Shown in pieces: positions 1-64,000 of a stretch of DNA of 64,000 nucleotides (position 1 is its first letter; the number at the start of each line of letters is the position of its first letter). Below the pieces are notes generated by a model. The model saw nothing but the letters and a program-made list of their open reading frames with translations, had not been told where the DNA came from and did no database searches. The translations under genes were made by a program, and so were the position numbers. Source of the stretch: Desulfosporosinus sp. FKB (lineage in GTDB: Bacteria > Bacillota > Desulfitobacteriia > Desulfitobacteriales > Desulfitobacteriaceae); the NCBI RefSeq assembly GCF_002196705.1, contig NZ_NADJ01000039.1, positions 307,631 through 371,630 on the forward strand, in the 5' to 3' direction.

Positions 1-378
1 TTGCAGATAACCAAACTGCGGCGTATATTTTTTAATGATCTCATCTTGCGTAAGCCCTTTGGCGCTCGTGGCTGCACTCGCAAACGTTGAGGTAAGTGAT
101 TTTTTATCATCTTGCTCAGCTGCCGTATGTGACTGAGAATTTTCTCCCCTTGTATCACTCTGTCTGGTCTGGTCACTATCCGTTTTGCCATTATCAGCTG
201 CATTTGAACCAGTTAACTCTTTGGGAAGGGCAATGTTAAAAAAATTGGTCCCAAACTGATTTTGCAGTTGTTTTTGAATTACAGGGTTGGGTCTGAAATA
301 TTTATTATATCCCCATACTCCTCCAAAGGCTATTAACACGATAATAACCCCGGAAATTATCAAAAGCTTTTTTTTCAT
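1..378 (-). CDS. Membrane-anchored or secreted hypothetical protein (3' end outside window)
   Basis: This reading frame starts at an ATG and runs 126 codons to the window edge without a stop, so the C-terminus is missing. Residues 1-26 form a positively charged start (MKKK) followed by a hydrophobic stretch and look like an uncleaved signal anchor or signal peptide. After it comes a polar linker rich in Asp, Ser, Gln and Thr (about residues 65-105), ending in a segment containing LTQDEI. No family is recognised. A purine-rich AGGAGAAG ribosome-binding site precedes the ATG. The protein is probably exported and faces outside. Confidence 0.6.
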   Translation of the reverse strand, partial: MKKKLLIISGVIIVLIAFGGVWGYNKYFRPNPVIQKQLQNQFGTNFFNIALPKELTGSNAADNGKTDSDQTRQSDTRGENSQSHTAAEQDDKKSLTSTFASAATSAKGLTQDEIIKKYTPQFGYLQ

Positions 379-548
379 AACTTCTCCTAACAATTTGGAT
401 ATATTTACATAATTCAGTAAAAAGACCAGCTTCTTAGGTTAGAAGCAAAGAGTGTTCTTTAGCTGCAGTTTTTATCAAATTTTATGTTGTAATCTATTTC
501 TAATATGATACCACAATTTGGTTATAGAGTATATATTTTCATGTAGTG

Positions 549-605
549 TCCGATCGTGAGACTCCCACTTCTCGTGGGAGTGGTTCCCATACCTTGCATC
601 GGTGC
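549..605. repeat. Fragment of palindromic repeat family A
   Basis: The segment carries the GTGAGACTCCCAC / GTGGGAGTGG hairpin followed by TTCCCATACCTTGC, which matches one end of the fuller copy near 36058-36174 and the copy at 52904. It lies directly downstream of the DUF3786 gene. Only the hairpin end of the element is present here. Confidence 0.6.
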
Positions 606-608
606 GAA

Positions 609-1220
609 TTATTTTTGTTTTGCTAGTTTTTCGGAAAGATACATACCAAGTCCAATAATACTCTCAATATGCAAAAAATCTTCAACAGAGGGATCGAATA
701 GAATTGTGGCGTTAGCCTGGACTTCCTCGTCCCCTTCCCAAACGATTACACACATGGGAATCTCGGGAAAGGCTTGAAAAGTCACGGCTGTGTCACCAAA
801 GTTCGTGGGTTTTCCATTCATGGTGGCAGCACTTACTAACAACTTCTGAGATTGCTGGCCAAATGCCTTGATAAGAGGAATAATCGAGTTCTTATGAAAT
901 GCTGGATAAAACAATGCTCCACCATTAGCGATTTCTTTGAGGCTAACCCAGCTGTTTTCACTTTTTCTAAATGGCCCTGCATAAGCTAAATAATTCAACA
1001 TGATTATTGACCCCATAATATCGGGAACATACTTGTCTCCTTTACGACAAATCCTTTCACTGAGACAGTCTAAAACATATGTCGAACCAAAAAAGCTCAG
1101 TTCAAATTGATGGTTGACGCTGTTAAATGTTACAGCACGATAGGCGGCAACCTCCTCAGGAAGCTTTTTCTTTATGTCACTCCAATATTTGTCATAGGCA
1201 ACTCGATAATTGGTTTCCAA
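609..1220 (-). CDS. DUF3786 family protein
   Basis: The protein resembles the DUF3786 family of anaerobes, of unknown biochemical role. Recognisable family features are the central LNYLAYAGP segment, WVSLKEIANGG, the AFGQQ region and the C-terminal VIVWEGDEE...ANATILFDPS block, followed by a final LGMYLSEKL helix. I place the start at a TTG (1220) because GGAGGG lies six bases before it and the family alignment begins near there. An in-frame GTG at 1301 would add 27 residues but lacks a good ribosome-binding site. The product is about 203 residues, soluble, with no signal peptide. The gene stands alone, and a palindromic repeat fragment follows its stop. Confidence 0.75.
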   Translation of the reverse strand: METNYRVAYDKYWSDIKKKLPEEVAAYRAVTFNSVNHQFELSFFGSTYVLDCLSERICRKGDKYVPDIMGSIIMLNYLAYAGPFRKSENSWVSLKEIANGGALFYPAFHKNSIIPLIKAFGQQSQKLLVSAATMNGKPTNFGDTAVTFQAFPEIPMCVIVWEGDEEVQANATILFDPSVEDFLHIESIIGLGMYLSEKLAKQK

Positions 1221-1301
1221 TTTAATCCCTCCGCAATCTAAATACTTTTTACTATTGATATTAAGACTTGAACCTCCTCTATATTCGTTATCGTTATCCA
1301 C

Positions 1302-1743
1302 AACAAGAACGAATCAGGGATGAGTGTTCGGCAATAATTTGGGGGCGGCGATTCATCTCACCACCTCGTTTCAAAAAATGCTAAGTCGACCCTAACAACA
1401 ACGTGAGACTGTATCTGTTTAATTACACGTAGTTTAAGATATTTGCATTTGATATTATGATTTTTGCATTTAACTCATGACAAAAAAACTATTCTAATTT
1501 AATGAAACAAGTTAAAATGAAATATGCAAGAAATATAAGGAAAAAACCCGCAAAGGAGCGAAGCTGTTGGAAAATAAGGTAATTAATTCAAAAAGATGAT
1601 TATTGGAATAATAAATTTAATTTTGTAACAGAAAAAATTTTGTTTTATTTATATACAACATAAAACTCGACAATTTCTAAACTTCAACCTTATATTGCTT
1701 TGCGATTTGACGAATGACTATATAGAATAATTGGAGGCAAACC
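1302..1743. other. Intergenic region upstream of the chemoreceptor
   Basis: This AT-rich stretch of about 440 bases separates the divergent DUF3786 gene and the chemoreceptor. I find no convincing ORF, RNA motif or strong inverted repeat in it, and no clear sigma-28 or sigma-54 promoter. The promoters of both neighbours must lie here. Confidence 0.5.
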
Positions 1744-3729
1744 ATGAAAGGGTCAATGCAACGAAAATTAGTTGTCTTAATACTGGTCTTATCCCTAGTG
1801 CCAACTTCAATTTTAGGTTTCTATAGTTATGAGAATGCTAATTCAGTTCTTGCTTCAGAACTTAAAACCTCCACGTCTCAATCGGTCACTAAAGTCGAAG
1901 AAACAACGAACATGTTTATGAAGGGGATTGAGCAGGATGTCAACCGCTTAAGCAATGATCCCAGCGTTATGGGAATAACACCAGGGAGCGACGGATCTCA
2001 GGCCTTAGCCGTTTTTAAAGCCTACAAAGAATCCAACAACGACGTCTTAAATGTTTATTTTGGTACTGCGGACAAACGCATGATTCTCTACCCGTCAACT
2101 CAACTCCCGAATGGTTATGATCCGACAACACGTCCTTGGTACACGCAAGCTGTGAAGGCAAAGGGGATTGTTTGGACTGATCCCTATGTCGATGCAGGAA
2201 CTAACCAGCTGATCATTACTGTTGCTAAACCTGTTTACAATCCACAAACAAATGATCTTCTTGGAATTATGAGCATTGATATTTCCCTGAATTCACTCAC
2301 TCAAATTATCTCACAGATGAAAATCGGTCAGCAAGGTTATTTAATTATGCTGGACAAAAATAATAAAATCATGGTAGATCCTGACAAGACTCAATTAGGA
2401 AAAGATCTTTCGATCCCTGAACTCAAGATTGGTTTGGCAAACAGTGTTTCCGGAGTGGCAGACTTTAAAGTAAGTGGCAAGCGGTATTTCGGAAGCTTTG
2501 CTACCTTTAACAAAACAGGTTGGAAATTTGTAGGAATTATGAGTTACACTGAAGTTCAAGCCTCGACCTCCCAAATCCTCCATCATACTGCCATTGCTTC
2601 AATACTTTTAGCTATTTTGGCTATCATTATTGGAATTCTTTTTGCTAAAACTGTTACCAAAGCTTTAAATCTATTAGTTGAGGATGCCCAAAAAATCGGA
2701 AATGGGGACTTTACCGTACGTTGTAAACTGACCTCAAAAGATGAAACAGGAATTTTAGCTGCAACTCTTAACGGAATGGTTGAAGAACTTGGAGCTCTGA
2801 TGAAAAACATTCAAAATCTCTCCCTGCACGTCAGTACGTCGGCCCATGATTTAGCAAATACTGCTATGCAAACGAGCAAATCTGCGGAAGAAGTATCAAC
2901 AACCGTAAGCCAGATTGCCACCGGCGCCTCAGATCAAGCAACTCAGGCAGAACAGGGATCTCTGTTTGTGGAACATGTATCTAATAATTTTCAGTCATTG
3001 GAAATGAGCAGCAATAATATGCTGGAGGCCTCCCAAGAGGCCGCTCAAGCTAATCAAAGAGGTATCGATTCGGTTAACGAGCTTACAACAACATCTCAAG
3101 CCAATAAAGATTCTATCGACAAAATCGAAAGTGTTATTTCTCTCCTCAATAATAAAGTGCAAGCTATCAGTACCATTCTCCAAGCTATTACTACTATCTC
3201 TGAACAGACAAACCTCCTGGCACTTAACGCCTCGATCGAAGCTGCACGTGCCGGAGAAGCGGGCAGAGGCTTTTCTGTAGTAGCCGAAGAAATACGAAAA
3301 CTTGCAGAACAGTCCTCAGATTCGGCAAATGGCATCCGCCAAATTGTTTTAGATATTCAAAATGAAAGTCAGCATACTGTCGGGGTTATGCAGGAGGTTC
3401 AAACACAAACTGTTGCCCAAATGTCTGCAGTAACCAAAGTCGATTCGTCATTTTCAGATATTTCCAAAGCAATTGAGACGATTCATGGCATTATCCAACA
3501 AAATACAGATCATATGAAAGAAGCTTCAACTAACAATGCTAAAGTCGTTGAAGTTTTACAAAACATATCTGCAGTTTCTGAACAAACAGCAGCGGCCTCT
3601 GAAGAAGTTACGGCTTCAATGCAGCAAACGTCAACCGCTGTTGAGCATGTTGCTGAAACCGCAGAGGCACTGGATAAGGTTGCTAAACAGCTTACCGAAG
3701 AAATTCTGAAATTTAAAGTCAATAGCTAG
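1744..3729 (+). CDS. Methyl-accepting chemotaxis protein (dCache-HAMP-MCP)
   Basis: This is a transmembrane chemoreceptor that would signal to CheA/CheW. The order is a short cytoplasmic start, TM1 (about 8-28), a periplasmic-side dCache-type sensor (about 40-275, with RPWYTQA and WTDPYVDA typical of the Cache fold), TM2 (about 282-302), HAMP (about 300-355) and a long MCP signalling coiled coil. The hairpin tip is visible as [19 protein letters not shown] followed by [17 protein letters not shown]. At 661 residues it has the usual length. GGAGG precedes the ATG by seven bases. The gene is monocistronic and followed by a strong terminator. The ligand cannot be read from sequence; Cache sensors of this type bind amino acids or carboxylates. 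Confidence 0.95.
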
Positions 3730-3754
3730 TCAACCAAATATCCCTTTAATTTAA

Positions 3755-3796
3755 ACAAGGTGCTTTGCTCTCAATGGTAAAGCACCTTGTTATTCT
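3755..3796 (+). terminator. Rho-independent terminator after the chemoreceptor
   Basis: A perfect 12-bp stem, ACAAGGTGCTTT paired with AAAGCACCTTGT across a 12-base loop, is followed by TATTCTTT. Confidence 0.85.
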
Positions 3797-3850
3797 TTCC
3801 ATTCCATCTAAATGACGAGTTCACAAAGCAGTTGCGAAACGATATAATTG

Positions 3851-4759
3851 ATGACAACAATTTATCTGGAGTTGATAAACCGTATGATTATTCGCGAGAT
3901 CGGCAAGCGAGGCATTATTTTTACCTTCGAAGACGATATTTCTATATATTTAATTAAGGGAAATCATCACTATGTTTTGTGTGATACTCATTTAGGACCT
4001 CTATCAATGAATGTCGTCAAGGAATATCTCACTTCTCAATTAACACCCAAAGATCTCCTTATCTTTAATTCTCATTCAGATTGGGATCATATCTGGGGAA
4101 ATTGTGCTTTCGAAGATGCCGTTATCATTGCTCATGACACAGCAAAAAAACGGATGCAGGAGATCGGAGATTTTGAATTAAATAGATTAAGGAAATTCCA
4201 TCAAGGGGTAATCAAACTAAAGTATCCAACACTAACATTTAGCGAAAAACTCTCTTTAGCCGATGAAGATATTAATTTCATCTATGCCCCAGGACATACT
4301 ATAGACTCCTCACTATGTTTTGATCAGAGAGATTCTGTTTTATTTGTCGGAGATCTTGTTGAGTTCCCTATTCCCTATCTCGACTATTATGATCTCGATG
4401 CCTTTATTAAAACATTGGAATTTATTAAAAGCTTGCCTGCCAAAATTAAGATTTCAGCCCATTCCGGCATTATCGGAGATGATTTAATTGAACGCAATCT
4501 CTTTTACATTCGAAGGATTCAACAGGGCCAATCCATCTCAAATGAAATGATTGGCCCAGCGATAGAAGTCCATCAATACAACTTAAATAATCGCTTACTC
4601 CTGAAGTATGAACCACTCATTCGAGAAAAGTTAGGCAAAGAGTTCGATTATGCATCATACAAGGCCCATTTTTCAGATTTAGGAACCATAAAATCTGCCA
4701 ATTTTAAACGGACACTTAAAGATTACCTGCAAAAGTTAGAAGTGAACTCGTTCAACTAA
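3851..4759 (+). CDS. MBL-fold metallohydrolase
   Basis: This is a metallo-beta-lactamase-fold hydrolase of about 302 residues. The metal-binding set is visible: HSDWDH (variant of HxHxDH) near residue 77, the His of APGHT near 150, the Asp of FVGDLVE near 169 and the His of SAHSG near 201. No signal peptide is present, so it is cytosolic. The substrate is unknown; glyoxalase II-like and lactonase-like members look similar. The ATG at 3851 directly follows a TTG, so the start is uncertain by one codon, and a further ATG lies ten codons downstream. The last codons (NSF and the stop) are encoded inside a palindromic intergenic repeat, so the native C-terminus may have been altered by its insertion. 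Confidence 0.85.
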   Translation: MTTIYLELINRMIIREIGKRGIIFTFEDDISIYLIKGNHHYVLCDTHLGPLSMNVVKEYLTSQLTPKDLLIFNSHSDWDHIWGNCAFEDAVIIAHDTAKKRMQEIGDFELNRLRKFHQGVIKLKYPTLTFSEKLSLADEDINFIYAPGHTIDSSLCFDQRDSVLFVGDLVEFPIPYLDYYDLDAFIKTLEFIKSLPAKIKISAHSGIIGDDLIERNLFYIRRIQQGQSISNEMIGPAIEVHQYNLNNRLLLKYEPLIREKLGKEFDYASYKAHFSDLGTIKSANFKRTLKDYLQKLEVNSFN

Positions 4760-4913
4760 AGCTGAACATCGTGAGGGGCTGTTTCAAAATGCATAAACGT
4801 CCCTCATTAAACAAAACCCTGCATAAATTGTGATTTAAATCCACTTATATGCAGGGTTTTATTTATAAAAACGCATAGATATTCATTATGCAACGGCCCC
4901 TCACGATTAGATC
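4742..4913. repeat. Composite palindromic element: family A ends enclosing MITE-like element B (copy 1)
   Basis: The outer ends are GTGAACTCGTTCA...AGCTGAACATC (left) and CGATTAGATC (right), the same ends as the A copy at 36058-36174. Between them, at about 4771-4904, lies element B, whose terminal inverted repeats are GTGAGGGGCTGTTTC and the complement of AACGGCCCCTCAC. Inside B is a smaller hairpin, AAAACCCTGCATA against ATGCAGGGTTTT. A second B copy at 25900-26028 is nearly identical in its interior. The element overlaps the 3' end of the upstream MBL gene. Confidence 0.8.
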
Positions 4914-5003
4914 AATTTAAATTGTTTTGAAGCGTTCCAGTATAAATTGAAGAAATTAGGCAAATCATAAAAAGAATTCTAATTTGGGCGGGAGGGAATC
5001 AGG

Positions 5004-5219
5004 GTGGCCAAACCAGATAATCGTGCCGATAACGATGTCCATTTGCAAGAACACATTAACCATACCCTAGCAAAATTGCATGCCGCTGAAGAATATCTTA
5101 ATGAACATGCTGAAGAACTATCAGCAAATGAGAAACAGGATATTGAATCCAAAAATGAGCGGCGCAAAGAGAGTATTAATGCCTTCATTTCGGAGAAAAA
5201 AGACGAGTCTCAGAAATAA
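5004..5219 (+). CDS. tlp: Small acid-soluble spore protein Tlp
   Basis: The 71-residue product matches the Tlp family of spore proteins: an N-terminal MAKPDNRADN, a charged helical middle (HAAEEYLNEHAEEL) and the conserved KNERRKESI motif. Tlp proteins are made in the forespore under SigG and packed in the spore core. The start is GTG, with GGAGGG seven bases before it. A terminator-like hairpin follows at 5238, and another small spore-type gene lies 160 bases downstream. This is direct evidence that the organism sporulates. Confidence 0.9.
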   Translation: MAKPDNRADNDVHLQEHINHTLAKLHAAEEYLNEHAEELSANEKQDIESKNERRKESINAFISEKKDESQK

Positions 5220-5237
5220 TACCTTGGTGCATTTAAT

Positions 5238-5285
5238 AAGAATGACAGTCTATCTCTTCCAAGAATAGGACTGCCATTCTTTATC
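5238..5285 (+). terminator. Terminator after tlp
   Basis: An imperfect stem, AAGAATGACAGTC paired with GACTGCCATTCTT, ends in TTTAT just beyond the tlp stop. Confidence 0.6.
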
Positions 5286-5378
5286 TAGTATGATTGGCTC
5301 TTATGACCTTAATAATTAAGAAACTATAGATCAAAAATTCGGGAATACTAAGCCTGAATTTTAAAGGAGGTAATTGAA

Positions 5379-5552
5379 ATGGCTGAAAATAAGTCCAAGG
5401 AAAAGTTTATCGCTAACCCTATTGAAAGACACGATACAGCAGCCTGGCGTGGACATATTGAAAACGTTAAACCTGAATCGAATGTTCCTATCCCCAGTGA
5501 AGAATCCGTACTCAACGCCAAAGAATGGGTGGATACAAATTCTCTTTCTTAA
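5379..5552 (+). CDS. DUF3787-type small (57-residue) clostridial spore protein
   Basis: An ATG seven bases after AAAGGAGG opens a 57-codon frame. The product starts MAENKSKEKF and carries NPIERHDTAAW in its first half and IPSEESVLNAKEWVDTN near the end. This pattern fits the small DUF3787 family of clostridia, which I recall as spore-associated; that recollection is the least certain part. It has no signal peptide or membrane segment. Its position beside tlp and its own strong ribosome-binding site and terminator support a genuine small gene. Confidence 0.75.
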   Translation: MAENKSKEKFIANPIERHDTAAWRGHIENVKPESNVPIPSEESVLNAKEWVDTNSLS

Positions 5553-5616
5553 GTATTACCGGCGAGAGCAACAAGCCCATACACATCTGTCGTAAACTTT
5601 ATAGTCTAATAATAAT

Positions 5617-5670
5617 GAACTCCGTACCACTTTCTACCCGTGGAAAGCGATACGGAGTTCTTGTTTTTTT
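5617..5670 (+). terminator. Terminator after the DUF3787 gene
   Basis: GAACTCCGTA pairs with TACGGAGTTC, with an inner CACTTTC/GAAAG extension, and a T-run (TTGTTTTTTT) follows. It separates the plus-strand spore genes from the convergent ileS. Confidence 0.85.
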
Positions 5671-5696
5671 ATGAGTATCTGTTAATCGGCTGATTA

Positions 5697-8600
5697 TTAT
5701 AGTTTTTCCAGCTTCAGACCTGTCTTATGACCATTAAGGTTCTGTCTTTCCAAACTCGGATCATTAACCTTCTCAATAGTGACGGCTAGAGTTTCCCGTT
5801 TAATATAGGTTTCAAACAACGTAACGGCTTCGCTTATTTCCTCATCGCCATCAAAGAAGATATTAATCCTGTCCATCATTTCGTAGCCGTTATTTTTTCT
5901 CATTTGTTGTACCTTAGAAACAAACTCCCTCGCATATCCTTCATTAATCAGGTCTTTCGTAAGCGTTGTATCCAGGATTACAAATAAATTGTCCTCCACG
6001 GTCATTGTAAAGCCTTCTTTGGCAGAAATCGAAGTAATGACATGATCTTTAACCAGGTCTATAGTTTCTCCCTCTACCTCAAGCGAAACAGTTTCCCCCG
6101 CTTCTAATTTAGGCACGATCGTAGAAGCGTCCAGGGTCGCCAGCACTTTGCTTAAAGACTTTATTTTCGAGCCAAAGATAGATCCTGCTACTTTGAAATT
6201 GGGTTTGAGGCTAAAGCTCATATATTGATTTAAATCCTGAGCAAAAACAACTTCTTTAACATTTAATTCCTCTTGAATCAAGGGAAGCATATAGTCTATT
6301 AATTGTTGATATTTGCCATCGATCAAAATCTTTTGAATTGGCTGCCGAACTTTAATTTTAACTTGTTCCCTGGCCGCTCTGCCCAAGCCTACAAGATTTC
6401 TTACCAAATCCATTCTTGTTTCCAACTCGTTGTCAATCAGCTGTACGTCAACGACAGGATAATCTGCGAGATGAACTGACAGATCATCTGTTAGTCTCTT
6501 AAAGAGTTCTTCAGAAATATAAGGTGCAAAAGGCGCCACCAGCTTGGACAGACCTAGAAGAATTTCATAGGTGGTATTGTAAACAGCTTTCTTATCATCC
6601 GTTAGTTCTGTACTCCAGAAACGCCGGCGTGCACGTCTGATATACCAGTTGGAAAGGTCTTCATTGACAAACTCCTGAATCTTTCTGACAGCTTTGGTTA
6701 GATCAAAAACAGTGAGATCTGACTCAACGGCTCGAAGGAGACTGTTGTATTTCGATATGGCCCACCGATCAAGCTCTGGACGATCCTTATACTCAATAAA
6801 GAACGTTCTCGGATCCAGCTTATCCGTATTGGCATACAAGGAGAAGAAAGCATAAACATTTCTGAGGGTGCTGAAGAATTTACTTTGCACCTCTTTCAGC
6901 CCTTCAATATCAAATTTTGTCGGAGTCCAAGCAGGAGATACATAGAGCAAATACCAGCGTAAAGCATCGGCTCCGTATTGATCAAACAACTCAAAGGGGT
7001 TAACAGTATTTCCTTTGGACTTGGACATCTTATGCCCATCCTTATCCAGGATCAGATCATTAACTAATACTCGTTTATAAGGAGCAACTCCTTTGACAAA
7101 GGTGGAGATCACGAGCAGCGAATAGAACCATCCTCTCGTCTGGTCAATCCCTTCACAGATAAAATCTGCCGGAAAGACTTGATCAAAAGTCTCGCTGTTT
7201 TCAAAAGGATAATGTTGCTGGGCAAAAGGCATTGATCCGCTGTCAAACCAGCAATCGATTACATCCGTAACACGGGTCATCGTTGAGCCGCATTTCTCGC
7301 ATTTAAGATGGATACCATCAACAAAGGGCCGGTGTAATTCCACCGTTTCATCCAGGGGCTCCAGAGATTTCTCTATTAACTCTTTGCGGGAGCCTATGGA
7401 TGTGGTATGCCCACATTGGCATCTCCAGATATTAAGCGGTGTGCCCCAATATCTGCTGCGGGACAGTGCCCAATCGTTGACATTCTCCAGCCAGTTGCCA
7501 AACCTTTTTTCTCCCACATAATCAGGATACCATTCAACACGGTTGTTGTTTTCGACTAATTTATCCTTAAATTTGGTAACTTCAATATACCAGCTCGGTT
7601 TCGCATAATAAAGCAGCGGAGTATGACATCTCCAGCAATGGGGATAATTATGATCTACTTTTTCCTTTTTGTATAATTTTCCTTCCCCGTGCAGCCACTT
7701 GATGATCTCCAGATCAGCATCCATAACAAAAGTACCTGCCCAGGGTGTAGTCACAAATTTACCGGTTTCATCAACTGGTTGAAGCACAGGCAGGTTATAC
7801 CTTCGCCCGGTGTTGTAATCATCTTCACCAAAAGCCGGAGCAGTATGAACGATTCCTGTTCCATCCTCCGTCGTCACATAATCGCCTAAGGTAATAAAGA
7901 AGGCCTTTTTATCTGTTTTTACAAAGGACATCAACTGTTCATACTCTACATGCTCAAGGTCTTGGCCAAGGACTTGGTCCAAAACCTCAAACTCTTCTCC
8001 CAGTACTTTGGCCGACAACGTCTTAGAAACATAATAGACTTCATTATTTTGTCTGACCTTCAGGTATAGTTCCTGGGGATTTACCGTCAGGGCCACGTTT
8101 GAAGGCAGAGTCCAAGGCGTGGTCGTCCAGACTAAGAAGTATTCCTCGGCATCTTTTTTCTTGAATTTTACGTAAACAGTATTGGTCTTTATTTCCTCAT
8201 ATCCCTGGGCAACTTCATGGGAAGCCAGCCCCGTACCGCAGCGTGAACAATAAGGCAGAATTTTGTGTCCTTCATAGATTAAACCCTGTTTGAAAAACTG
8301 ATCAAGAATCCACCATACGCTTTCGATATAGTCATTATTCAACGTTACGTAAGGGTGATCCAAATCAATGGAATACCCCATCCGTTTGGTCATTTCCCGC
8401 CACTGTTTCTCATAGCTAAATACGGATTCCCGACATTTTTGATTGAATGCAGCAATACCATAAGCTTCTATTTCCTGTTTATTGGAAAGCTTAAGCTGTT
8501 TTTCGACTTCGATTTCTACAGGAAGTCCATGAGTATCCCATCCGGCTTTGCGTTTAACTTGATAACCCTGCATAGACTTTAAGCGGCAGACGGAATCTTT

Positions 8601-8795
8601 AAGAGTTCTGGCGATAACGTGATGGATCCCCGGTTTACCGTTAGCTGTAGGAGGTCCTTCATAGAAGACAAAAGGAGTCTTGCCTTCTCTAATTTGAATG
8701 CTTTTATTGAGTATCTCATTTTTGTCCCAGAAATCAGCTATTTCGCTTTCTTTATGAGCTACGTGTTGCTCCGCTAAAGGTTTGAAGTCAGCCAT
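5697..8795 (-). CDS. ileS: Isoleucyl-tRNA synthetase, IleS2-like
   Basis: The enzyme charges tRNA-Ile with isoleucine in the cytosol. Visible class I signatures are PPTANGKPGIHH (the HIGH element, near residue 50) and GHKMSKSKGN (KMSKS, near 590). An editing (CP1) insertion lies between them, the anticodon-binding helices follow (AISKYNSLLRAVESDL onward), and the protein ends in a long C-terminal extension. At 1032 residues with paired Cys clusters (CSRCG, CWRCH, CQCGH, CEKCG) it resembles the longer, eukaryote-like IleS2 group, some of which tolerate mupirocin. That property is inferred, not seen. Expression should be controlled by the Ile T-box leader directly upstream. Confidence 0.97.
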   Translation of the reverse strand: MADFKPLAEQHVAHKESEIADFWDKNEILNKSIQIREGKTPFVFYEGPPTANGKPGIHHVIARTLKDSVCRLKSMQGYQVKRKAGWDTHGLPVEIEVEKQLKLSNKQEIEAYGIAAFNQKCRESVFSYEKQWREMTKRMGYSIDLDHPYVTLNNDYIESVWWILDQFFKQGLIYEGHKILPYCSRCGTGLASHEVAQGYEEIKTNTVYVKFKKKDAEEYFLVWTTTPWTLPSNVALTVNPQELYLKVRQNNEVYYVSKTLSAKVLGEEFEVLDQVLGQDLEHVEYEQLMSFVKTDKKAFFITLGDYVTTEDGTGIVHTAPAFGEDDYNTGRRYNLPVLQPVDETGKFVTTPWAGTFVMDADLEIIKWLHGEGKLYKKEKVDHNYPHCWRCHTPLLYYAKPSWYIEVTKFKDKLVENNNRVEWYPDYVGEKRFGNWLENVNDWALSRSRYWGTPLNIWRCQCGHTTSIGSRKELIEKSLEPLDETVELHRPFVDGIHLKCEKCGSTMTRVTDVIDCWFDSGSMPFAQQHYPFENSETFDQVFPADFICEGIDQTRGWFYSLLVISTFVKGVAPYKRVLVNDLILDKDGHKMSKSKGNTVNPFELFDQYGADALRWYLLYVSPAWTPTKFDIEGLKEVQSKFFSTLRNVYAFFSLYANTDKLDPRTFFIEYKDRPELDRWAISKYNSLLRAVESDLTVFDLTKAVRKIQEFVNEDLSNWYIRRARRRFWSTELTDDKKAVYNTTYEILLGLSKLVAPFAPYISEELFKRLTDDLSVHLADYPVVDVQLIDNELETRMDLVRNLVGLGRAAREQVKIKVRQPIQKILIDGKYQQLIDYMLPLIQEELNVKEVVFAQDLNQYMSFSLKPNFKVAGSIFGSKIKSLSKVLATLDASTIVPKLEAGETVSLEVEGETIDLVKDHVITSISAKEGFTMTVEDNLFVILDTTLTKDLINEGYAREFVSKVQQMRKNNGYEMMDRINIFFDGDEEISEAVTLFETYIKRETLAVTIEKVNDPSLERQNLNGHKTGLKLEKL

Positions 8796-8846
8796 GATTA
8801 TCTTCCCTTCTCAATGAGTTAATTGTGACAAAATACTGTGGCAATA

Positions 8847-9110
8847 ACAACAAAAGTCCCTAAGTCTATGACTTAGGGACGAATTATCGCGGTACCACCC
8901 TTTTTATTAATGGATTGCTCAAGAAACAATCCGTTAATCACTCAAAACATGTAACGTATGTCACTCGGAGCAGCTTAATTAGTTCAGCCGCCCAACTCCA
9001 AGGTGATCTTCATAAAGAACCTTCGTCATAATCTTTCAGCCAAGGATTATGTCTCTAAGAACCAGATTCTTAACTACTGTCCTTTTCATCGTTGTTTTCC
9101 ATACTTTAAC
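8847..9110 (-). promoter_or_regulatory. T-box riboswitch (Ile) upstream of ileS
   Basis: Read on the minus strand, the leader has Stem I features (GGACAGTAG, GGCTGAAAG) and a specifier loop GAAG-AUC-ACC, with ATC (Ile) at 9007-9005. The antiterminator GGGTGGTACCGCG follows at about 8887-8899. The terminator stem is GTCCCTAAGTC paired with its complement at 8856-8880, then TTTTGTTG. The bulge UGGU pairs with an A73 discriminator, as expected for tRNA-Ile. Uncharged tRNA-Ile would allow read-through into ileS. Confidence 0.93.
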
Positions 9111-9199
9111 CGAAATTATAAAAACTTAAACTTACACCATGAGTCTTCACTCAAGGTTAAAATTTACAATCCCCCACGTATCCCCGAATTATAAGACTA

Positions 9200-9430
9200 T
9201 ACGCCTAAAAGATTGTAAGAAATAACGTAAAAACCCAAATCAGGCCATATGCGAAAGGATTAATAAAATCAGCCAATTAGTAGATCTAATTAATAAAGTT
9301 TAACCAATATCTTGCTAAAAGTAAACCCTTTGTAGGATAATTCGTTGCTTTTTTAACTGAAATACTCCTCGCTGCCCACGCTTTACCTAAAAGCATAGCA
9401 CCTGACATGGGACCGTAAAGTAAACTCCAA
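9200..9430. other. Intergenic region between the T-box and the nifJ terminator
   Basis: I see no ORF, repeat or RNA motif here. The region should hold the ileS promoter. Confidence 0.4.
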
Positions 9431-9476
9431 TAAGAAAGAGGACGTTACAAAAACCTAAGGTTTAAGCAGCGTCCTC
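9431..9476 (-). terminator. Terminator after nifJ
   Basis: On the minus strand GAGGACG pairs with CGTCCTC, with an inner AAACCT/AGGTTT stem, and TTTCTTATT follows. Confidence 0.75.
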
Positions 9477-9504
9477 ACTCTTCACTTTACTTATAAACCG
9501 ATTT

Positions 9505-12500
9505 TCAGTATTGCATTTCTGCAAAACGCTTTAAAGTTTGGTATTTATCCCGAGCATGGCCCTCGGCAACGTTGAACATTTCTTGTGCGACATCCGGGAA
9601 TACGTTTAGCAGAGAAGAGTATCGGATTTCGCCCTTTAAGAAGTCTTGGAAAGAAGCCGTAGGCTCTTTGGAGTCAAGTGTGAATGGGTTCTTTCCTTGA
9701 TCTTTAAGGCGGGGGTCAAAGCGCCAGAGATGCCAATAACCGGCTTCGACAGCCTTTTTCTGTTCAAGGATACTTGTTCCCATTCCGGATTTGATCCCAT
9801 GGTTTATGCAAGAAGCATAGGCAATAATGATCGAAGGGCCATGATAACTTTCGGCCTCAGCAATCGCCTTAATCGTTTGATTCATATTCGCTCCCATGGC
9901 TATTTGCGCAACATAGACATAGCCATAGGTTGTGGCAATAAGGCCTAAATCTTTCTTGCGGACCTTCTTGCCTGCTGCTGCGAATTTTGCGATAGCTGCC
10001 GTCTGCGTGGCCTTTGAGGATTGTCCGCCGGTGTTGGAGTATACTTCTGTATCCATTACCAGAATGTTTACATCATCACCGCTGGCGATGACATGGTCAA
10101 TGCCGTTATAGCCAATATCATAGGCAAAACCGTCACCACCGAAAACCCAAACAGAGGGTTTGATGAGATAGTCTTTCTTTTCTTTGATTTCACAAAGAAG
10201 CGGATTACCTGCGGCATCTTCACTCTCCATCACTTCAAGCAGACGGGCAGAAGCTCTTTTCGATCCTTCTCCGTCTTCCATATTGTCCAGCCATTCTCGG
10301 AAGGCATCTTTAAGATTCTCGCTGAGAGAACTTTCTAACCCCTGACGCATTAATTGAGCAAGCTTTGCTCGAATCTGCTTAGAACCTAAATACATGCCAT
10401 AACCAAACTCGGCATTATCTTCAAACAGCGGATTCATCCAAGCAGGACCTTTGCCTTCAGCATTAACCGTATAAGGAACCGAAGGAGCGCTGCCCCCCCA
10501 GATTGAAGAACAACCTGTGGCATTGGCAATAATCATGCGATCACCAAACAGCTGAGTTATCAGGCGAGCATAAGGTGTCTCACCGCAACCTGGACATGCT
10601 CCGTGAAATTCGAGAAGTGGTTGGGCAAATTGACTGCCTTTCAGGGACTTAACATCCATAAGATGACGCTTTTCCGCAACATGTTTAATCGCGTATTCCC
10701 AATTTTCGGATTCCATTTCTATTTCATGGTCAGCAGGTTTCATGACAATGGCTTTACCCGGTGCAGGACAAACGTCAGCACAGTTTGCACAACCGGTACA
10801 ATCGAGGGGAGCAACTTGAATACGGTAGTGGTAACCTTCCAGCCCTTTGCCGATCGGTTTCTTAGTTTTGAAAGTATCCGGAGCTTTCTCAAGTTCGCTG
10901 TCATCCAAGAGGAATGGACGGATCGTTGCATGAGGACAAACATAGGAACACTGATTACATTGGATACATTTATCGATTTGCCATTCAGGCAAATAGACGG
11001 CAATTCCCCGTTTTTCGTAGCGTGTAGTGCTTAAGGGGAAGGTTCCATCTTCCACCCCAACAAAGGAACTGGTCGGCAAATCTTCTCCTTCGTGACGCGC
11101 CATAGGCCTTTGTATAGTTTTAACAAACTCCGGTTCATCTTTGACAGGCATTTCCTCATCCGGAACTTCAGCCCAGGAAGCAGGAACCTCCACTTTATGT
11201 AGAGCTTCAATTCCGCGATCCACCGCCTTATGATTCATCTCTACGATGTTGGAGCCTTTTTTGCCATAGACTTTCTGGATAGAGTCTTTGAGGTATTGAA
11301 TAGCGTCCTCAACAGGGATGACATTGGCTAATTTGAAGAAGGCAGCCTGCATGACCATATTAATCCGCCCGCCAAGACCAATTTCCCCAGCGATGGAAAT
11401 AGCATCGATAATGTAAAAATTGATATTGTTCTTAGCGATATATCGTTTTAAAGAAGCCGGTAAATGATCTCCGATTTCTTCAGCACTCCAAGGACAGTTT
11501 AAAACAAATGTTCCACCTTTTTTCAAACCCTTAAGAATGTCATAGTGATAAATAAATGACCTATTATGACAAGCAATGTAGTCAGCGTCAAACACCATAT
11601 AAGAGGATTTAATCGGCTTCTTGCCAAAGCGCAAATGGGAAATCGTTGTACCACCGGATTTCTTGCTGTCATATTCAAAATACCCTTGAACGTAAAGATC
11701 CGTATTATCGCCAATAATTTTGATGGCACTTTTATTAGCCCCAACCGTACCGTCAGAACCGAGTCCCCAGAATTTGCAGCGTATAGTACCCTCCGGCGAG
11801 GTGTCAACGGTCTCCTCGATAGGTAACGAGGTATTGCTCACATCGTCAATAATGCCAATGGTAAAGCGATCCTTAGGCTGAGCCTTTTTCAAATTCTGAT
11901 AAACAGCGATTATCTGTGACGGAGTAGTGTCTCTGGAACCCAAACCATAACGCCCGCCCACAATTATGGGTTTTGAGGATTCATGATTAAAGATCTGAAC
12001 AATGTCCAGGTATAGAGGTTCCCCCGTCGAACCTGGTTCTTTTGTCCGATCAAGAACGGCAATTTTTTTAACAGATTTAGGCAAAACATCAAAAAAGTAT
12101 TTTTTGGAGAATGGACGATATAAATGTACTTTTATAAGCCCGACCTTTTCTCCCCGCTGGGCTAAGAAGTCTATAGTTTCTTCAATGGTATTGCAGACAG
12201 AACCCATGGCGACAATAATCGTTTCCGCCCCAGGATCACCGTAATATTGGAAGGGATGATACTCCCGTCCGGTTACTTTCTTAATCTCTTTGAAGTAATC
12301 TTCAACAATATCCGGAACGGCTTCAAAGAAAGGATTGGAAACTTCCCGGCCTTGGAAATAGATGTCGGGGTTTTGGGCTGTACCTCTGAGAACAGGGTGA
12401 TTGGGATTTAAAGCTCTATCTCTGAATTCTTTAATCTTATCATAATCTACAAGCTTCCCAATCTCGTCGTAACTTGTCGTTTCTATTTTTTGGACCTCAT

Positions 12501-13032
12501 GGGAGGTTCTGAACCCATCAAAAAAGTGCAAAACCGGAACCCTTGATTTAATGGCTGCAAGATGAGCGACAAACCCCAAATCCATGGCTTCTTGAACGTC
12601 ATTTGAGCAGATCATCGTAAAACCGGTTTGCCGGGCAGCATTAATATCTTGATGATCGCCAAAAATTGATAAGGCATGGGTCGCCAAAGCCCTGGCACTA
12701 ACGTGGAATACTGCCGGCACCAGGTTTCCGGCCATTTTATACATCTCGGGAATCATAAGCAGTAATCCTTGAGAAGCAGTGTAGGTTGTCGTCAGGGCTC
12801 CGGCTTGAAGGGAGCCATGAGTTGCAGCGGCAGCTCCTGATTCCGATTGCATTTCAACAACTCTTACAGGTTGATCAAATAAATTCTTCTTGCCGTGAGC
12901 AGCCCATTCGTCAACCCCTTCTGCCATTGGGGAAGAGGGCGTGATTGGGAAGATCGTTGCAACCTCAGTCAGAGCATACGATGCTTCTGCTGCGGCTTGG
13001 TTCCCGTCCATTGTTTTCATTTTCTTAGCCAC
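9505..13032 (-). CDS. nifJ: Pyruvate:ferredoxin (flavodoxin) oxidoreductase
   Basis: This single-chain enzyme oxidises pyruvate with CoA to acetyl-CoA and CO2, reducing ferredoxin. At 1175 residues it has full family length. Domain order is the N-terminal pyrimidine-binding domain (starting DGNQAAAEASYALTEVA), the transketolase C-like domain, the gamma domain, two 4Fe-4S clusters (CIQCNQCSYVCPH near 690 and CTGCANCADVCP near 750), and the TPP-binding domain. The last contains GDGFAYDIGY and MDTEVYSNTGGQ, plus the proximal-cluster CPGCGETPY. The start is GTG with AGGAGG eight bases upstream. The gene is monocistronic with a terminator. It would be the main link from lactate/pyruvate to acetyl-CoA. 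Confidence 0.98.
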   Translation of the reverse strand: MAKKMKTMDGNQAAAEASYALTEVATIFPITPSSPMAEGVDEWAAHGKKNLFDQPVRVVEMQSESGAAAATHGSLQAGALTTTYTASQGLLLMIPEMYKMAGNLVPAVFHVSARALATHALSIFGDHQDINAARQTGFTMICSNDVQEAMDLGFVAHLAAIKSRVPVLHFFDGFRTSHEVQKIETTSYDEIGKLVDYDKIKEFRDRALNPNHPVLRGTAQNPDIYFQGREVSNPFFEAVPDIVEDYFKEIKKVTGREYHPFQYYGDPGAETIIVAMGSVCNTIEETIDFLAQRGEKVGLIKVHLYRPFSKKYFFDVLPKSVKKIAVLDRTKEPGSTGEPLYLDIVQIFNHESSKPIIVGGRYGLGSRDTTPSQIIAVYQNLKKAQPKDRFTIGIIDDVSNTSLPIEETVDTSPEGTIRCKFWGLGSDGTVGANKSAIKIIGDNTDLYVQGYFEYDSKKSGGTTISHLRFGKKPIKSSYMVFDADYIACHNRSFIYHYDILKGLKKGGTFVLNCPWSAEEIGDHLPASLKRYIAKNNINFYIIDAISIAGEIGLGGRINMVMQAAFFKLANVIPVEDAIQYLKDSIQKVYGKKGSNIVEMNHKAVDRGIEALHKVEVPASWAEVPDEEMPVKDEPEFVKTIQRPMARHEGEDLPTSSFVGVEDGTFPLSTTRYEKRGIAVYLPEWQIDKCIQCNQCSYVCPHATIRPFLLDDSELEKAPDTFKTKKPIGKGLEGYHYRIQVAPLDCTGCANCADVCPAPGKAIVMKPADHEIEMESENWEYAIKHVAEKRHLMDVKSLKGSQFAQPLLEFHGACPGCGETPYARLITQLFGDRMIIANATGCSSIWGGSAPSVPYTVNAEGKGPAWMNPLFEDNAEFGYGMYLGSKQIRAKLAQLMRQGLESSLSENLKDAFREWLDNMEDGEGSKRASARLLEVMESEDAAGNPLLCEIKEKKDYLIKPSVWVFGGDGFAYDIGYNGIDHVIASGDDVNILVMDTEVYSNTGGQSSKATQTAAIAKFAAAGKKVRKKDLGLIATTYGYVYVAQIAMGANMNQTIKAIAEAESYHGPSIIIAYASCINHGIKSGMGTSILEQKKAVEAGYWHLWRFDPRLKDQGKNPFTLDSKEPTASFQDFLKGEIRYSSLLNVFPDVAQEMFNVAEGHARDKYQTLKRFAEMQY

Positions 13033-13159
13033 ACTGAGAGCCTCCTCTGAAAAAACTTTGAATCTGGTCTAAATTAGTATTCGTCATTGGAAAACTCTCA
13101 TACATGTTTTAAGGAAAAAAAGCAAATTCAAGACCCAATGTCAATAATCCGTTTGTTAT

Positions 13160-13211
13160 TAATAAGAAGATTCTCCTGAAAAGCTCTCAAAAAGGACTTT
13201 TCAGGAGAATC
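13160..13211 (-). terminator. Terminator of the glycosyltransferase operon
   Basis: A 15-bp stem, GATTCTCCTGAAAAG paired with CTTTTCAGGAGAATC, lies four bases after the stop of the last gene, followed on the minus strand by TTCTTATTA. Confidence 0.8.
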
Positions 13212-13214
13212 TAC

Positions 13215-14831
13215 CTAATCGTAAATATTTTTCCCACACACAATTTTAATAAGGTATAAAAACAAACAAAGATTCAAAATTGAAGTCATCACCGGTATAG
13301 TACTAAAAGCCGCTTGGTTAATACCCTCGTTGGTTTGGCAAAGAATAAGGTAGGTATTGACAAACCCCGTAACACTTACCCCTATTGACAATAACATAAA
13401 CCGCTTATCCTTGGTATAAATAAATGCCAGAAGCGCCAGGGCTGCTGCAGGAAACAAATACCGCTCATGCATGCTGGCCGAAAAAAGAAAGACGCCGGAT
13501 ATCAAAATGAGAGCTGAAACCGAAAGAAAACTCTCCTTCTTGCTTTTAGCAAATACGAACCAAGCCAACAAGGTTACAAGAACAATGAAAATCAATCCCC
13601 AACTATGATAGTTTAAGAACAAGAAGGGCAAGGTGTCTTTTTTATAGTTAGCGCCCAATAAATAAAAGAAATTAAAAGCATTGACAGATGCATAAGGATA
13701 TTCACCCAAAGTACTTGTAAAGAGCTTAACAATCCAGAGGGGATTTTGCTGAAGTGAAAACGGCAAAATAATTGTTACCGCCGTCAGCAACCCGGAGATA
13801 AGAACTTTACCAATACTTTTTAGGCTTTTCTGCCTTACCAGCTCAAAAAATAAGATGGGAAGGAAAATGATTCCCTGCGGCTTCATAAGGACTGAAGCCG
13901 TGAAAAAGATGGCCGCATAAACGAGTTTTCTTTCCATTAACAAAACTACCGCAGTTACGATAAGCAAAGTAAAGAAGGAATCGACCTGGCCCCAAATAGT
14001 CGAGTTGACAAGAACAGCTGGGTTAAAGATATAGAACGCTGCTACCATGGTACTTAATTCCGCCGAGAGATATTTGCGGGCCAGCTTAAAGAGCAGGAGG
14101 GCAGTGATTATATCCGCCAGGATCGAAGGGAGCTTAAGCAAAATGGTATAATAAGCACTCATCGCTTTGAGACTGCCAATTTTACCGATCAAATATAATA
14201 TGTAAATATACAGTGGAGGATAATCACTGGCATGACGTCCTACGTAGAATTGGGAGAAATTATTGGCTGCTAAGGCGGCCCAGGATTTAAAGGTATTGAG
14301 ATCAAAGGGATGCCCTTCGATAAGGATACCTAAGGCAATTCTAAGTAATAGTCCGGCACAGATCAGAGTCACCATTATAATTCTTTGGTTACTTCTATCA
14401 ATGAGCAGCTTGGCAAGAATCTCTTTATATTTTGGGGAACTTTTAAGAATAAAGAAACTAACTAGAGCTGCCAGGAAAAATAATACGGTGTAGGCAACGA
14501 CCTGAACGGTAAAGCTATTACCCGCATTGCTTCTTCTGCCTGGCCCGGGAAATGTGCCCCGATTAAAGGAACGGCCATTAGAGTTAAATTGCCCGTTGGG
14601 CGAAGCCTGTACTCCATTTTCATGGGGTCTAATTTGATTTTGCCCCTGGTCTGCGGGTTGCCCGCTAAACTGAGGAGTCTGGACGCTCTGAGACTGATTT
14701 TGGGAAAACACTCTGCCAGTGGATGCAGTGTTTGAATTATGATGAACTACAGCATAAAAACACAGAAAAAATGAGGCGGCAATGATCAGAACCGCACTTA
14801 ACCTGAATAAAGACCTCTTGACCGGCAACAA
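13215..14831 (-). CDS. GT-C type membrane glycosyltransferase-like protein
   Basis: This is a 538-residue polytopic membrane protein with roughly ten or more hydrophobic segments and a GT-C-like layout. It has one N-terminal TM, then a long external loop (about 35-100) very rich in Gln, Asn, Gly and Pro, then the multi-TM core. Motifs typical of lipid-linked sugar transferases include DYPPLYIY after the second core helix, the acidic HPFDLNTFKSW loop, IWGQVDSFF and SASMHERYLFP. It probably uses a polyprenyl-phosphate sugar, but donor and acceptor are unknown. TTG is the likely start, with AAGGAG eight bases upstream. It is the last gene of a four-gene operon. Confidence 0.75.
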   Translation of the reverse strand: MLPVKRSLFRLSAVLIIAASFFLCFYAVVHHNSNTASTGRVFSQNQSQSVQTPQFSGQPADQGQNQIRPHENGVQASPNGQFNSNGRSFNRGTFPGPGRRSNAGNSFTVQVVAYTVLFFLAALVSFFILKSSPKYKEILAKLLIDRSNQRIIMVTLICAGLLLRIALGILIEGHPFDLNTFKSWAALAANNFSQFYVGRHASDYPPLYIYILYLIGKIGSLKAMSAYYTILLKLPSILADIITALLLFKLARKYLSAELSTMVAAFYIFNPAVLVNSTIWGQVDSFFTLLIVTAVVLLMERKLVYAAIFFTASVLMKPQGIIFLPILFFELVRQKSLKSIGKVLISGLLTAVTIILPFSLQQNPLWIVKLFTSTLGEYPYASVNAFNFFYLLGANYKKDTLPFLFLNYHSWGLIFIVLVTLLAWFVFAKSKKESFLSVSALILISGVFLFSASMHERYLFPAAALALLAFIYTKDKRFMLLSIGVSVTGFVNTYLILCQTNEGINQAAFSTIPVMTSILNLCLFLYLIKIVCGKNIYD

Positions 14832-14932
14832 TCTTCACACTCCTTAGGTACACTTACTCATCTGACTAACCCGGATCTAAACTCCTGAAAGGTAAAATTA
14901 CACTCTGGAATTGCTTAGACATCAATAGTGTT

Positions 14933-15361
14933 CTAAATTTTAGTTCGCCTATTAACACTTGTGCTATTTGCCGACCGAAAAACCCAAAGACGGCTGCCTA
15001 AAAAATTAATGACTACACTTCCTGCTATGGAAAAAAGCCTGCTTACAAGCATCGAAAATCCCCAAGTGGTGTGAACCCAAAGCAATAGTCCGTAAGTTAG
15101 GGACAGAGTCACTAGATTCAAGACAATAAACTGCACAAGTTGTCTTATAGACTGCTGCTGGGCAGATTCCTTAAAGGTCCATTTCTGATTGAGCAAAAAA
15201 CTGTTCATTACGCCACAGCTGTAAGAAAGAGTATGGGCCGGAAGCAAGGGAATTCCCCAGGCAAAGAGCAAGGCAAAAACGGACAAATCAATAGCGGAAT
15301 TAAGGGTTCCTACGACACAAAACTTAAGAAATTCCTGTTGACGCTTTGTAACCTTTGCCAA
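14933..15361 (-). CDS. GtrA family membrane protein
   Basis: The 142-residue protein has four hydrophobic helices and the GtrA signature: FLKFCVVGTLNSAIDL at the N-terminus and FLLNQKWTFKES in the middle, ending LGSRLWVFRS. GtrA proteins are thought to help flip polyprenyl-phosphate-linked sugars across the membrane. The apparent TTG start lies 38 bases inside the upstream glycosyltransferase gene, so translation is probably coupled. Its partner in the next gene makes the lipid-linked sugar. Confidence 0.88.
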   Translation of the reverse strand: MAKVTKRQQEFLKFCVVGTLNSAIDLSVFALLFAWGIPLLPAHTLSYSCGVMNSFLLNQKWTFKESAQQQSIRQLVQFIVLNLVTLSLTYGLLLWVHTTWGFSMLVSRLFSIAGSVVINFLGSRLWVFRSANSTSVNRRTKI

Positions 15362-16322
15362 TCTTCTTCACTGTCCGTTCATTCTCTTCATTTCTATAAC
15401 ATTCCTGCACGATATATAAGGGACGGTGTCTCGCTTCATCATAGATACGACCGATATATTCACCCATAATTCCCATCATGGTGAGAAGAATTCCCGTTAA
15501 TATAAACTGAGAAGCTAAGACAAGATTCCAGCCGCTGATTGGAGAATGGTCAACTGCCTCAAAGCCAATTAAAAAAAGCAAATATACAAAACCTATAACC
15601 AGGAAAAAAAGCCCGCTATAATTCGCTAATTTGATCGGTTTAAAAGAAAAAGAGGTAAGACCGTCAAGGCTTAGCTTTATCATCTTTCCTAAAGAATACT
15701 TCGTTTCCCCGGCCAAACGGGGATCTCTGCTGTACTCGACGGCAGTTTGCCTGAAACCAACCCAGCTTACCAAGCCGCGCACATAGCGGTTCTTCTCAGG
15801 CAATTGTTGCAAAGCATCACAAACTTTGCGGTCCAGCAAACGAAAATCACCGGTATCGACAGGAATATCAATATCTGTACAGGTACGCAAAATTCGGTAA
15901 AAAAGACGAGCAGTTAGTTTTTTGAAAAGTGTTTCGCCCTTACGCTCACTGCGTTTGGCATAAACGACTTCATACCCCTCCTTCCATTTGGCAATCATCT
16001 CTATAATTAATTCCGGGGGATCCTGCAAATCGGCATCGATAACAACAACCGCAGCCCCGACAGCATAATCCATCCCCGCTGTAATGGCGATTTGGTGCCC
16101 AAAATTACGGGAAAAGGAGATCAACTTTACGGATTTGTCATGATCGCAAAAACCTTTGATAAATTCAACGGAACGGTCTAAGCTCCCGTCATTAACAAAA
16201 ACTAATTCATAAGGTTCTTGGATCGCATCCATAACCTTTTTTAAGCGCCGATAGGTTTGCTCAAGGACAGCTTCCTCATTAAAAACCGGAACCACAATAG
16301 AATAACGCATGTCCGTACTCAT
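15324..16322 (-). CDS. GtrB/YkcC-like polyprenyl-phosphate glycosyltransferase
   Basis: This is a family 2 glycosyltransferase of 332 residues that would transfer a sugar from an NDP-sugar to undecaprenyl phosphate. The GT-A domain (1-230) shows VPVFNEEAVLEQTYRRL, the metal-binding VVIDADLQDPPE and SRNFGHQIAITAGMDYA. Two C-terminal TM helices follow (about 235-257 and 272-295), ending in the GEYIGRIYDEARHRPLYIV tail typical of this group. AAGGAGG lies before the ATG. It sits between the YkcB-like gene and gtrA, as in several Firmicutes. Confidence 0.92.
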   Translation of the reverse strand: MSTDMRYSIVVPVFNEEAVLEQTYRRLKKVMDAIQEPYELVFVNDGSLDRSVEFIKGFCDHDKSVKLISFSRNFGHQIAITAGMDYAVGAAVVVIDADLQDPPELIIEMIAKWKEGYEVVYAKRSERKGETLFKKLTARLFYRILRTCTDIDIPVDTGDFRLLDRKVCDALQQLPEKNRYVRGLVSWVGFRQTAVEYSRDPRLAGETKYSLGKMIKLSLDGLTSFSFKPIKLANYSGLFFLVIGFVYLLFLIGFEAVDHSPISGWNLVLASQFILTGILLTMMGIMGEYIGRIYDEARHRPLYIVQECYRNEENERTVKKIGKGYKASTGIS

Positions 16323-16337
16323 AGTTCTGCCTCCTTG

Positions 16338-18497
16338 TTACGGATTGACTTCATATAAAGTCCCAGCTCCAAACATTCCTCTGCCTCCTTGGAGAGCGCT
16401 TCCCGAGCCGGATTGCCAAGCCGACTGCGGAACTTCCTTGCCATTTTGGCGAATCCAGGATTGAATATCTGAGCTGCCTCTTCCCTGTCCTCCTCCGGAC
16501 AACAGAAAATATTTAACCTCTTTAGCAGCTATCATTTGCTTTAATTTGTCCACCGTAAGAATCGGGTCGGAACCGGAAAAACCACCCATAGCCATTACTG
16601 CCTTTCCGGTTTGGATAATATAAGCTTCCGCCGTACCGGCATTGGCAGCAGCAAACAGGAACTTTTCGCCTGTGTTATGAGCTTCTAAATATGTGACTAA
16701 TTGAGTATCAACATTTTCCCTCATCTGCCCCGGCCCCTGTCCGGGAACTTGACTAAAGGACTGCTCCTGCCTGCCCTGATAATTAGACCTTTGATCTTGT
16801 ACTTGACCGGGTATGGAATCGGCGCCGAAGCCTTGGCGCCCATCTCGCCCTGGCTGGGTTGTCAGCCTGGAGAGACCGCCATGATTGAGTTGAGGCCCGG
16901 CTTCAGGTATCATACTGTTTCCTCCGTAAAGAAGAGGTGTAGAAGCCCAATATAATGGCGCGGCCAGCAAAACAAGCAATCCGCCGATGGCAGCAGTTCG
17001 ACTGAACAAAAGCTGACGTTGCGGAAGCTCTGAGCTTACGGACCTGCTCCTGATTAAAGACAAAGCTAAATACAGGGAAAAGACACATCCCAAAATCCCC
17101 ACGCTTATCGTCCAAATAGAACCAATTTGCAACCGATAGGGCCAAAGAATATAGAGTTGAAATAAGGTTGTACCGAGAACACCTATGGGCAGCAGCCATC
17201 CTTTCCAACCCTCGCGGTTACGATAGAAGCCATAGAACTCTGCCCATCCCGCTCCTGATAAAGCAGCGATAGAAGGCCCCAGCATGATTAAATAGTAGGA
17301 ATGGAAAAAACCCGCAACACTAAAGAATCCCATCATTGGCAGCAGCCAGGCCAGCCAAAACAAACTCTCCTTTTGTTTGTCCGTCAAAAGCTGCTTTCTG
17401 CGGATTCCAATTAATAAACCAAGCGCTGACAACAGGGCAAAAGGAAGCAGCCAGCTGATTTGACCGGACAATTGAGATTGGAAGAGGCGGAAAGGACCGG
17501 CTTTCCCCGTGTTAAACATGCCTCCGCCGCCGAAAAAGCCGCCTCCCTCCGGCCTTGATTGTCCCGTTCGGCCGGATGAATTATTACCGCCAAAAGGGCT
17601 ATTCCGTTGGATACTATTTGGCCTGGCGGCAAAACCTTGATCCGGCGCAAAGCCGCCGGAAAACTGTCCTCTGATACTTTGCCTTTGGTTTTTATTGCCG
17701 CCCGGACCATGTTGCCCGGTTAAACGGGATAAACCGTTATAGCCAAAGGCCAGTTCAAGAACTGAGTTTGTTTGGCTGCTTCCGATATAAGGACGATCCG
17801 CAGGAGGTATACTGTCCACAACCAGAGCCCAGGAAAAGGAAACGACTAATAATACCGCTGTCGAGGCGGAGAGAATGGCTAGTCTTCTCTGCCAATTAAC
17901 CTTAAAAGCCAGCCAATAGAACAGGTAAAAAGCAGGGAGCACCATATAGGCTTGAAGCATTTTAATATTGAATCCCAAACCGACTAGAGCAAAAGCTGCC
18001 ATAAACCAGATTGGTTTACTCGTTCTGGCCCCTCTAAACAAACACCAGGCGGCCGCTAAGAGGGTGAAAACCAACAAGCTGTCGACGTTATTGGTACGGC
18101 TGACAGCAGCTGCAATGGGGGTAAAAGCAAAGATAAAAGCCGAAACTCTAGCCGCTGTTTGACCAAAGGAAGGTTTAACAAGAACATAAATCAGCAAAAC
18201 AGACCCGATTCCTGCAAGAGCCTGGGGCAAGATAACACTCCAGCCATGAACCCCAAACATAGAAGCAAAAAGTGTCTGCACCCAAAAGGCAACCGGCGGT
18301 TTATCAACTGTGACAAATCCCCCTGGATCAAAGGAGGCAAAAAAGAAATTATGGAAACTTTGCAGCATGCTTGTTACTGCCGCAGTATAATAGGCATTGG
18401 CATATTGGTCTTTCCAGATCCCATAAATATTTAAAAACCCGGCGAGTAATGCTGCTCCCAGTAAGAAAGGATCGATGCGCTTGACCTTGGGAATCAT
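16338..18497 (-). CDS. YkcB-like ArnT/GT39-family glycosyltransferase
   Basis: This 719-residue membrane protein is related to ArnT and PMT-type transferases and most like Bacillus YkcB. The DxD-like acidic first loop and the TVDKPPVAFW motif (near residue 62) are characteristic. Multiple TM helices are followed by LAFGYNGLSRLTG and then an extended Gly/Asn/Gln-rich segment (about 262-335). The C-terminal extracytoplasmic region carries a second Gln/Gly-rich linker (about 540-590) and GGGQGRGSSD near the end. It probably adds a lipid-linked sugar to a surface glycan. It is the first gene of the operon, with AAGGAG before the ATG. Confidence 0.88.
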   Translation of the reverse strand: MIPKVKRIDPFLLGAALLAGFLNIYGIWKDQYANAYYTAAVTSMLQSFHNFFFASFDPGGFVTVDKPPVAFWVQTLFASMFGVHGWSVILPQALAGIGSVLLIYVLVKPSFGQTAARVSAFIFAFTPIAAAVSRTNNVDSLLVFTLLAAAWCLFRGARTSKPIWFMAAFALVGLGFNIKMLQAYMVLPAFYLFYWLAFKVNWQRRLAILSASTAVLLVVSFSWALVVDSIPPADRPYIGSSQTNSVLELAFGYNGLSRLTGQHGPGGNKNQRQSIRGQFSGGFAPDQGFAARPNSIQRNSPFGGNNSSGRTGQSRPEGGGFFGGGGMFNTGKAGPFRLFQSQLSGQISWLLPFALLSALGLLIGIRRKQLLTDKQKESLFWLAWLLPMMGFFSVAGFFHSYYLIMLGPSIAALSGAGWAEFYGFYRNREGWKGWLLPIGVLGTTLFQLYILWPYRLQIGSIWTISVGILGCVFSLYLALSLIRSRSVSSELPQRQLLFSRTAAIGGLLVLLAAPLYWASTPLLYGGNSMIPEAGPQLNHGGLSRLTTQPGRDGRQGFGADSIPGQVQDQRSNYQGRQEQSFSQVPGQGPGQMRENVDTQLVTYLEAHNTGEKFLFAAANAGTAEAYIIQTGKAVMAMGGFSGSDPILTVDKLKQMIAAKEVKYFLLSGGGQGRGSSDIQSWIRQNGKEVPQSAWQSGSGSALQGGRGMFGAGTLYEVNP

Positions 18498-18763
18498 AGG
18501 TTTTCAACTCCTTACCGTACATTAATAAATCAATAAAGCTAATTCTTCCTCATCGAGCTAAACACAAGAGCTTAAACACAAGAAATCAAAACTTCGGGAT
18601 AAACCTATGTAACAAATGGTTAACAGAATTTATCCGCAAGAAATTCTACCAGTTAGTATAACCACGCACCCATACTAAGGATATTGCATTTGTATTAAGA
18701 TATTGTGATGACTATGTGGTAGGTATTTTAAGATCCTGTCAAGGTTATTTATCACCCAATAGT
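18498..18763. other. Intergenic region upstream of the glycosyltransferase operon
   Basis: Promoter region of the operon on the minus strand. I see no ORF or repeat. Confidence 0.4.
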
Positions 18764-18808
18764 AAAGAGGTTGACTTATCTCCGCCCGGGAAGATAAATC
18801 AACCTCTT
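18764..18808 (-). terminator. Terminator after the CoA-transferase genes
   Basis: AAAGAGGTTGACTTATCT pairs with AGATAAATCAACCTCTT across a GC-rich loop. The stem is long; the T-tract on the minus strand is short (CTTTACTATT), so it may act in either direction. Confidence 0.65.
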
Positions 18809-18840
18809 CTTATTACTATTTTCGCAAAACTCCTCGCTTC

Positions 18841-19650
18841 TTATTTCATAATGATTCCTTCTGGATCAATGACTTGGTAAAGTAAATCCAATTCTTCATA
18901 AGTAGGTGTCAGTGTTTCACCCTGACATCGCGCAATATTAAGCTCGAAACTGCAGTTTTCCCGGCATTCCTCAGGTGTGAAACCAGGATGAACGGTGTCA
19001 AGGTACATTTCGCCCTGCTCGTCAAAACGATAGACTCCCATATCAGAAATCACAGCGGCCGGACCGCCATTAAAGGCTGGGCCATAGACTTGTTGTTTGG
19101 GAACCCATTCTTTATCCGGCCAATGAGGAATTTTCCAACCCGGCGAGGTGATATAGCTGACTCTTTCCACAAAGCGCCGTTTTTGACCTAACTGAGGCAT
19201 AATTAAAACACTTCTCTTCGCCAGGGAGTGAATATCTGAGTTTCCGCCGCTGCCGGTAAGCCTTTTGCCCGTGGGACCGCCCATAAAGGTGCAGTTAACG
19301 TTTCCATAGAGGTCAACTTCTGCCCCTCCCAGATAAGCCAAGTCAACCTTCCCTGACTGGAGCTGCCCGAAGACATCCGTTAAACCATCAGCCACAGCTG
19401 CCTGATAACTGCAGCGGGCATCGGCTACCGAGGTCGGCAGATCAATGGGTCTGCCGTCAATTGAACCTGATTCATAAATGCATACAGCTGTAGGAGCTTG
19501 AGTATGCTGAGCAACCATGATCGCTAACATCGGCAAACCGGTCCCTGCAAAGACAATTTCACCATCCTTAACTTCTCGAGCAGCAGCACAGGCTAAGAGA
19601 TCCATGGGCTTAAATTCGCCGGGTTTAGAATATCCTTTTTTGCTCTCCAT
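18841..19650 (-). CDS. CoA-transferase subunit B, glutaconate CoA-transferase type
   Basis: This 269-residue protein is the beta subunit of a family I CoA-transferase. Recognisable features are the FAGTGLPMLAIMVAQHTQAP start, YESGSIDG and YLGGAEVDLYGNVNCTFMG, followed by the RLTGSGGNSDI loop. It pairs with the upstream alpha subunit, whose stop overlaps its ATG by one base (TAATG), giving tight co-translation. The complex moves CoA between a short-chain acid and an acyl-CoA in the cytosol. The acid cannot be decided from sequence; glutaconate, 3-oxoacids and acetate/propionate are candidates. Confidence 0.85.
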   Translation of the reverse strand: MESKKGYSKPGEFKPMDLLACAAAREVKDGEIVFAGTGLPMLAIMVAQHTQAPTAVCIYESGSIDGRPIDLPTSVADARCSYQAAVADGLTDVFGQLQSGKVDLAYLGGAEVDLYGNVNCTFMGGPTGKRLTGSGGNSDIHSLAKRSVLIMPQLGQKRRFVERVSYITSPGWKIPHWPDKEWVPKQQVYGPAFNGGPAAVISDMGVYRFDEQGEMYLDTVHPGFTPEECRENCSFELNIARCQGETLTPTYEELDLLYQVIDPEGIIMK

Positions 19651-20624
19651 TATCTCGACCCCCTTTTCATTGTCGAAGAATAGCCTAGAGCAGGATTGGC
19701 CCTTAGGGACTCCAGACGGCTGATCCCCAGCTTATTAAGATATTCCTGAAAATCTTTGACACCAAAGATCCATTCCTCAGCCCACTGGTCAAAGCCTTCC
19801 TGAGTCCGAGTCGCTTTAAAAAAGTCGGCTATAAATTCACCGTCCGGTTCATGTACCCCATATAACCCCGTTGGGTGAGCACCCCAAGGCAACTCAACAA
19901 TATAGTCAACCAGGTATCCCGGCAGCATATTGCGGGTTGGTTCCCGCCGCAAGTATTCCTCTGGAACAATTTGTTCTGTGATAATAATATTGTGCTTCGA
20001 AGCCTTGATAACTTCCTGGTCACTGAATTTTAAGCCCTCAACTCTTACAGTTCCTTCATTACCGGCCATTTGAACATGGGTGATGCACCAGTCCGGATTA
20101 GCGGCAGGAACGAGGACGATCTCAGAATCTGTGAAGGGCTCTTTATACATCATGTATTTATGCTTGCCGATATGAGGATTGGAGCCATTACGGAGTCCCG
20201 CTTTACCAAGATTGTCATTCTCCGGATTCAACATATCGCAGCCCATGGCAGAATAGGTCGGCAAAAAGGGCAGACCTTTTGCTCCGGCAGTTAACCGGTT
20301 CAAAATATGGATATGGGCCCAATCTTCGTATAAGATTTCACCCTTTTCTATCCTGCGGGCAAGATTACTGCCAAATTTCCCATAAAGTTCATGCCCGCAC
20401 CAGCTCGATTCCCATATGCCAACGCAGCCGGCGCCGACAAGCATATCATCATGTGTCCCGCCATTGACCTCTACGAGGTGAAGATTCCGCTTCTTCTGGC
20501 GAATCAATTCATAAATAGCAGCCATAGGACGACGCCAGACTGTAAATCCTCCGAAGGTTAACATATCCCCGTCATTGATCTGCCCGATGGCTTCTGTAAG
20601 GCTTACAACTTTAGGCCTAGCCAT
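19650..20624 (-). CDS. CoA-transferase subunit A, glutaconate CoA-transferase type
   Basis: The 324-residue alpha subunit starts with KVVSLTEAIGQINDGDMLTFGGFTVWRRPMA, the typical family I CoA-binding entry, and contains VEVNGGTHDDMLVGAGCVG and a VPAANPDWCITHVQ segment. It forms a hetero-oligomer with the next gene product. It is the third gene of an operon with thiolase and acyl-CoA dehydrogenase, which suggests activation of a fatty or branched acid before beta-oxidation, or its release at the end. Confidence 0.85.
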   Translation of the reverse strand: MARPKVVSLTEAIGQINDGDMLTFGGFTVWRRPMAAIYELIRQKKRNLHLVEVNGGTHDDMLVGAGCVGIWESSWCGHELYGKFGSNLARRIEKGEILYEDWAHIHILNRLTAGAKGLPFLPTYSAMGCDMLNPENDNLGKAGLRNGSNPHIGKHKYMMYKEPFTDSEIVLVPAANPDWCITHVQMAGNEGTVRVEGLKFSDQEVIKASKHNIIITEQIVPEEYLRREPTRNMLPGYLVDYIVELPWGAHPTGLYGVHEPDGEFIADFFKATRTQEGFDQWAEEWIFGVKDFQEYLNKLGISRLESLRANPALGYSSTMKRGSR

Positions 20625-20685
20625 GACACAACCCCCTCACTGTTATTTCATGCTTCCTTCAGCGAACGTGTAAATTCCAAATAAT

Positions 20686-21834
20686 CTAAAAGCGGCCGAT
20701 AACTTCCCGTCCGATAATCATACGCTGAATTTGGTTAGACCCTTCGTAAATTTGGGTGATTTTAGCGTCTCTCATCATGCGTTCGACCGGGTATTCCGAG
20801 CAATAGCCATATCCGCCCATCAATTGCACGCAATTGGTGGTAACTTCCATAGCAGTATCTGTGGCGAAAAACTTAGCCATTGATGCTTCCTTGTTATGAG
20901 GCAATTTATTGTCCTTGAGCCAGGCTGCTCGATAAATTAACATTTGGGCAGCCTCGATTTTAGTAGCCATTTCGGCAATCATGAACTGAACACCTTGATT
21001 CGCTGCCAGCGGTTTGCCAAACTGTTGTCGTTCTTTGATGTAGTTAGTAGTATATTCCAAAGCCCCTTCAGCAATGCCCAGGCCCTGGGCACCGATTGTG
21101 ATACGGCCGCCGGCCAAAAGCCCCATGGCGACAGCAAAACCGTTATTGATCTCTCCCAGGACATTTTCTTTAGGAACTTTCACGTTTTCGAAATTCAGTT
21201 CCACCGTCGGTGAACCATGCATTCCCATTTTCTCAACCGGCTTGCTGATGGTAAATCCAGGAGTGTCCTTTTCAATGATTAAGCAGGTAATCCCTTTACC
21301 ATTAGGCTGTGAGGGATCAGTTTTAACAAACGTGCAATAGGTTGTTGCCTGACCTCCGTTGGTGATAAATATTTTGCTGCCGTTAACCAGGAAATAGTCA
21401 CCCATATCTTCGGCCCTGCATTTCAGCGAACCAGCGTCCGATCCGGCATTAGGTTCGGTCAGTGCATAAGCCCCGATAATCTCGCCTGTGGACAGTCTTT
21501 TCAGATATTTTTCTTTTAAACGCTGACTCCCATATAAGTAAATACTCATGCAGCCTAAACCGGTGTGTACGCTGGTAATAACTGCCGTCGAGGCACAGGC
21601 TTTGGCTAATTCCTCAACAATAATTGCAAAGTCGAGATAGGTACCGCCTCCTCCACCCCATTCTTCCGGAACAGGAAACCCCGTCAGGCCCAATTCCCTC
21701 ATTTTATTCCAGGTTCCCATAGGAAACTCATGGCTCTTGTCAATTTTTTCAGCCAAAGGGGCAACTTGACTCTTGGCAAACTTCCTTACCATGTCCCTGA
21801 CCATTAAGGTTTCGTCGCTGAGCTGAAATTCCAT
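20686..21834 (-). CDS. Acyl-CoA dehydrogenase (short-chain/butyryl-CoA type)
   Basis: This 382-residue FAD enzyme introduces or reduces the C2-C3 double bond of an acyl-CoA. Family signatures are YALTEPNAGSDAGS (near 125), ITNGGQATTYC, QLMGGYGYCSEYPVERMMRD and, near the C-terminus, IYEGSNQIQRMIIGR, where the Glu is the usual catalytic base. The length and Glu position fit short-chain or butyryl-CoA dehydrogenases. No etfAB genes accompany it here, so its electron-transfer flavoprotein must be encoded elsewhere. Confidence 0.93.
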   Translation of the reverse strand: MEFQLSDETLMVRDMVRKFAKSQVAPLAEKIDKSHEFPMGTWNKMRELGLTGFPVPEEWGGGGGTYLDFAIIVEELAKACASTAVITSVHTGLGCMSIYLYGSQRLKEKYLKRLSTGEIIGAYALTEPNAGSDAGSLKCRAEDMGDYFLVNGSKIFITNGGQATTYCTFVKTDPSQPNGKGITCLIIEKDTPGFTISKPVEKMGMHGSPTVELNFENVKVPKENVLGEINNGFAVAMGLLAGGRITIGAQGLGIAEGALEYTTNYIKERQQFGKPLAANQGVQFMIAEMATKIEAAQMLIYRAAWLKDNKLPHNKEASMAKFFATDTAMEVTTNCVQLMGGYGYCSEYPVERMMRDAKITQIYEGSNQIQRMIIGREVIGRF

Positions 21835-21882
21835 CCTAACTCCACTCCAATCTTTTTTGTGTTAATAACCTCATTAAAGCCC

Positions 21883-23241
21883 TTAGTCTGCATCCACACG
21901 AATCAGCATGGCGTCGCCTTGAGCATGACCGGCACAGATTCCGCAAACCCCATACCCTCCGCCCCGACGTTTAAGTTCATAGGCTAAGGTCATGACAATC
22001 CGGGCACCAGTGGCCCCAATGGGATGACCGTAGGCAATAGCCCCGCCGTTGACATTAACCTTTGCAAACATCTCTTCCTTGGTCATCCCCAGAATACTCC
22101 TGGCGCTTACGAGAGCCACGGCTGCAAAGGCTTCGTTGATTTCTATGAGCTTAATATCCTCTAAGGGCATCTTGTTTTGTTCCAGAACCTTCTTGATAGA
22201 AAGGCCGGGAACTGTGGCAATGTCCTTCGTGGGCTGTGATACTTCCGCATAATCCACAATGGTAAAGAGAGGCTTCATCCCCAATTCATCAGCCTTAGCG
22301 CGGCTCATCAGCAGACAGACATCTCCCCCATCATTCGTACCAGGTGCATTACCGGCAGTTACACTCCCTGGCTTTCCGGTTACGGCACTGACATGATTGA
22401 ACACCGGTCCAAGCTTAGCCAAACCTTCCAAGGTAGAATTGGCACGCGGCCCTTCATCCTTTTCCATAATCTCCTGACCCTTTTTAACAGCAACGGGAAA
22501 AACTTCATCATCAAGCTTTCCGGCAGCCATGGCAGCTGAGGCAGCCAATTGGGAATGAAGTGCCCATTCGTCCTGTTCTTCGCGGCTGTAGCCGAATTCA
22601 TCGGCTACTTCGGAACCATGAATAGCCATATGCCGATCGTAAATGGAATCCCAAAGGCCATCTTTAACCATTAAGTCTTCACAGGCCGCATTGAGCAGAC
22701 CCATCCTCTTTCCGCGTCTCATATCAGGAAGGGCAAAGGGAATGTTGCTCATGCTCTCTTGTCCGCCGGCAATGACGATGTCAGCTCTTCCCAGGGCAAT
22801 CATTTGCGCGGCTAAATCTATGGTTTTTACGCCCGAAGAACAAACCTTATTCACTGTGATAGAAGGTACATGTTCGGGAAGTCCTGCCAAAAGAGTGGCC
22901 TGGCGGCTGGGAACCTGACCGCAGCCGGCTTGAACGACGTGACCCATAATGACATAGTCAACGTCACCAGGGGAAACCTTGCCTTCAGTTCTGCGGATCA
23001 CTTCTTTAATAGCTAAAGCTCCTAGTTGAGCGGCATCATACTCGACTAAAGCCCCAAGAGATTTACCATACGGAGTTCGGCAAGCCTCTACGCATACAAC
23101 CTCTCGTTGTCGCGCAAAGGTATTGCCGATTTTCTGCCCCATAGTTGAATAATCAGGCTTTCGTTCGCCATAAGCACAGATTTTCGCGTCTTTGTAGAAA
23201 TTTTTTCTAACTATTTTTAGCTTTTGTACTTCCTTGGGCAT
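21883..23241 (-). CDS. Acetyl-CoA C-acetyltransferase (thiolase)
   Basis: This thiolase condenses or cleaves acyl-CoA and acetyl-CoA. Catalytic signatures are the NKVCSSGVKT cysteine, GGAIAYGHPIGATGAR and the C-terminal CGICAGHAQG. I choose the ATG at 23241 because GGAGGA precedes it; an upstream TTG at 23259 lies before that site. The chosen start leaves about 45 residues (Lys/Arg-rich, including YGERKPDYSTMG) before the usual thiolase start at REVVCVEACRTPYG, which is unusual. It is the first gene of an operon transcribed from a strong sigma-54 promoter about 60 bases upstream. Confidence 0.92.
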   Translation of the reverse strand: MPKEVQKLKIVRKNFYKDAKICAYGERKPDYSTMGQKIGNTFARQREVVCVEACRTPYGKSLGALVEYDAAQLGALAIKEVIRRTEGKVSPGDVDYVIMGHVVQAGCGQVPSRQATLLAGLPEHVPSITVNKVCSSGVKTIDLAAQMIALGRADIVIAGGQESMSNIPFALPDMRRGKRMGLLNAACEDLMVKDGLWDSIYDRHMAIHGSEVADEFGYSREEQDEWALHSQLAASAAMAAGKLDDEVFPVAVKKGQEIMEKDEGPRANSTLEGLAKLGPVFNHVSAVTGKPGSVTAGNAPGTNDGGDVCLLMSRAKADELGMKPLFTIVDYAEVSQPTKDIATVPGLSIKKVLEQNKMPLEDIKLIEINEAFAAVALVSARSILGMTKEEMFAKVNVNGGAIAYGHPIGATGARIVMTLAYELKRRGGGYGVCGICAGHAQGDAMLIRVDAD

Positions 23242-23302
23242 CTGTCTTCCTCCATTCAAATATCATAATTATTTTTGATATGTCCGAATCGTAAGAATTA
23301 TT

Positions 23303-23319
23303 TTGCAATTACTGTGCCA
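23303..23319 (-). promoter_or_regulatory. Sigma-54 (-24/-12) promoter of the thiolase operon
   Basis: On the minus strand the sequence TGGCACAGTAATTGCAA matches the TGGCAC-N5-TTGCA consensus exactly, with GG and GC at the right distance, about 60 bases before the thiolase ATG. The neighbouring sigma-54 activator is the obvious candidate regulator. A near-palindrome ATCATC-A-GATGAT at 23382-23394 could be its upstream site. Confidence 0.9.
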
Positions 23320-23395
23320 GTGACAAATGTAGGCCTTTTTAATCTCAAATTCACTTGATACATCAGCCTCTGCCGTTGCTAATCATCAGATGATA

Positions 23396-23455
23396 CAAAA
23401 AAAATCGTCCCGAAAAGCGGACACATCTGTTCAAAGTGTGTCCGCTTTCGGGACG
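23396..23455 (-). terminator. Terminator of the sigma-54 activator gene
   Basis: A long stem, CGTCCCGAAAAGCGGACACA against its near-perfect complement (23436-23455), is followed on the minus strand by a run of eight T. It lies just past the stop of the activator gene. Confidence 0.9.
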
Positions 23456-23494
23456 ACAGGAGCCGCTTTACAAAAATAGGCTGTAGGGAAGCAG

Positions 23495-25585
23495 CTAGTT
23501 TTTCAGGTTATATTTATTCAGTTTATCGTAAAGCCTGGATCGACTAAGATTAAGGATCTTGGCGGCTTTAGTCTTGTTCCCGCCGGCTTTCTCAAGAGCC
23601 ACGATAATCATGTTCCGTTCTATGCGGGCAATCTGATCTTGATAGCGGATCGTGCCAACATTTGCCTCACTTTCAGAGGTGCTGTTGCTTAGAATTTGAT
23701 TGGGTAAATGGGTTAAACGAATCAAACCGCTGCGTGTATAATTAACAGCTCTCTCGATAACATTTTCCAATTCACGTATATTTCCCGCCCAGGAATAGTT
23801 TAAGAGGGCCGCCATGGCATCATCAGCAATACCCTTAACATTTCCTTTAAGAATAGTATTGAATTTCGCGATGAAATAATAGGTTAAAGGTTTAATATCT
23901 TCCCAACGTTCCCGTAAAGGGGGTAAATGCAGATTGATAACATTTAAACGATAAAAAAGATCGGCTCGGAACTGACCTTCGGAAATAGCTCTATTAAGAT
24001 TTTTATTTGTTGCTGCAATAATCCGGACATTAACTTTAATGCTTTTAGTACTCCCTAAACGTTCAAATTCACGATCCTGCAGAACCCTGAGCAGCTTGGA
24101 TTGTAAGCCAAGAGGCATGTCGCCGATTTCATCTAAAAAAAGAGTACCGCCATCGGCAATTTCTAATCGTCCTTGTTTTCCGCTCTGTGCGGCTCCCGTA
24201 AAGGCCCCCCTGACATAGCCAAACATTTCTGCTTCCATTAAGTTTTCCGGAATGGCTGCGCAATTTACCTTTATGAAGGGACCTCTCCAGCGATCACTAC
24301 AGGCATGTACAGCCTGAGCCACTCCTTCCTTGCCCGTGCCGCTCTCCCCGGTAATTAAAACAGTGGAACTGCTTGAGGCAACAATCGTTATTTCTTCCTT
24401 TAGCTTTTTCATTTCGGTACTTTCAGCAACAATGTTATTCATAATATCTTGAGCAGTTTTGTTTCTCTGTAATTCTTCCTGAAAAAAAGTTACTTTGTTT
24501 TCCAGTAATCTTATTTTATCAGCAAGTTCTCGGACTTCAGCAAGTTGGGGAAATACTGCTTTACCTACTGCACCCACAACCTCACCTTCTCGAACAATGG
24601 GCAACCTGGAAACAATAATCGGCTTACCCTGAATTGTCATAACGTCACTTGTTTCCGATACACCGGAACCAGCTACTAAATGAAGCCTGCTGTCCGCCAT
24701 AATTTCCGTGACATGTTTTCCAATAATTCTCTTTGGAGGTAAGGCTAAAAAATCTGCCATGGCCTGATTAACTAATGCCGTTTTTCCCTTTTCATCCACC
24801 ACAATAATACCATCATGAATAATATTAAGAACTGTATCAAAAGTCTTGTTTAAAGCTTTAACCGTCTCCAGTTCTTTAGCAGCCTGCTCCAAATCTGTTA
24901 GGTCTTGAAAAATCACAATTCCCCCGGCGATACTGCCTCCGATAATTAAGGGAGTTATGTTAACAACCATGGTAATGTTGCCATGCTTATGTTTTAATCC
25001 TATTTTAACCTCACCCTTGCCCAAAGCCGGAGTTAAGTCCAAATTCGGCAATAGCTTATTACACCCGCGCCCAAGACAGTTCTCAGACTTTAAGCCTAAT
25101 ATACGGCTGGCGCCAATATTCAGGTGCGTTACTATGCCTTTACTGTCAACGGCAATAACACCATTGTGCATGGAATCTAAAATAGCTTTTAATTGACCAT
25201 TAAGCAGTTCGGAGTGCCTAAACAAAGTCATAACCATGTTCGCCTTGCATAAAAGTCCAATGACTTTGCCTTCCTTGTTAACGACGGGAACGGAGCCCAC
25301 GGGACTCACTTTTACGAAATCGGCCAACTCTTCGTCGGAGATATCCTCGGAAATACTGATCACTTCTTTGATCAGGTAAGGATCGACAATGTCTTGATGG
25401 GTTGCTCCGTTTAGGATCGCCCGATAGAGACTGCTCCTGCTAAATATACTCACAAGACTTCCTTTTCCATCTAACACGGGGATAATAGCAATTTTCAAAT
25501 CCATGAAAATCCGCACAGCCTTGGCAATAGTGTCGCCAAGGTTTAAATATGAGATTCGCTTATTAGTCCCTTCCCGCAGGAGCAT
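23495..25585 (-). CDS. Sigma-54-dependent activator with CBS pair and two PAS domains
   Basis: This 696-residue enhancer-binding protein has a CBS-domain pair (about 1-120), PAS domain 1 (about 125-235) and PAS domain 2 (about 250-360). The AAA+ domain (about 385-620) shows Walker A GESGTGKEG, GAFTGA in VRGAFTGAAQSG and Walker B FLDEIGDMP. A C-terminal Fis-type helix-turn-helix follows (GGNKTKAAKILNLSRSRLYDKL). It would activate the sigma-54 promoter of the adjacent thiolase operon. CBS domains usually bind adenylates and PAS domains small ligands, so it may sense energy charge or an acyl compound; this is inference. A strong terminator separates it from the thiolase operon. Confidence 0.93.
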   Translation of the reverse strand: MLLREGTNKRISYLNLGDTIAKAVRIFMDLKIAIIPVLDGKGSLVSIFSRSSLYRAILNGATHQDIVDPYLIKEVISISEDISDEELADFVKVSPVGSVPVVNKEGKVIGLLCKANMVMTLFRHSELLNGQLKAILDSMHNGVIAVDSKGIVTHLNIGASRILGLKSENCLGRGCNKLLPNLDLTPALGKGEVKIGLKHKHGNITMVVNITPLIIGGSIAGGIVIFQDLTDLEQAAKELETVKALNKTFDTVLNIIHDGIIVVDEKGKTALVNQAMADFLALPPKRIIGKHVTEIMADSRLHLVAGSGVSETSDVMTIQGKPIIVSRLPIVREGEVVGAVGKAVFPQLAEVRELADKIRLLENKVTFFQEELQRNKTAQDIMNNIVAESTEMKKLKEEITIVASSSSTVLITGESGTGKEGVAQAVHACSDRWRGPFIKVNCAAIPENLMEAEMFGYVRGAFTGAAQSGKQGRLEIADGGTLFLDEIGDMPLGLQSKLLRVLQDREFERLGSTKSIKVNVRIIAATNKNLNRAISEGQFRADLFYRLNVINLHLPPLRERWEDIKPLTYYFIAKFNTILKGNVKGIADDAMAALLNYSWAGNIRELENVIERAVNYTRSGLIRLTHLPNQILSNSTSESEANVGTIRYQDQIARIERNMIIVALEKAGGNKTKAAKILNLSRSRLYDKLNKYNLKN

Positions 25586-25857
25586 ATTTGATCACTCCTT
25601 TAATTTTATTCAAATCAGTTTCTTCTTGAGAAGTCTGAGAAACTTGCACAATTCCGTTAAAGGGTCCAACTGTTTTAATTAGTTATCAATATATTCTTAT
25701 TATTCTATACTTTTTAGATATTCCCTGCTCCTCCCCTTCTATATCAAAAAACCATTGAGTAATACCTTAAAAACATATAAATACCTTCTTTATAAGTTTA
25801 CTAGGCTTTTATAACTCCAAGCAATATTTTCTCATTTTTTTCAACTCTTCATCAGCG
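25586..25857. other. Intergenic region upstream of the sigma-54 activator
   Basis: AT-rich promoter region of the activator gene. No ORF or strong hairpin is seen before the repeat at 25858. Confidence 0.4.
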
Positions 25858-26038
25858 CCCGGTGAGGACTCTATCCCACCGAAGCAAGGTATGGGAACCA
25901 GGGGGTGTTTCAAAATGTATAAACGCCCTCATTAAACAAAACCCTGCATAAATAGTGGTTCGAATCCACTTATATGCAGGGTTTTATTTATAAAAACGGA
26001 TAGATATTCATTATGCAACAGCCCCTCTTGCGATTGGA
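25858..26038. repeat. Composite palindromic element: family A half plus MITE-like element B (copy 2)
   Basis: The left part (25858-25900) carries GGACTCTA...CCACCGAAGCAAGGTATGGGAACC, the interior of family A. Element B follows (about 25900-26028) with the same AAAACCCTGCATA hairpin and ATTCATTATGCAACAGCCCCTC end as the copy at 4771. The right tip CGATTGGATC matches the CGATTAGATC tip of family A. Thus B again sits where A normally has its GTGGGAGTCTCAC hairpin. Confidence 0.75.
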
Positions 26039-26039
26039 T

Positions 26040-26070
26040 CAAAAAACAGACGGAAATTAATCCGTCTGTC
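26040..26070 (-). terminator. Terminator after desulfoferrodoxin
   Basis: ACAGACGGA pairs with TCCGTCTGT across AATTAA, and six T residues follow on the minus strand. Confidence 0.88.
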
Positions 26071-26092
26071 ATTTTGATATATCTTTGTTAAG

Positions 26093-26476
26093 TTACTGAG
26101 CATTTTTCCATAAACCATGTATTGTACAGTATTCTCGTACTTCCAGGACTTCTGAAGCACTTACTTTAAACAGTGCTTCAGGTGGGTCATTGGGCTTAAG
26201 TTCCGCTCTAAGTACTTGATCTTTTGTCAACACCTCAATAAAGCGAATAAAATGTTTTTCTTCCATTGGGTGTGCAACGCTGCCTACTTTTACTTTAACC
26301 CAGCCAGCAGACGGTTCGATGACGGGAATATGCTTTTCAGTGCTGGCTTCGGTAACACCCGCTTCCAATTTCTCCATGGGCTGATGGCAGCACACTAAGG
26401 CAGGTGCTCCTGGATTTACTACTTCAACCACATTACCACAGATACTACACTTAAATAATTCTCTCAAATTCGTCAT
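26093..26476 (-). CDS. dfx: Desulfoferrodoxin (superoxide reductase)
   Basis: This 127-residue two-iron protein reduces superoxide to hydrogen peroxide in the cytosol. The N-terminal desulforedoxin centre has Cys10, Cys13, Cys29 and Cys30 (KCSICG...LVCCHQPM). The catalytic iron is held by His49, His69 (AHPM), His75 (KHF) and the Cys and His of CTIHG near the C-terminus. The Glu-Lys pair preceding His49 is present, as in active enzymes. It is the second gene of a two-gene operon behind rubredoxin, its likely electron donor. Confidence 0.97.
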   Translation of the reverse strand: MTNLRELFKCSICGNVVEVVNPGAPALVCCHQPMEKLEAGVTEASTEKHIPVIEPSAGWVKVKVGSVAHPMEEKHFIRFIEVLTKDQVLRAELKPNDPPEALFKVSASEVLEVREYCTIHGLWKNAQ

Positions 26477-26499
26477 TTCTTATCCCTCCATAATCTCAT

Positions 26500-26661
26500 T
26501 TAATCAACAGGCTCAAATTGATCTTTGCTGACGCCGCATGTGGGGCAAACCCAATCCTCTGGAATGTCTTCAAAAGGAGTGCCCGGTGCAATTCCTGAAT
26601 CAGGATCACCTAGGGCCGGATCATAAACATAACCACAAACAGTACATTGATATTTTTTCAT
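26500..26661 (-). CDS. Rubredoxin
   Basis: A 53-codon frame opens at an ATG and encodes a rubredoxin: [15 protein letters not shown] with Cys6 and Cys9, and EDWVCPTCG with Cys39 and Cys42, the four ligands of a single iron. The length is standard. It passes electrons in the cytosol, here most probably to the superoxide reductase whose gene starts 23 bases downstream, and to rubrerythrin elsewhere in the window. A 21-bp palindrome about 86 bases upstream is a candidate operator. Confidence 0.96.
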
Positions 26662-26746
26662 TGTCTTTTCCCCCTTAATATAATGATTTTAAGTATTAAG
26701 CTGATTGGTTATCAACGAAAAGCGGAGCATTTATCTTGTTATTATT

Positions 26747-26767
26747 TTATAATTAATTTAATTATAA
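26747..26767. promoter_or_regulatory. Perfect 21-bp palindrome, candidate PerR/Fur-family operator
   Basis: Two 10-bp arms, TTATAATTAA and its exact complement TTAATTATAA, flank a single T. The arm begins with TTATAAT, the half-site of the PerR box (TTATAAT-N-ATTATAA), although the spacing here is longer. It lies upstream of rubredoxin and desulfoferrodoxin, which fits peroxide or iron control. Confidence 0.5.
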
Positions 26768-26959
26768 ATCAAGAATTAAATGCAGTTTTCTTAAAAATTT
26801 TTCCGATTTTTTTCGACATAGGTTGATAATGATTTAAAGTTTACAAATAGCTGTTTCTCTATTCATTAATTGATCTCGCCATAACTTAAAGACGCCCAAA
26901 GCGTCCTGCAGTTACTGGATCCAAATCGAAGAATTTGTTCTAACGTTTGCAAAGTGCCA

Positions 26960-26997
26960 ACAAAAGAAGGGTCTCCACATCGTGGAAGCCCTTCTTT
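26960..26997 (-). terminator. Terminator after the UxaA-type gene
   Basis: AAAGAAGGGTCTCCAC pairs with GTGGAAGCCCTTCTTT, followed on the minus strand by TTTGTT. Confidence 0.8.
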
Positions 26998-27077
26998 AAG
27001 ACGTATATCCGTAAAATCCTTAGCTCATGTCGAATATTTCGAATTCCTATATCCTGTTATCCTTCCTGGGCAGGCCC

Positions 27078-28238
27078 TTAATAGGTCGGAGCAATTTTAT
27101 AAATTCCAAACTCCTTGTGACCAAGACTTTCGGCCTTAGGCATATGCCCGTTGGCTGCCTCAACGACCATCTCGTAGATTCTTTTTCCGACTTGTTCAAT
27201 TGTTTCTTCGCCGGAAATAATGGTTGAAGCATCAATATCCATGTTGTCTTCCATCATTTTAAATGTCCGCTCGTTGCCAGTGATTTTAATGACCGGGGCA
27301 ATCGGGCAGCCTGTTGGAGTTCCTCGCCCGGTAGTAAAGATAACGACGGTAGCTCCGCCTGCAACCATACCGGTAATTGACTCGATATCCTGACCAGGAG
27401 AATCCATAACATACAGGCCCTTGCCCTTGGGAACTTCTCCGTAGGCCAAAACATCCTGAATAGGGGCATGTCCTGCTTTATGGATACATCCCAAAGATTT
27501 TTCCTCAATTGAACTTATTCCGCCGGCAATGTTTCCCGGTGTTGGTTGACCGCCGCGTATATCGACGTTCAGGAGTTTTGCCCTCTCTTCACATTCGCGG
27601 ACATAGCGGATTAATTTTTCTCCGATTTCCGGCGTTTTGCAGCGACGGGCCAAAACGTGTTCGGCGCCAATAAATTCTGTGGTCTCTGAAAGCATAGAAG
27701 TACCGCCTGCGGCAACAAGCATATCTGAGGCAATTCCACAAGCCGGATTAGAAGCTAAGCCGGAGGTGAAATCAGAACCGCCGCATTCGATAGCCATAAC
27801 AAGTTCACTAACGTCTATTTTTTCGGGCTGTAAATGGGCGACTTTGCGGGCAAGTTCACCAGCTTTGCGGAGCCCTTCAGCCGTGGCTTTGAGCGTCCCG
27901 CCAACTTCCTGAATTACTATTACCTCTACTGGTTTCCCGGTAGCGGCGATTTCATCAGCGACCTCACGAATAGGAACACCTTCACAGCCAAGTCCGACGA
28001 CTAGAACTGCTGCAACATTCGGATTCTTACCAAGGCCAATCAATGTGCGAACAGTCTGTTCATGATCAGCTCCAATTTGACAACAGCCATGCTGATTGGG
28101 AAGAGCTACCGCTCCGGGAACCTGAGCTGCAATATTAGCTGCAACTGTACTGGAACATACTGCCGTTGGAATTATAGCAATATGATTACGAATTCCTACT
28201 TTACCATCAGGACGTCTATATCCCAAAATCTCCATCAT
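27078..28238 (-). CDS. UxaA-family lyase/dehydratase, large subunit
   Basis: This 386-residue protein is the catalytic part of the altronate/galactarate dehydratase family. Signatures include GYRRPDGKVGIRNH at the start, HGCCQIGADHEQT, VVGLGCE, IECGGSDFTSGLASNPACG and FTTGRGTPTGCPIAP, which supply the Cys and His residues likely to bind the metal. The small SAF-domain subunit is encoded separately just upstream (14-base gap). This split form occurs in altronate-type enzymes and also in (2R)-sulfolactate sulfo-lyase (SuyAB). No uronate genes are nearby, so the substrate is open. The pair is expressed from a sigma-54 promoter. Confidence 0.85.
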   Translation of the reverse strand: MMEILGYRRPDGKVGIRNHIAIIPTAVCSSTVAANIAAQVPGAVALPNQHGCCQIGADHEQTVRTLIGLGKNPNVAAVLVVGLGCEGVPIREVADEIAATGKPVEVIVIQEVGGTLKATAEGLRKAGELARKVAHLQPEKIDVSELVMAIECGGSDFTSGLASNPACGIASDMLVAAGGTSMLSETTEFIGAEHVLARRCKTPEIGEKLIRYVRECEERAKLLNVDIRGGQPTPGNIAGGISSIEEKSLGCIHKAGHAPIQDVLAYGEVPKGKGLYVMDSPGQDIESITGMVAGGATVVIFTTGRGTPTGCPIAPVIKITGNERTFKMMEDNMDIDASTIISGEETIEQVGKRIYEMVVEAANGHMPKAESLGHKEFGIYKIAPTY

Positions 28239-28252
28239 AAAATCCTCCCTTT

Positions 28253-28540
28253 TTACTTATCTCCACGACCGCGCAAGCTTTCCATGTTATGAACATGAAC
28301 GTGCTGGCCGATTTTAATATCTGCAGTTGCGCCTCCAAGGCTTTCTCCGTATTTAATAACCTCTTCACCTTTTTTAATCTCCCGAATAGCCACTTTATGA
28401 CCAAGGGGGATATCCTGAAGAAGAATTACCGATTGTTCTTGTTCTCCTATAAAATAATGAATTTCGGTACCCGATGTAAAATCGTCCACTAAGGTGGCTA
28501 CATTGTCTTTAACATTAATCACCACTGCTTGTTTTTTCAA
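28253..28540 (-). CDS. SAF-domain small subunit of a UxaA-type lyase
   Basis: This 95-residue protein has the SAF fold seen in the N-terminal part of altronate dehydratase and in SuyA. The pattern IPLGHKVAIREIKKGEEVIKYGESLGGATADIKIGQHVHVHNMESLRG is characteristic, ending in the HVHNMESLRGRG segment. It starts at TTG with GGAGGTG seven bases upstream. It forms a two-gene operon with the large subunit. Its promoter is a sigma-54 site 37 bases before the start. Confidence 0.85.
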   Translation of the reverse strand: MKKQAVVINVKDNVATLVDDFTSGTEIHYFIGEQEQSVILLQDIPLGHKVAIREIKKGEEVIKYGESLGGATADIKIGQHVHVHNMESLRGRGDK

Positions 28541-28576
28541 AGAGATTCACCTCCAAATTTAATACCTAATTTAGTC

Positions 28577-28593
28577 ACGCAAAAAACATGCCA
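28577..28593 (-). promoter_or_regulatory. Sigma-54 (-24/-12) promoter of the SAF-UxaA pair
   Basis: The minus-strand sequence TGGCATGTTTTTTGCGT has the TGGCA and TTGC blocks at consensus spacing. It lies between the small-subunit gene and the PrpR-type activator gene, its probable regulator. Confidence 0.82.
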
Positions 28594-28680
28594 TATTTTA
28601 ATAATTGTTAAAATTGCAGCTTAAGAGACTCAAATCCAGGCTAATTAGGTGTTTGGAGCCAAGATTATTATTCTTTGCTC

Positions 28681-28772
28681 ATAGATTACATCACAGAAAA
28701 AGCAGCGTTGTTTTATAATTCAACAACGTCGCGTTGCAAATTAAAACAGTGCTGCTTTATGCAATAATCTAT
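28681..28772. promoter_or_regulatory. Long imperfect inverted repeat, candidate upstream activator site
   Basis: Outer arms ATAGATTA/TAATCTAT and inner arms AAGCAGCGTTGTTTTA and the complement of AAAACAGTGCTGCTTT make a dyad about 92 bases long with a smaller GTTGTT/AACAAC pair inside. It lies about 90-180 bases upstream of the sigma-54 promoter, the usual place for an enhancer site, and after the activator stop codon. No T-run follows, so it is unlikely to be a terminator. Confidence 0.5.
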
Positions 28773-28845
28773 GTAAAATCACTATTACGCCCTGTTCTGA
28801 ATATGGCAAGAGTGTGTCAAAAGGACCGTCCCCCTGACACTCCTG

Positions 28846-30816
28846 TCACTCCTGGCGTCTTTTGCGCCATAGAGTAGAACGGTCAATGCCAAGACGTCTG
28901 GCAGCACGGGTAAGATTATGATTCTCTAACAGCACAACCTTCTCAATCACACGTTTTTCGATGTCATTTAAGCTTCCCTGAATGGATATAACGATTTCAG
29001 CAGGATCAGATGTCTCAGGCAGCTGAGAAAAATGAGCCGTTTGCTGGCTTTCAGCATTCAGATTAGATCGACCAAAGAGATGGGCAGATTCGTTTTGGTT
29101 TTTAATAAAGGAAATAGCCATTAAACTTTCCGGAGGGATCAAATCGGTTTCAGACAGAACAATAAGTTTCTCAACGCAATTTCTTAATTCCCGAACGTTT
29201 CCGGGCCAATGGTAGTTTTCAAAGGCTTGATAAACTTCTTCGGTATAGTTGAGCTTGGACTTTCCCAATTTAGGAGCAAGCTCATGAAGGAATTGATTCA
29301 TCAAAAGCCGGATATCTCCTTTTCGTTCCCTTAGAGGGGGAACCATTAACCCTAAAACATGTAACCTGTAGAATAAATCCGCTCGAAATTCGTTCTTCTC
29401 TACGGCTTCATTCAGTTTGCGATGAGTTGCTGAGATAAGCCGTACATCCACCGGAATTACCCGGTCACCCCCAACCCTCATGACTTCCTTTTCTTGCAAA
29501 ACCCGCAGCAAACGAGCTTGGACATGAAGGGGCAATTCTCCGACCTCATCAAGAAAAAGAGTTCCTCTGTGAGCTAATTCAAAGAGTCCGGCTTTTCCGC
29601 CTTTGCGAGCCCCGGTAAAAGCCCCCTCTTCATACCCAAACAGTTCACTTTCTAACAAATTCTCCGGCAAGGCGGCACAGTTTACAGCCACGAAGGGACC
29701 ATTTTGACGCAGGCTCACTTGATGAATTCCCTGGGCTAAAATTTCCTTTCCCGTACCCGACTCCCCTTGAATCAAAATACTGCTGTCTGTAAGAGCGTAT
29801 TTTTGGGCTTGATTTAGTACCAAACGTACAGAATTGCTGTCTCCAATAAAATCCTTTAGAGAGAATTTGGCAATTAATCCTTTGTGATAGAGCTTTCGGC
29901 GAATATTATATTCAGCTTGCTGAATCTCCTGGGCATTCTGCAAAGTCACTACTGTGCCTAAGTGGATATCCCGAACAAGTATGGGGTAAAGATTTATAAC
30001 TAAATCTCTTCCATTTACCCTTTCAGGGTGGCCCGTGAGTTTTTTTGAATGAATCCCCTCCAGCAATTGAGATCGGAATAGAATTTTGGCCGGCTTCCCT
30101 AAGATATCCGGAGTAAGCTCCAGCATTTTTAAAGCTTCTGCATTGATGTTAACAATTGCCTCGTTTTTATCAATAGTAACAACACCTTCATGAACTGCAT
30201 TAAGAATTACAGTACTGAGAGCTGTTTTGGCACGATCCCTTTCCAGGGCTTCAATAAGCCGCTCAGCTTGTAAAATGGCCGCAGCAATTGATTCCGGCCC
30301 AGACTTAATGAGATGCACCGGTCGATTTAAAATTTCCGAATAGCGAACAGCAAGAGTGTCACCGATAATTAGTTTTGTTTGCGCCAACTCTTCTTTATTC
30401 AGAGACTGCAGCGAATCATTTTCTTCTTCAAGTTCATAGATAAAATAGTTAAGCCCAAACATTTCAGCAACAGTTTGACAGCCTTTAATAACGGAAGGAA
30501 AACCAATAATACCGAAAGAACCTTCTATATTCCTCAAAGGATAGAATGCCCGCAAGATATCATAACCGGTCACCTCAACGTCAACGACAGGAATAGTTAC
30601 GGCTTGACGAATTAAGGAAGCTGTTCCTCCACGGCTGATAATTACTTCAACCCCATCATTAAGGGCCTTTTTGGCAGCCGCCGCCCCTTCGCTCATATCA
30701 GCCACGATAACGCAGCATGGCTTTTTCAGTACCTTAACAGTTTTTCTAGCCTCTTCGGCAAGCTCTTCATAAGGGGCGACAAATAAAACACGCGAATAGT
30801 CCATAAGTCCTCCCAA
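28846..30816 (-). CDS. Sigma-54-dependent activator, PrpR-type
   Basis: This 656-residue enhancer-binding protein has a PrpR-like N-terminal sensor (about 1-180, starting YSRVLFVAPYEELAEEARK and containing SRGGTASLIRQA). Next come a PAS domain (about 200-310), an AAA+ domain (GESGTGKEI Walker A, EEGAFTGARKGG, FLDEVGELP) and a Fis-type helix-turn-helix at the very end (NLTRAARRLGIDRSTLWRKR). PrpR-type sensors bind small organic acids or their CoA derivatives. The sigma-54 promoter of the downstream SAF-UxaA pair is the clearest target. A terminator separates it from the upstream cupin gene. Confidence 0.93.
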   Translation of the reverse strand: MGGLMDYSRVLFVAPYEELAEEARKTVKVLKKPCCVIVADMSEGAAAAKKALNDGVEVIISRGGTASLIRQAVTIPVVDVEVTGYDILRAFYPLRNIEGSFGIIGFPSVIKGCQTVAEMFGLNYFIYELEEENDSLQSLNKEELAQTKLIIGDTLAVRYSEILNRPVHLIKSGPESIAAAILQAERLIEALERDRAKTALSTVILNAVHEGVVTIDKNEAIVNINAEALKMLELTPDILGKPAKILFRSQLLEGIHSKKLTGHPERVNGRDLVINLYPILVRDIHLGTVVTLQNAQEIQQAEYNIRRKLYHKGLIAKFSLKDFIGDSNSVRLVLNQAQKYALTDSSILIQGESGTGKEILAQGIHQVSLRQNGPFVAVNCAALPENLLESELFGYEEGAFTGARKGGKAGLFELAHRGTLFLDEVGELPLHVQARLLRVLQEKEVMRVGGDRVIPVDVRLISATHRKLNEAVEKNEFRADLFYRLHVLGLMVPPLRERKGDIRLLMNQFLHELAPKLGKSKLNYTEEVYQAFENYHWPGNVRELRNCVEKLIVLSETDLIPPESLMAISFIKNQNESAHLFGRSNLNAESQQTAHFSQLPETSDPAEIVISIQGSLNDIEKRVIEKVVLLENHNLTRAARRLGIDRSTLWRKRRQE

Positions 30817-30842
30817 AAGTTCTCGTTAAATGCTTAGTTGTT

Positions 30843-30955
30843 GCTCAAAGACACTGCCTTCGCGCTTGTTTGCCTTTGGCAAAAGCGGCAAGACAATAGC
30901 ACTTATACTAGAGTGAAGTATACAACCGAACGTTATACTTTCTGGCAGCAGAACA
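30843..30955. repeat. Degenerate repeat D (copy 1)
   Basis: This stretch aligns over its whole length, with gaps, with 48360-48472: shared blocks are AGACACTG, GGC[AG]AAAGCGGC, TACAACC and TTATACTTTC. It lies upstream of the PrpR-type gene. No coding capacity is apparent. Confidence 0.5.
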
Positions 30956-31063
30956 AAGTCCTCAGCGAAAGAACCACTGTTTGACCATACGAATTAGTCA
31001 TATTATATACTATCCCAGCAAGAGGACATACGAATATCTTAAAAAAGCCATGAACTCAGGCAA

Positions 31064-31107
31064 CAAAAAAGGGCTTAGGTCAAAGAAAAAACGTTTGACC
31101 TAAGTCC
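31064..31107 (-). terminator. Terminator after the permease-cupin unit
   Basis: GGGCTTAGGTCAAA pairs with TTTGACCTAAGTCC. On the minus strand TTTTTTGTTG follows. Confidence 0.85.
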
Positions 31108-31129
31108 TTATACCTTAAGGCTTGAAAAA

Positions 31130-31480
31130 TTACAGTTTTATAACCTCAACGGGAACAGGTCCGCAAACACCCACGAAAACAAAGCGATTGGTTCCTGTAT
31201 TTCTCATCCCATGAGTTTGACCCGCTTTGGCCAAAATAGCCATACCCTTTTTAATGTTCACCTCTTGCCCTTCACCGGCAAAGTAAAGTCCTGATTCCCC
31301 TTCTAAACATATCCAAACATCGTCAGCATTTGGATGGGCATGCAAAAAAACCTCTTGCCCTGGTTCGAGGCACCACATGGCAGCCAGTGTTTTATCAGAT
31401 TCATAGACTGACACTTTCTGAGGAACATTCTTATCAAATTTCGCCAGGTGCTCCAAATCAAATACTCTATCGTTCATCAT
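31130..31480 (-). CDS. Small cupin-domain protein
   Basis: The product is a single cupin barrel of about 116 residues: PGQEVFLHAHPNADDVWICLEGESGLYF is cupin motif 1 with its His-x-His pair, and AGQTHGMRNTG supplies the later His. Small cupins bind a metal and a small ligand and may act as sensors or isomerases; the function is not known here. Three ATG codons in a row (31483, 31480, 31477) follow GGGGG, and spacing favours the second or third. It is the second gene after the lactate permease, 20 bases downstream. Confidence 0.8.
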   Translation of the reverse strand: MMNDRVFDLEHLAKFDKNVPQKVSVYESDKTLAAMWCLEPGQEVFLHAHPNADDVWICLEGESGLYFAGEGQEVNIKKGMAILAKAGQTHGMRNTGTNRFVFVGVCGPVPVEVIKL

Positions 31481-31500
31481 CATAACCCCCTTCTGATTTT

Positions 31501-33162
31501 CTACTGGGCAGCAATTACAGGAAGAGCTCCCGGAATGACATAGGCAAAAATTAAGATCATAACAATAACAATGCCCAAAAGTGTTACCGAATATTTCAGA
31601 GTACGTCTGAAGATATCTGTCTCCCTCCCGACTAACCCTACAGCCGCACAAGCAATTGCTATAGATTGAGGAGAAATAAGCTTACCAATGATTCCGCCGG
31701 TTAAACTGGCAGACACAGTTAGGATAGGATTTAAGCCAAGTTGGCCCGCTGTAACTTGCTGTAGTTTACCAAATAAGGCGGCCGAAGAAGTAACAGAACC
31801 GGTAAGGAACACACCTAACCAACCTAAAATCGGAGAGAATACGGGGAAAATAACACCGGTTGAAGCGAACGCCAGACCTAACGTATACGACATGCCCGAA
31901 TAATTGGCTAAGTAGGCCAGGCCAAGTACTGAGGCAATAGTCACCAGCGAGAAGAATAATTGTTTTAAGGTTTTGCTAAAAACTTTTACTCCGGTTGCCG
32001 GACTAATTCCTAAAATAATCATTGAGATAATTGAGGCAACTAACATAGCCGTTCCTGGTGCGGCAAAGAAATCCCATTTGTAGTTCGCTGCATAGACGGC
32101 AGGTTTAGTTACAATGGGTGCAGCCTTATAAACAAGACCGTCCAAACCCGGCCAATGAGGAATATTAACAAACCACTTTAAATCCTTCGCCACCCAATCT
32201 TTAAACATAGACGTGCTCCAAAATCCCATGACGAGGGTTAACACTAAAAAGGGTGACCAGGCCTTAAAAACCTGACCTCCTGTATAGTGAGGTTCATTAG
32301 CCGCTGATATTTCCTGATCATTTGGAAAACGCCAAATAGATTTGGGTTTCCAAAAACGCAGAAACAACGTCATGCAAAACAAAGAGACAATCGGGGAAAC
32401 AATACTTGGAAGTGTTGGTCCCAGGTAATTCGTTACAATGAAAAAGGGAATTGCAAAACTAATCCCAGCCACTAGAACCGCCGGCAAAACCTCTACTGTT
32501 TTTTTCCATCCGGCCATGACGATTAACATAGCAAAAGGAATAATAATGGCTACAATTGAAACTTCACGACCAACAGCCGCAGTAATAATATTTTCGTTAA
32601 TACCGGTGACCGACCCCATCATAATCGTTGGAGTTCCTACAGGCCCAAAAGGAACCGGCGGAACATTGGCCACAAGGCAAATCACAGCCGCCCATAAGGG
32701 ATCAAAACCCAAACCGATTAACATAGCGGCAGCAATGGCTACGGGTGCACCCTGACCGGCTGCCCCTTCCATAAAGGCTGAAAAGCAGAAGGCAATCAGC
32801 AAGGCCTGCATTCGGCGATCGCTGGAGATTGAAGAAATAGAACTTTTAATAATATCGAATTGTCCAGCTTCAACGGTAAGATTGTATAAGAAAACGGCTG
32901 AAACAATAATCCAGCCAATGGGAAACAGTCCATTGACCGCCCCTAAGATTGTGGAGGAAACGGCAGCACCAACTGGCATTTTATAAACGAGTACAACATC
33001 AATAATTGCTATTAATAATGTTAAAAGTCCGGCGACATGACCCTTCATACGCTTTATGGCTAGGGCCCAGAATAAGAAAAAGATCGGGATCGCAACAACT
33101 AATGCGGTTAGACCAGTGTTTCCTAATGCTGAGTAATTCTGTAACCAGTGCATGTCATTCAT
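31501..33162 (-). CDS. lctP: L-lactate permease family transporter
   Basis: This 553-residue polytopic membrane protein of the LctP family carries lactate or glycolate with protons across the membrane. It has about 12-14 hydrophobic segments and the family signature FMEGAAGQGAPVAIAAAMLIGLGFDP near residue 130, followed by NVPPVPFGPVGTPTIMMG. The C-terminal half has TGSVTSSAALFGKLQQVTA and LISPQSIAIACAA. The start could be 33162 or the ATG three codons later, which has better ribosome-binding spacing. It lies downstream of a LytS/LytTR pair, with a terminator in between. Confidence 0.93.
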   Translation of the reverse strand: MNDMHWLQNYSALGNTGLTALVVAIPIFFLFWALAIKRMKGHVAGLLTLLIAIIDVVLVYKMPVGAAVSSTILGAVNGLFPIGWIIVSAVFLYNLTVEAGQFDIIKSSISSISSDRRMQALLIAFCFSAFMEGAAGQGAPVAIAAAMLIGLGFDPLWAAVICLVANVPPVPFGPVGTPTIMMGSVTGINENIITAAVGREVSIVAIIIPFAMLIVMAGWKKTVEVLPAVLVAGISFAIPFFIVTNYLGPTLPSIVSPIVSLFCMTLFLRFWKPKSIWRFPNDQEISAANEPHYTGGQVFKAWSPFLVLTLVMGFWSTSMFKDWVAKDLKWFVNIPHWPGLDGLVYKAAPIVTKPAVYAANYKWDFFAAPGTAMLVASIISMIILGISPATGVKVFSKTLKQLFFSLVTIASVLGLAYLANYSGMSYTLGLAFASTGVIFPVFSPILGWLGVFLTGSVTSSAALFGKLQQVTAGQLGLNPILTVSASLTGGIIGKLISPQSIAIACAAVGLVGRETDIFRRTLKYSVTLLGIVIVMILIFAYVIPGALPVIAAQ

Positions 33163-33317
33163 TCCTTTACCAATTATTTAAGTACAGGAACCACCCTAGA
33201 AAAAGAGTATCTTAGAAATTTAGTCTCTTTACGCACCGCCTTTCATTAATAAATCAAACAAAATTTGCAATTCTGATTGTATTTTACAAAGAAAAAGTTC
33301 ACTAAACTTTAATTCAA

Positions 33318-33361
33318 CAAAAAAGACAGGATATTATGTCTAAACAGCCATAAATCCTGTC
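33318..33361 (-). terminator. Terminator after the LytTR regulator
   Basis: The stem GACAGGAT...ATCCTGTC is followed on the minus strand by TTTTTTGTTG. Confidence 0.8.
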
Positions 33362-33373
33362 CGAACGGATTAT

Positions 33374-34150
33374 TTACAGTTTTAAACGTTGCCTTAACGA
33401 TTTAACGTGCGTACGACTAACATGAATTTTCGAATCATCTTCCATCGTTAAATTGAATGTGTTATTAAACCAAGGAACAATAGCCCTAATTCTATTGAGA
33501 TTGGCGATATAACTCTTATGAACTCTTAAAAAGGAGTCTCCCAAAATACTCTCCAGTTCATTTAAGGAATAATGGGTTAGATAACTGCCATCATCTGCAA
33601 ACACCCTGACAGATCGCTCTTCAATCGTTGCATAGAGAATGTTTTCGATCGGAATTAAATATATCGTTTCATTTTCTTCGACTTTGAGTTTCGATTTATC
33701 GTTATTCGTCCGAAGAAGGGCGTAAATGCTATCTAACTTGTCTTTAAACTCGCTGGACAGAGATCCTTTATCTCTCTCTATTTCTATGCGAGTTTTTAGT
33801 CGCTGAAGCGTTTCAAACAGCCTATACTCTTTGAAAGGTTTAAGCAAATAATCTGCAGCGTTTAAATCGAAAGCCTGTACAGCATAATGATTATAAGCAG
33901 TAGCAAAAACGATGGCAGGCTTGACAGCAAATTCTTTATCCTTCGAAATTCTCAAGGCAGTATCAATACCGGAGCCGTCAGGCATTTCTATATCCAGAAA
34001 AACAACATCAGGCTTCAATTCTCTTACTTTATGCAATACTTCTTCGTTAGTTGAGGCTTCACCAATGACCATAACGCCCTGCATTTTAGTCAGTAAATAA
34101 ACAAGTTCGTCCCGGGCCGGCTGTTCATCATCTGCTACGATAACTCTCAT
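33374..34150 (-). CDS. LytTR-type response regulator
   Basis: This 258-residue regulator has a receiver domain (1-125) with the phosphorylation site in VVFLDIEMPDGSG and the Lys of LLKPFKEY. A LytTR DNA-binding domain follows (about 155-258; FLRVHKSYIANLNRI is typical). It is co-transcribed with the LytS-type kinase (13-base gap). Close relatives control pyruvate or lactate transporters, and the gene just downstream is a lactate permease. Confidence 0.95.
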   Translation of the reverse strand: MRVIVADDEQPARDELVYLLTKMQGVMVIGEASTNEEVLHKVRELKPDVVFLDIEMPDGSGIDTALRISKDKEFAVKPAIVFATAYNHYAVQAFDLNAADYLLKPFKEYRLFETLQRLKTRIEIERDKGSLSSEFKDKLDSIYALLRTNNDKSKLKVEENETIYLIPIENILYATIEERSVRVFADDGSYLTHYSLNELESILGDSFLRVHKSYIANLNRIRAIVPWFNNTFNLTMEDDSKIHVSRTHVKSLRQRLKL

Positions 34151-34163
34151 TGCATTCTACTCC

Positions 34164-35864
34164 TTAGGCGATTTCCAAATGGGATACTTCAGGAATTTTC
34201 AAAGTCACCACAGTCCCTCTGCCAAGATCACTTTTAATTGTGAATTTTGCCTGCCCATGGTAGGCATATTTCAATCTCTGCTCAATATTTTTAAGGCCAA
34301 TGCCTAACCCTTTACTTTGAACGGTTACTCCTGATTGCAATAATGTTAAGGTTTCTTCGGGTATACCTACTCCATTATCAGTGATTTTTATCACAAGATA
34401 ACCTTCCTCCTCAACAGCCGAAATAATCACCTGTCCGCCTGAATTTAAGGGATAAATCCCATGTTTAATGGCATTTTCGATTAATGGCTGAAGTGTTAAT
34501 CCTGGAATTTGCCAATTTAAAGTTTCCTCCGCAATTTGTTCCTGGACATTTAAGCGATCGGAAAATCGCGCTTGCTCAATTGCTAAGTAAGCACGAATAT
34601 GATCACATTCCTCCCGTAAAGAGACAAAACGATTACCACTCTGCAAATTTATTCTAAAAAAGTCACCTAACTGTAATAATAAATCTCTAGCTTTACCAGG
34701 GTTTGTTCTGCAGAAGGACACAATGGTATTGATAGCATTGAACAGAAAGTGAGGATTAATCTGAGCTTGGAGGGCTTTCAATTCGGCTTTACTAACCAAG
34801 CGAGCCTTTGTTTCTAAAGCCGACAGTTCCAATTGAGTCGAAAATAACTGCCCAAGCCCCTCGGCAAATTCCCAATCAACTTTCGTTAAACTTCCTTTTC
34901 CTTGCCTGAATATTTTGAGTGTGCCTACAACAATGTTCTTGAACTTTAAAGGAACAATTAAGGCCGAACCCTGAAGGCCAGTATTCTCAAAAGATCCGCT
35001 TTCTTCCCCACTCACAGCCAATTTTATTTCACTCGTTCGTATACTCTCCATCGTCTCTTTAGCCATAAACCCCAGGGCATCTGTTTGGTGCTCCGCCGCT
35101 TTGCCCACATGGGCCAATACATTATGATCTCCGGTAATCGACACAGCAGTAAAATCGGAGCGTTCAATAATAATATCACAGACTTTCCTGGCCGTTTCTT
35201 CATTGAGTCCGAGCCGTAAGATAGGGAGAGTCAAGTTCGCGATATATAATGCTTTTTGTGCCTGCAGAGCACCAATTCGTTCCTCTTCAAGAATAGACTT
35301 TTGCCCAATTCCATAAAAAATAGCAATTCCTATTCCATTCATCACAATCATGGGAGGGCCCATGGTTTTGACGACATCCCAACCTGCAGAGGTGGGTTGA
35401 GCCAACAAAATCATAGCCATCTCCAGGATTTCAGAACCAATGCCAATTAAGACAGTTTGCTTCCAAGTTAACATTTTGTTGGAAGCATGTTTACTTAGTA
35501 TTCCGGCTAAAAAACCATTGAGTACTGTCGCGATCCCACAGCTCACGGCTGTTGATCCCCCCAAGAGCAGTCGATGCCCTCCGGCAATAATCCCTGAAGC
35601 CAAACCTACAATCGGACCGCCTAAAAGTCCTCCGGCGACGACTCCCACTATTCGAGAATTTGCTAAAGCTCCTTTTGTCGGCAGACCAATATAGGTTCCA
35701 ACAATCCCTACACTTCCAAATAGTAAGATGAGAATGATTTTTTCTTTTGTATTAATCATTCCTTGTATTGTCCTTTTGAATAAGGGAGTAAGGCTTAATA
35801 AATAGGCAATAGTAATTATAAAACTTGTGTTTAAGGCAAGCTGCTTAAAAAGACTTGAATACAT
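34164..35864 (-). CDS. LytS-type sensor histidine kinase (5TMR-LYT)
   Basis: This 566-residue kinase has an N-terminal block of about five or six TM helices (5TMR_LYT, with GLPTKGALANSRIVGVVAGGLLGGP), a GAF-like domain (about 210-350), and a His_kinase region. The phospho-acceptor His is in INPHFLFNAINT near residue 373. The HATPase domain shows NAIKHG and DNGVGIP. ATG 35864 has GGAGG at good spacing; a TTG two codons upstream is less likely. LytS/BtsS/YpdA kinases respond to pyruvate, so pyruvate sensing is a reasonable inference given the adjacent lactate permease. Confidence 0.93.
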   Translation of the reverse strand: MYSSLFKQLALNTSFIITIAYLLSLTPLFKRTIQGMINTKEKIILILLFGSVGIVGTYIGLPTKGALANSRIVGVVAGGLLGGPIVGLASGIIAGGHRLLLGGSTAVSCGIATVLNGFLAGILSKHASNKMLTWKQTVLIGIGSEILEMAMILLAQPTSAGWDVVKTMGPPMIVMNGIGIAIFYGIGQKSILEEERIGALQAQKALYIANLTLPILRLGLNEETARKVCDIIIERSDFTAVSITGDHNVLAHVGKAAEHQTDALGFMAKETMESIRTSEIKLAVSGEESGSFENTGLQGSALIVPLKFKNIVVGTLKIFRQGKGSLTKVDWEFAEGLGQLFSTQLELSALETKARLVSKAELKALQAQINPHFLFNAINTIVSFCRTNPGKARDLLLQLGDFFRINLQSGNRFVSLREECDHIRAYLAIEQARFSDRLNVQEQIAEETLNWQIPGLTLQPLIENAIKHGIYPLNSGGQVIISAVEEEGYLVIKITDNGVGIPEETLTLLQSGVTVQSKGLGIGLKNIEQRLKYAYHGQAKFTIKSDLGRGTVVTLKIPEVSHLEIA

Positions 35865-35991
35865 TTTCAAGCCTCCCTTTATGAAGTTTCACTTTGACAA
35901 GCGTATAATCTTATCCTAAAGAAAATTCGCTCAAAACCCAAATCAAGATTTTTCCAGAAGATTAGTAATTAGCACCTGTTAGATGCAATTA

Positions 35992-36038
35992 AACCAACCC
36001 GCCATGCCTTTCTTTGACTTGGACTTGACGGGTTGGTT
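35992..36038 (-). terminator. Possible terminator after the SGNH gene
   Basis: AACCAACCCG pairs with CGGGTTGGTT across a 27-base loop. The T-run on the minus strand is weak (TTTAATT). It lies beyond repeat A4. Confidence 0.4.
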
Positions 36039-36057
36039 CTTAGGCTCAAGGTCTAGT

Positions 36058-36174
36058 GAGTGAACTCGTTCAGCTAAAGCTGAACATCGGGGCTTCGGTG
36101 GGGGACTCTACCCCCACCGAAGCGGAGAACGGGGGCCACTCCCACTTGTAGAAGTGGGAGTCTCACGATTAGAT
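36058..36174. repeat. Palindromic repeat family A, fullest copy
   Basis: Three hairpins are visible in order: GTTCAGCTAAAGCTGAAC next to GAACTC, then CTTCGGTGGGGG facing CCCCCACCGAAG, then CTCCCACTTGTAGAAGTGGGAG followed by TCTCACGATTAGAT. The same modules recur, alone or shuffled, at 549, 4742, 25858, 48519, 52904, 54230 and 62597. It has no coding capacity. The serial hairpins recall the ends of IS200/IS605-type elements or palindrome-associated non-autonomous elements; that link is inference. Confidence 0.8.
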
Positions 36175-36185
36175 AAAATTAAGAG

Positions 36186-37004
36186 CTATTTAAGAAGGTT
36201 CTCAAGATAGGTTAGCCACATCCGATAAAAATCCGATTTAAAATGAATACCATCATCTTCATATAAGTTTTTATTGCTGTCATTCAAAATCGAGCCTAAA
36301 TTAACATAATTTACATTTTCTTTATTTGTCATCGCAATGAGTCCATTATTGCATTCTTTAATATGAGCATTGTTGAGGTGGGGGTTTTTAACAACGTTCT
36401 CCAAAACAGGAAGCATAGAAGTGACATATATTTGAGAATTTGGCAGGTTGGCTTTTAACTTTTCTACTAATTTCGTATAGTCGTCTACAAGGACTTTGCT
36501 TGAAGTTCTGTCATCTGCTTCATTTAAACCTATTAGTATAAAGACACGCTTAGGTTTGAGAGCTATGATTTTATCAGCCTCATCAATACCTTTAGTAATA
36601 CTAAGACCCATTTCAGCAATAACTCTGCTGTCATCTAAATAATCATAAAATGATAATCCTTCCGTTATAGAATCACCAAGGAAAGCATCATCCTTAAAGA
36701 ATTCTTTAAAATCCGAGGCCTGTTGAGTCGCAGGCTCATTGGCAGAAGTTACGGGTTGTGATTTTGTTTCTTGCGCATCAGCAGTATTTGGGGAATCCTT
36801 TTGAGCGGTATTTGCTGAAGCCGTCGATTCTATGTTGGAGGAATCCGAGATTGTATTGTTTCCAGTTGCAGGACTCTGTAGAGATCCTGAAGCCTGAGCT
36901 TTATTAGAACCGGCAAAAACAAAAATTGAAACGCCTGTGACGACTGCAACAAAAATTATCACGCCCAGTAGTATTGGCCAGCGTTTTAATTTACTAATAT
37001 CCAT
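36186..37004 (-). CDS. Membrane-anchored SGNH hydrolase (polysaccharide cluster, paralog 1)
   Basis: This 272-residue protein has an N-terminal membrane anchor (about 12-32), a Ser/Thr/Asn-rich linker (about 35-100) and an SGNH/GDSL esterase domain outside the cell. The nucleophile is in FLGDSITEG, the oxyanion Asn in LIGLNEADD and the Asp-His pair in DDGIHFKSDFY. It is the last gene of the minus-strand MBOAT operon. It would move or remove an acyl (probably acetyl) group on a surface glycan. Paralogs lie at 40477 and 41958. Confidence 0.88.
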   Translation of the reverse strand: MDISKLKRWPILLGVIIFVAVVTGVSIFVFAGSNKAQASGSLQSPATGNNTISDSSNIESTASANTAQKDSPNTADAQETKSQPVTSANEPATQQASDFKEFFKDDAFLGDSITEGLSFYDYLDDSRVIAEMGLSITKGIDEADKIIALKPKRVFILIGLNEADDRTSSKVLVDDYTKLVEKLKANLPNSQIYVTSMLPVLENVVKNPHLNNAHIKECNNGLIAMTNKENVNYVNLGSILNDSNKNLYEDDGIHFKSDFYRMWLTYLENLLK

Positions 37005-37048
37005 AAGCTTCTACCCCCGTACCCAATAGTTATCTTAAAATCATCAAA

Positions 37049-38173
37049 TTAATTGGATGAGTCATTATAAAATGTATTCACATTATATAAAATGAGCAGA
37101 TCATTGATCTTATTCGTTGTAACTAATTTACTTAAGTCATCTTCATAATACCTTGGATCAACAACATAGATTTCACTATAATGACTCATGAGAAAAGGGA
37201 TTAAGCTGTTAGCAAAGGAATCTTTAACTATTAAAAGCTTTTTTCCGCCGGGTACACCGGTCGTTATTTTAACTAGACCGTAATTTCCGCCAAAGAATAC
37301 GTTGTACTTGTCTTTTGTCTGAAGACTTTTCATATCATAGATAGTATTGGTAACTTTATTCAAATCAACATAATCCACTGTATAACTTTTTTCATCTTTC
37401 GGTATGTAAAGTTCAATACTATCTGGTTTTAGAAATTGATAACCACTTTTCGATGACAATGAACCCGAAAAATCATCAGTGACATCCTTAATATTATAAT
37501 AGCTTTCATCATGGGCTTTAAAGCCCATATACTTTGAAAGCTCTTGATAAGCATAATAAGCACCCTTCGACGTCCAATGATGATCTGTTCGGTAGAAAAT
37601 GTAATCATTCTTTTTCGAATTCAAGGTATCGGATACATCAACAAATTTTATACGTTTATCAAGTAACTGCTTCGTCTGATTAAGAGCAGCTGCTTCGCTG
37701 TCCGTTGGAGCATAAGCTGGAAGATAATCCTTTAATATCTCTGCTGTCGTCGGAACCATCATTAAATATTTGTTTGCCAGGGGAGCTTGAGCTGCAATCT
37801 GATTAATGGTGTCTAGTTTAGCCTTAAAACTTTGAGTGCTAGGTTTAAGGTACGATTGGATTAAGTAGTTATGTTGACTTAAAAATACGCCATTACTTTC
37901 ATTTTTAAGCAATAGCCTTTCACAGTCAGTTTTAATTCCGATCCACAAATCTCTTAATACGAATTGGTCTTCGATGTACTTCTCATACTCTTTAGTAAAC
38001 CGTCCCTGAAAGAGATTTTCCAAGGAAAAGACCGGCTTCTGTTCAAGGTCCCTATTTTCTGTTTCCGAGAAAGTTTTAATCGGTGATATCAAATTAAAGA
38101 ACACAAGTAAGAGGATATATATTCCCATTAAAATTCCCAAAAAATATTTATATGATAAACTATAATTCTTCAA
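37049..38173 (-). CDS. DHHW family protein (AlgJ/AlgX-like)
   Basis: This 374-residue protein has one N-terminal TM helix (about 11-31) and an extracellular domain with the DHHW motif (YRTDHHWTSKGAYYAYQEL near residue 195). It begins with the SETENRDLEQKPVFS pattern and has a late LLIVKDSFANSL serine motif. These are SGNH-like acyltransferase domains related to AlgJ/AlgX. They receive the acyl group exported by the MBOAT partner and pass it to a polysaccharide. It lies 72 bases after the MBOAT gene and 44 bases before the SGNH gene. Confidence 0.88.
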   Translation of the reverse strand: MKNYSLSYKYFLGILMGIYILLLVFFNLISPIKTFSETENRDLEQKPVFSLENLFQGRFTKEYEKYIEDQFVLRDLWIGIKTDCERLLLKNESNGVFLSQHNYLIQSYLKPSTQSFKAKLDTINQIAAQAPLANKYLMMVPTTAEILKDYLPAYAPTDSEAAALNQTKQLLDKRIKFVDVSDTLNSKKNDYIFYRTDHHWTSKGAYYAYQELSKYMGFKAHDESYYNIKDVTDDFSGSLSSKSGYQFLKPDSIELYIPKDEKSYTVDYVDLNKVTNTIYDMKSLQTKDKYNVFFGGNYGLVKITTGVPGGKKLLIVKDSFANSLIPFLMSHYSEIYVVDPRYYEDDLSKLVTTNKINDLLILYNVNTFYNDSSN

Positions 38174-38245
38174 AATAATTCTTCTTTCTCCAAAATTACA
38201 TAACTATCAGCGCATAGTTAACTCAACTTTCAAGAGAAAGTTGAG

Positions 38246-39652
38246 TTAGAATCTGAAATATAGAAATGGATTATAGCTTTCATTAACTAAAAAGGCAGTA
38301 CATAATACGACAATGAGCATGTAGGCAATGGGAATAGCAATAGTTCCAGTTACTTTCATCGTCTTCTTAAATTTAATCAGCAAATTACGCATAAGGGGTG
38401 TGGAACAAAGGGCAAGTATAATGAGCAAAATACCATTAGTATAGAGATAGTATATTGAATGCCCATCAATCAGTTTATTAGTTCCAATCCCAAACATTGT
38501 TCTAATAAACCCTAACCCTTGAGTTAAGCTGTCAAACTCAAAAAATACCCAGCCAACAATGACAACCAAAAGGGTATAGACATGGCCTATAAACCTGGGT
38601 TTATTACTGAGCCATTTTAATAAGAAGAACTTCTCAAGTACTACGAAACCTCCGAAGTATAAACCCCACACAATAAAGTTCCAGTTAGCTCCATGCCAAA
38701 AGCCTGTTAAAAACCAAACGACAAACAAATTCCGCAGTTGTTTCCATTTGCCTTGTCTGTTGCCGCCAAGAGGTATGTACAAATATTCTCTAAACCATGT
38801 ACCAAGAGATATATGCCACCTCCGCCAAAACTCCGTGACATTCCTGGAGATATAAGGGTAATTAAAGTTTATATTTAATTCAAAGCCAAGCATCTTGGCA
38901 AGACCAATAGCCATATCGGAATAGCCGCTAAAATCAAAGTAAATTTGAAAGGTGAAGGAAACAATTCCTATCCATGCTGTGAGAATAGATATTTCCCCCT
39001 GCGGGGCTGCCTTGATGCTGCTCCATAAGATTCCAATATTATTAGCAAGCAGAACCTTTTTAGCCAGTCCAATAATAAAAAGCTCAAGGCCATCTAAAAA
39101 TTGAACTAAGTTTTGTTTTCTGTTGTCAATCTGCTTTGAGATATCGATGTATCGTACTATCGGTCCGGCAACTAGTTGAGGAAACATAGTTACAAATGTA
39201 GCGTATGCTAAAATCTTCTTTTGGGCAGGGACTTTCCCCAAATAAACATCAATAATATAAGACATGGACTGGAATGTATAAAAGGAAATTCCCAGGGGTA
39301 AAGGAAGACTTTTAACCGTTAAATTAAGATGAAATAAGGCCGAAAAGTTGCCGACAAAAAAGCCATAGTACTTAAAGAAACTTAGCAGGCCAAGATTTAC
39401 CGTTAAAGACGCAATTAAACCTAATCGTTTTACAACTATATTCGTGGAATATTTTTCAATGATCAGCCCATTAGTATAATCAAAGACTATTGCAAAGAGC
39501 ATAATTACTATATAGACAGGTTCTCCCCAAGCATAAAATATTAAGCTTGCAAGAATTAAAATAATGTTTCTGATGGACTTTGGTGCAATGTAGTATAAGA
39601 AAAGAGTAATGGGCAAAAATTTAAAGATAAAAAGCAGACTACTAAAAACCAA
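38246..39652 (-). CDS. MBOAT family O-acyltransferase (AlgI/DltB-like)
   Basis: This 468-residue polytopic membrane protein of the MBOAT family moves an acyl group across the membrane for O-acylation of a surface polymer. Typical features are MVFSSLLFIFKFLPITLFLYY at the start, FPQLVAGPIVRY, the FWRRWHISLGTWFREYLYIPLGGNR block and the catalytic His in FLTGFWHGANWNFI. Its length matches AlgI. The substrate is probably acetyl-CoA, but the acceptor polymer is unknown. It works with the DHHW and SGNH products of the same operon. Confidence 0.93.
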   Translation of the reverse strand: MVFSSLLFIFKFLPITLFLYYIAPKSIRNIILILASLIFYAWGEPVYIVIMLFAIVFDYTNGLIIEKYSTNIVVKRLGLIASLTVNLGLLSFFKYYGFFVGNFSALFHLNLTVKSLPLPLGISFYTFQSMSYIIDVYLGKVPAQKKILAYATFVTMFPQLVAGPIVRYIDISKQIDNRKQNLVQFLDGLELFIIGLAKKVLLANNIGILWSSIKAAPQGEISILTAWIGIVSFTFQIYFDFSGYSDMAIGLAKMLGFELNINFNYPYISRNVTEFWRRWHISLGTWFREYLYIPLGGNRQGKWKQLRNLFVVWFLTGFWHGANWNFIVWGLYFGGFVVLEKFFLLKWLSNKPRFIGHVYTLLVVIVGWVFFEFDSLTQGLGFIRTMFGIGTNKLIDGHSIYYLYTNGILLIILALCSTPLMRNLLIKFKKTMKVTGTIAIPIAYMLIVVLCTAFLVNESYNPFLYFRF

Positions 39653-39691
39653 ATTGCCACTTCCTAAACGAAATTAGATTAAACCACTAAA

Positions 39692-40171
39692 TCAATTCAG
39701 CACTTGATCAATTGCACTGGAAATCTTGTCAGCATCTTTGGAGATTATTAAGATAACAAAATTACCCTTCGCTTTGACGATATTATGCTGAACAAGATAT
39801 GTCTCATCAGGAAGATATCCGCCGAAGCTCTTTTCTTGCTTATTGATTCGTTTCGTAATTTGGTCTTTAATACCTTGCATATCATTAGAATTCTTAACTT
39901 TAAAAATAGCTAATTCATCAGCTTTTATATTAGAAGGAGCAGTGTAAAGTGCGAAATCGGAAAGTTCGTCACTATTAATTCCATATAACTTCTTTAATTC
40001 TGCAGCATCTGCAACTCTCATTTTAGAAATATCAACCGTTTGTTTGATTTTCTGAACTATATCAGCCGCAGAAGGGTCTTTAGCCGCTACTGTTGGCGAT
40101 GAACCACATCCAACTAAGGTTATGACCGTAATTAACAGCACTAAAGAAATAATTCCAAACTTTTTCACCAT
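39692..40171 (-). CDS. DUF4358 lipoprotein
   Basis: This 159-residue protein has a lipoprotein signal (hydrophobic 6-20 with the LVGC lipobox, Cys near 22). Its DUF4358 domain (about 40-159) is recognisable from YGINSDELSDFALYTAPSNIKADELAIFKVKN, the QITKRINKQEKSFGGYLPDE helix and GNFVILIISKDADKI. The family is of unknown function and is often found beside MBOAT acyltransferase genes in clostridia. It is the first gene of the operon here and faces a divergent SGNH gene. Confidence 0.85.
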   Translation of the reverse strand: MVKKFGIISLVLLITVITLVGCGSSPTVAAKDPSAADIVQKIKQTVDISKMRVADAAELKKLYGINSDELSDFALYTAPSNIKADELAIFKVKNSNDMQGIKDQITKRINKQEKSFGGYLPDETYLVQHNIVKAKGNFVILIISKDADKISSAIDQVLN

Positions 40172-40280
40172 TTCCCTTTATCCCCCGTTTTCGTAAATAA
40201 GTACCCAATTTTCTTGGTAATATGTGAATAAACTCATGAGTATAGGCTATATTAATCTGAAAACCTTGTCAAGACGCAAA

Positions 40281-40323
40281 TTATTACAGTATTATTACAG
40301 TAAGTTTACATTATTATTACGGT
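40281..40323. promoter_or_regulatory. Direct repeats in the divergent promoter region
   Basis: TTATTACAGTA occurs twice head-to-tail, and a third, weaker copy (TTATTATTACGGTGA) follows. They lie between the divergent DUF4358 and SGNH genes and could be a regulator binding array. No family is assigned. Confidence 0.4.
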
Positions 40324-40396
40324 GAATTCTTCAATTCCAATCTTGATTTAGAAGGCTCCTAATAGTATATTTATAGCAAAATACTGCAAAAAACTA

Positions 40397-40421
40397 CATT
40401 ATTCTATGCGATAGAATAATG
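40397..40421. promoter_or_regulatory. Perfect inverted repeat upstream of the SGNH gene
   Basis: Two 11-bp arms, CATTATTCTAT and ATAGAATAATG, flank GCG, 55 bases before the SGNH start. No T-run follows, so an operator is more likely than a terminator. Confidence 0.5.
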
Positions 40422-40476
40422 CAAGATAAAGATGTTAGACGTTAATTTTTTGTTTCGAAAAGGAGGATATATCTTA

Positions 40477-41370
40477 ATGTATATATCTAATCCCGATTTA
40501 GTGACCTTACTCCAATCCAGCACTCTTAATCAAGATTCTTCCAGCAAAAACAAACTGCCTGCGGTTTTAAATTGCTTTGAAGAATTCTTAAAGTATGAAC
40601 TTTTACATACCGAAGACTCTTCCGGTCCTTACGACTCCGATTTCTCAAGCTTTGACAATTCGGATAATTCATTTACTAATGTATTAAGCGCCAATAATAA
40701 TACTCTCACGAGTCAACTTCTTACTAATTTAATTGCCCATACACTACTTGAACCTGAAACCGGTTCGCAGCCTTTTGAAGACAGAAATCAAGTTGCCCGA
40801 ATTTATTCTCAGAACCAGCCCATATACTCCACCTCGTCTAACAGTAATTACAATAAAACATTTAATAATGATGTGTTTTTAGGCGATTCAATAACGAAAG
40901 GATTATCTGCCTACAAACTGTTAGATGATTCCAAGGTTTATGCCCAGGTTGGAATTGGTACTGCCAAAGTTAAGCAGCTGGTTGATTCGGCGGCAAAACA
41001 GAATCCTCAAAGAGTTTTTATTATGTGCGGAGTTAATGACGTGGGGAACTATACAAAGGCTCAATTTGCTCAACACTATACCGATTTAATAAATACCGTC
41101 AAGGCCGAATGCCCTAATGCCAAAATATATGTACAATCTATCCTTCCTGTACAAGATCAAGCAACTCAAAAAAATCCAGCTTTAAATAATGTTAATATTG
41201 ACGAATATAATTCGGCGATCTTCCAGATAGCCAACAATGAAAATGTCGGATTTATTAATCCTTCATCCTTAGTAAATTTTAATCAAAGTTACTATGCCAA
41301 TGATGGAATCCACTATAAACCATCTTTTTATACATCTTGGTTAAATTTTCTTCAGAACAATGCCTTATAG
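40477..41370 (+). CDS. SGNH hydrolase without a signal peptide (paralog 2)
   Basis: This 297-residue protein has a C-terminal SGNH domain (about 125-297): VFLGDSITKG nucleophile, MCGVNDVGN oxyanion Asn and NDGIHYKPSFY Asp-His. It is closest to paralog 1 at 36186. Unlike it, the N-terminal 125 residues contain no hydrophobic segment. They hold a helical part (VTLLQSSTLNQ...NCFEEFLKYELL) and a Ser/Asn-rich linker. I start at the ATG after AAGGAGG; a longer frame from 40432 includes this ribosome-binding site and is rejected. How it reaches its substrate is unclear. Confidence 0.82.
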   Translation: MYISNPDLVTLLQSSTLNQDSSSKNKLPAVLNCFEEFLKYELLHTEDSSGPYDSDFSSFDNSDNSFTNVLSANNNTLTSQLLTNLIAHTLLEPETGSQPFEDRNQVARIYSQNQPIYSTSSNSNYNKTFNNDVFLGDSITKGLSAYKLLDDSKVYAQVGIGTAKVKQLVDSAAKQNPQRVFIMCGVNDVGNYTKAQFAQHYTDLINTVKAECPNAKIYVQSILPVQDQATQKNPALNNVNIDEYNSAIFQIANNENVGFINPSSLVNFNQSYYANDGIHYKPSFYTSWLNFLQNNAL

Positions 41371-41400
41371 CGAAAAACCAAATTTTGATAATTGTAAAAA

Positions 41401-41460
41401 TAAATGTCGTTGCTCAAAGGACAAGAACCTTCGTGAAGCAACGGCATTTATTCTTTTCTT
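41401..41460 (+). terminator. Terminator after SGNH paralog 2
   Basis: TAAATGTCGTTGCT pairs with AGCAACGGCATTTA, followed by TTCTTTTCTT. Confidence 0.85.
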
Positions 41461-41724
41461 AGTTTCAATTCTGCTAAGATATTCTGAACTAACTCACTTT
41501 TTCCAATAATATCTCAAACCATAATATTTATATAAAAAAGCAATATTTCAAATATGTTTATAATTTTTTATAAATGTTAAATTTGTTAGTTAGTGAAAAA
41601 TATAACTCAACAAAGTATTTGACTCATTCTATAAAGTTTTAAAATAAAAACTTCTTTCCAGGTATTGTAAATCAACTTTTTGTATGTGATAATTAGTTCA
41701 AGAACAAAAAAGAGGTGTTTTAAA

Positions 41725-41826
41725 ATGAAAAAACAACTATTAATGTACATTATGGGCTGTCCTGTATATGTTAAAACAAAAGATTCTGCCGAAAAGAAAA
41801 CACCCGTTAAATTGGCAGCAAAATAG
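41725..41826 (+). CDS. Putative 33-residue peptide
   Basis: An ATG nine bases after AGAGGTG opens a 33-codon frame whose product starts MKKQLLMYIMGCPVYVK, has a single Cys at position 12 and ends in a basic tail rich in Lys. It has its own ribosome-binding site upstream and a strong terminator about 65 bases after the stop, so it looks like an independent transcription unit. The short amphipathic start with a central Cys is vaguely like signalling or modified peptides, but no family is recognised and no maturation genes are adjacent. Confidence 0.45.
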   Translation: MKKQLLMYIMGCPVYVKTKDSAEKKTPVKLAAK

Positions 41827-41892
41827 TCCATAAATAAGATAAAAAGTTTTGGAATTTAAGGTGCGAGATGCCAAAGTCTGACCCTTTAAAAG

Positions 41893-41944
41893 AGGCCGTT
41901 GCCAGACCGAACTAAATCGTTCGAATGCAGCGGCCTTATTGTTT
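41893..41944 (+). terminator. Terminator after the 33-residue ORF
   Basis: AGGCCGTTGC pairs with GCAGCGGCCT, followed by TATTGTTTG. Confidence 0.75.
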
Positions 41945-41957
41945 GTGAGTCAAAGTA

Positions 41958-42806
41958 TTATAATAGTTGTTTAGCATTATTTTTAATCACCGAAATCCAG
42001 AGAGGATACAACTCTGATTTGAAGTGCAGTCCATCAGAAAGAAGTAAATTTGTCGCATTAGGAATACTATTGGAAACGTCTAAATACTTTACATTTTCTT
42101 CACCAGCTACGGCCTTTACAATCTTATTCAGTTTTTGTGGTTCCAAATTCCTTTGCGGTTGATCATTGGTACTCTTCATAGGCATTACAGATTGTAAAAT
42201 AATTTTGGCCTCGGGGAACATCTTTTTTGTGGATTCTATCAATTCTTTATACCATTTTTGGTAGGAATTCATATCATAGCCAAAATCGTTTGCCCCAAAC
42301 ATCAGGAAAACGTAATCTACCGAACCGTTACATCGACTCCTGATTATATTGCTATTGTCCCCCAAAAGTTGAGCCCCTTCATAAACATGAGCCCCAATTT
42401 TGGCATAAACGTGGCCTTGATTTACCGCAGTATTGTGAGATTTCTTAAATCCATATGTTATTGAATCACCTACAAATATTACATTTGAAAAGTCGGCCTT
42501 TATTTCCCTGCTTGGAGCCACAGTCGATAATGAAGATCTCGATTGAGATTCGGCTTGAACAATAGTTTGAGTTGAGGGCACTAAAGCAGGGACTGTTTTA
42601 GTTTTGGTTTTAGTCTGGGTCTGGATCTGGGTTTCCTTTGCTCTTGAATCAGGAGATTGCGTGGGATTGTTTGCTTTTCCAGCTCTTAAGGGCAAGAAGA
42701 AACCAAAAATCAATAAAAACAACAGCCCTGTAACGATCGTGGTTTTTAGTGACAAATACCATTTCATGGTTTTTTTTACGTGTTTGTACGTTCTTAAGCT
42801 AGCCAT
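41958..42806 (-). CDS. Membrane-anchored SGNH hydrolase (paralog 3)
   Basis: This 282-residue protein has an N-terminal TM anchor (about 22-42), a Thr/Lys/Gln-rich linker with a short QTQTKTKTKT repeat (about 55-100) and an outside SGNH domain. Its motifs are VIFVGDSITYG, LMFGANDFGYD and SDGLHFKSELYPLW. The layout matches paralog 1 at 36186, but the sequences differ clearly outside the motifs. It stands alone, 850 bases from the other plus-strand SGNH gene. It probably acts on acyl groups of the same surface polymer. Confidence 0.86.
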   Translation of the reverse strand: MASLRTYKHVKKTMKWYLSLKTTIVTGLLFLLIFGFFLPLRAGKANNPTQSPDSRAKETQIQTQTKTKTKTVPALVPSTQTIVQAESQSRSSLSTVAPSREIKADFSNVIFVGDSITYGFKKSHNTAVNQGHVYAKIGAHVYEGAQLLGDNSNIIRSRCNGSVDYVFLMFGANDFGYDMNSYQKWYKELIESTKKMFPEAKIILQSVMPMKSTNDQPQRNLEPQKLNKIVKAVAGEENVKYLDVSNSIPNATNLLLSDGLHFKSELYPLWISVIKNNAKQLL

Positions 42807-42944
42807 TTATCCAACAACTCCTCTCGGCGAAATGTGTAACATTGTAGTTTACATATTTTACCATATATGGATATTGATGTACCAGCCTTTCTGCATTATC
42901 TTTACTGGTACCTCTCATTGTTTTCAAAACATGCTTGAAAACCA

Positions 42945-42974
42945 AAAAAACTCTAGCTTCCTGCTAGAGTTTTC
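42945..42974 (-). terminator. Terminator after the YabE-like gene
   Basis: AAAACTCTAGC pairs with GCTAGAGTTTT, followed on the minus strand by TTTTTGG. Confidence 0.85.
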
Positions 42975-43025
42975 ATAATCCGCACTTATTAAAACCATTT
43001 CGATTATAGCTGCTATGGGAGGATT

Positions 43026-44084
43026 TTAAAGAATATATACTTTTACATATTTAACAGCCCAGTGGCGGGCTTCCGCAGAGGTATCAAAGAAAACATCAAT
43101 CCAGTTTCCTCGAATCGCCGTACCGGTATCAGCGGCAACAGCAAAACCATAGCCTTCGACAAAAACTTTAGTCCCATAGGGTATAACGCTGGGATCTACA
43201 GCAATCGTGCTATATCCGTCCGGATTTCTCACTGCCATTCGTCCGGAACTAGTGCAAGTCCTGCCAACACCATAAACAGCATAATAGGCTGTCGACTTAA
43301 CTTGAATAACCTTTTTATAATCAATTTGTTGTCCGCCTCTGGATACGGGCATTAAAGGAAAGGTGCCAACAACTACAATTTTATCAACAGGCTTTTTCGT
43401 AAAATGCTCATCTATAATTTTTCTTGAAATTTCTTTGCCGTTTTCAAAGATTGTATCAAATACAGTTTGTTTTTCCCCACTTTGTCCTTCTTGTACAGTT
43501 TGTTCATAAGTATTAGGCAAACTGCTGTCAGGTCTTCTAATGGTATTATAGGCAACCGTATCCAGGGAAGAAAGAGCCTTATGCTCAACTCTAACCACAT
43601 CAATCTTTATCCCATCATACAATTTAGCTTCTTTTTCAGGGGTAACTTTATCTTCCGAACCTAAGACGATTCCTTGAGAGGTTAAGAAGTCTTTGACACT
43701 ATCCTCGGGAGAGTATTTTGTGGTCTCTTTTCCCTCAAGAGTTAAATTTATAGCGACGGCATGTTTTACAGTTATGGTCGAATTATTAGTTACTTTAGAA
43801 TCCAGCGCTGGGATAACTTTATCATAAGGAGATAATTTAATGCCTTCGCTAAATAATACTTGACTTACGTTAGATTTATAGGTAATGACACTTTTTGAAT
43901 TGCCATTAATAATAATGCAGACAGATTTTCTTGTGATTAAAATAATAATCACAACAGCAAGAAATGCTGTTAACGTTAAAGGTAAGATAGTTTTAAGTAT
44001 GTTTTTCTTATTAGGTTTAAGATCACCTCTAATTTTTGCAAAAATATTTGAACATTTAATTCTTAAGCTTACTATGAAACTCAC
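43026..44084 (-). CDS. YabE/RpfB-like protein (DUF348, G5, 3D domain)
   Basis: This 352-residue exported cell-wall protein has an N-terminal TM or signal segment (about 30-52), two DUF348 (ubiquitin-like) repeats (about 55-165), a G5 domain (about 180-250, EQTVQEGQSGEKQTVFDTIFENGKEI) and a C-terminal 3D domain (about 265-352). The latter's Asp residues are visible in STIAVDPSVIP, AADTGTAI and WIDVFF. The 3D domain is that of MltA-like lytic enzymes. The family is linked to peptidoglycan remodelling in growth or spore outgrowth. It is monocistronic. Confidence 0.93.
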   Translation of the reverse strand: MSFIVSLRIKCSNIFAKIRGDLKPNKKNILKTILPLTLTAFLAVVIIILITRKSVCIIINGNSKSVITYKSNVSQVLFSEGIKLSPYDKVIPALDSKVTNNSTITVKHAVAINLTLEGKETTKYSPEDSVKDFLTSQGIVLGSEDKVTPEKEAKLYDGIKIDVVRVEHKALSSLDTVAYNTIRRPDSSLPNTYEQTVQEGQSGEKQTVFDTIFENGKEISRKIIDEHFTKKPVDKIVVVGTFPLMPVSRGGQQIDYKKVIQVKSTAYYAVYGVGRTCTSSGRMAVRNPDGYSTIAVDPSVIPYGTKVFVEGYGFAVAADTGTAIRGNWIDVFFDTSAEARHWAVKYVKVYIL

Positions 44085-44344
44085 CCCGCTTTAAATGATA
44101 ACAAAGGAGGTTTGACGAAGTTGTCACCCTGATATTTGCTTATTGTAGCATATAATTTCGTTTAAGTAAATATTAGTTGTACTAATAGGAAGCTGTTCCA
44201 TAATAAGTAAACTCGTTGGCCACAAAAATACCTGCGGCTAGTTCAGTATTTGGCTGCATTTAGCTGCATCTGCCCGTGAGAGGATACCAGTACCTATTGA
44301 CAAAGGAACTCATTCCATCTAAAATTACAGTAAATTTTAAATTA

Positions 44345-44650
44345 AATCTGATGATCAGAGAAAGTAACTGATGAATATTGAAAAGCGAGCCGGCAATCGG
44401 TGAAAGGTCCGGTTCAATGGAAATCAGCGAATGGTTCTGGGAGGAGCAGGGGAAAAGAGCAATGCTTGACTATCCCGCGCCGTCTGTCCCTGCGTTATAA
44501 GGGAAGGGTATTAATACGAAGGTTTGATACCTGCGTAGCGTACCTTTGAAAGAGAGACCAGCCTACTTACTTAAGAAAGGTCGGTTTCTGAATTGGGTGG
44601 CACCGCGAGCTATATCGCCCCATATTTATGTGGGTGATATGGCTTTTTTT
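44345..44650 (+). promoter_or_regulatory. T-box riboswitch with a Trp specifier, upstream of iorA-iorB-paaK
   Basis: Stem I shows AGTAA and a specifier loop bounded by the helices CTGAT/ATCAG and CAGA/TCTG, leaving GAA-UGG-U; TGG is at 44432-44434. AG-bulge and GGTGAAAGG distal-loop features follow in the usual order. The antiterminator is GGGTGGCACCGCG (44595-44607), and the terminator is GCTATATCGCCCCA against TGGGTGATATGGC followed by a T-run (44609-44650). The bulge UGGC requires a G73 discriminator, which bacterial tRNA-Trp has and tRNA-Phe lacks. The ileS T-box in this window has UGGU, which fits A73. Confidence 0.9.
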
Positions 44651-44704
44651 GCTTTCCTTTCAGGAAACCTTTGATTTTGAAAATCTTATCAGGGAGGTAA
44701 GACT

Positions 44705-46492
44705 ATGGCATTAGAGTTATTAATGGGGAATCAGGCTATCGCTTTAGGAGCAATTCGTTCCGGAGTCGGAGTCGTTACAGGATATCCTGGTACGCCTTCA
44801 ACTGAAATTCTGGAAACAGTTGCTAAGAAGAATCCCGGCATCTATGTTGAGTGGTCTGTCAATGAAAAATCGGCGTTGGAAGTCGCCGCCGGCGCTGCCT
44901 TCGCCGGATTCCGAACCATGGTAACCATGAAACAAGTTGGACTAAACGTGGCTTCAGACCCCTTAATGAGTCTGGCTTACCTGGGTATCAAAGGAGGCAT
45001 GGTTATCGTCGTCGCCGATGACCCCGGTCCTATCTCTTCGCAGACAGAACAGGACACCCGGCATTTTGGCATTTTTGCGAAATTACCTGTCTTTGATCCA
45101 GCTTCTCCCGAAGAAGCCTATCTGATGATCGGGGATGCTTTTGAATACTCGGAGAAATATAATACTCCTGTGTTATTCCGCCCAACTACCAGAGTATGTC
45201 ATGGTTACGCCACAGTCGATCTTGAAGAAAAGCGCTTTGAAGTTAAAGCCGAGGGTTTCATTAAAGATCCCAAGTGGGCTATTTTTCCCCGGCTTTCATA
45301 TCTTAATCATTTAAAAATCGAAGCACGACAGCCTGTGCTTAGTGAGGATTTTTCGTCTTATCGCTATAATTCCGTACAGGGAAGCGGTAAAAAGGGGATT
45401 GCTGCCGGAGGAATCAGTTATGCCTATACTTGCGAAGCATTATCAAGCCTAAAGGGAGAATGCAAAGTCTTCCGCGTGGCTACACCGCATCCTTTCCCGG
45501 AGAAATTGGCCCTGGAGTTCCTGACAGGTCTTGAAGAAGTTCTCGTAATCGAAGAATTAGATCCTGTTATTGAAAAAGAGTTGGTCTATTTATGTGGAAA
45601 GCATCATTTACCTGTGAAAATCATGGGCAAGCTGACACAGCATCTACAAAATGCCGGAGAAAATTCGGTCGAATCAGTCAGTAAGGCCGTTGCTGAATTT
45701 TTACAGATCCCAATTCAGCCTGCAAAACCTTCTGAAAATATGCCCGCGCTTCCCCTCAGACCACCTGTTTTATGTGCAGGTTGTCCGCACAGAGCTTCTT
45801 TCTATGCCGTAAAACAAGCGATGAAAGGGCGAAAAGCCGTTTTCTCCGGTGACATCGGCTGCTATACGTTAGGAAATGCTAAGCCCTTGGACATGGTTGA
45901 TACGTGCCTCTGCATGGGTGCCGGTATTACCATAGCCCAAGGCCTGCATCGAGCAGAACCCGATGCGGTGAATTTCGCTTTTATTGGCGACTCTACCTTT
46001 TTCCACACGGGTATACCTGGGGTCATTAATGCCGTTTACAATGAGACAGATATTGTTCTTATTATTTTAGACAACTCAACAACTGCTATGACCGGCCACC
46101 AACCCCATCCGGGAACAGGCAAAACTATGATGGGAAACATTTCCGAAAAAATTAAGATCAGCGAAGTGCTGAAAGCACTTGGCGTTAAACATATCATAAC
46201 GATGAATCCTTTTAACCTCAAAGACTCTAGCGCAGCCGTCAAAGAGGCAGCCGCCAGCAAGGGTATATCCGCTGTTATCTTTAAATCCCCCTGCATTGCT
46301 GTTGCCGACCCGGCACCTGTCTATTCCGTTGACAGCGACAAATGTACAGGCTGTAAACTATGTATTAAGGAATTGGGATGTCCGGCTATTGTTAAAGATA
46401 ATAATAAAGTTCGAATTGATGCTTCCTTATGTTACGGCTGTTCAATATGTGCGCAAGTCTGTCCATTTAAGGCAATCGGAGGTGCAAACTAA
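44705..46492 (+). CDS. iorA: Indolepyruvate ferredoxin oxidoreductase, alpha subunit
   Basis: This 595-residue subunit binds thiamine diphosphate and two 4Fe-4S clusters. With IorB it interconverts aryl-2-oxoacids (indolepyruvate, phenylpyruvate) and aryl-CoA using ferredoxin. The N-terminal half has GVVTGYPGTPSTEIL. The TPP site is near IGDSTFFHTGIPG and LDNSTTAMTGHQPHPGTG. CAGCPHRASFYAVKQA and FSGDIGCYTLG are typical, and the C-terminal ferredoxin domain has CTGCKLC and CYGCSICAQVCP. GGGAGG precedes the ATG. It is controlled by the T-box leader. Confidence 0.96.
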   Translation: MALELLMGNQAIALGAIRSGVGVVTGYPGTPSTEILETVAKKNPGIYVEWSVNEKSALEVAAGAAFAGFRTMVTMKQVGLNVASDPLMSLAYLGIKGGMVIVVADDPGPISSQTEQDTRHFGIFAKLPVFDPASPEEAYLMIGDAFEYSEKYNTPVLFRPTTRVCHGYATVDLEEKRFEVKAEGFIKDPKWAIFPRLSYLNHLKIEARQPVLSEDFSSYRYNSVQGSGKKGIAAGGISYAYTCEALSSLKGECKVFRVATPHPFPEKLALEFLTGLEEVLVIEELDPVIEKELVYLCGKHHLPVKIMGKLTQHLQNAGENSVESVSKAVAEFLQIPIQPAKPSENMPALPLRPPVLCAGCPHRASFYAVKQAMKGRKAVFSGDIGCYTLGNAKPLDMVDTCLCMGAGITIAQGLHRAEPDAVNFAFIGDSTFFHTGIPGVINAVYNETDIVLIILDNSTTAMTGHQPHPGTGKTMMGNISEKIKISEVLKALGVKHIITMNPFNLKDSSAAVKEAAASKGISAVIFKSPCIAVADPAPVYSVDSDKCTGCKLCIKELGCPAIVKDNNKVRIDASLCYGCSICAQVCPFKAIGGAN

Positions 46493-47080
46493 ATGATTAA
46501 TTGCATTTTAGCGGGGGTCGGCGGTCAAGGTACGGTACTTGCATCGAAACTCATTGCCCAAACGGCCATGGACAAGGGTAAAAACGTCCGCACAGCGGAA
46601 ACTATAGGTATGGCACAGCGCGGCGGCTGTGTCGTCAGCCATGTTCGCATTGGTGAAGAGATTTATTCTCCTTTGGTTCCCCTCAAGTCCGCCGATGTTA
46701 TTATTGGCTTTGAGCCTGCCGAAGCGGTAAGAAGCTTGCCTTATTTAAAAGAAGAAGGAATTGTCATTGTCAGCCAAAAAGATATCAAGCCGGTTACAGA
46801 CTCTCTTGCCAACACGAATTATGAGGGAACAGAAATGCTTGACTACCTGAAAAACCATGTCAAACATCTGGTCATTATCGATGTTGAACCAATCTTCGCC
46901 GCCTGCGGCAGCACTAGAGTTTTAAATATCGCCCTGCTGGGGGCGGCGGCAGCTGCCGATGTATTCGATATTTCTTTGGCAGAAATAGAACAGACCATTG
47001 AAAAAAAATTACCGCAGCGATTTATTGCGATGAATCTAAAAGCATTGCATGCAGGCGCTAAAACCGCCATAAAGGAGTAA
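46493..47080 (+). CDS. iorB: Indolepyruvate ferredoxin oxidoreductase, beta subunit
   Basis: This 195-residue gamma-domain subunit has the pattern ILAGVGGQGTVLASKLIAQTA and ETIGMAQRGGCVVSHVRIG, which identify the beta chain of IOR. It forms a heterodimer with IorA. Its ATG directly follows the iorA stop (no gap), and the GGAGGTG inside the end of iorA is its ribosome-binding site. No catalytic residue is missing as far as can be judged. Confidence 0.96.
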   Translation: MINCILAGVGGQGTVLASKLIAQTAMDKGKNVRTAETIGMAQRGGCVVSHVRIGEEIYSPLVPLKSADVIIGFEPAEAVRSLPYLKEEGIVIVSQKDIKPVTDSLANTNYEGTEMLDYLKNHVKHLVIIDVEPIFAACGSTRVLNIALLGAAAAADVFDISLAEIEQTIEKKLPQRFIAMNLKALHAGAKTAIKE

Positions 47081-47086
47081 TTTAAA

Positions 47087-48316
47087 ATGATGAATCAGAC
47101 CCAATTTGACGCCATTAAAAAAATGCTTGTCAAACTTTCCCGAGTCGATGGGTTTTATAAGAAAAAATTTGCAGGCATCAATCTAACGGCTATTCAGAGC
47201 CAAGAGGATTTTGAAAAGCTGCCCTTTACTGACAAAGGCGATTTAAGAGAGGCCTATCCTTTAGGACTTCAGGCAGTTCCTGACAGCGAAATTGTTCGTA
47301 TTCACTCCTCTTCCGGCACGACGGGTACTCCAGTAATTATTCCCTATACAAAAAAGGATGTCGCTGATTGGGCAGAAATATTCAAACGCTGTTACGAAAC
47401 TGCCGGGTTAACCAATTTAGACCGAGTCCATATCACGCCCGGGTATGGTTTATGGACTGCAGGGATAGGTTTTCAAACCGGCGCAGAACTGTTAGGTGCC
47501 ATGGTTATTCCCATGGGACCTGGGAATACGGACAAGCAAATTCAAATGATGAAAGATTTAAAAAGTACGGTTTTATGTGCGACGTCTTCCTATGCTTTGC
47601 TTTTGGCAGAAGAAATTACCAAACGCAAAGTCAAAGATAAAATTCATCTTACTAAGGGCATCATTGGTTCAGAGCGTTGGGGAGAAAAAATGCGCCGCCG
47701 CATAGCCAATGAACTCGGAGTTCAGCTCTATGATATCTATGGTTTGACTGAAATCTACGGACCCGGCATAGCTATGAGCTGTGATCAAGAATGCGGTATG
47801 CATTATTGGGATGACTATTTCTATTTTGAAATTATTAATCATAATACCGGCGAACCGGTTCCTTTTGGGGAGATCGGTGAATTAGTTATTACAACTCTCC
47901 GAAAAGAAGGCGCTCCGCTCATTCGCTATCGCACACACGATCTGACGCGGTTCATACCGGGAGAATGTGCTTGTGGTTTAAAATATCCCAGGATCGATAC
48001 CCTGATAGGCCGAACCGACGACATGGTTAAAGTAAAAGGCACAAATATCTTTCCGGCACAAATTGATGAAATGCTGCGGGAAGTTGAAGGGGCAAGCAGT
48101 GAATATCAGGTAATTATTGACCATTTGAATGGGAAAGATATTATGACGGTGTTCTTTGAAACGGAGAATGAAGCCGATAAACGCGTCATTGAACAGAACG
48201 TCAAGCAACATTGTAAAGCAAAAATCGGAATCACTATTGTGCCAAAGGCTGTTGCCATTGGAGAGCTTCCCCGAAGTGAGAAGAAATCCACACGTATTTT
48301 CGATAACAGATATTAA
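47087..48316 (+). CDS. paaK: Phenylacetate-CoA ligase family protein
   Basis: This 409-residue adenylate-forming enzyme would activate an arylacetate (phenylacetate or indoleacetate) with ATP and CoA. Signatures are the P-loop SSSGTTGTPVIIPYTKKD, YDIYGLTEIYGPG, the RTHDLTRFIPGECACG segment and the C-terminal RSEKKSTRIFD lysine motif. It follows iorB by six bases and closes the T-box operon. With IorAB it can work in either direction; a Trp-responsive T-box favours use to make aryl-CoA for reductive carboxylation. Confidence 0.93.
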   Translation: MMNQTQFDAIKKMLVKLSRVDGFYKKKFAGINLTAIQSQEDFEKLPFTDKGDLREAYPLGLQAVPDSEIVRIHSSSGTTGTPVIIPYTKKDVADWAEIFKRCYETAGLTNLDRVHITPGYGLWTAGIGFQTGAELLGAMVIPMGPGNTDKQIQMMKDLKSTVLCATSSYALLLAEEITKRKVKDKIHLTKGIIGSERWGEKMRRRIANELGVQLYDIYGLTEIYGPGIAMSCDQECGMHYWDDYFYFEIINHNTGEPVPFGEIGELVITTLRKEGAPLIRYRTHDLTRFIPGECACGLKYPRIDTLIGRTDDMVKVKGTNIFPAQIDEMLREVEGASSEYQVIIDHLNGKDIMTVFFETENEADKRVIEQNVKQHCKAKIGITIVPKAVAIGELPRSEKKSTRIFDNRY

Positions 48317-48359
48317 GCGATAGGCTTAGAAAAGCATGATATAAAGGGAACTTAACTTG

Positions 48360-48472
48360 CGCTCGCAGACACTGTCTGTGCTTTTGTTAGTCTCTGGCGA
48401 AAGCGGCGGTTTAGTTGCACTGAAGCTGAGGAAAGTCTACAACCAAAGATTATACTTTCCGATAGTACGAAA
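48360..48472. repeat. Degenerate repeat D (copy 2)
   Basis: Gapped match to 30843-30955 over its whole length. Shared blocks are AGACACTG, GGCGAAAGCGGC, TACAACC and TTATACTTTC. No coding capacity. Confidence 0.5.
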
Positions 48473-48474
48473 TA

Positions 48475-48518
48475 GCCCGAGAAAATCCTAATTACTGGAA
48501 GTTCTCGGGCTTTACTTT
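48475..48518 (+). terminator. Terminator of the ior-paaK operon
   Basis: GCCCGAGAA pairs with TTCTCGGGC, followed by TTTACTTT. Confidence 0.75.
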
Positions 48519-48575
48519 AATCCAAGCGTAAGGCTCCCGTTTCTACAAGTGGGCGTGGTTCCCAGTTCACTCTCT
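48519..48575. repeat. Palindromic repeat family A, short variant
   Basis: The tip AATCCAAGCG, the hairpin GCTCCCGTTTCTACAAGTGGGC and GTGGTTCCCA are followed directly by GTTCAC, the opposite tip. The middle hairpins present in the 36058 copy are missing. Confidence 0.65.
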
Positions 48576-48703
48576 AAAAATACGATCATGCATAGTTTGG
48601 CAATGTTGACAATTACCAGGACATAACGCTTATAATTATAAAGGTAAGGTTAGTAATACCTAAGAAATTTTATGCTAACAATTGACGAAAAGGGACGGTA
48701 GCT

Positions 48704-49828
48704 ATGGAGCAAGTAGATATTGTTGTTATCGGAGCGGGAGTAGTCGGCTTAGCCGTCGCCGCGGAACTATCAAAACACTTCGCAGATCGTTCTCTGGTCT
48801 TGCTTGAGCGGCATAGCAAATTTGGGCAGGAAACCTCCAGCCGCAACAGCGAGGTCATCCATGCTGGTATTTATTATCCAACAGGAAGTCTCAAGGCAAA
48901 CCTATGTGTTGAGGGCAGCCAACGCCTTTATCACTTTTGCCGGGCTTGGAATATCCCTCATCAACGAATCGGAAAATTAATTATTGCCCGAAGTGAACAG
49001 GAAATCCCAGTACTGGGCTCCCTCCTGGAACAGGGACAAAAGAACGGAGTTCATGATCTGGAACTTATCGACAACGATCAGATCGCCAGATTAGAGCCCA
49101 ACATTTGCGCGGTCGCCGCCGTCTTATCTCCTTCCACCGGGATTGTTGACTCTCACCAGTTGATGTTAAGACTTGAATGGTTAGCTCTTGAACAAGGAGC
49201 CGTCATAGCCTATCAGCATAACGTCCAAGGTGTTGAACACATAGATAATGGCTTTGAGGTGACTTACCGCAATCCGGCAGACCAACTCGAAGCGCTGCGA
49301 TGTCAGTGGCTCATTAACTGTGCAGGCTTAAGTTCAGATCAAATCCCTTCCTTCCTGGGAATTGACATTGATAACAGCGGATATCGCATCTATCCCTGCA
49401 AAGGAGAATATTTTAGTGTCCCGAACTCCAAATCCGCACTGGTGTCACATCTTATTTATCCGCCTCCCCTCAAGGCACTGAAGGGTTTAGGCATCCATGC
49501 GACCAAATCCTTGGATGGTCGCATGAGGTTCGGTCCCAATGCTATCTATACCGAAACGTTGGATTATGATGTCGACGAAGCACATGGCCAGGAATTTTTT
49601 AATGCCGTCACAACGTATATGCCATTCTTAGACTCTGAGGATTTCTGGCCTGATATGGCTGGCATACGCCCAAAAATCCAGGCCCCGGGTGATCCCGTTC
49701 GTGATTTCATTGTCTGTCATGAAGCCGAACGCGGTTTTGAAGGGTTAATCAACCTCATCGGCATAGAATCGCCCGGTTTAACCTCCTCTCTGACTTTGGC
49801 TGAAAAAGTAAAGGGTTTAATGTACTAA
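48704..49828 (+). CDS. FAD-dependent oxidoreductase, LhgO-like
   Basis: This 374-residue flavoprotein of the DAO fold has the Rossmann motif VVIGAGVVGLAVAAELSK at the N-terminus. SSRNSEVIHAGIYYPTGSLKANLC, which follows FGQETS, is the hallmark of the L-2-hydroxyglutarate oxidase/dehydrogenase (LhgO) group. GIVDSHQLM and a C-terminal GIESPGLTSSL segment are also typical. It would oxidise an L-2-hydroxyacid in the cytosol or at the membrane. The ATG has GGGACGG upstream. It is monocistronic and convergent with asrC, 12 bases apart. The exact substrate is not fixed by sequence. Confidence 0.86.
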   Translation: MEQVDIVVIGAGVVGLAVAAELSKHFADRSLVLLERHSKFGQETSSRNSEVIHAGIYYPTGSLKANLCVEGSQRLYHFCRAWNIPHQRIGKLIIARSEQEIPVLGSLLEQGQKNGVHDLELIDNDQIARLEPNICAVAAVLSPSTGIVDSHQLMLRLEWLALEQGAVIAYQHNVQGVEHIDNGFEVTYRNPADQLEALRCQWLINCAGLSSDQIPSFLGIDIDNSGYRIYPCKGEYFSVPNSKSALVSHLIYPPPLKALKGLGIHATKSLDGRMRFGPNAIYTETLDYDVDEAHGQEFFNAVTTYMPFLDSEDFWPDMAGIRPKIQAPGDPVRDFIVCHEAERGFEGLINLIGIESPGLTSSLTLAEKVKGLMY

Positions 49829-49840
49829 TGATTTGCCAGA

Positions 49841-50827
49841 TCAGTCAAAAAGACATTTTTTATCATAGGTGTAGCCCGCAAAATCCAAATAATTGGCTGT
49901 TTTTGCTTTCGGGCCCAATTCAACTCCCTTAAGCATCTCCTCTCTAAAGACAGGATAGCCTGTGCGATCCAGGATATAGCCGACATGTTCTTTGGGAAGA
50001 GAGCAGTCAATGTGCTTATCAATATAATCATAAAGGTTATTACACAGCCGCAGGACTGCTTCTCGTTCTGCCCATTCCAAGAATGGAGCAGCTAAACGGG
50101 GATTCTTTTTCCCGGTTCTGCCCATAACCACAACCCGATAATATTGTCCGCCCCGAGTCCAGGCACCTGTCGGACATTTCAAAACACACTCGCCGCAGCC
50201 TATACAGCGGGAAGCATCTCGTTTCACTTTATAGTTGACGATGGAAAGAGCCCCGGTAGAAACCTTGGCACAATTTTTAACACAGGCTTGACAGTTGATG
50301 CAGCGCTGGGCATCGTAAAGTGGTTCAACCTGACCGATAATGCCGATATCATGCATATGAACTTTTACGCAGTCATTGGGGCAGCCGGTGACTGCGATTT
50401 TAACGTGGGGATTATTAGGATAAATAATTTTCTCGATATCCTTAGCTAAAGCCGTCGTATCGAACACAGCATTAGTACAAACTTTATTGCCGATACAGGC
50501 TACCACATTTCGTGTCCCAGCCGCAGGATAACCCTGGGCAGGCTGCTCAAGAAGTACCCCGATATTAACTTCCAGTTCCTCAAGAAATGGTACGAGAAGA
50601 ACATTAATTTCCTTCATATGCTCAAAAGGGATAGCGGGAATTTCAAAGCCTTGTCTTGTCGTGAGGTGAACTTCCCCATTGCCGAAGCGTTCAGCTATTT
50701 CCTGGATCAGCGGAAGCAGCTTTACCGGCAAATGACCTCCGGGTACCCTGAGACGCAGACAGGTAAGATTTCTGTCTTTCGTAATCCGCCAGGCATTTTT
50801 CATAACTTTTTTTGTATTAATTGTCAT
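49841..50827 (-). CDS. asrC: Anaerobic sulfite reductase subunit C
   Basis: This 328-residue subunit carries the siroheme and [4Fe-4S] active site that reduces sulfite to sulfide. The siroheme-binding Cys pattern is visible in CIGNKVC and TGCPNDC, and an inserted 2[4Fe-4S] ferredoxin domain has CINCQACVKNC and CIGCGECVLKCP. Its length fits Salmonella AsrC. It is the last gene of asrABC, 14 bases after asrB. Confidence 0.95.
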   Translation of the reverse strand: MTINTKKVMKNAWRITKDRNLTCLRLRVPGGHLPVKLLPLIQEIAERFGNGEVHLTTRQGFEIPAIPFEHMKEINVLLVPFLEELEVNIGVLLEQPAQGYPAAGTRNVVACIGNKVCTNAVFDTTALAKDIEKIIYPNNPHVKIAVTGCPNDCVKVHMHDIGIIGQVEPLYDAQRCINCQACVKNCAKVSTGALSIVNYKVKRDASRCIGCGECVLKCPTGAWTRGGQYYRVVVMGRTGKKNPRLAAPFLEWAEREAVLRLCNNLYDYIDKHIDCSLPKEHVGYILDRTGYPVFREEMLKGVELGPKAKTANYLDFAGYTYDKKCLFD

Positions 50828-50841
50828 CTTAATCCCTCCAA

Positions 50842-51663
50842 CTAATCCAAGAGAGTTTGCGCTTGAGCAAAATTAAATACCGGCCCTTCCAAACATACAT
50901 ACGTTTCGTCAATCTTGCAATGACCGCATTTGCCGAGACCGCAGGACATTTTGCGTTCAAAAGAGACCCAGATACTCTCTTTGGCTAAGCCTCTGCACAG
51001 GAATTCTTGAGCAGTGAATTTCATCATGACCGGCGGACCAACGATGATAACCCGCACATCTTCCAGGGAGGGTATCTCTACATCCGGAATCAAAGCAGTA
51101 ATTAGACCTGTTCTGCGGCTGCAGGAATTGGCGATTACTTCGAGGTTTCCAAACTCATCAAGTTTATCAACAGTAACTTCAACTCTGAACGTTTGGGCCC
51201 ATTTATCTAAGTCACATTTAAACAAAACGTCGTTAGGGGTTTTAAATCCGGTTAAAATATCGCACCGTTGCAAAAGCTCCGGACGAGCATAGAAGTAATT
51301 AATGACACTTTTGACAGGAGCAAGTCCTGTTCCACCTGCGGCGATAATCAAATGTTTATCGTAAAAGGACTCCAGAGGAAACCCATTCCCATAAGGGCCT
51401 CGCAGGAAAAGATAATCTCCCGGAACTAGCTTATCAATACCCCCTGTCACCTGGCCAACCCTGCGAATGGTCATTTCAATATAGCCATCCCCAAAGTCAC
51501 TGATGGAAATTGGACATTCCCCGACTCCGGGAAGGGAAACTTCCATAAATTGACCAGCAATGGGTTGTATCTGGCACTCTAAACGGTAGGTCCAATCCAG
51601 TTCAGTCTGTTGATATTTAGCGAGAATTTTAGCCTTAAAGGGTAAATAGCTGTTTTTAGCCAC
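50842..51663 (-). CDS. asrB: Anaerobic sulfite reductase subunit B
   Basis: This 273-residue flavoprotein binds FAD and NAD(P)H and passes electrons to AsrA/AsrC. Ferredoxin-reductase-like motifs are RGPYGNGFPL, IIAAGGTGLAPVKSVI and the C-terminal CGLGKCGHC cluster region. I start at GTG 51663, where GAGGAGG in the end of asrA gives good spacing and the length equals known AsrB. The longer frame to 51771 overlaps asrA and is not used. The GTG overlaps the asrA stop (GTGGCTAA). Confidence 0.95.
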   Translation of the reverse strand: MAKNSYLPFKAKILAKYQQTELDWTYRLECQIQPIAGQFMEVSLPGVGECPISISDFGDGYIEMTIRRVGQVTGGIDKLVPGDYLFLRGPYGNGFPLESFYDKHLIIAAGGTGLAPVKSVINYFYARPELLQRCDILTGFKTPNDVLFKCDLDKWAQTFRVEVTVDKLDEFGNLEVIANSCSRRTGLITALIPDVEIPSLEDVRVIIVGPPVMMKFTAQEFLCRGLAKESIWVSFERKMSCGLGKCGHCKIDETYVCLEGPVFNFAQAQTLLD

Positions 51664-52666
51664 GGTTTTCTGCCTCCTCTTTGCCCAGGCGGTCGATGCA
51701 GTGAGCCAAGGAGATATATTCGGGACAGGCATTGTCACAACGTCCGCATCCGACACACATATGAACTCCAAATCTCTGTTTAAAGTCTTTTATTTTGTGC
51801 ATAACCTTGAAACGCATCCGCTCTCCATTATTACGGCGAAAGCTGTGCCCCCCGGCCATATCTGTAAAACCATCGATCTGGCAGCTGGCCCAAACCCGAC
51901 GTCTCTCTCCGCACTTGGGGTTATCGTCATAGAAAATATCCTGCATTGTATAACAACTACAGCTGGGACAGACGACAGTACAGCGTCCGCAGGCAATACA
52001 GCGTGAACCATACTCCTCCCAGATAGGGTTTGCAGCCACTGATTCAAGGACCAGATTTTCCGGAACCTTAACTGATTGCTTATTACTCTCAACAAACTTA
52101 GGAGACACCTCAATCGTCTCACCATGGAAAGCAAACAGTCCTTCAATGTCTTCTTTGACATCACTTAGATAAACACCGTTCTCTAAGCGAACAGATGCGC
52201 TGTAGTTCTCAGTCTTATTTGTCCCCATACTGACACAAAAACAACTGTCAAAGCTCTCCTGACAATCCATAACAATCATCTTTAGTTTGTTTCTCAGTCT
52301 CTCATAGTAATAATCCGCAGAGGGACCGTTTTCTAACATTATTTTATCCAGACGTTCTACCGCCTGTATGTCACAAGCACGCAAGAAAACAATCATACCT
52401 TTTTCATCAACAACAGATTCACTAAAACCGTTTTCATTAAAATAGAAAAGTCTCTGAGTAACAGGATAAAAGGTTTCTTTAGGAGAAAAATAGGATTTTT
52501 GGTTAAAGACAACGTCTTCAATTTTTGAGATTTCAGCATACCCGACCAAATCGGTATCGGAAAACTTGCCTTTGCCTTTTAATAACGTCGGAGCATAGAC
52601 TCGGTACTTTTCCCTCAGACTCTCAAGAAGCTGATTAAACGCCGCGGCGGTAAACCTATAGCCCAA
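51656..52666 (-). CDS. asrA: Anaerobic sulfite reductase subunit A
   Basis: This 336-residue iron-sulfur subunit has two C-terminal 4Fe-4S motifs, CIACGRCTVVCPSC and CVGCGRCDNACPEY. Upstream is the RACDIQAVERLD segment seen in AsrA and hydrogenase beta-like chains. It starts the asr operon, and a 16-bp palindrome 66-81 bases upstream is a candidate redox operator. Confidence 0.95.
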   Translation of the reverse strand: MGYRFTAAAFNQLLESLREKYRVYAPTLLKGKGKFSDTDLVGYAEISKIEDVVFNQKSYFSPKETFYPVTQRLFYFNENGFSESVVDEKGMIVFLRACDIQAVERLDKIMLENGPSADYYYERLRNKLKMIVMDCQESFDSCFCVSMGTNKTENYSASVRLENGVYLSDVKEDIEGLFAFHGETIEVSPKFVESNKQSVKVPENLVLESVAANPIWEEYGSRCIACGRCTVVCPSCSCYTMQDIFYDDNPKCGERRRVWASCQIDGFTDMAGGHSFRRNNGERMRFKVMHKIKDFKQRFGVHMCVGCGRCDNACPEYISLAHCIDRLGKEEAENRG

Positions 52667-52731
52667 AGTTCACACTTCCTTTGATTTCTTTTACTTCAAC
52701 GTTAAGTATAAGCCCTAAACTCTTTTGTGAC

Positions 52732-52747
52732 TGTGATTGTTATCACA
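52732..52747. promoter_or_regulatory. Candidate Rex or Crp/Fnr operator upstream of asrABC
   Basis: TGTGATTGTTATCACA has the TGTGA-N6-TCACA dyad shared by Crp/Fnr-family and Rex sites; with its flanks (CTGTGA...TCACAA) it is one base from the 18-bp Rex consensus. Control of sulfite reductase by NADH/NAD or by anaerobiosis fits either. Confidence 0.55.
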
Positions 52748-52903
52748 AAAAACTCGCCTTAGATCTTAATCCTTTTCAAACTAAAAAGGTCTTAAAAATT
52801 AAACAGCCCGAGCAGGCTGTTAATTTAAACGAGTTTAAGTTTTATTATTATGCAAGAGATGTATAAAATTCCTTATTCAAGACTCTCGTTTAATCTTAAG
52901 CTA

Positions 52904-53064
52904 TCAAGTGGGAGTGGTTCTCATACCTTGCTTCGGTGGGGGTAGAGTCCATCCTTCAGCGCGATAGCATTTGTTATGGGCTAGGCGCTTTCGGCGAAAG
53001 TGTCCACAGGACACTTTCGTCACCGAAGCCCCGATGTTCAGTTTTAGCTGAACGAGTTCACTCG
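52904..53064. repeat. Palindromic repeat family A with an inserted hairpin
   Basis: Blocks in order are AAGTGGGAGTGGTTCTCATACC, CTTCGGTGGGGGTAGAGTCC, an extra module with GAAAGTGTCCAC/AGGACACTTTC, then CACCGAAGCCCCGATGTTCAG and the GTTCAG...CTGAACGAGTTCAC tip. The tip contains the stop codon of the Old Yellow Enzyme gene. A shorter hairpin at 52796-52826 lies just upstream of it. Confidence 0.75.
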
Positions 53065-54050
53065 AAACTTCCCATAACATTTTTGGCCCAATTAGAATCT
53101 TTGTAAATGGCTCTGCCAACACCAACTAAATCGGCCTTTTTCTCCCCAAGAATCGCTTCAGCGTCTTCGGCTTTAGTGATCCCACCGGTGACTATTACAG
53201 GAATTGACACTGCTGCCTTGATAGCCGCAGAATAGGGAGCAAAGTATCCGGGTTCTTGAACACCCGGAAGGGAATATCTGCACATTCCCCCCGAGATATC
53301 TAAAATGTCGACCCCGGCCTGCTCAAAAGCTGATGCAGCTTTTTGGCTGTCTTCAATGGTAAGGCCATCTTCCCTGTAATCCGTTGCCCCCATACGCAAA
53401 AGAATCGGGAAGTCGCCTACCCCCTCACGAATTGCCTTAATGATTTCCAGATGGAATTTTATTCTTCCTGTTATATCACCACCGTACTCATCAGTTCTTT
53501 TATTCGTCAGCGGGGACAAAAATTGGTTGAGGAGGTAGCCATGAGCAGAATGAATCTCTACGCCGTCAAACCCCGCCTCCTTTACCCTTATGGCAGCTTT
53601 TTGGAAATTATCAACAATTTCTTTAATTCCATCTCTATCCAGTGCTATTGGCACTGCTGCATTTTCCTTTGAAGGATTAATCACAGCTGAAGGACCAATA
53701 GGGTCCATACCGATCACTTCTTTGCTGGCGGCGCTTCCGGCATGGTTAATTTGCATCACTGTTTTGGAACCATTGTTATGGATAAGATTAGACAGCTTTT
53801 TCAGTCCGTCTATAAGAGAATCCTCAGCGACGGAAAGTTGGTTTTTACTGGCTTTTCCAGCAATAGAGACATAACTATGTTCAATGATTACCAGAGAAAG
53901 ATAGCCGCCCTTAGTTTTTTCATCATAATAGTTCAAAATATCCTGGGTGATGCTCCCATCTATTCCGGATTTCGCAGTAGCCATTGGCGGCATTACTAAT
54001 CTATTTTTTAAGGATAATTTACTGTTTTCTAAAGGTTGGTCTAAAAACAT
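53058..54050 (-). CDS. NADH:flavin oxidoreductase (Old Yellow Enzyme family)
   Basis: This 330-residue FMN enzyme has the TIM-barrel OYE fold without the C-terminal iron-sulfur half. Signatures are LKNRLVMPPMATAKS at the start, AGFDGVEIHSAHGYLLNQFLSP with the His-Ala-His active site and NKRTDEYGGDITGRIKF. VGVGRAIYKD near the C-terminus binds phosphate. It would reduce the C=C bond of an enone. AAGGAGG lies nine bases before the ATG. The stop codon lies in the tip of a palindromic repeat. Confidence 0.92.
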   Translation of the reverse strand: MFLDQPLENSKLSLKNRLVMPPMATAKSGIDGSITQDILNYYDEKTKGGYLSLVIIEHSYVSIAGKASKNQLSVAEDSLIDGLKKLSNLIHNNGSKTVMQINHAGSAASKEVIGMDPIGPSAVINPSKENAAVPIALDRDGIKEIVDNFQKAAIRVKEAGFDGVEIHSAHGYLLNQFLSPLTNKRTDEYGGDITGRIKFHLEIIKAIREGVGDFPILLRMGATDYREDGLTIEDSQKAASAFEQAGVDILDISGGMCRYSLPGVQEPGYFAPYSAAIKAAVSIPVIVTGGITKAEDAEAILGEKKADLVGVGRAIYKDSNWAKNVMGSFE

Positions 54051-54229
54051 TATCTGGAACCTCCTTATTGTTTCTTATGTTCTCGTTATACATGATAGTT
54101 TATTAAAATAGAATGAGTTGTCAACATTAATAATGCCTCTATGTTATATCCTCTGTTAATTTATGGCCCCATATACTGCTCTTTTTGTAAACTAGTTCTC
54201 TCAATTCTTCTGGCTTATATCACTATTGG

Positions 54230-54310
54230 GAAAGGCGGCTCGGCAATAATGTCCACTGGACATTATTGTATCTGAAGCCCCAATGTTCAGCTTTAGCTGA
54301 ACGAGTTCAC
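54230..54310. repeat. Palindromic repeat family A, hairpin-plus-tip copy
   Basis: The module GGCAATAATGTCCAC/GGACATTATTG is followed by GAAGCCCC and the ATGTTCAGCTTTAGCTGAAC tip with GAGTTCAC. This layout equals the right half of the 52904 copy. Confidence 0.7.
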
Positions 54311-54394
54311 TGCAAATTGAAGTTAAAAAAACTATCTAAACCTTATATAATAAGATTATAGAATCTAAAGTTTGGATTAAGGAGCTGTCCTTCG

Positions 54395-54721
54395 ATGTCA
54401 AACATTTTTGATAAAATTGCAGAAGACAGGATTCAAGAGGCCCTTAGAAACGGTGAATTTGATAACCTTCCTTCACAGGGTAAACCTATCAACCTCGACT
54501 ACTGGGCAAGTCTTCCCGCAGGAATCCGCGCCGGATATATGCTTTTAAAGAATGCAGGATTTCTTCCTGAAGAAGTACAGTTGTTAAAGGATATGGAAAA
54601 ATTAAGGGAACAGATGGCAAACTGCCCTGATCAAGAAGAAAGGCTTGCTATGCAGAGGAAGCTGCAAGAGACGCAATTAAAATATAACCTAATAAACGAA
54701 TATAAAAAACAAAAGAAATAA
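54395..54721 (+). CDS. DUF1992 (DnaJC28-like conserved domain) protein
   Basis: This 108-residue cytosolic protein matches the domain shared by DnaJC28 homologs. It starts with IAEDRIQEALRNGEFDNLPSQGKPINLDYW and continues PAGIRAGYMLLKNAGFLPEEVQLLKDMEKLREQM, including the GKP turn. The C-terminal half is a charged coiled coil. It is unrelated to the genes around it and its function is unknown. A palindromic repeat and a purine-rich ribosome-binding site (AAGGAG) precede it. Confidence 0.9.
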   Translation: MSNIFDKIAEDRIQEALRNGEFDNLPSQGKPINLDYWASLPAGIRAGYMLLKNAGFLPEEVQLLKDMEKLREQMANCPDQEERLAMQRKLQETQLKYNLINEYKKQKK

Positions 54722-54822
54722 TTTCTCTGCCCAAGATAATTACTACAAAGGTAATGAGCAAGCCTGATCATAAATCAATTGACATTAAATCCGTCAAAGC
54801 CAACAAAATGATTGACGAATTA

Positions 54823-56106
54823 TCATAGATATTTTTTTAAATATGAAAAACGAAATTCGTAGACAAAGAGACATATTAACGTTAAGAGTCCACTGACCGT
54901 AAGGCTCATAACCATAGTGCTCGGAGGATGAATGCGGAGATAAATAGGACTTAAGGCTAAGAGAGTTAATAAGAAGAATTCAGCAAAGACCAGAAAAAGC
55001 TGACCCTTCCTCTTTCTGTTTTTCCCTATAAGGTACCCAAGAACCGCATAAAACGATAAGGCTGCGATAAGAAAACCTTGGCTTGGTGCTTGAAAGGGCG
55101 TAAGATTTTCGAAAAGCCGAATACTATACCCTCTGAAAATAAGACGAAACAATGAATCAATGACTGTCCCGCCCAGCCAGGCCAAAGCTAAGGGAACCAT
55201 ATGAGCCCATCGTTTTGTTGTAAACCGAAGTAATCCTCCCGCAATTATAAGAACTATGAAGATACAAAGATGCGTTCCCAGAGCGTTGACGAATTGCATC
55301 AGCGGCACCAGAAAATAGGGGGATGAATTGGCTAACCAAGTCACAACGAGATTATCAGAGGGGCCTACTTCATAAGCCGCAAAATCCTGGATTAAACCCA
55401 TGAAGATAATAAATAGGACCAAAAATAAGAGGCCGCCGATCGTGACGACAAGACGCCGCTTGCCCAGGGACATATACCGTTCAGGCAAGTGTTGCCATTG
55501 ATGATATAACCAATCTCCCAATCGTTGATGGTATCTGTATACAAAATAGAACGTTAGAACTAAGAAAGCGGCCATAAGTCCCAAAATAAAAGCATAGCGA
55601 TGGATAATGGGAAGAAGCATCTTCCAGCGGCTCCCTAGCAGCCTGCCAATGATAACCCAAATTGACACCCAGAGAATGGCCCCAAGATAAGCAAAGAAAG
55701 CAAAGCTTTTGTAACTTAAACGGGTTAACCCAGCAATATAACCCGATAAATGACGAACTCCGGGGATAAAATAGCCAATGGTTAAGAGCTTGCCGCCATG
55801 CCGATGATACCATTGAAATGCTTTTTCCAAACGCTCGCTGCCAGCATGTTTTTTAAGATGGTGCATCACTTTCTGTTGAAATAATCTTCCCAGGAAATAG
55901 GCAATAGTAATACCGGTAATGCTTCCGCTTGCCGCAAATAATACCGCCAAAATAGAATTTAATTTTCCTTCGTAAGTCAAAAAGCCAATGAAAACCATTA
56001 ATGTTTCATCAGGGAGAGGAATTCCCAAAATAGAAATTCCCAAAATGACATATAAACCCAGATATCCATAATGCGAAATAAAAGCTATAAGAAATTCTGA
56101 ACTCAT
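54823..56106 (-). CDS. DedA-family membrane protein fused to a degenerate PAP2 domain
   Basis: This 427-residue protein has an N-terminal DedA/SNARE-associated domain (about 1-200, with GIPLPDETLMVFIGFLTYEG, FLGRLFQQ and the GYFIPGVRHLSGYIAG motif). A C-terminal PAP2-like six-helix domain follows (about 220-420). The PAP2 catalytic motifs are eroded: PSQG in place of PSGH, and RIHPPSTM where the third motif should read SRxxxxHxxxD. It is therefore unlikely to be an active phosphatase. It closes the ECF sigma operon, 23 bases after the preceding gene, and may be a lipid carrier flippase. Confidence 0.88.
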   Translation of the reverse strand: MSSEFLIAFISHYGYLGLYVILGISILGIPLPDETLMVFIGFLTYEGKLNSILAVLFAASGSITGITIAYFLGRLFQQKVMHHLKKHAGSERLEKAFQWYHRHGGKLLTIGYFIPGVRHLSGYIAGLTRLSYKSFAFFAYLGAILWVSIWVIIGRLLGSRWKMLLPIIHRYAFILGLMAAFLVLTFYFVYRYHQRLGDWLYHQWQHLPERYMSLGKRRLVVTIGGLLFLVLFIIFMGLIQDFAAYEVGPSDNLVVTWLANSSPYFLVPLMQFVNALGTHLCIFIVLIIAGGLLRFTTKRWAHMVPLALAWLGGTVIDSLFRLIFRGYSIRLFENLTPFQAPSQGFLIAALSFYAVLGYLIGKNRKRKGQLFLVFAEFFLLTLLALSPIYLRIHPPSTMVMSLTVSGLLTLICLFVYEFRFSYLKKYL

Positions 56107-56129
56107 AATTGCTCCTTATGGGATTGAAG

Positions 56130-56987
56130 TTATTCAGGAGTTTGTAATCTGTGCCTGCGCTTTTCAAAATAGCCCCAAGCGGCCACAGTTACAATTCCTA
56201 AACTCATTAAAATAAAGCCAAAAAGAACGATAATACCCACTAGCGGGAGATTTAGAACAGAAACAAAAAGCAGAGCGAAAATGAACCACTGACTTAATGT
56301 TGGATAGTCTCGTATTTTTTCTGAAAAGTATTCCTTTCCAAGATGCTCAAGTACAGGTAGTATTCCCAATAAGACAGCTCCTGTTGCAATAATTAAAATT
56401 AAAATTGCAAACGGAATACCAATAACAGTCAGAGAAAGAGTAATAACCAGCCCCAGGATAATAAAAAATGCTGCCAACCCGATACTCAACAGTCTCAAAG
56501 GGGCAGTTGTTAGAAGGCTTTCTCCCCGTTTCAAGTGGTTACGGGATAAAAAACCTAGTCCGGTAAGCAATACAATACCTAATATACTGACGACCAAGCG
56601 CACGAGCCAAAGGCCTAAAATCATAGCAAAACCGATAAATAACTCATTCATAAACTTTGTCGTTAAACTGAGCCGGAATATACCCGTTTTGACCACGACA
56701 TTGGAAGGGTTAATAACCTGCCCTCCCAAGTCGATAACGAGATCAGTCTGAGCCGTAGGTTCAAGATAGACGTCCCCATTGATGACTAAAACAATATCTT
56801 TGACGGCCCCGGCAATATGAGCGTCTGTGCCGAGAGCCAGAACAGAATCAACAAAATGTCCAGCCGGAACAGTTAACGGGGTACTGCCGCCAAATTGGGA
56901 AGACAGTTCATCAGCCAGGGCATTTCTTGGCAAGAGAAAGAGCAAAGCAAGGATTATAACGATACTGAATTTATAGCTCCGCTTCAT
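56130..56987 (-). CDS. Membrane protein with a bactofilin-like N-terminal repeat
   Basis: This 285-residue protein has a signal peptide (MKRSYKFSIVIILALLFLLPRNALA), a short beta-rich, bactofilin-like stretch (VPAGHFVDSVLALGTDAHIAGAVKD...), and then about four TM helices (115-275) ending in a charged tail. It sits between the anti-sigma gene and the DedA-PAP2 fusion. Its start overlaps the anti-sigma stop by four bases (ATGA). A role in the envelope stress response is inferred from its position. Confidence 0.7.
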   Translation of the reverse strand: MKRSYKFSIVIILALLFLLPRNALADELSSQFGGSTPLTVPAGHFVDSVLALGTDAHIAGAVKDIVLVINGDVYLEPTAQTDLVIDLGGQVINPSNVVVKTGIFRLSLTTKFMNELFIGFAMILGLWLVRLVVSILGIVLLTGLGFLSRNHLKRGESLLTTAPLRLLSIGLAAFFIILGLVITLSLTVIGIPFAILILIIATGAVLLGILPVLEHLGKEYFSEKIRDYPTLSQWFIFALLFVSVLNLPLVGIIVLFGFILMSLGIVTVAAWGYFEKRRHRLQTPE

Positions 56988-57484
56988 TGGAACACCTCGT
57001 TTAACTGAAAATCATGGATTAGTTTTTTTATGACGAAGGTACTAGTGATTACGACGATCACTGAGAAAATTCCCAGAGAAAGAATGAACCATGGGGATAC
57101 AGCGCTAAGCAATGTTATTAAGGACCGCCAGATTGCGGCACCGATAACATATAGCAAATAGAAAACCCTGGTAAAGGCGCGTGTAAGCAACAACAGAAGA
57201 GGACTTGAGATAAGAAGTAAAAAAATTGCAGTAAGCCATTGGTTTTTAGATGTCCTCTGTTTTTCCGCTTGAATACTTAGGATGATTTTATCTGTTAAGC
57301 CTGGTGGGACAGGGATACTTTCAATACTCAGCCTTGTTGCCTCGCATAAGGCATTAAGCTCATTTTTTAGGTTCAGGCAATGAGAACATTCCTCAAAATG
57401 AGCTTCTATATCATGGCATTCGGTCGTTGAAAGCTCATGATCAAGATATTCTGATATTCGTTCCATACATTGCTGGCATCCCAT
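56984..57484 (-). CDS. Anti-sigma factor with a zinc-finger domain
   Basis: This 166-residue protein starts with the ZAS-type zinc-finger region: Cys-Gln-Gln-Cys, then HDIEAHFEECSHC (the HxxxCxxC motif) near residue 35. It has two TM segments (about 88-125 and 130-155), giving a membrane-bound anti-sigma. The ATG at 57484 is chosen because GGAGGG lies before it; an earlier frame start is not used. It follows the sigma gene by 16 bases and should inhibit it until envelope stress. Confidence 0.88.
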   Translation of the reverse strand: MGCQQCMERISEYLDHELSTTECHDIEAHFEECSHCLNLKNELNALCEATRLSIESIPVPPGLTDKIILSIQAEKQRTSKNQWLTAIFLLLISSPLLLLLTRAFTRVFYLLYVIGAAIWRSLITLLSAVSPWFILSLGIFSVIVVITSTFVIKKLIHDFQLNEVFQ

Positions 57485-57500
57485 GGATAACCCTCCTTCT

Positions 57501-58022
57501 TTAAGTCTCATCAGACAGGATTTTTTTTAAATGTAGTCTTGCTGCATGGATTCGGGATTTAACCGTTCCTAGTGGAATCTTTAAGATAGCTGCGATCTCC
57601 TGGTAATTATAGCCTTGCCAATCGACCATCAGGACAAGTTCACGTTCCTCTGAGCTGAGCATGTTTAGGGCCTCGCGAATCTCAATTCTGATGTCTCTGG
57701 GGTTATATAAGGACGAGCTTATTGATTCAATCTGTGATTCAGGTACAATATCAAGTTTTTTAAGTTTGATTCGATCGAGACAGACAGAAGTTATGACTTT
57801 TTTAAACCAGGCAGGAAACACATGGACATCTTTAAGATGATGGATTGATCGGTATACTTTTAAAAAGATTTCCTGAGATGCATCCTCCGCCTCCGACTTA
57901 TCATGGAGAAAAGCAAATGCTGTACGGTAAACGTAAGCGCTGTAGTTCTGTACAAGTCGGTTAAACGCTTCAGAATCCCCAGATAGAACCTGCTCTATCA
58001 GAGAAATGTCGAGTTCCGCCAC
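57501..58022 (-). CDS. ECF-type RNA polymerase sigma factor
   Basis: This 173-residue sigma-70-family ECF factor has region 2 (about 18-90, with YVYRTAFAFLHDKSEAEDASQEIFLKVYR) and region 4 (about 110-165, with YNYQEIAAILKIPLGTVKSRIHAARLHLKK). No extra domain is present. The start is GTG with GGGAG before it. It is the first gene of the operon and lies behind a promoter of its own type (see 58099). The divergent BcrC-like gene has a matching promoter. Confidence 0.94.
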   Translation of the reverse strand: MAELDISLIEQVLSGDSEAFNRLVQNYSAYVYRTAFAFLHDKSEAEDASQEIFLKVYRSIHHLKDVHVFPAWFKKVITSVCLDRIKLKKLDIVPESQIESISSSLYNPRDIRIEIREALNMLSSEERELVLMVDWQGYNYQEIAAILKIPLGTVKSRIHAARLHLKKILSDET

Positions 58023-58098
58023 AACATTCTCCCTTCTTCTTTCTTGATGAATTCCGCGATATCCTCCCTATATAGTTCTGATTTGAACTCTCTAATAT

Positions 58099-58126
58099 TA
58101 AGACGACGCTCCAGAGAAAAAGTTCA
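58099..58126 (-). promoter_or_regulatory. ECF-type promoter of the sigma operon
   Basis: On the minus strand TGAACTTTTT is the -35 and CGTCTTA the -10, with 16 bases between GAAC and CGTC. The same elements and spacer occur on the plus strand at 58150. Confidence 0.75.
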
Positions 58127-58149
58127 GTCAAAAAAATATTTTTCAGACG

Positions 58150-58177
58150 TGAACTTTTAGCATCTTCTCTCGTCTTA
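58150..58177 (+). promoter_or_regulatory. ECF-type promoter of the divergent BcrC-like gene
   Basis: TGAACTTTTA and CGTCTTA, again with 16 bases between GAAC and CGTC, lie 44 bases before the BcrC-like ATG. It mirrors the sigma-operon promoter. Confidence 0.75.
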
Positions 58178-58220
58178 TCAATTAGACAGTTTAAACGAAC
58201 GACAGGAGGATAATAGTTCG

Positions 58221-58835
58221 ATGAATTCATTTGACCGTTTCGGCTACCATTTTATTAATCAGTGGGCGGGCCACCACCCAGTATTGGATAAACTGATGGC
58301 TTTCTTTGCCCAATATGCCTTAGAGTTATATGCTGTGTTATTTTTAATCGCTTGGTTTACTTTGGCTAAGTCCGATTCAGATCGGCGTCACGCCTTAGTC
58401 GTCGCCGGTTTTTCAGGTGTATTAGCATTGATCTTTAATGTTATCATAGGCCATTTTTTCTTCCGGCCCAGACCTTTTGTTACGCTCCCTAAGGGAACCT
58501 TTACCCAACTTATTCCTCATTCACTGGATTCATCCTTTCCGAGTGATCATACTTCGGGGAGTTTTGGTTTTGCCGCCGGATCATGGGGTAAAGCCTCTAT
58601 TTGGGTAAGATGGAGTTTTACACTTTTGGCAATTATCGTAGCATTTGCCCGTATATATTGTGGCGTGCATTGGCCTACTGATGTGATTGCGGGTGTTATA
58701 ATCGGCATTGCAAGTTCTAAGATTGTCTGGCTTATTAATCCGGTCTTAAAGCCCTTAACAAACTTGGGACTGCGGTTATTTCGATATGGAAGATATTCAG
58801 AAGGACATATAGAATTAGTTGGAAAGACCCGGTAA
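58221..58835 (+). CDS. PAP2-family undecaprenyl-diphosphatase (BcrC-like)
   Basis: This 204-residue membrane phosphatase has all three PAP2 motifs: FFFRPRP (KxxxxxxRP type), PSDHTSG and ARIYCGVHWPTD. With about five TM helices it matches BcrC/UppP-type enzymes that recycle undecaprenyl diphosphate to the monophosphate used in wall synthesis and confer bacitracin tolerance. GGAGGATAATAGTTCG precedes the ATG. It is divergent from the ECF operon and shares its promoter type, so it is likely in the same regulon. Confidence 0.92.
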   Translation: MNSFDRFGYHFINQWAGHHPVLDKLMAFFAQYALELYAVLFLIAWFTLAKSDSDRRHALVVAGFSGVLALIFNVIIGHFFFRPRPFVTLPKGTFTQLIPHSLDSSFPSDHTSGSFGFAAGSWGKASIWVRWSFTLLAIIVAFARIYCGVHWPTDVIAGVIIGIASSKIVWLINPVLKPLTNLGLRLFRYGRYSEGHIELVGKTR

Positions 58836-58951
58836 TTAGATTCGAGTTGGTTAATGTAAGAATCTTATAAGGCTATTTTTTAGACCGAACCTATTTGCTA
58901 AAGGAATATCACAAGTCACCAAAAATTTAAAGAAAGGTTGTTTGTTAACCA

Positions 58952-59340
58952 TTGAATGAAAATTCGATAAACCTGTTGCCGTTGGTTGAATTCCAATCGG
59001 TCACCTCGAATCGTCTTGAACTATTAAAACAAATCGTTAACTCAAATAAAGAATATAACCTATTGTCCAAAAGTCATGCTGAACTTACTGATGCAGAAAT
59101 CCTAGAGATGTACGAATCATCTAAAAGAATCGGCGCAGTCATGAGTTATATCCTGGTTAATGGTTCCCCTGTAGGAGTGATTGATTACCTCATCGAGAAT
59201 CCATCGGATAAGCTGCCTTGGCTTGGGTTATTAAGGAAAATGACCACGCTTTAAAGTTCTGGCTTAAGAGGGGATTCACCTTTTACCAGGAGAAACTAAG
59301 AGACCAATTAACAATCATGTGTTTCGAAAAAGAGCTGTAA
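58952..59340 (+). pseudogene. GNAT acetyltransferase remnant (internal deletion and frameshift)
   Basis: The first frame (from TTG 58952) gives the N-terminal half of a GNAT enzyme, up to SPVGVIDYLIENPSDKLPWLGLL. In the next frame the typical GNAT C-terminal end follows at once: VIKENDHALKFWLKRGFTFYQEKL and a stop at 59340. The central acetyl-CoA-binding part (about 35 residues, with the usual RxxGxG/A turn) is missing, and the two halves are out of frame. The gene is therefore inactive. Confidence 0.85.
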
Positions 59341-59374
59341 TAACACCCAGTATTTGCTGGGTACAGTAAAGCGC

Positions 59375-60529
59375 CTACCGTTGATAAACTACTCTGCCGC
59401 CGACTATTGTCATCTCAACTCTGAGCAGCTCATCAAGTACGACGAGATCGGCATCTTTGCCTATCTGAATAGAGCCCTTATGCTGTTCCAGATTCAACAT
59501 TGATGCAGGATTTGCTGTCAGCAGCAAAATAACCTCTTCTAATTTTCGACCGGTATAATTCATCAGATTTCTTAAAGCAATTGATGTGGTAAGAGTACTT
59601 CCTGCTCGCGTGCCATCGCTGACAAGTTTGGCATCCCCGCCGCTGACCTGTACGCTGCTGACTCCAAGATTATAAAATCCATCAGGCAATCCGGCAGCCA
59701 TGATGCTGTCTGTGATTGCCACAATTCTATTGAGGCCCTTTGTTTTGAGGAGCAATCTTATTATTCCCGGATGAAGATGTTTTCCATCACAAATAGCTTC
59801 GCAATAGACATCCGTCTCTAGTACAGCTCCGCAAATTCCTGGAGCATGATGATCCAATAATCTCATAGCATTAAAGGTGTGGGTCGCGCTCCTCGCTCCA
59901 TTGCGAATACAAGCTAAGGCAGTCTCATAATCTGCCCCCGAATGACCAATTGAAACAATGACCCCTTTCGCCGATAGTTCTTTAACCAACTCGGGTGCTC
60001 CCTCCACTTCGGGAGAAACCGTTATATAGTTAATCAAACCTGCCGCTGACTTCTGATAGGTTTCAAACAAGGAGCTGTCGGCTTTTCGCAGCCAACGCCT
60101 ATTCATTGCTCCTTTATAAGCCTCGCTGAGAAAGGGTCCCTCCAAATGAATGCCAAGGATTCGGGCCCCGTCCTTTATCTCCACTTTAGCCCGGCAAACC
60201 TGTTCTATACACTGGACGGTCCTTTCATATGTATCGGTGAGGATCGAGGCAAGCCATCCGGTTGTTCCCTGAGCGGCAAAATAACGACTGAGCCGAAGCA
60301 GATCTTTCGTCGTTGCATTGTTAATATCGACTCCATTTCCTCCGTGAGTATGAACATCAATAAAGCCGGGAACTATTCTTTTACCGGCAGCATTCCAACG
60401 GTTAAAGGCTTTATGATCAGAACTGTTCTTCTCTAAACTTACGATTTTTCCATTGATGATACCGATATCGCATTTTTCAAAATGACCATTTATTAAAACG
60501 TTACCCTTCTCAATGAGGAGATCCTGCAT
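59375..60529 (-). CDS. nagA: N-acetylglucosamine-6-phosphate deacetylase
   Basis: This 384-residue amidohydrolase removes acetate from GlcNAc-6-P in the cytosol. Metal and catalytic residues appear in IDVHTHGGNGVDI, HLEGPFLSEAYKGAMN (Glu), SIGHSGADYE and THTFNAM (His), and the Asp of AITDSIMAAGLPDG. The last part, ASMLNLEQHKGSIQIGKDADLVVLD, is the usual amidohydrolase end. I start at ATG 60529 with AAGGTGG eight bases before it; a GTG at 60541 is less likely. nagB is not adjacent. It may help recycle cell-wall amino sugars. Confidence 0.95.
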   Translation of the reverse strand: MQDLLIEKGNVLINGHFEKCDIGIINGKIVSLEKNSSDHKAFNRWNAAGKRIVPGFIDVHTHGGNGVDINNATTKDLLRLSRYFAAQGTTGWLASILTDTYERTVQCIEQVCRAKVEIKDGARILGIHLEGPFLSEAYKGAMNRRWLRKADSSLFETYQKSAAGLINYITVSPEVEGAPELVKELSAKGVIVSIGHSGADYETALACIRNGARSATHTFNAMRLLDHHAPGICGAVLETDVYCEAICDGKHLHPGIIRLLLKTKGLNRIVAITDSIMAAGLPDGFYNLGVSSVQVSGGDAKLVSDGTRAGSTLTTSIALRNLMNYTGRKLEEVILLLTANPASMLNLEQHKGSIQIGKDADLVVLDELLRVEMTIVGGRVVYQR

Positions 60530-60567
60530 GAACTTAACCACCTTAATTTAACAACATTTACCGATAG

Positions 60568-60618
60568 CAAAAAAGCTGCTGCAAAACAAACCTATTCGGC
60601 TCATTAGGCAGCAGCTCT
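60568..60618 (-). terminator. Terminator after rubrerythrin
   Basis: AGCTGCTGC pairs with GCAGCAGCT across a 25-base loop, and TTTTTTGC follows on the minus strand. Confidence 0.8.
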
Positions 60619-60636
60619 TGCTTTCTAAAGGATATT

Positions 60637-61131
60637 CTAATACTTAATAAATTTAGATCCCGGAACCCCACAGATCGGACATTTTTCCGGAACAAATTTT
60701 TCAATGTTTCCACAAACGGGGCAGAGATAATAAAAGACTTCTTCCTCCTGCTCCAAGTTATCTAAGGCTTCTTGATAGAGTTTAGCATGGGCTTCTTCAG
60801 CTTTAAGGGCATAGGAAAATGTTCTTATGGCAGCTTGGTTACCCTCTTCTTGAGCAACTTTCAAAAATTCCGGATACATAGTTTGAAATTCATAGTTCTC
60901 ACCATTAACCGCATCATTTAAGTTTTCCGTAGTTGACTTAATCTTTTCGGCGACCTCAAAATGTTTTAAAGCATGAATTGTTTCTGCATCTGAGGCAGCC
61001 TTGAAAAGTTTCGCAGCATTCTTTTTCCCTTCAGACTCTGCTTTTTTGGCATAAGCGAGATATTTCCGATTGGCTTGAGATTCTCCGGCAAAAGCGCTCA
61101 TCAAGTTTTCCAATGTTTTTTGGCTATTCAT
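60637..61131 (-). CDS. Rubrerythrin
   Basis: This 164-residue di-iron peroxidase reduces hydrogen peroxide, with electrons from rubredoxin. The ferritin-like domain has AFAGESQANRKYLAYAKKAE, SDAETIHALKHFEV and the late EGNQAAIRTFSYALKAEEAHAKLY helix (Glu and His ligands). The C-terminal rubredoxin-like domain has CPVCG and CPICG. I start at ATG 61131, with GGGAGGG at good spacing. It complements the desulfoferrodoxin/rubredoxin pair at 26 kb. Confidence 0.96.
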   Translation of the reverse strand: MNSQKTLENLMSAFAGESQANRKYLAYAKKAESEGKKNAAKLFKAASDAETIHALKHFEVAEKIKSTTENLNDAVNGENYEFQTMYPEFLKVAQEEGNQAAIRTFSYALKAEEAHAKLYQEALDNLEQEEEVFYYLCPVCGNIEKFVPEKCPICGVPGSKFIKY

Positions 61132-61283
61132 ATATGTTCCCTCCCATTTCACTAAGCATCATAATCAACCGCTTAACATAAGGCCATTACAAAAGCATGC
61201 AAAACTATATATAGCACTACTTCTACTGTTTTATGACAACTCCTGCAGGTATCTCCAAAAATAATTACAGTTCACAGGTTATA

Positions 61284-61493
61284 TCACCACAAATCTTGGG
61301 TAAGTTTGGCAGCCTCGTCCCTAAGCCGTTTCGTTTCCTCACTATCAATTTCATACTTGCCGTTGACAGGCCGAAGTACATCGCCTTCTCTAGCCCCAGC
61401 GGGAATATCGGATTTAGGGATATTTTCCATAGATCGTCCATCAACTTCAACGACTGCAAAATCGCCCTCAAAACGATCGATGATCATTGCCAT
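61284..61493 (-). CDS. DUF3006 family protein
   Basis: This 69-residue cytosolic protein carries DRFEGDFAVVEVDGRSMENIPKSDIPAGAREGDVL, the DUF3006 pattern, and a C-terminal helix rich in Glu and Lys. Family members are often encoded beside ComEC-like MBL proteins, as here (54-base gap). GGGAGG lies before ATG 61493. The function is unknown. Confidence 0.85.
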   Translation of the reverse strand: MAMIIDRFEGDFAVVEVDGRSMENIPKSDIPAGAREGDVLRPVNGKYEIDSEETKRLRDEAAKLTQDLW

Positions 61494-61547
61494 AATATGA
61501 TCCTCCCTCAACAATTTAAGGTTCCTCAATAGTACCGACTCGTTTTT

Positions 61548-62468
61548 CTAATCTGCAGCTTTAAGAGGCGGGGTATTCGATGGAATTGTTTCTCCGGTTT
61601 TAGTAAATGTTATGGTGTCTCCGTTGGTTGTTGCTATGATTGTTCCATCTTGATCTGTTCGATATACTTGAACCCCGGCACCCGCTAATTTTTTTAACGT
61701 CGTCTGAGCGGGATGACCATAATCATTATTAACCCCCACAGATATAACAGCATATTGCGGAGAAACTGCTTTTAGAAAAGCTTTGGAAGTTGAACTGCTG
61801 CTGCCATGGTGTCCAACTTTGAGCACTGTTGCCCTTAAATCTTCCCCGTTTTTTAACATCTCTGCCTCGGAAATAGATTCAGCATCTCCTGTTAACAAGA
61901 AGGAAACCTTACCATAAGTTAGCTTTAAAACAGCACTATAGTTGTTAAGATCTTCATAATGTTCACTATATGGTGCCAGAAATAAACCTGTGATCCCGGA
62001 AACATTGAGCTGAGTATTCGCCTTAACTCTAATTTTCTTGGCCCCGCTGTTATTGACGGAAGTCATAAAATCTTTAAAAGCTTGAGTGGTTGCCGTTCCA
62101 TTGCTTAGATAAACTTGTTGGGGCGGAAAACTGCGAATGACAGCGGCAAGTCCGCCAATATGATCTTCATGGGGATGAGTGGCAACAATCGCAGTAAGTT
62201 GTTTGACTCCCTGAGATTTCAGATAACTGATAACCCCAGGTCCATCCTCAACATTTCCCCCATCAATAAGAATTGTCTGACCGTTAGGTACCATCACCAA
62301 AATACTGTCTGCCTGGCCAACATTAAGAAAATGAACCTGTAACAAGCCGCCCTGTTTTGTTTGAATGTCTGAAGGGTTTGGCTTTGTTACCGCAGGACTG
62401 CACCCGGAAAAAACCATCAAAATGAGGATAACCAAAGGGATGATAAAAAGTTTTCTGCGAGATAACAA
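61548..62468 (-). CDS. ComEC-like MBL-fold lipoprotein
   Basis: This 306-residue protein has a lipoprotein signal (FSGC lipobox, Cys near 23) and a metallo-beta-lactamase domain like the C-terminal part of ComEC. Signatures include LQVHFLNVGQADSILV, ILIDGGN, the zinc motif THPHEDHIGGLAAV, LLTGDAE and VLKVGHHGSSSST. It is on the outside of the cell. It may be a nuclease involved in nutrient or DNA uptake; the substrate is not proven. It is followed by DUF3006, probably as an operon. Confidence 0.9.
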   Translation of the reverse strand: MLSRRKLFIIPLVILILMVFSGCSPAVTKPNPSDIQTKQGGLLQVHFLNVGQADSILVMVPNGQTILIDGGNVEDGPGVISYLKSQGVKQLTAIVATHPHEDHIGGLAAVIRSFPPQQVYLSNGTATTQAFKDFMTSVNNSGAKKIRVKANTQLNVSGITGLFLAPYSEHYEDLNNYSAVLKLTYGKVSFLLTGDAESISEAEMLKNGEDLRATVLKVGHHGSSSSTSKAFLKAVSPQYAVISVGVNNDYGHPAQTTLKKLAGAGVQVYRTDQDGTIIATTNGDTITFTKTGETIPSNTPPLKAAD

Positions 62469-62596
62469 TTAAGGTAACTCCTCTCACTATTTAGTCTTTG
62501 GACTCATTTGACTCTAATTATGCTTTTCTTTTTAATCGTTTGCCTTTTAAAGTTCTTATTTAGTATAACATTTACCTTCGACAAAAAGTTTTTGCT

Positions 62597-62780
62597 TGTG
62601 AACTCGTTCGGCTAAAACTGAACATCGGGGCTGGTGCAACAGCCTTCAGAAAATAATATGCAAAAAAATAAAGCCCATGAGGGCGCTTTAACGCCTTTTG
62701 GGCCCCTTCTCTTACCTTATTCTAAAATGCTTGAGCAAATTGCTATTGCAAGTTTTGTTTTGCAACAGCCCCTGGAACGA
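62597..62780. repeat. Palindromic repeat: family A tip joined to a B-like element
   Basis: The family A tip (GTGAACTCGTTCGGCTAAAACTGAACATC) is followed by GGGGCTGGTGCAACAGCC and a stretch that ends TTTTGCAACAGCCCCTGG, the end of element B. Between them are ATGAGGGCGCTTTAACGCC and GGGCCCC hairpins not seen in the other copies. Confidence 0.6.
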
Positions 62781-62815
62781 ACAACTGCCGCGATACCGAT
62801 AGCTTCTAGGCAACT

Positions 62816-63490
62816 CTAAAATAGTTTATTTACCGGTATTACACACTCAGGGCCTTCATAGCTCGGCGAATTGACGTAGGGCAACACTTCGCAGGCAATC
62901 ATCTGTTCTGACGGATACGGCGTCAGAAGATCCTGAACATCGTAACTGAAACTCGACTCGACATTGAGCCAGAGGGATTCCTTGTCTGCCGGCAAGATCA
63001 CTGGCATACGCTGATGTATTGTCTCCATAAGCTTGTTTGACGCAGTAGTAATGATGGTACACGAGTTTATCTTCTGTCCCGACGGTGACAGCCAAGTATC
63101 CCAAAGGCCAGCAAAGGCAAAGGGTTTGCCGTCTTGCAAGGTAATCCGGTAAGGCTCCTTAATTCGTCCTGCCTTTTTCCACTCGTAGAAACCATCAGCT
63201 AAAACCAGGCAGCGTTTTTGCTCGAGGGATTTGCGAAAGCTTGGCTTTTCACTTAAAGTCTCTCCTCGAGCATTGATCATCTTGCTTCCCAAATGTTCAT
63301 CCTTAGCCCAAGAAGGTATAAGGCCCCAGCGAAACATCCGGAGATAGTTGCAGTCGTTGTCTCGTACAACTACAGGAACCGGCTGAGACGGTGCTATATT
63401 GAAGCGCGGCTCAAACTCAAATTCGAGTTGGACAAAATCAAAACGTTTTTCAAGGTCTTTGACCTGGATCAAGGAAAATCGGCCGCACAT
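62816..63490 (-). CDS. SOS response-associated peptidase (SRAP/YedK)
   Basis: This 224-residue protein forms covalent DNA-protein crosslinks at abasic sites to protect the strand. The catalytic Cys2 follows the initiator Met (MCGRFS), and the conserved Asn of MINARGET, the Glu of FYEWKK and the His of HQRMPVIL are present. I start at ATG 63490, since the family begins exactly MCGRF and the Cys must be exposed after Met removal. The frame to 63547 adds residues before it and is wrong. Confidence 0.94.
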   Translation of the reverse strand: MCGRFSLIQVKDLEKRFDFVQLEFEFEPRFNIAPSQPVPVVVRDNDCNYLRMFRWGLIPSWAKDEHLGSKMINARGETLSEKPSFRKSLEQKRCLVLADGFYEWKKAGRIKEPYRITLQDGKPFAFAGLWDTWLSPSGQKINSCTIITTASNKLMETIHQRMPVILPADKESLWLNVESSFSYDVQDLLTPYPSEQMIACEVLPYVNSPSYEGPECVIPVNKLF

Positions 63491-63576
63491 CCTGACATTC
63501 AACCTTTCTAATCTAACAGGATCCTTCAATATTCTAAGGAAAGCCACATATGACTCTTGGTTAAAACTTATTTTAA

Positions 63577-63690
63577 TCCAATCGTAAGGGGCTGTGTAAA
63601 AACTTAACTCTAAAAATCCGAAGTGGGTGGCAAATAGCCAAAGGCGTTCTCGCTTAACTTGTATAGTGGCGCGAGAACGCCTTTATTGAA
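63577..63690. repeat. Repeat tip with a strong hairpin
   Basis: AATCCAATCGTAAGGGGCTGT is the opposite orientation of the CGATTGGATC tip and element B end. A 14-bp stem, AAAGGCGTTCTCGC with GCGAGAACGCCTTT (63640-63684), follows; it can also act as a terminator for either flanking gene. Confidence 0.6.
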
Positions 63691-63730
63691 TGATTAGGCA
63701 AGCGAAAGTGGGGATTCAATGGGCATCCCC

Positions 63731-64000
63731 TTATTTAATTAGCTTAGAGAGTTCCTTGAAAAGAGGCGTCCCCGATTGCTTCAAAATATCAAAGAGCAGG
63801 GTTTCCGTATTTGAAATGACTGCTCCCATATCTGACATAAGTGATAGTCCGTTGCGGTAATTTTCTTTAGTTCTCGAGCATACGGCATCACTAGCTACAA
63901 AAACCTGGTAACCTTGAGATAATAAATCCCTTACAGTTTGAAATACGCAAACATGAGTTTCCATTCCGGTAATGATGATCTTTTTTCTTCCGAGGCCTTG
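63731..64000 (-). CDS. Isochorismatase-family hydrolase, C-terminal part
   Basis: The frame continues past the window edge, so the N-terminus is missing. The visible 89 residues include KIIITGMETHVCVFQTVRDLLSQGYQVFVASDAVCSR, with the catalytic Cys of HVC. The end, DMGAVISNTETLLFDILKQ, is typical of YcaC/nicotinamidase-like hydrolases. The substrate is unknown. Confidence 0.85.
   Translation of the reverse strand, partial: QGLGRKKIIITGMETHVCVFQTVRDLLSQGYQVFVASDAVCSRTKENYRNGLSLMSDMGAVISNTETLLFDILKQSGTPLFKELSKLIK

Follow-up and report, generated by a model that had tools for sequence, protein, structure and literature searches.

What would an operon for amino acid breakdown do behind a switch that is turned on when an amino acid is short? 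The question is raised by the genes iorA, iorB and paaK of Desulfosporosinus sp. FKB, which lie in the 64,000-nucleotide stretch of DNA analysed here (the window). Indolepyruvate ferredoxin oxidoreductase (IOR) is usually annotated as a catabolic enzyme, involved in the breakdown of amino acids, and a T-box leader precedes its genes (Table 1). We consider it probable, judging from the sequence, that the leader is a transcriptional Trp T-box and that iorA-iorB-paaK is anabolic, Trp being made reductively from indoleacetate.

Table 1. Features of the iorA leader and operon (positions in the window).
Feature	Position	Strand	Basis
Sigma-70 type promoter-like TTGACA-17-TAAAAT	44297..44325	+	Consensus scan, 11/12
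Trp-type T-box leader, from stem I to the antiterminator	44342..44625	+	RF00230, below gathering score 93
CAGA, 5' strand of the helix under the specifier loop	44356..44359	+	Pairs with UCUG 44436-44439
Specifier UGG (Trp)	44432..44434	+	Rfam alignment; flanked by GAA 44429-44431 and UCUG 44436-44439
Bulge UGGC in the antiterminator, complement of the G73-CCA end of tRNA-Trp	44598..44601	+	Rfam alignment and fold
Intrinsic terminator with U run, bases in common with the antiterminator	about 44607..44650	+	Fold energy
iorA, indolepyruvate ferredoxin oxidoreductase alpha subunit	44705..46492	+	TIGR03336, 750.9 bits (cut-off 650.9)
iorB, beta subunit	46493..47080	+	TIGR03334, 169.7 bits (cut-off 205.8); PF01558, 138.8 bits, above cut-off
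paaK-like aryl-CoA ligase	47087..48316	+	TIGR02155, 380.2 bits (cut-off 646.3)

The covariance model RF00230 matches the leader with 88.5 bits (E 6.5e-20, model positions 1-219), and the match is also found in the whole-genome search. The score is just below the gathering score, so that a default scan of the window returns the ileS T-box alone, but the match over the whole leader is still significant. That search scored a capped number of candidates in some genomes (150 of 217 in G000, 129 of 202 in G014); of at least 19 T-boxes in the host genome, 8 of the 19 found miss the gathering score, including those of trpE and tyrS. In the Rfam alignment, the specifier columns of the iorA leader are occupied by UGG and no other codon is placed there. 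The fold of the whole leader has a z score of -4.6 (0 of 100 shuffles as good), and the ior T-box of another species of the genus has an identical UGG placement (G059, L329, 92.4 bits). The Trp T-box that the preliminary description had read in front of iorA-iorB-paaK is therefore real. Its internal control, the T-box of ileS (gene named by eye), is real as well: it lies at 9098-8872, with AUC and UGGU.

The host has a tRNA-Trp (a single ARAGORN call) with G73, not the A73 that would have spoken against the Trp reading. This one tRNA fits both sites: its anticodon CCA pairs with UGG, and its G73 with UGGC. The preliminary description had also counted the bulge itself as evidence for Trp. The UGGC is indeed present, but the bulge base alone is weak evidence because the T-box of the host's own trpS has UGGU and because U is frequent in the Trp T-boxes of TBDB (46% of those with G73 tRNAs, according to a passage of PMC7778990). 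The segment 44590-44625 folds into the canonical antiterminator shape, yet not better than shuffled sequences (z -0.2). The terminator hairpin with its U run (44607-44645) reaches -23.8 kcal/mol (z -6.9), matched by none of 200 shuffles; it is absent from a simple terminator scan because its stem has a bulged base. The promoter-like sequence is the top of 15 consensus matches in 44100-48700, where 8.7 are expected. The two other aligned leaders that extend this far conserve both hexamers, apart from a single change in one of them.

The three genes are consecutive, with 0 to 6 bases between them. In IorA, the searches for TPP and 4Fe-4S domains gave PF02775, PF01855 and PF00037, all above their cut-offs, and iorA is the sole full-length match in the host genome, where it is the only one of 28 TIGR03336 matches above cut-off. 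A search for solved structures related to IorA by sequence gave none at E 1e-20. By their profile scores, IorB and PaaK are clear relatives that fall below the equivalog cut-offs. Sequence therefore does not fix the substrate, and the ligase is named PaaK-like.

We infer the substrate, the reductive direction, the switching and the transamination step of the following scheme. Uncharged tRNA-Trp would pair with the specifier UGG through its anticodon CCA and with the bulge UGGC through its GCCA end, which would stabilise the antiterminator and let RNA polymerase read iorA-iorB-paaK. PaaK would then convert indole-3-acetate into indoleacetyl-CoA, which IorAB would carboxylate to indolepyruvate with CO2 and reduced ferredoxin, and an aminotransferase would produce Trp. 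The host genome has trpA, trpB and IGPS, so that in this organism the salvage would merely supplement the Trp supply.

The leader resembles the Trp class of RF00230 (the trpS, trpE and trpP leaders) in its stem I, UGG specifier, UGGC bulge, antiterminator and terminator and in the G73 of the tRNA-Trp, and differs in its target, iorAB-paaK. As for the enzyme, passages of PMC4162585 and PMC3462420 describe how Methanococcus maripaludis makes aromatic amino acids from aryl acids in an IOR-dependent way. The archaeal route likewise uses IOR in the reductive sense. In contrast, the system predicted here from sequence is bacterial, its operon includes an aryl-CoA ligase, and it would be switched by tRNA-Trp. 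A literature search on reductive IOR returned only these two archaeal reports as relevant, as far as the passages concerned go, and found no link between a T-box and ior; the surveys of Vitreschak 2008 and Gutierrez-Preciado 2009 were outside its scope. T-boxes are known and reductive IOR is known; their combination was not met in this search.

The pairing of T-box and ior recurs elsewhere, as the preliminary description had suggested looking for: 20 of 80 named iorA loci, in seven named families (on a quick version of the tree), lie behind a T-box whose specifier position holds UGG. The motif step had flagged 23 of the 80 loci, and L026, L028 and L091 were removed as chance matches. Together with that of the window, this makes 21 ior T-boxes; UGG was located by script in 19 of them and by eye in two (L041 and L032), the scripts having sought UGG alone, which makes them a presence test unable to return another codon. 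The bulge base is C in six and U in 15, and never A or G. The nhmmer model was built from the T-boxes that it then found, and what is independent of it is a control, with 0 matches in 80 coding stretches, and a sample of the window's class (the best 80 of 100 other iorA matches, in 75 genomes). In this sample a T-box was found at only 3 of the 80 iorA places, two of the three in genomes already counted, which weighs against the proposed role. Two further motif matches, L295 and L304, have no Rfam match.

By this model, which may miss T-boxes of other types, no T-box was detected at the other 60 named loci, and this likewise counts against that role; for two of them, L030 and L074, the DNA covered less than 300 bases upstream. 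Short Trp-rich reading frames occur at 6 of these 60 loci with no shared pattern, and leader-peptide attenuators were rejected as a substitute. Linkage to paaK does not mark the T-box among the named loci. Indeed, a paaK relative lies behind iorA at all 20 T-box loci and at 54 of the 60 others, or 54 of 56 when the four that lacked room are set aside. In the class sample, a T-box is found at 3 of 21 places with paaK versus 0 of 57 without (Fisher p 0.017; two lacked room), a small contrast. Moreover, two of the three T-box genomes had already been counted, and among the 21 paaK relatives a few reach no more than 37-42% identity.

Four further hosts contain at least 80 T-boxes. The Trp flag was given to 15 of the 80 found, and 13 of these were retained. 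The 13 precede ior (4), trpP (2), trpX (2), trpB2 (2), trpS (1), trpE (1) and trpD (1); both trpX matches are below the NCBIfam cut-off and trpP is named by Pfam alone. The two that were dropped are L166, before glyS, and L199, before an Asp-tRNA(Asn) ligase; both were dropped on account of their gene and L166 also for its bulge base, A, so that the choice is partly circular. Targets were named from the first long reading frame, and Trp T-boxes with other flanks may have been missed. Within these limits, and as judged from gene names, the Trp T-boxes that are not on ior precede genes of Trp or aromatic synthesis, uptake or charging, both in the four further hosts and in this one.

In seven of the 20 T-box hosts, no match to IGPS, canonical TrpB or TrpA exceeds the cut-off; four of these genomes are MAGs and so possibly incomplete. 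Each of the seven does possess trpS and prephenate dehydratase. The searches for trpA and prephenate dehydratase covered 13 genomes, none from the 30 without T-box. One of them is Clostridium thermopalmarium DSM 5974, whose Trp T-boxes, flagged and kept, sit on trpS, trpP and ior. IGPS is missing in 11 of 30 genomes that lack the T-box and in 10 of 20 that have it, about equally often and with no clear difference, so the T-box is not a specific mark of auxotrophs.

The anabolic role put forward in the preliminary description is thus supported by the recurrence of the Trp T-box on iorAB-paaK, by the Trp-related targets elsewhere, and by the seven hosts that lack the last Trp genes and keep the Phe branch. 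A bolder proposal, which we put forward tentatively, is that for several anaerobic Bacillota that lack the last de novo Trp genes the T-box-run iorAB-paaK is the sole route to Trp, using indoleacetate released by neighbours, CO2 and reduced ferredoxin, and that a Tyr-type T-box before an acid-CoA ligase in Sporomusa is the sister case for 4-hydroxyphenylacetate. Trp hunger would then be met by CO2-fixing cross-feeding switched by tRNA-Trp. The anabolic reading itself offers a physiological direction, open to testing, for genes that are commonly classed with amino acid breakdown, and would predict which anaerobes consume, rather than produce, indoleacetate. For such organisms, genome-based calls of auxotrophy that count just the chorismate route to Trp would be wrong.

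The operon could instead be a general aryl-acid module, which turns phenylacetate, 4-hydroxyphenylacetate and indoleacetate into Phe, Tyr and Trp and is simply cued by Trp. The nearest solved relatives of PaaK by sequence are indeed phenylacetate-CoA ligases (4r1l and 2y27). Moreover, in Sporomusa ovata a T-box that reads Tyr when its Rfam alignment is inspected by eye (GAAA-UAC-A) precedes an AMP-binding acid ligase, relatives of which adjoin ior or sit a few kb away in several genomes. This is not a general rule: 12 of 17 ligase places were scanned, and the T-box was found at Sporomusa alone. We regard the general module as unlikely, given that each of the 21 ior T-boxes has UGG as its specifier and that prephenate dehydratase is retained by the seven hosts lacking the last Trp genes, so that Phe synthesis there is independent of the ior route.

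An oxidative operon, which would break Trp down to indoleacetate and yield ATP or reduced ferredoxin behind a fortuitous T-box or one with inverted control, is much less probable still. It would agree with the usual annotation of IOR, and in Paradesulfitobacterium (L027) a close iorAB, with no paaK and no T-box detected, follows a putative acyl-CoA dehydrogenase and CoA-transferase (named by eye). The oxidative IOR of anaerobes belongs to the same family, TIGR03336, whereas the operon studied here has a starvation-type control and an acid-activating ligase. Burning Trp at the very moment when it is short would be self-defeating, and the association with the T-box recurs across families, while the other kept Trp T-boxes precede synthesis, uptake or charging genes.

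That the specifier lies one base later and reads GGU (Gly) has next to no probability: the register of the ileS T-box (GAA-N-NNN), counted from GAA alone, yields GGU here and, since GG closes the Trp codon, a shift by +1 gives GGN in all ior T-boxes. However, UGG is what the Rfam model yields, as does the TBDB rule in a passage of PMC7778990, which takes bases 2-4 counted from the 3' side of the specifier bulge; the host trpS (L001), trpE (L014) and aroF (L009) T-boxes have the same geometry as that of ior, [GA]AA-UGG-N-helix, and in the host T-box of glyQ, a gene named by eye, the bulge is UGGA, against C or U in the ior bulges.

The leader of iorA-iorB-paaK scores slightly below the gathering score of the Rfam T-box model (93) and is therefore missing from a default scan; 8 of the 19 T-boxes found in this 5.1 Mb genome, including that of trpE, lie under this score. 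A consensus scan finds a promoter-like site (TTGACA-17-TAAAAT) 5' of the leader, which ends with a terminator followed by a U run (-23.8 kcal/mol), unlisted by a simple terminator scan. The three genes then follow consecutively, with gaps of 0-6 bases. Four leaders from the genus share a mean identity of 82%; none of them differs in the T-box sequence or on the 3' side of the specifier loop. The IorA of the window is 96% identical to that of Desulfosporosinus acididurans M1 (locus L020), from the same genus.

Features of the window and of related loci, and genes under Trp T-boxes (positions refer to the window unless a locus or contig is named)
Feature	Position	Description
T-box leader	44342-44625	Rfam T-box model, full-length match, 88.5 bits, E 6.5e-20
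asrCBA-like genes	49841-52666, minus strand	three genes like the anaerobic sulfite reductase operon (by eye)
tRNA-Trp gene and copies, window's genome (L106-L109)	G000:C32:303250, 347975, 367213, 383352	intact gene, then three 3'-end-only copies
Ligase T-box, Sporomusa ovata	L230:7717-11175; L203	before AMP-binding acid-CoA ligase and CstA-type transporter
Apparent T-box remnant, [Clostridium] fimetarium	L022:3580-4000	before ior (by eye)
Clostridium thermopalmarium		Trp T-boxes on trpS, trpP, ior
Caproiciproducens galactitolivorans		Trp T-boxes on trpX, trpB2, ior
Parasporobacterium paucivorans		Trp T-boxes on trpE, trpX, ior
Sporomusa ovata		Trp T-boxes on trpD, trpB2, trpP, ior
Window's genome		UGG read before trpS, trpE, aroF, ior

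The preliminary description read the specifier as UGG (Trp), and this reading holds: the Rfam model drops one column after GAA, and UGG fills the three specifier columns. The rule stated in the TBDB paper counts back from the end of the specifier bulge and takes bases 2-4, which again gives UGG (PMC7778990). A count that starts at GAA, by analogy with the ileS T-box, would yield GGU, a Gly codon, but the arrangement [GA]AA-UGG-N-helix also occurs in the host leaders of trpS, trpE and a DAHP synthase gene, which answers the Gly reading. A pattern search of the genome for tRNA-Trp gave 11 matches, four of them tRNA-Trp-like; ARAGORN recognizes one of the four as a gene, with a G73-CCA 3' end, and the other three are copies of the 3' end of this gene. 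The bulge UGGC is complementary to G73, as had been proposed. The bulge base by itself is weak evidence for Trp, since the host trpS T-box has UGGU, in agreement with the 46% of Trp T-boxes that have U in the bulge according to the TBDB paper (PMC7778990). The leader is almost certainly a Trp T-box.

Of 540 iorA relatives confirmed in one scan of a species-level genome collection, the best-scoring 80 were used as loci. A T-box-like motif lies within 700 bases upstream in 23 of the 80, and 20 are real on inspection. UGG occupies the specifier position in all 21 ior T-boxes, that of the window included (19 read by a script that looked for UGG only, two by eye), and the bulge base is C or U. The named loci belong to the Desulfitobacteriaceae, Clostridiaceae, Oscillospiraceae, Acutalibacteraceae, Lachnospiraceae, Sporomusaceae and Cellulosilyticaceae. 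The T-box label requires 11 changes on the IorA tree, at least seven of them forced by well-supported branches; the switch was thus repeatedly gained or lost, and its specifier stayed UGG. Within the window's class, a T-box was detected at 3 of 80 other iorA places examined (out of 100 found, 75 genomes); all three are in paaK-linked operons, and two come from genomes already counted.

Eighty T-boxes from four further hosts were read, and the table lists the genes of those flagged and kept as Trp. No catabolic gene is among the targets of these or of the Trp T-boxes read in the window's genome. Two DAHP synthase genes of that genome (L008, named by eye, and L009) have different T-boxes, one reading Trp (UGG) and the other apparently Phe (UUC); judging from the specifiers, the isoenzymes are apparently controlled by different end products.

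A T-box raises expression while its tRNA is uncharged. Under a Trp T-box, a reductive enzyme set would relieve Trp starvation and a Trp-degrading set would worsen it. PaaK would supply the CoA thioester required by a reductive IOR, and reduced ferredoxin and CO2 would be available in an anaerobic host; we infer from kinship that this host is a strict anaerobe. The use of aryl acids depends on IOR in Methanococcus maripaludis, according to the reports consulted (PMC4162585, PMC3462420). The anabolic role first proposed, from indoleacetate via indolepyruvate to Trp, keeps good standing, and reductive salvage is the probable function of the operon.

IGPS is absent from 10 of 20 T-box hosts, and seven of the 20 have no IGPS, canonical TrpB or TrpA above cut-off. 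All seven have trpS and prephenate dehydratase, and six have EPSP synthase above cut-off. They are three isolates (C. thermopalmarium DSM 5974 and two Caproiciproducens strains) and four MAGs. In one Caproiciproducens strain a Trp T-box precedes the gene of a TrpB2-type protein. Long TrpB matches of that size, below the cut-off, occur in the second strain and in the MAGs G004 and G008, and these are probably TrpB2 too. Since one of its transporters is controlled by a Trp T-box, C. thermopalmarium has import as a further source of Trp. IGPS is absent about as often from hosts with no detected T-box (11/30), which speaks against a special link between T-box and auxotrophy.

Trp T-boxes and reductive IOR use are each of a known kind. 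Their junction on iorAB-paaK was not found in the literature searched, two main T-box surveys and the TBDB tables excepted.

Some minor observations concern related loci. At least two of the three tRNA-Trp 3'-end copies are near recombinase-like reading frames (by eye), and the arrangement looks like tandem integrative elements in tRNA-Trp. The apparent remnant in [Clostridium] fimetarium consists of a terminator and part of an antiterminator, with no stem I (nhmmer E 0.03); three short repeats that resemble each other and a stretch like a promoter are also seen at this locus (by eye). The Sporomusa ovata ligase T-box has the specifier UAC (Tyr; GAAA-UAC-A, by eye) and the bulge UGGU. No T-box was found at the locus of another species of the window's genus (G062; L243, L328) where a related ligase lies directly 5' of iorAB-paaK. 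In several genomes of the class to which the window belongs, relatives of the Sporomusa ligase adjoin ior or lie close to it.
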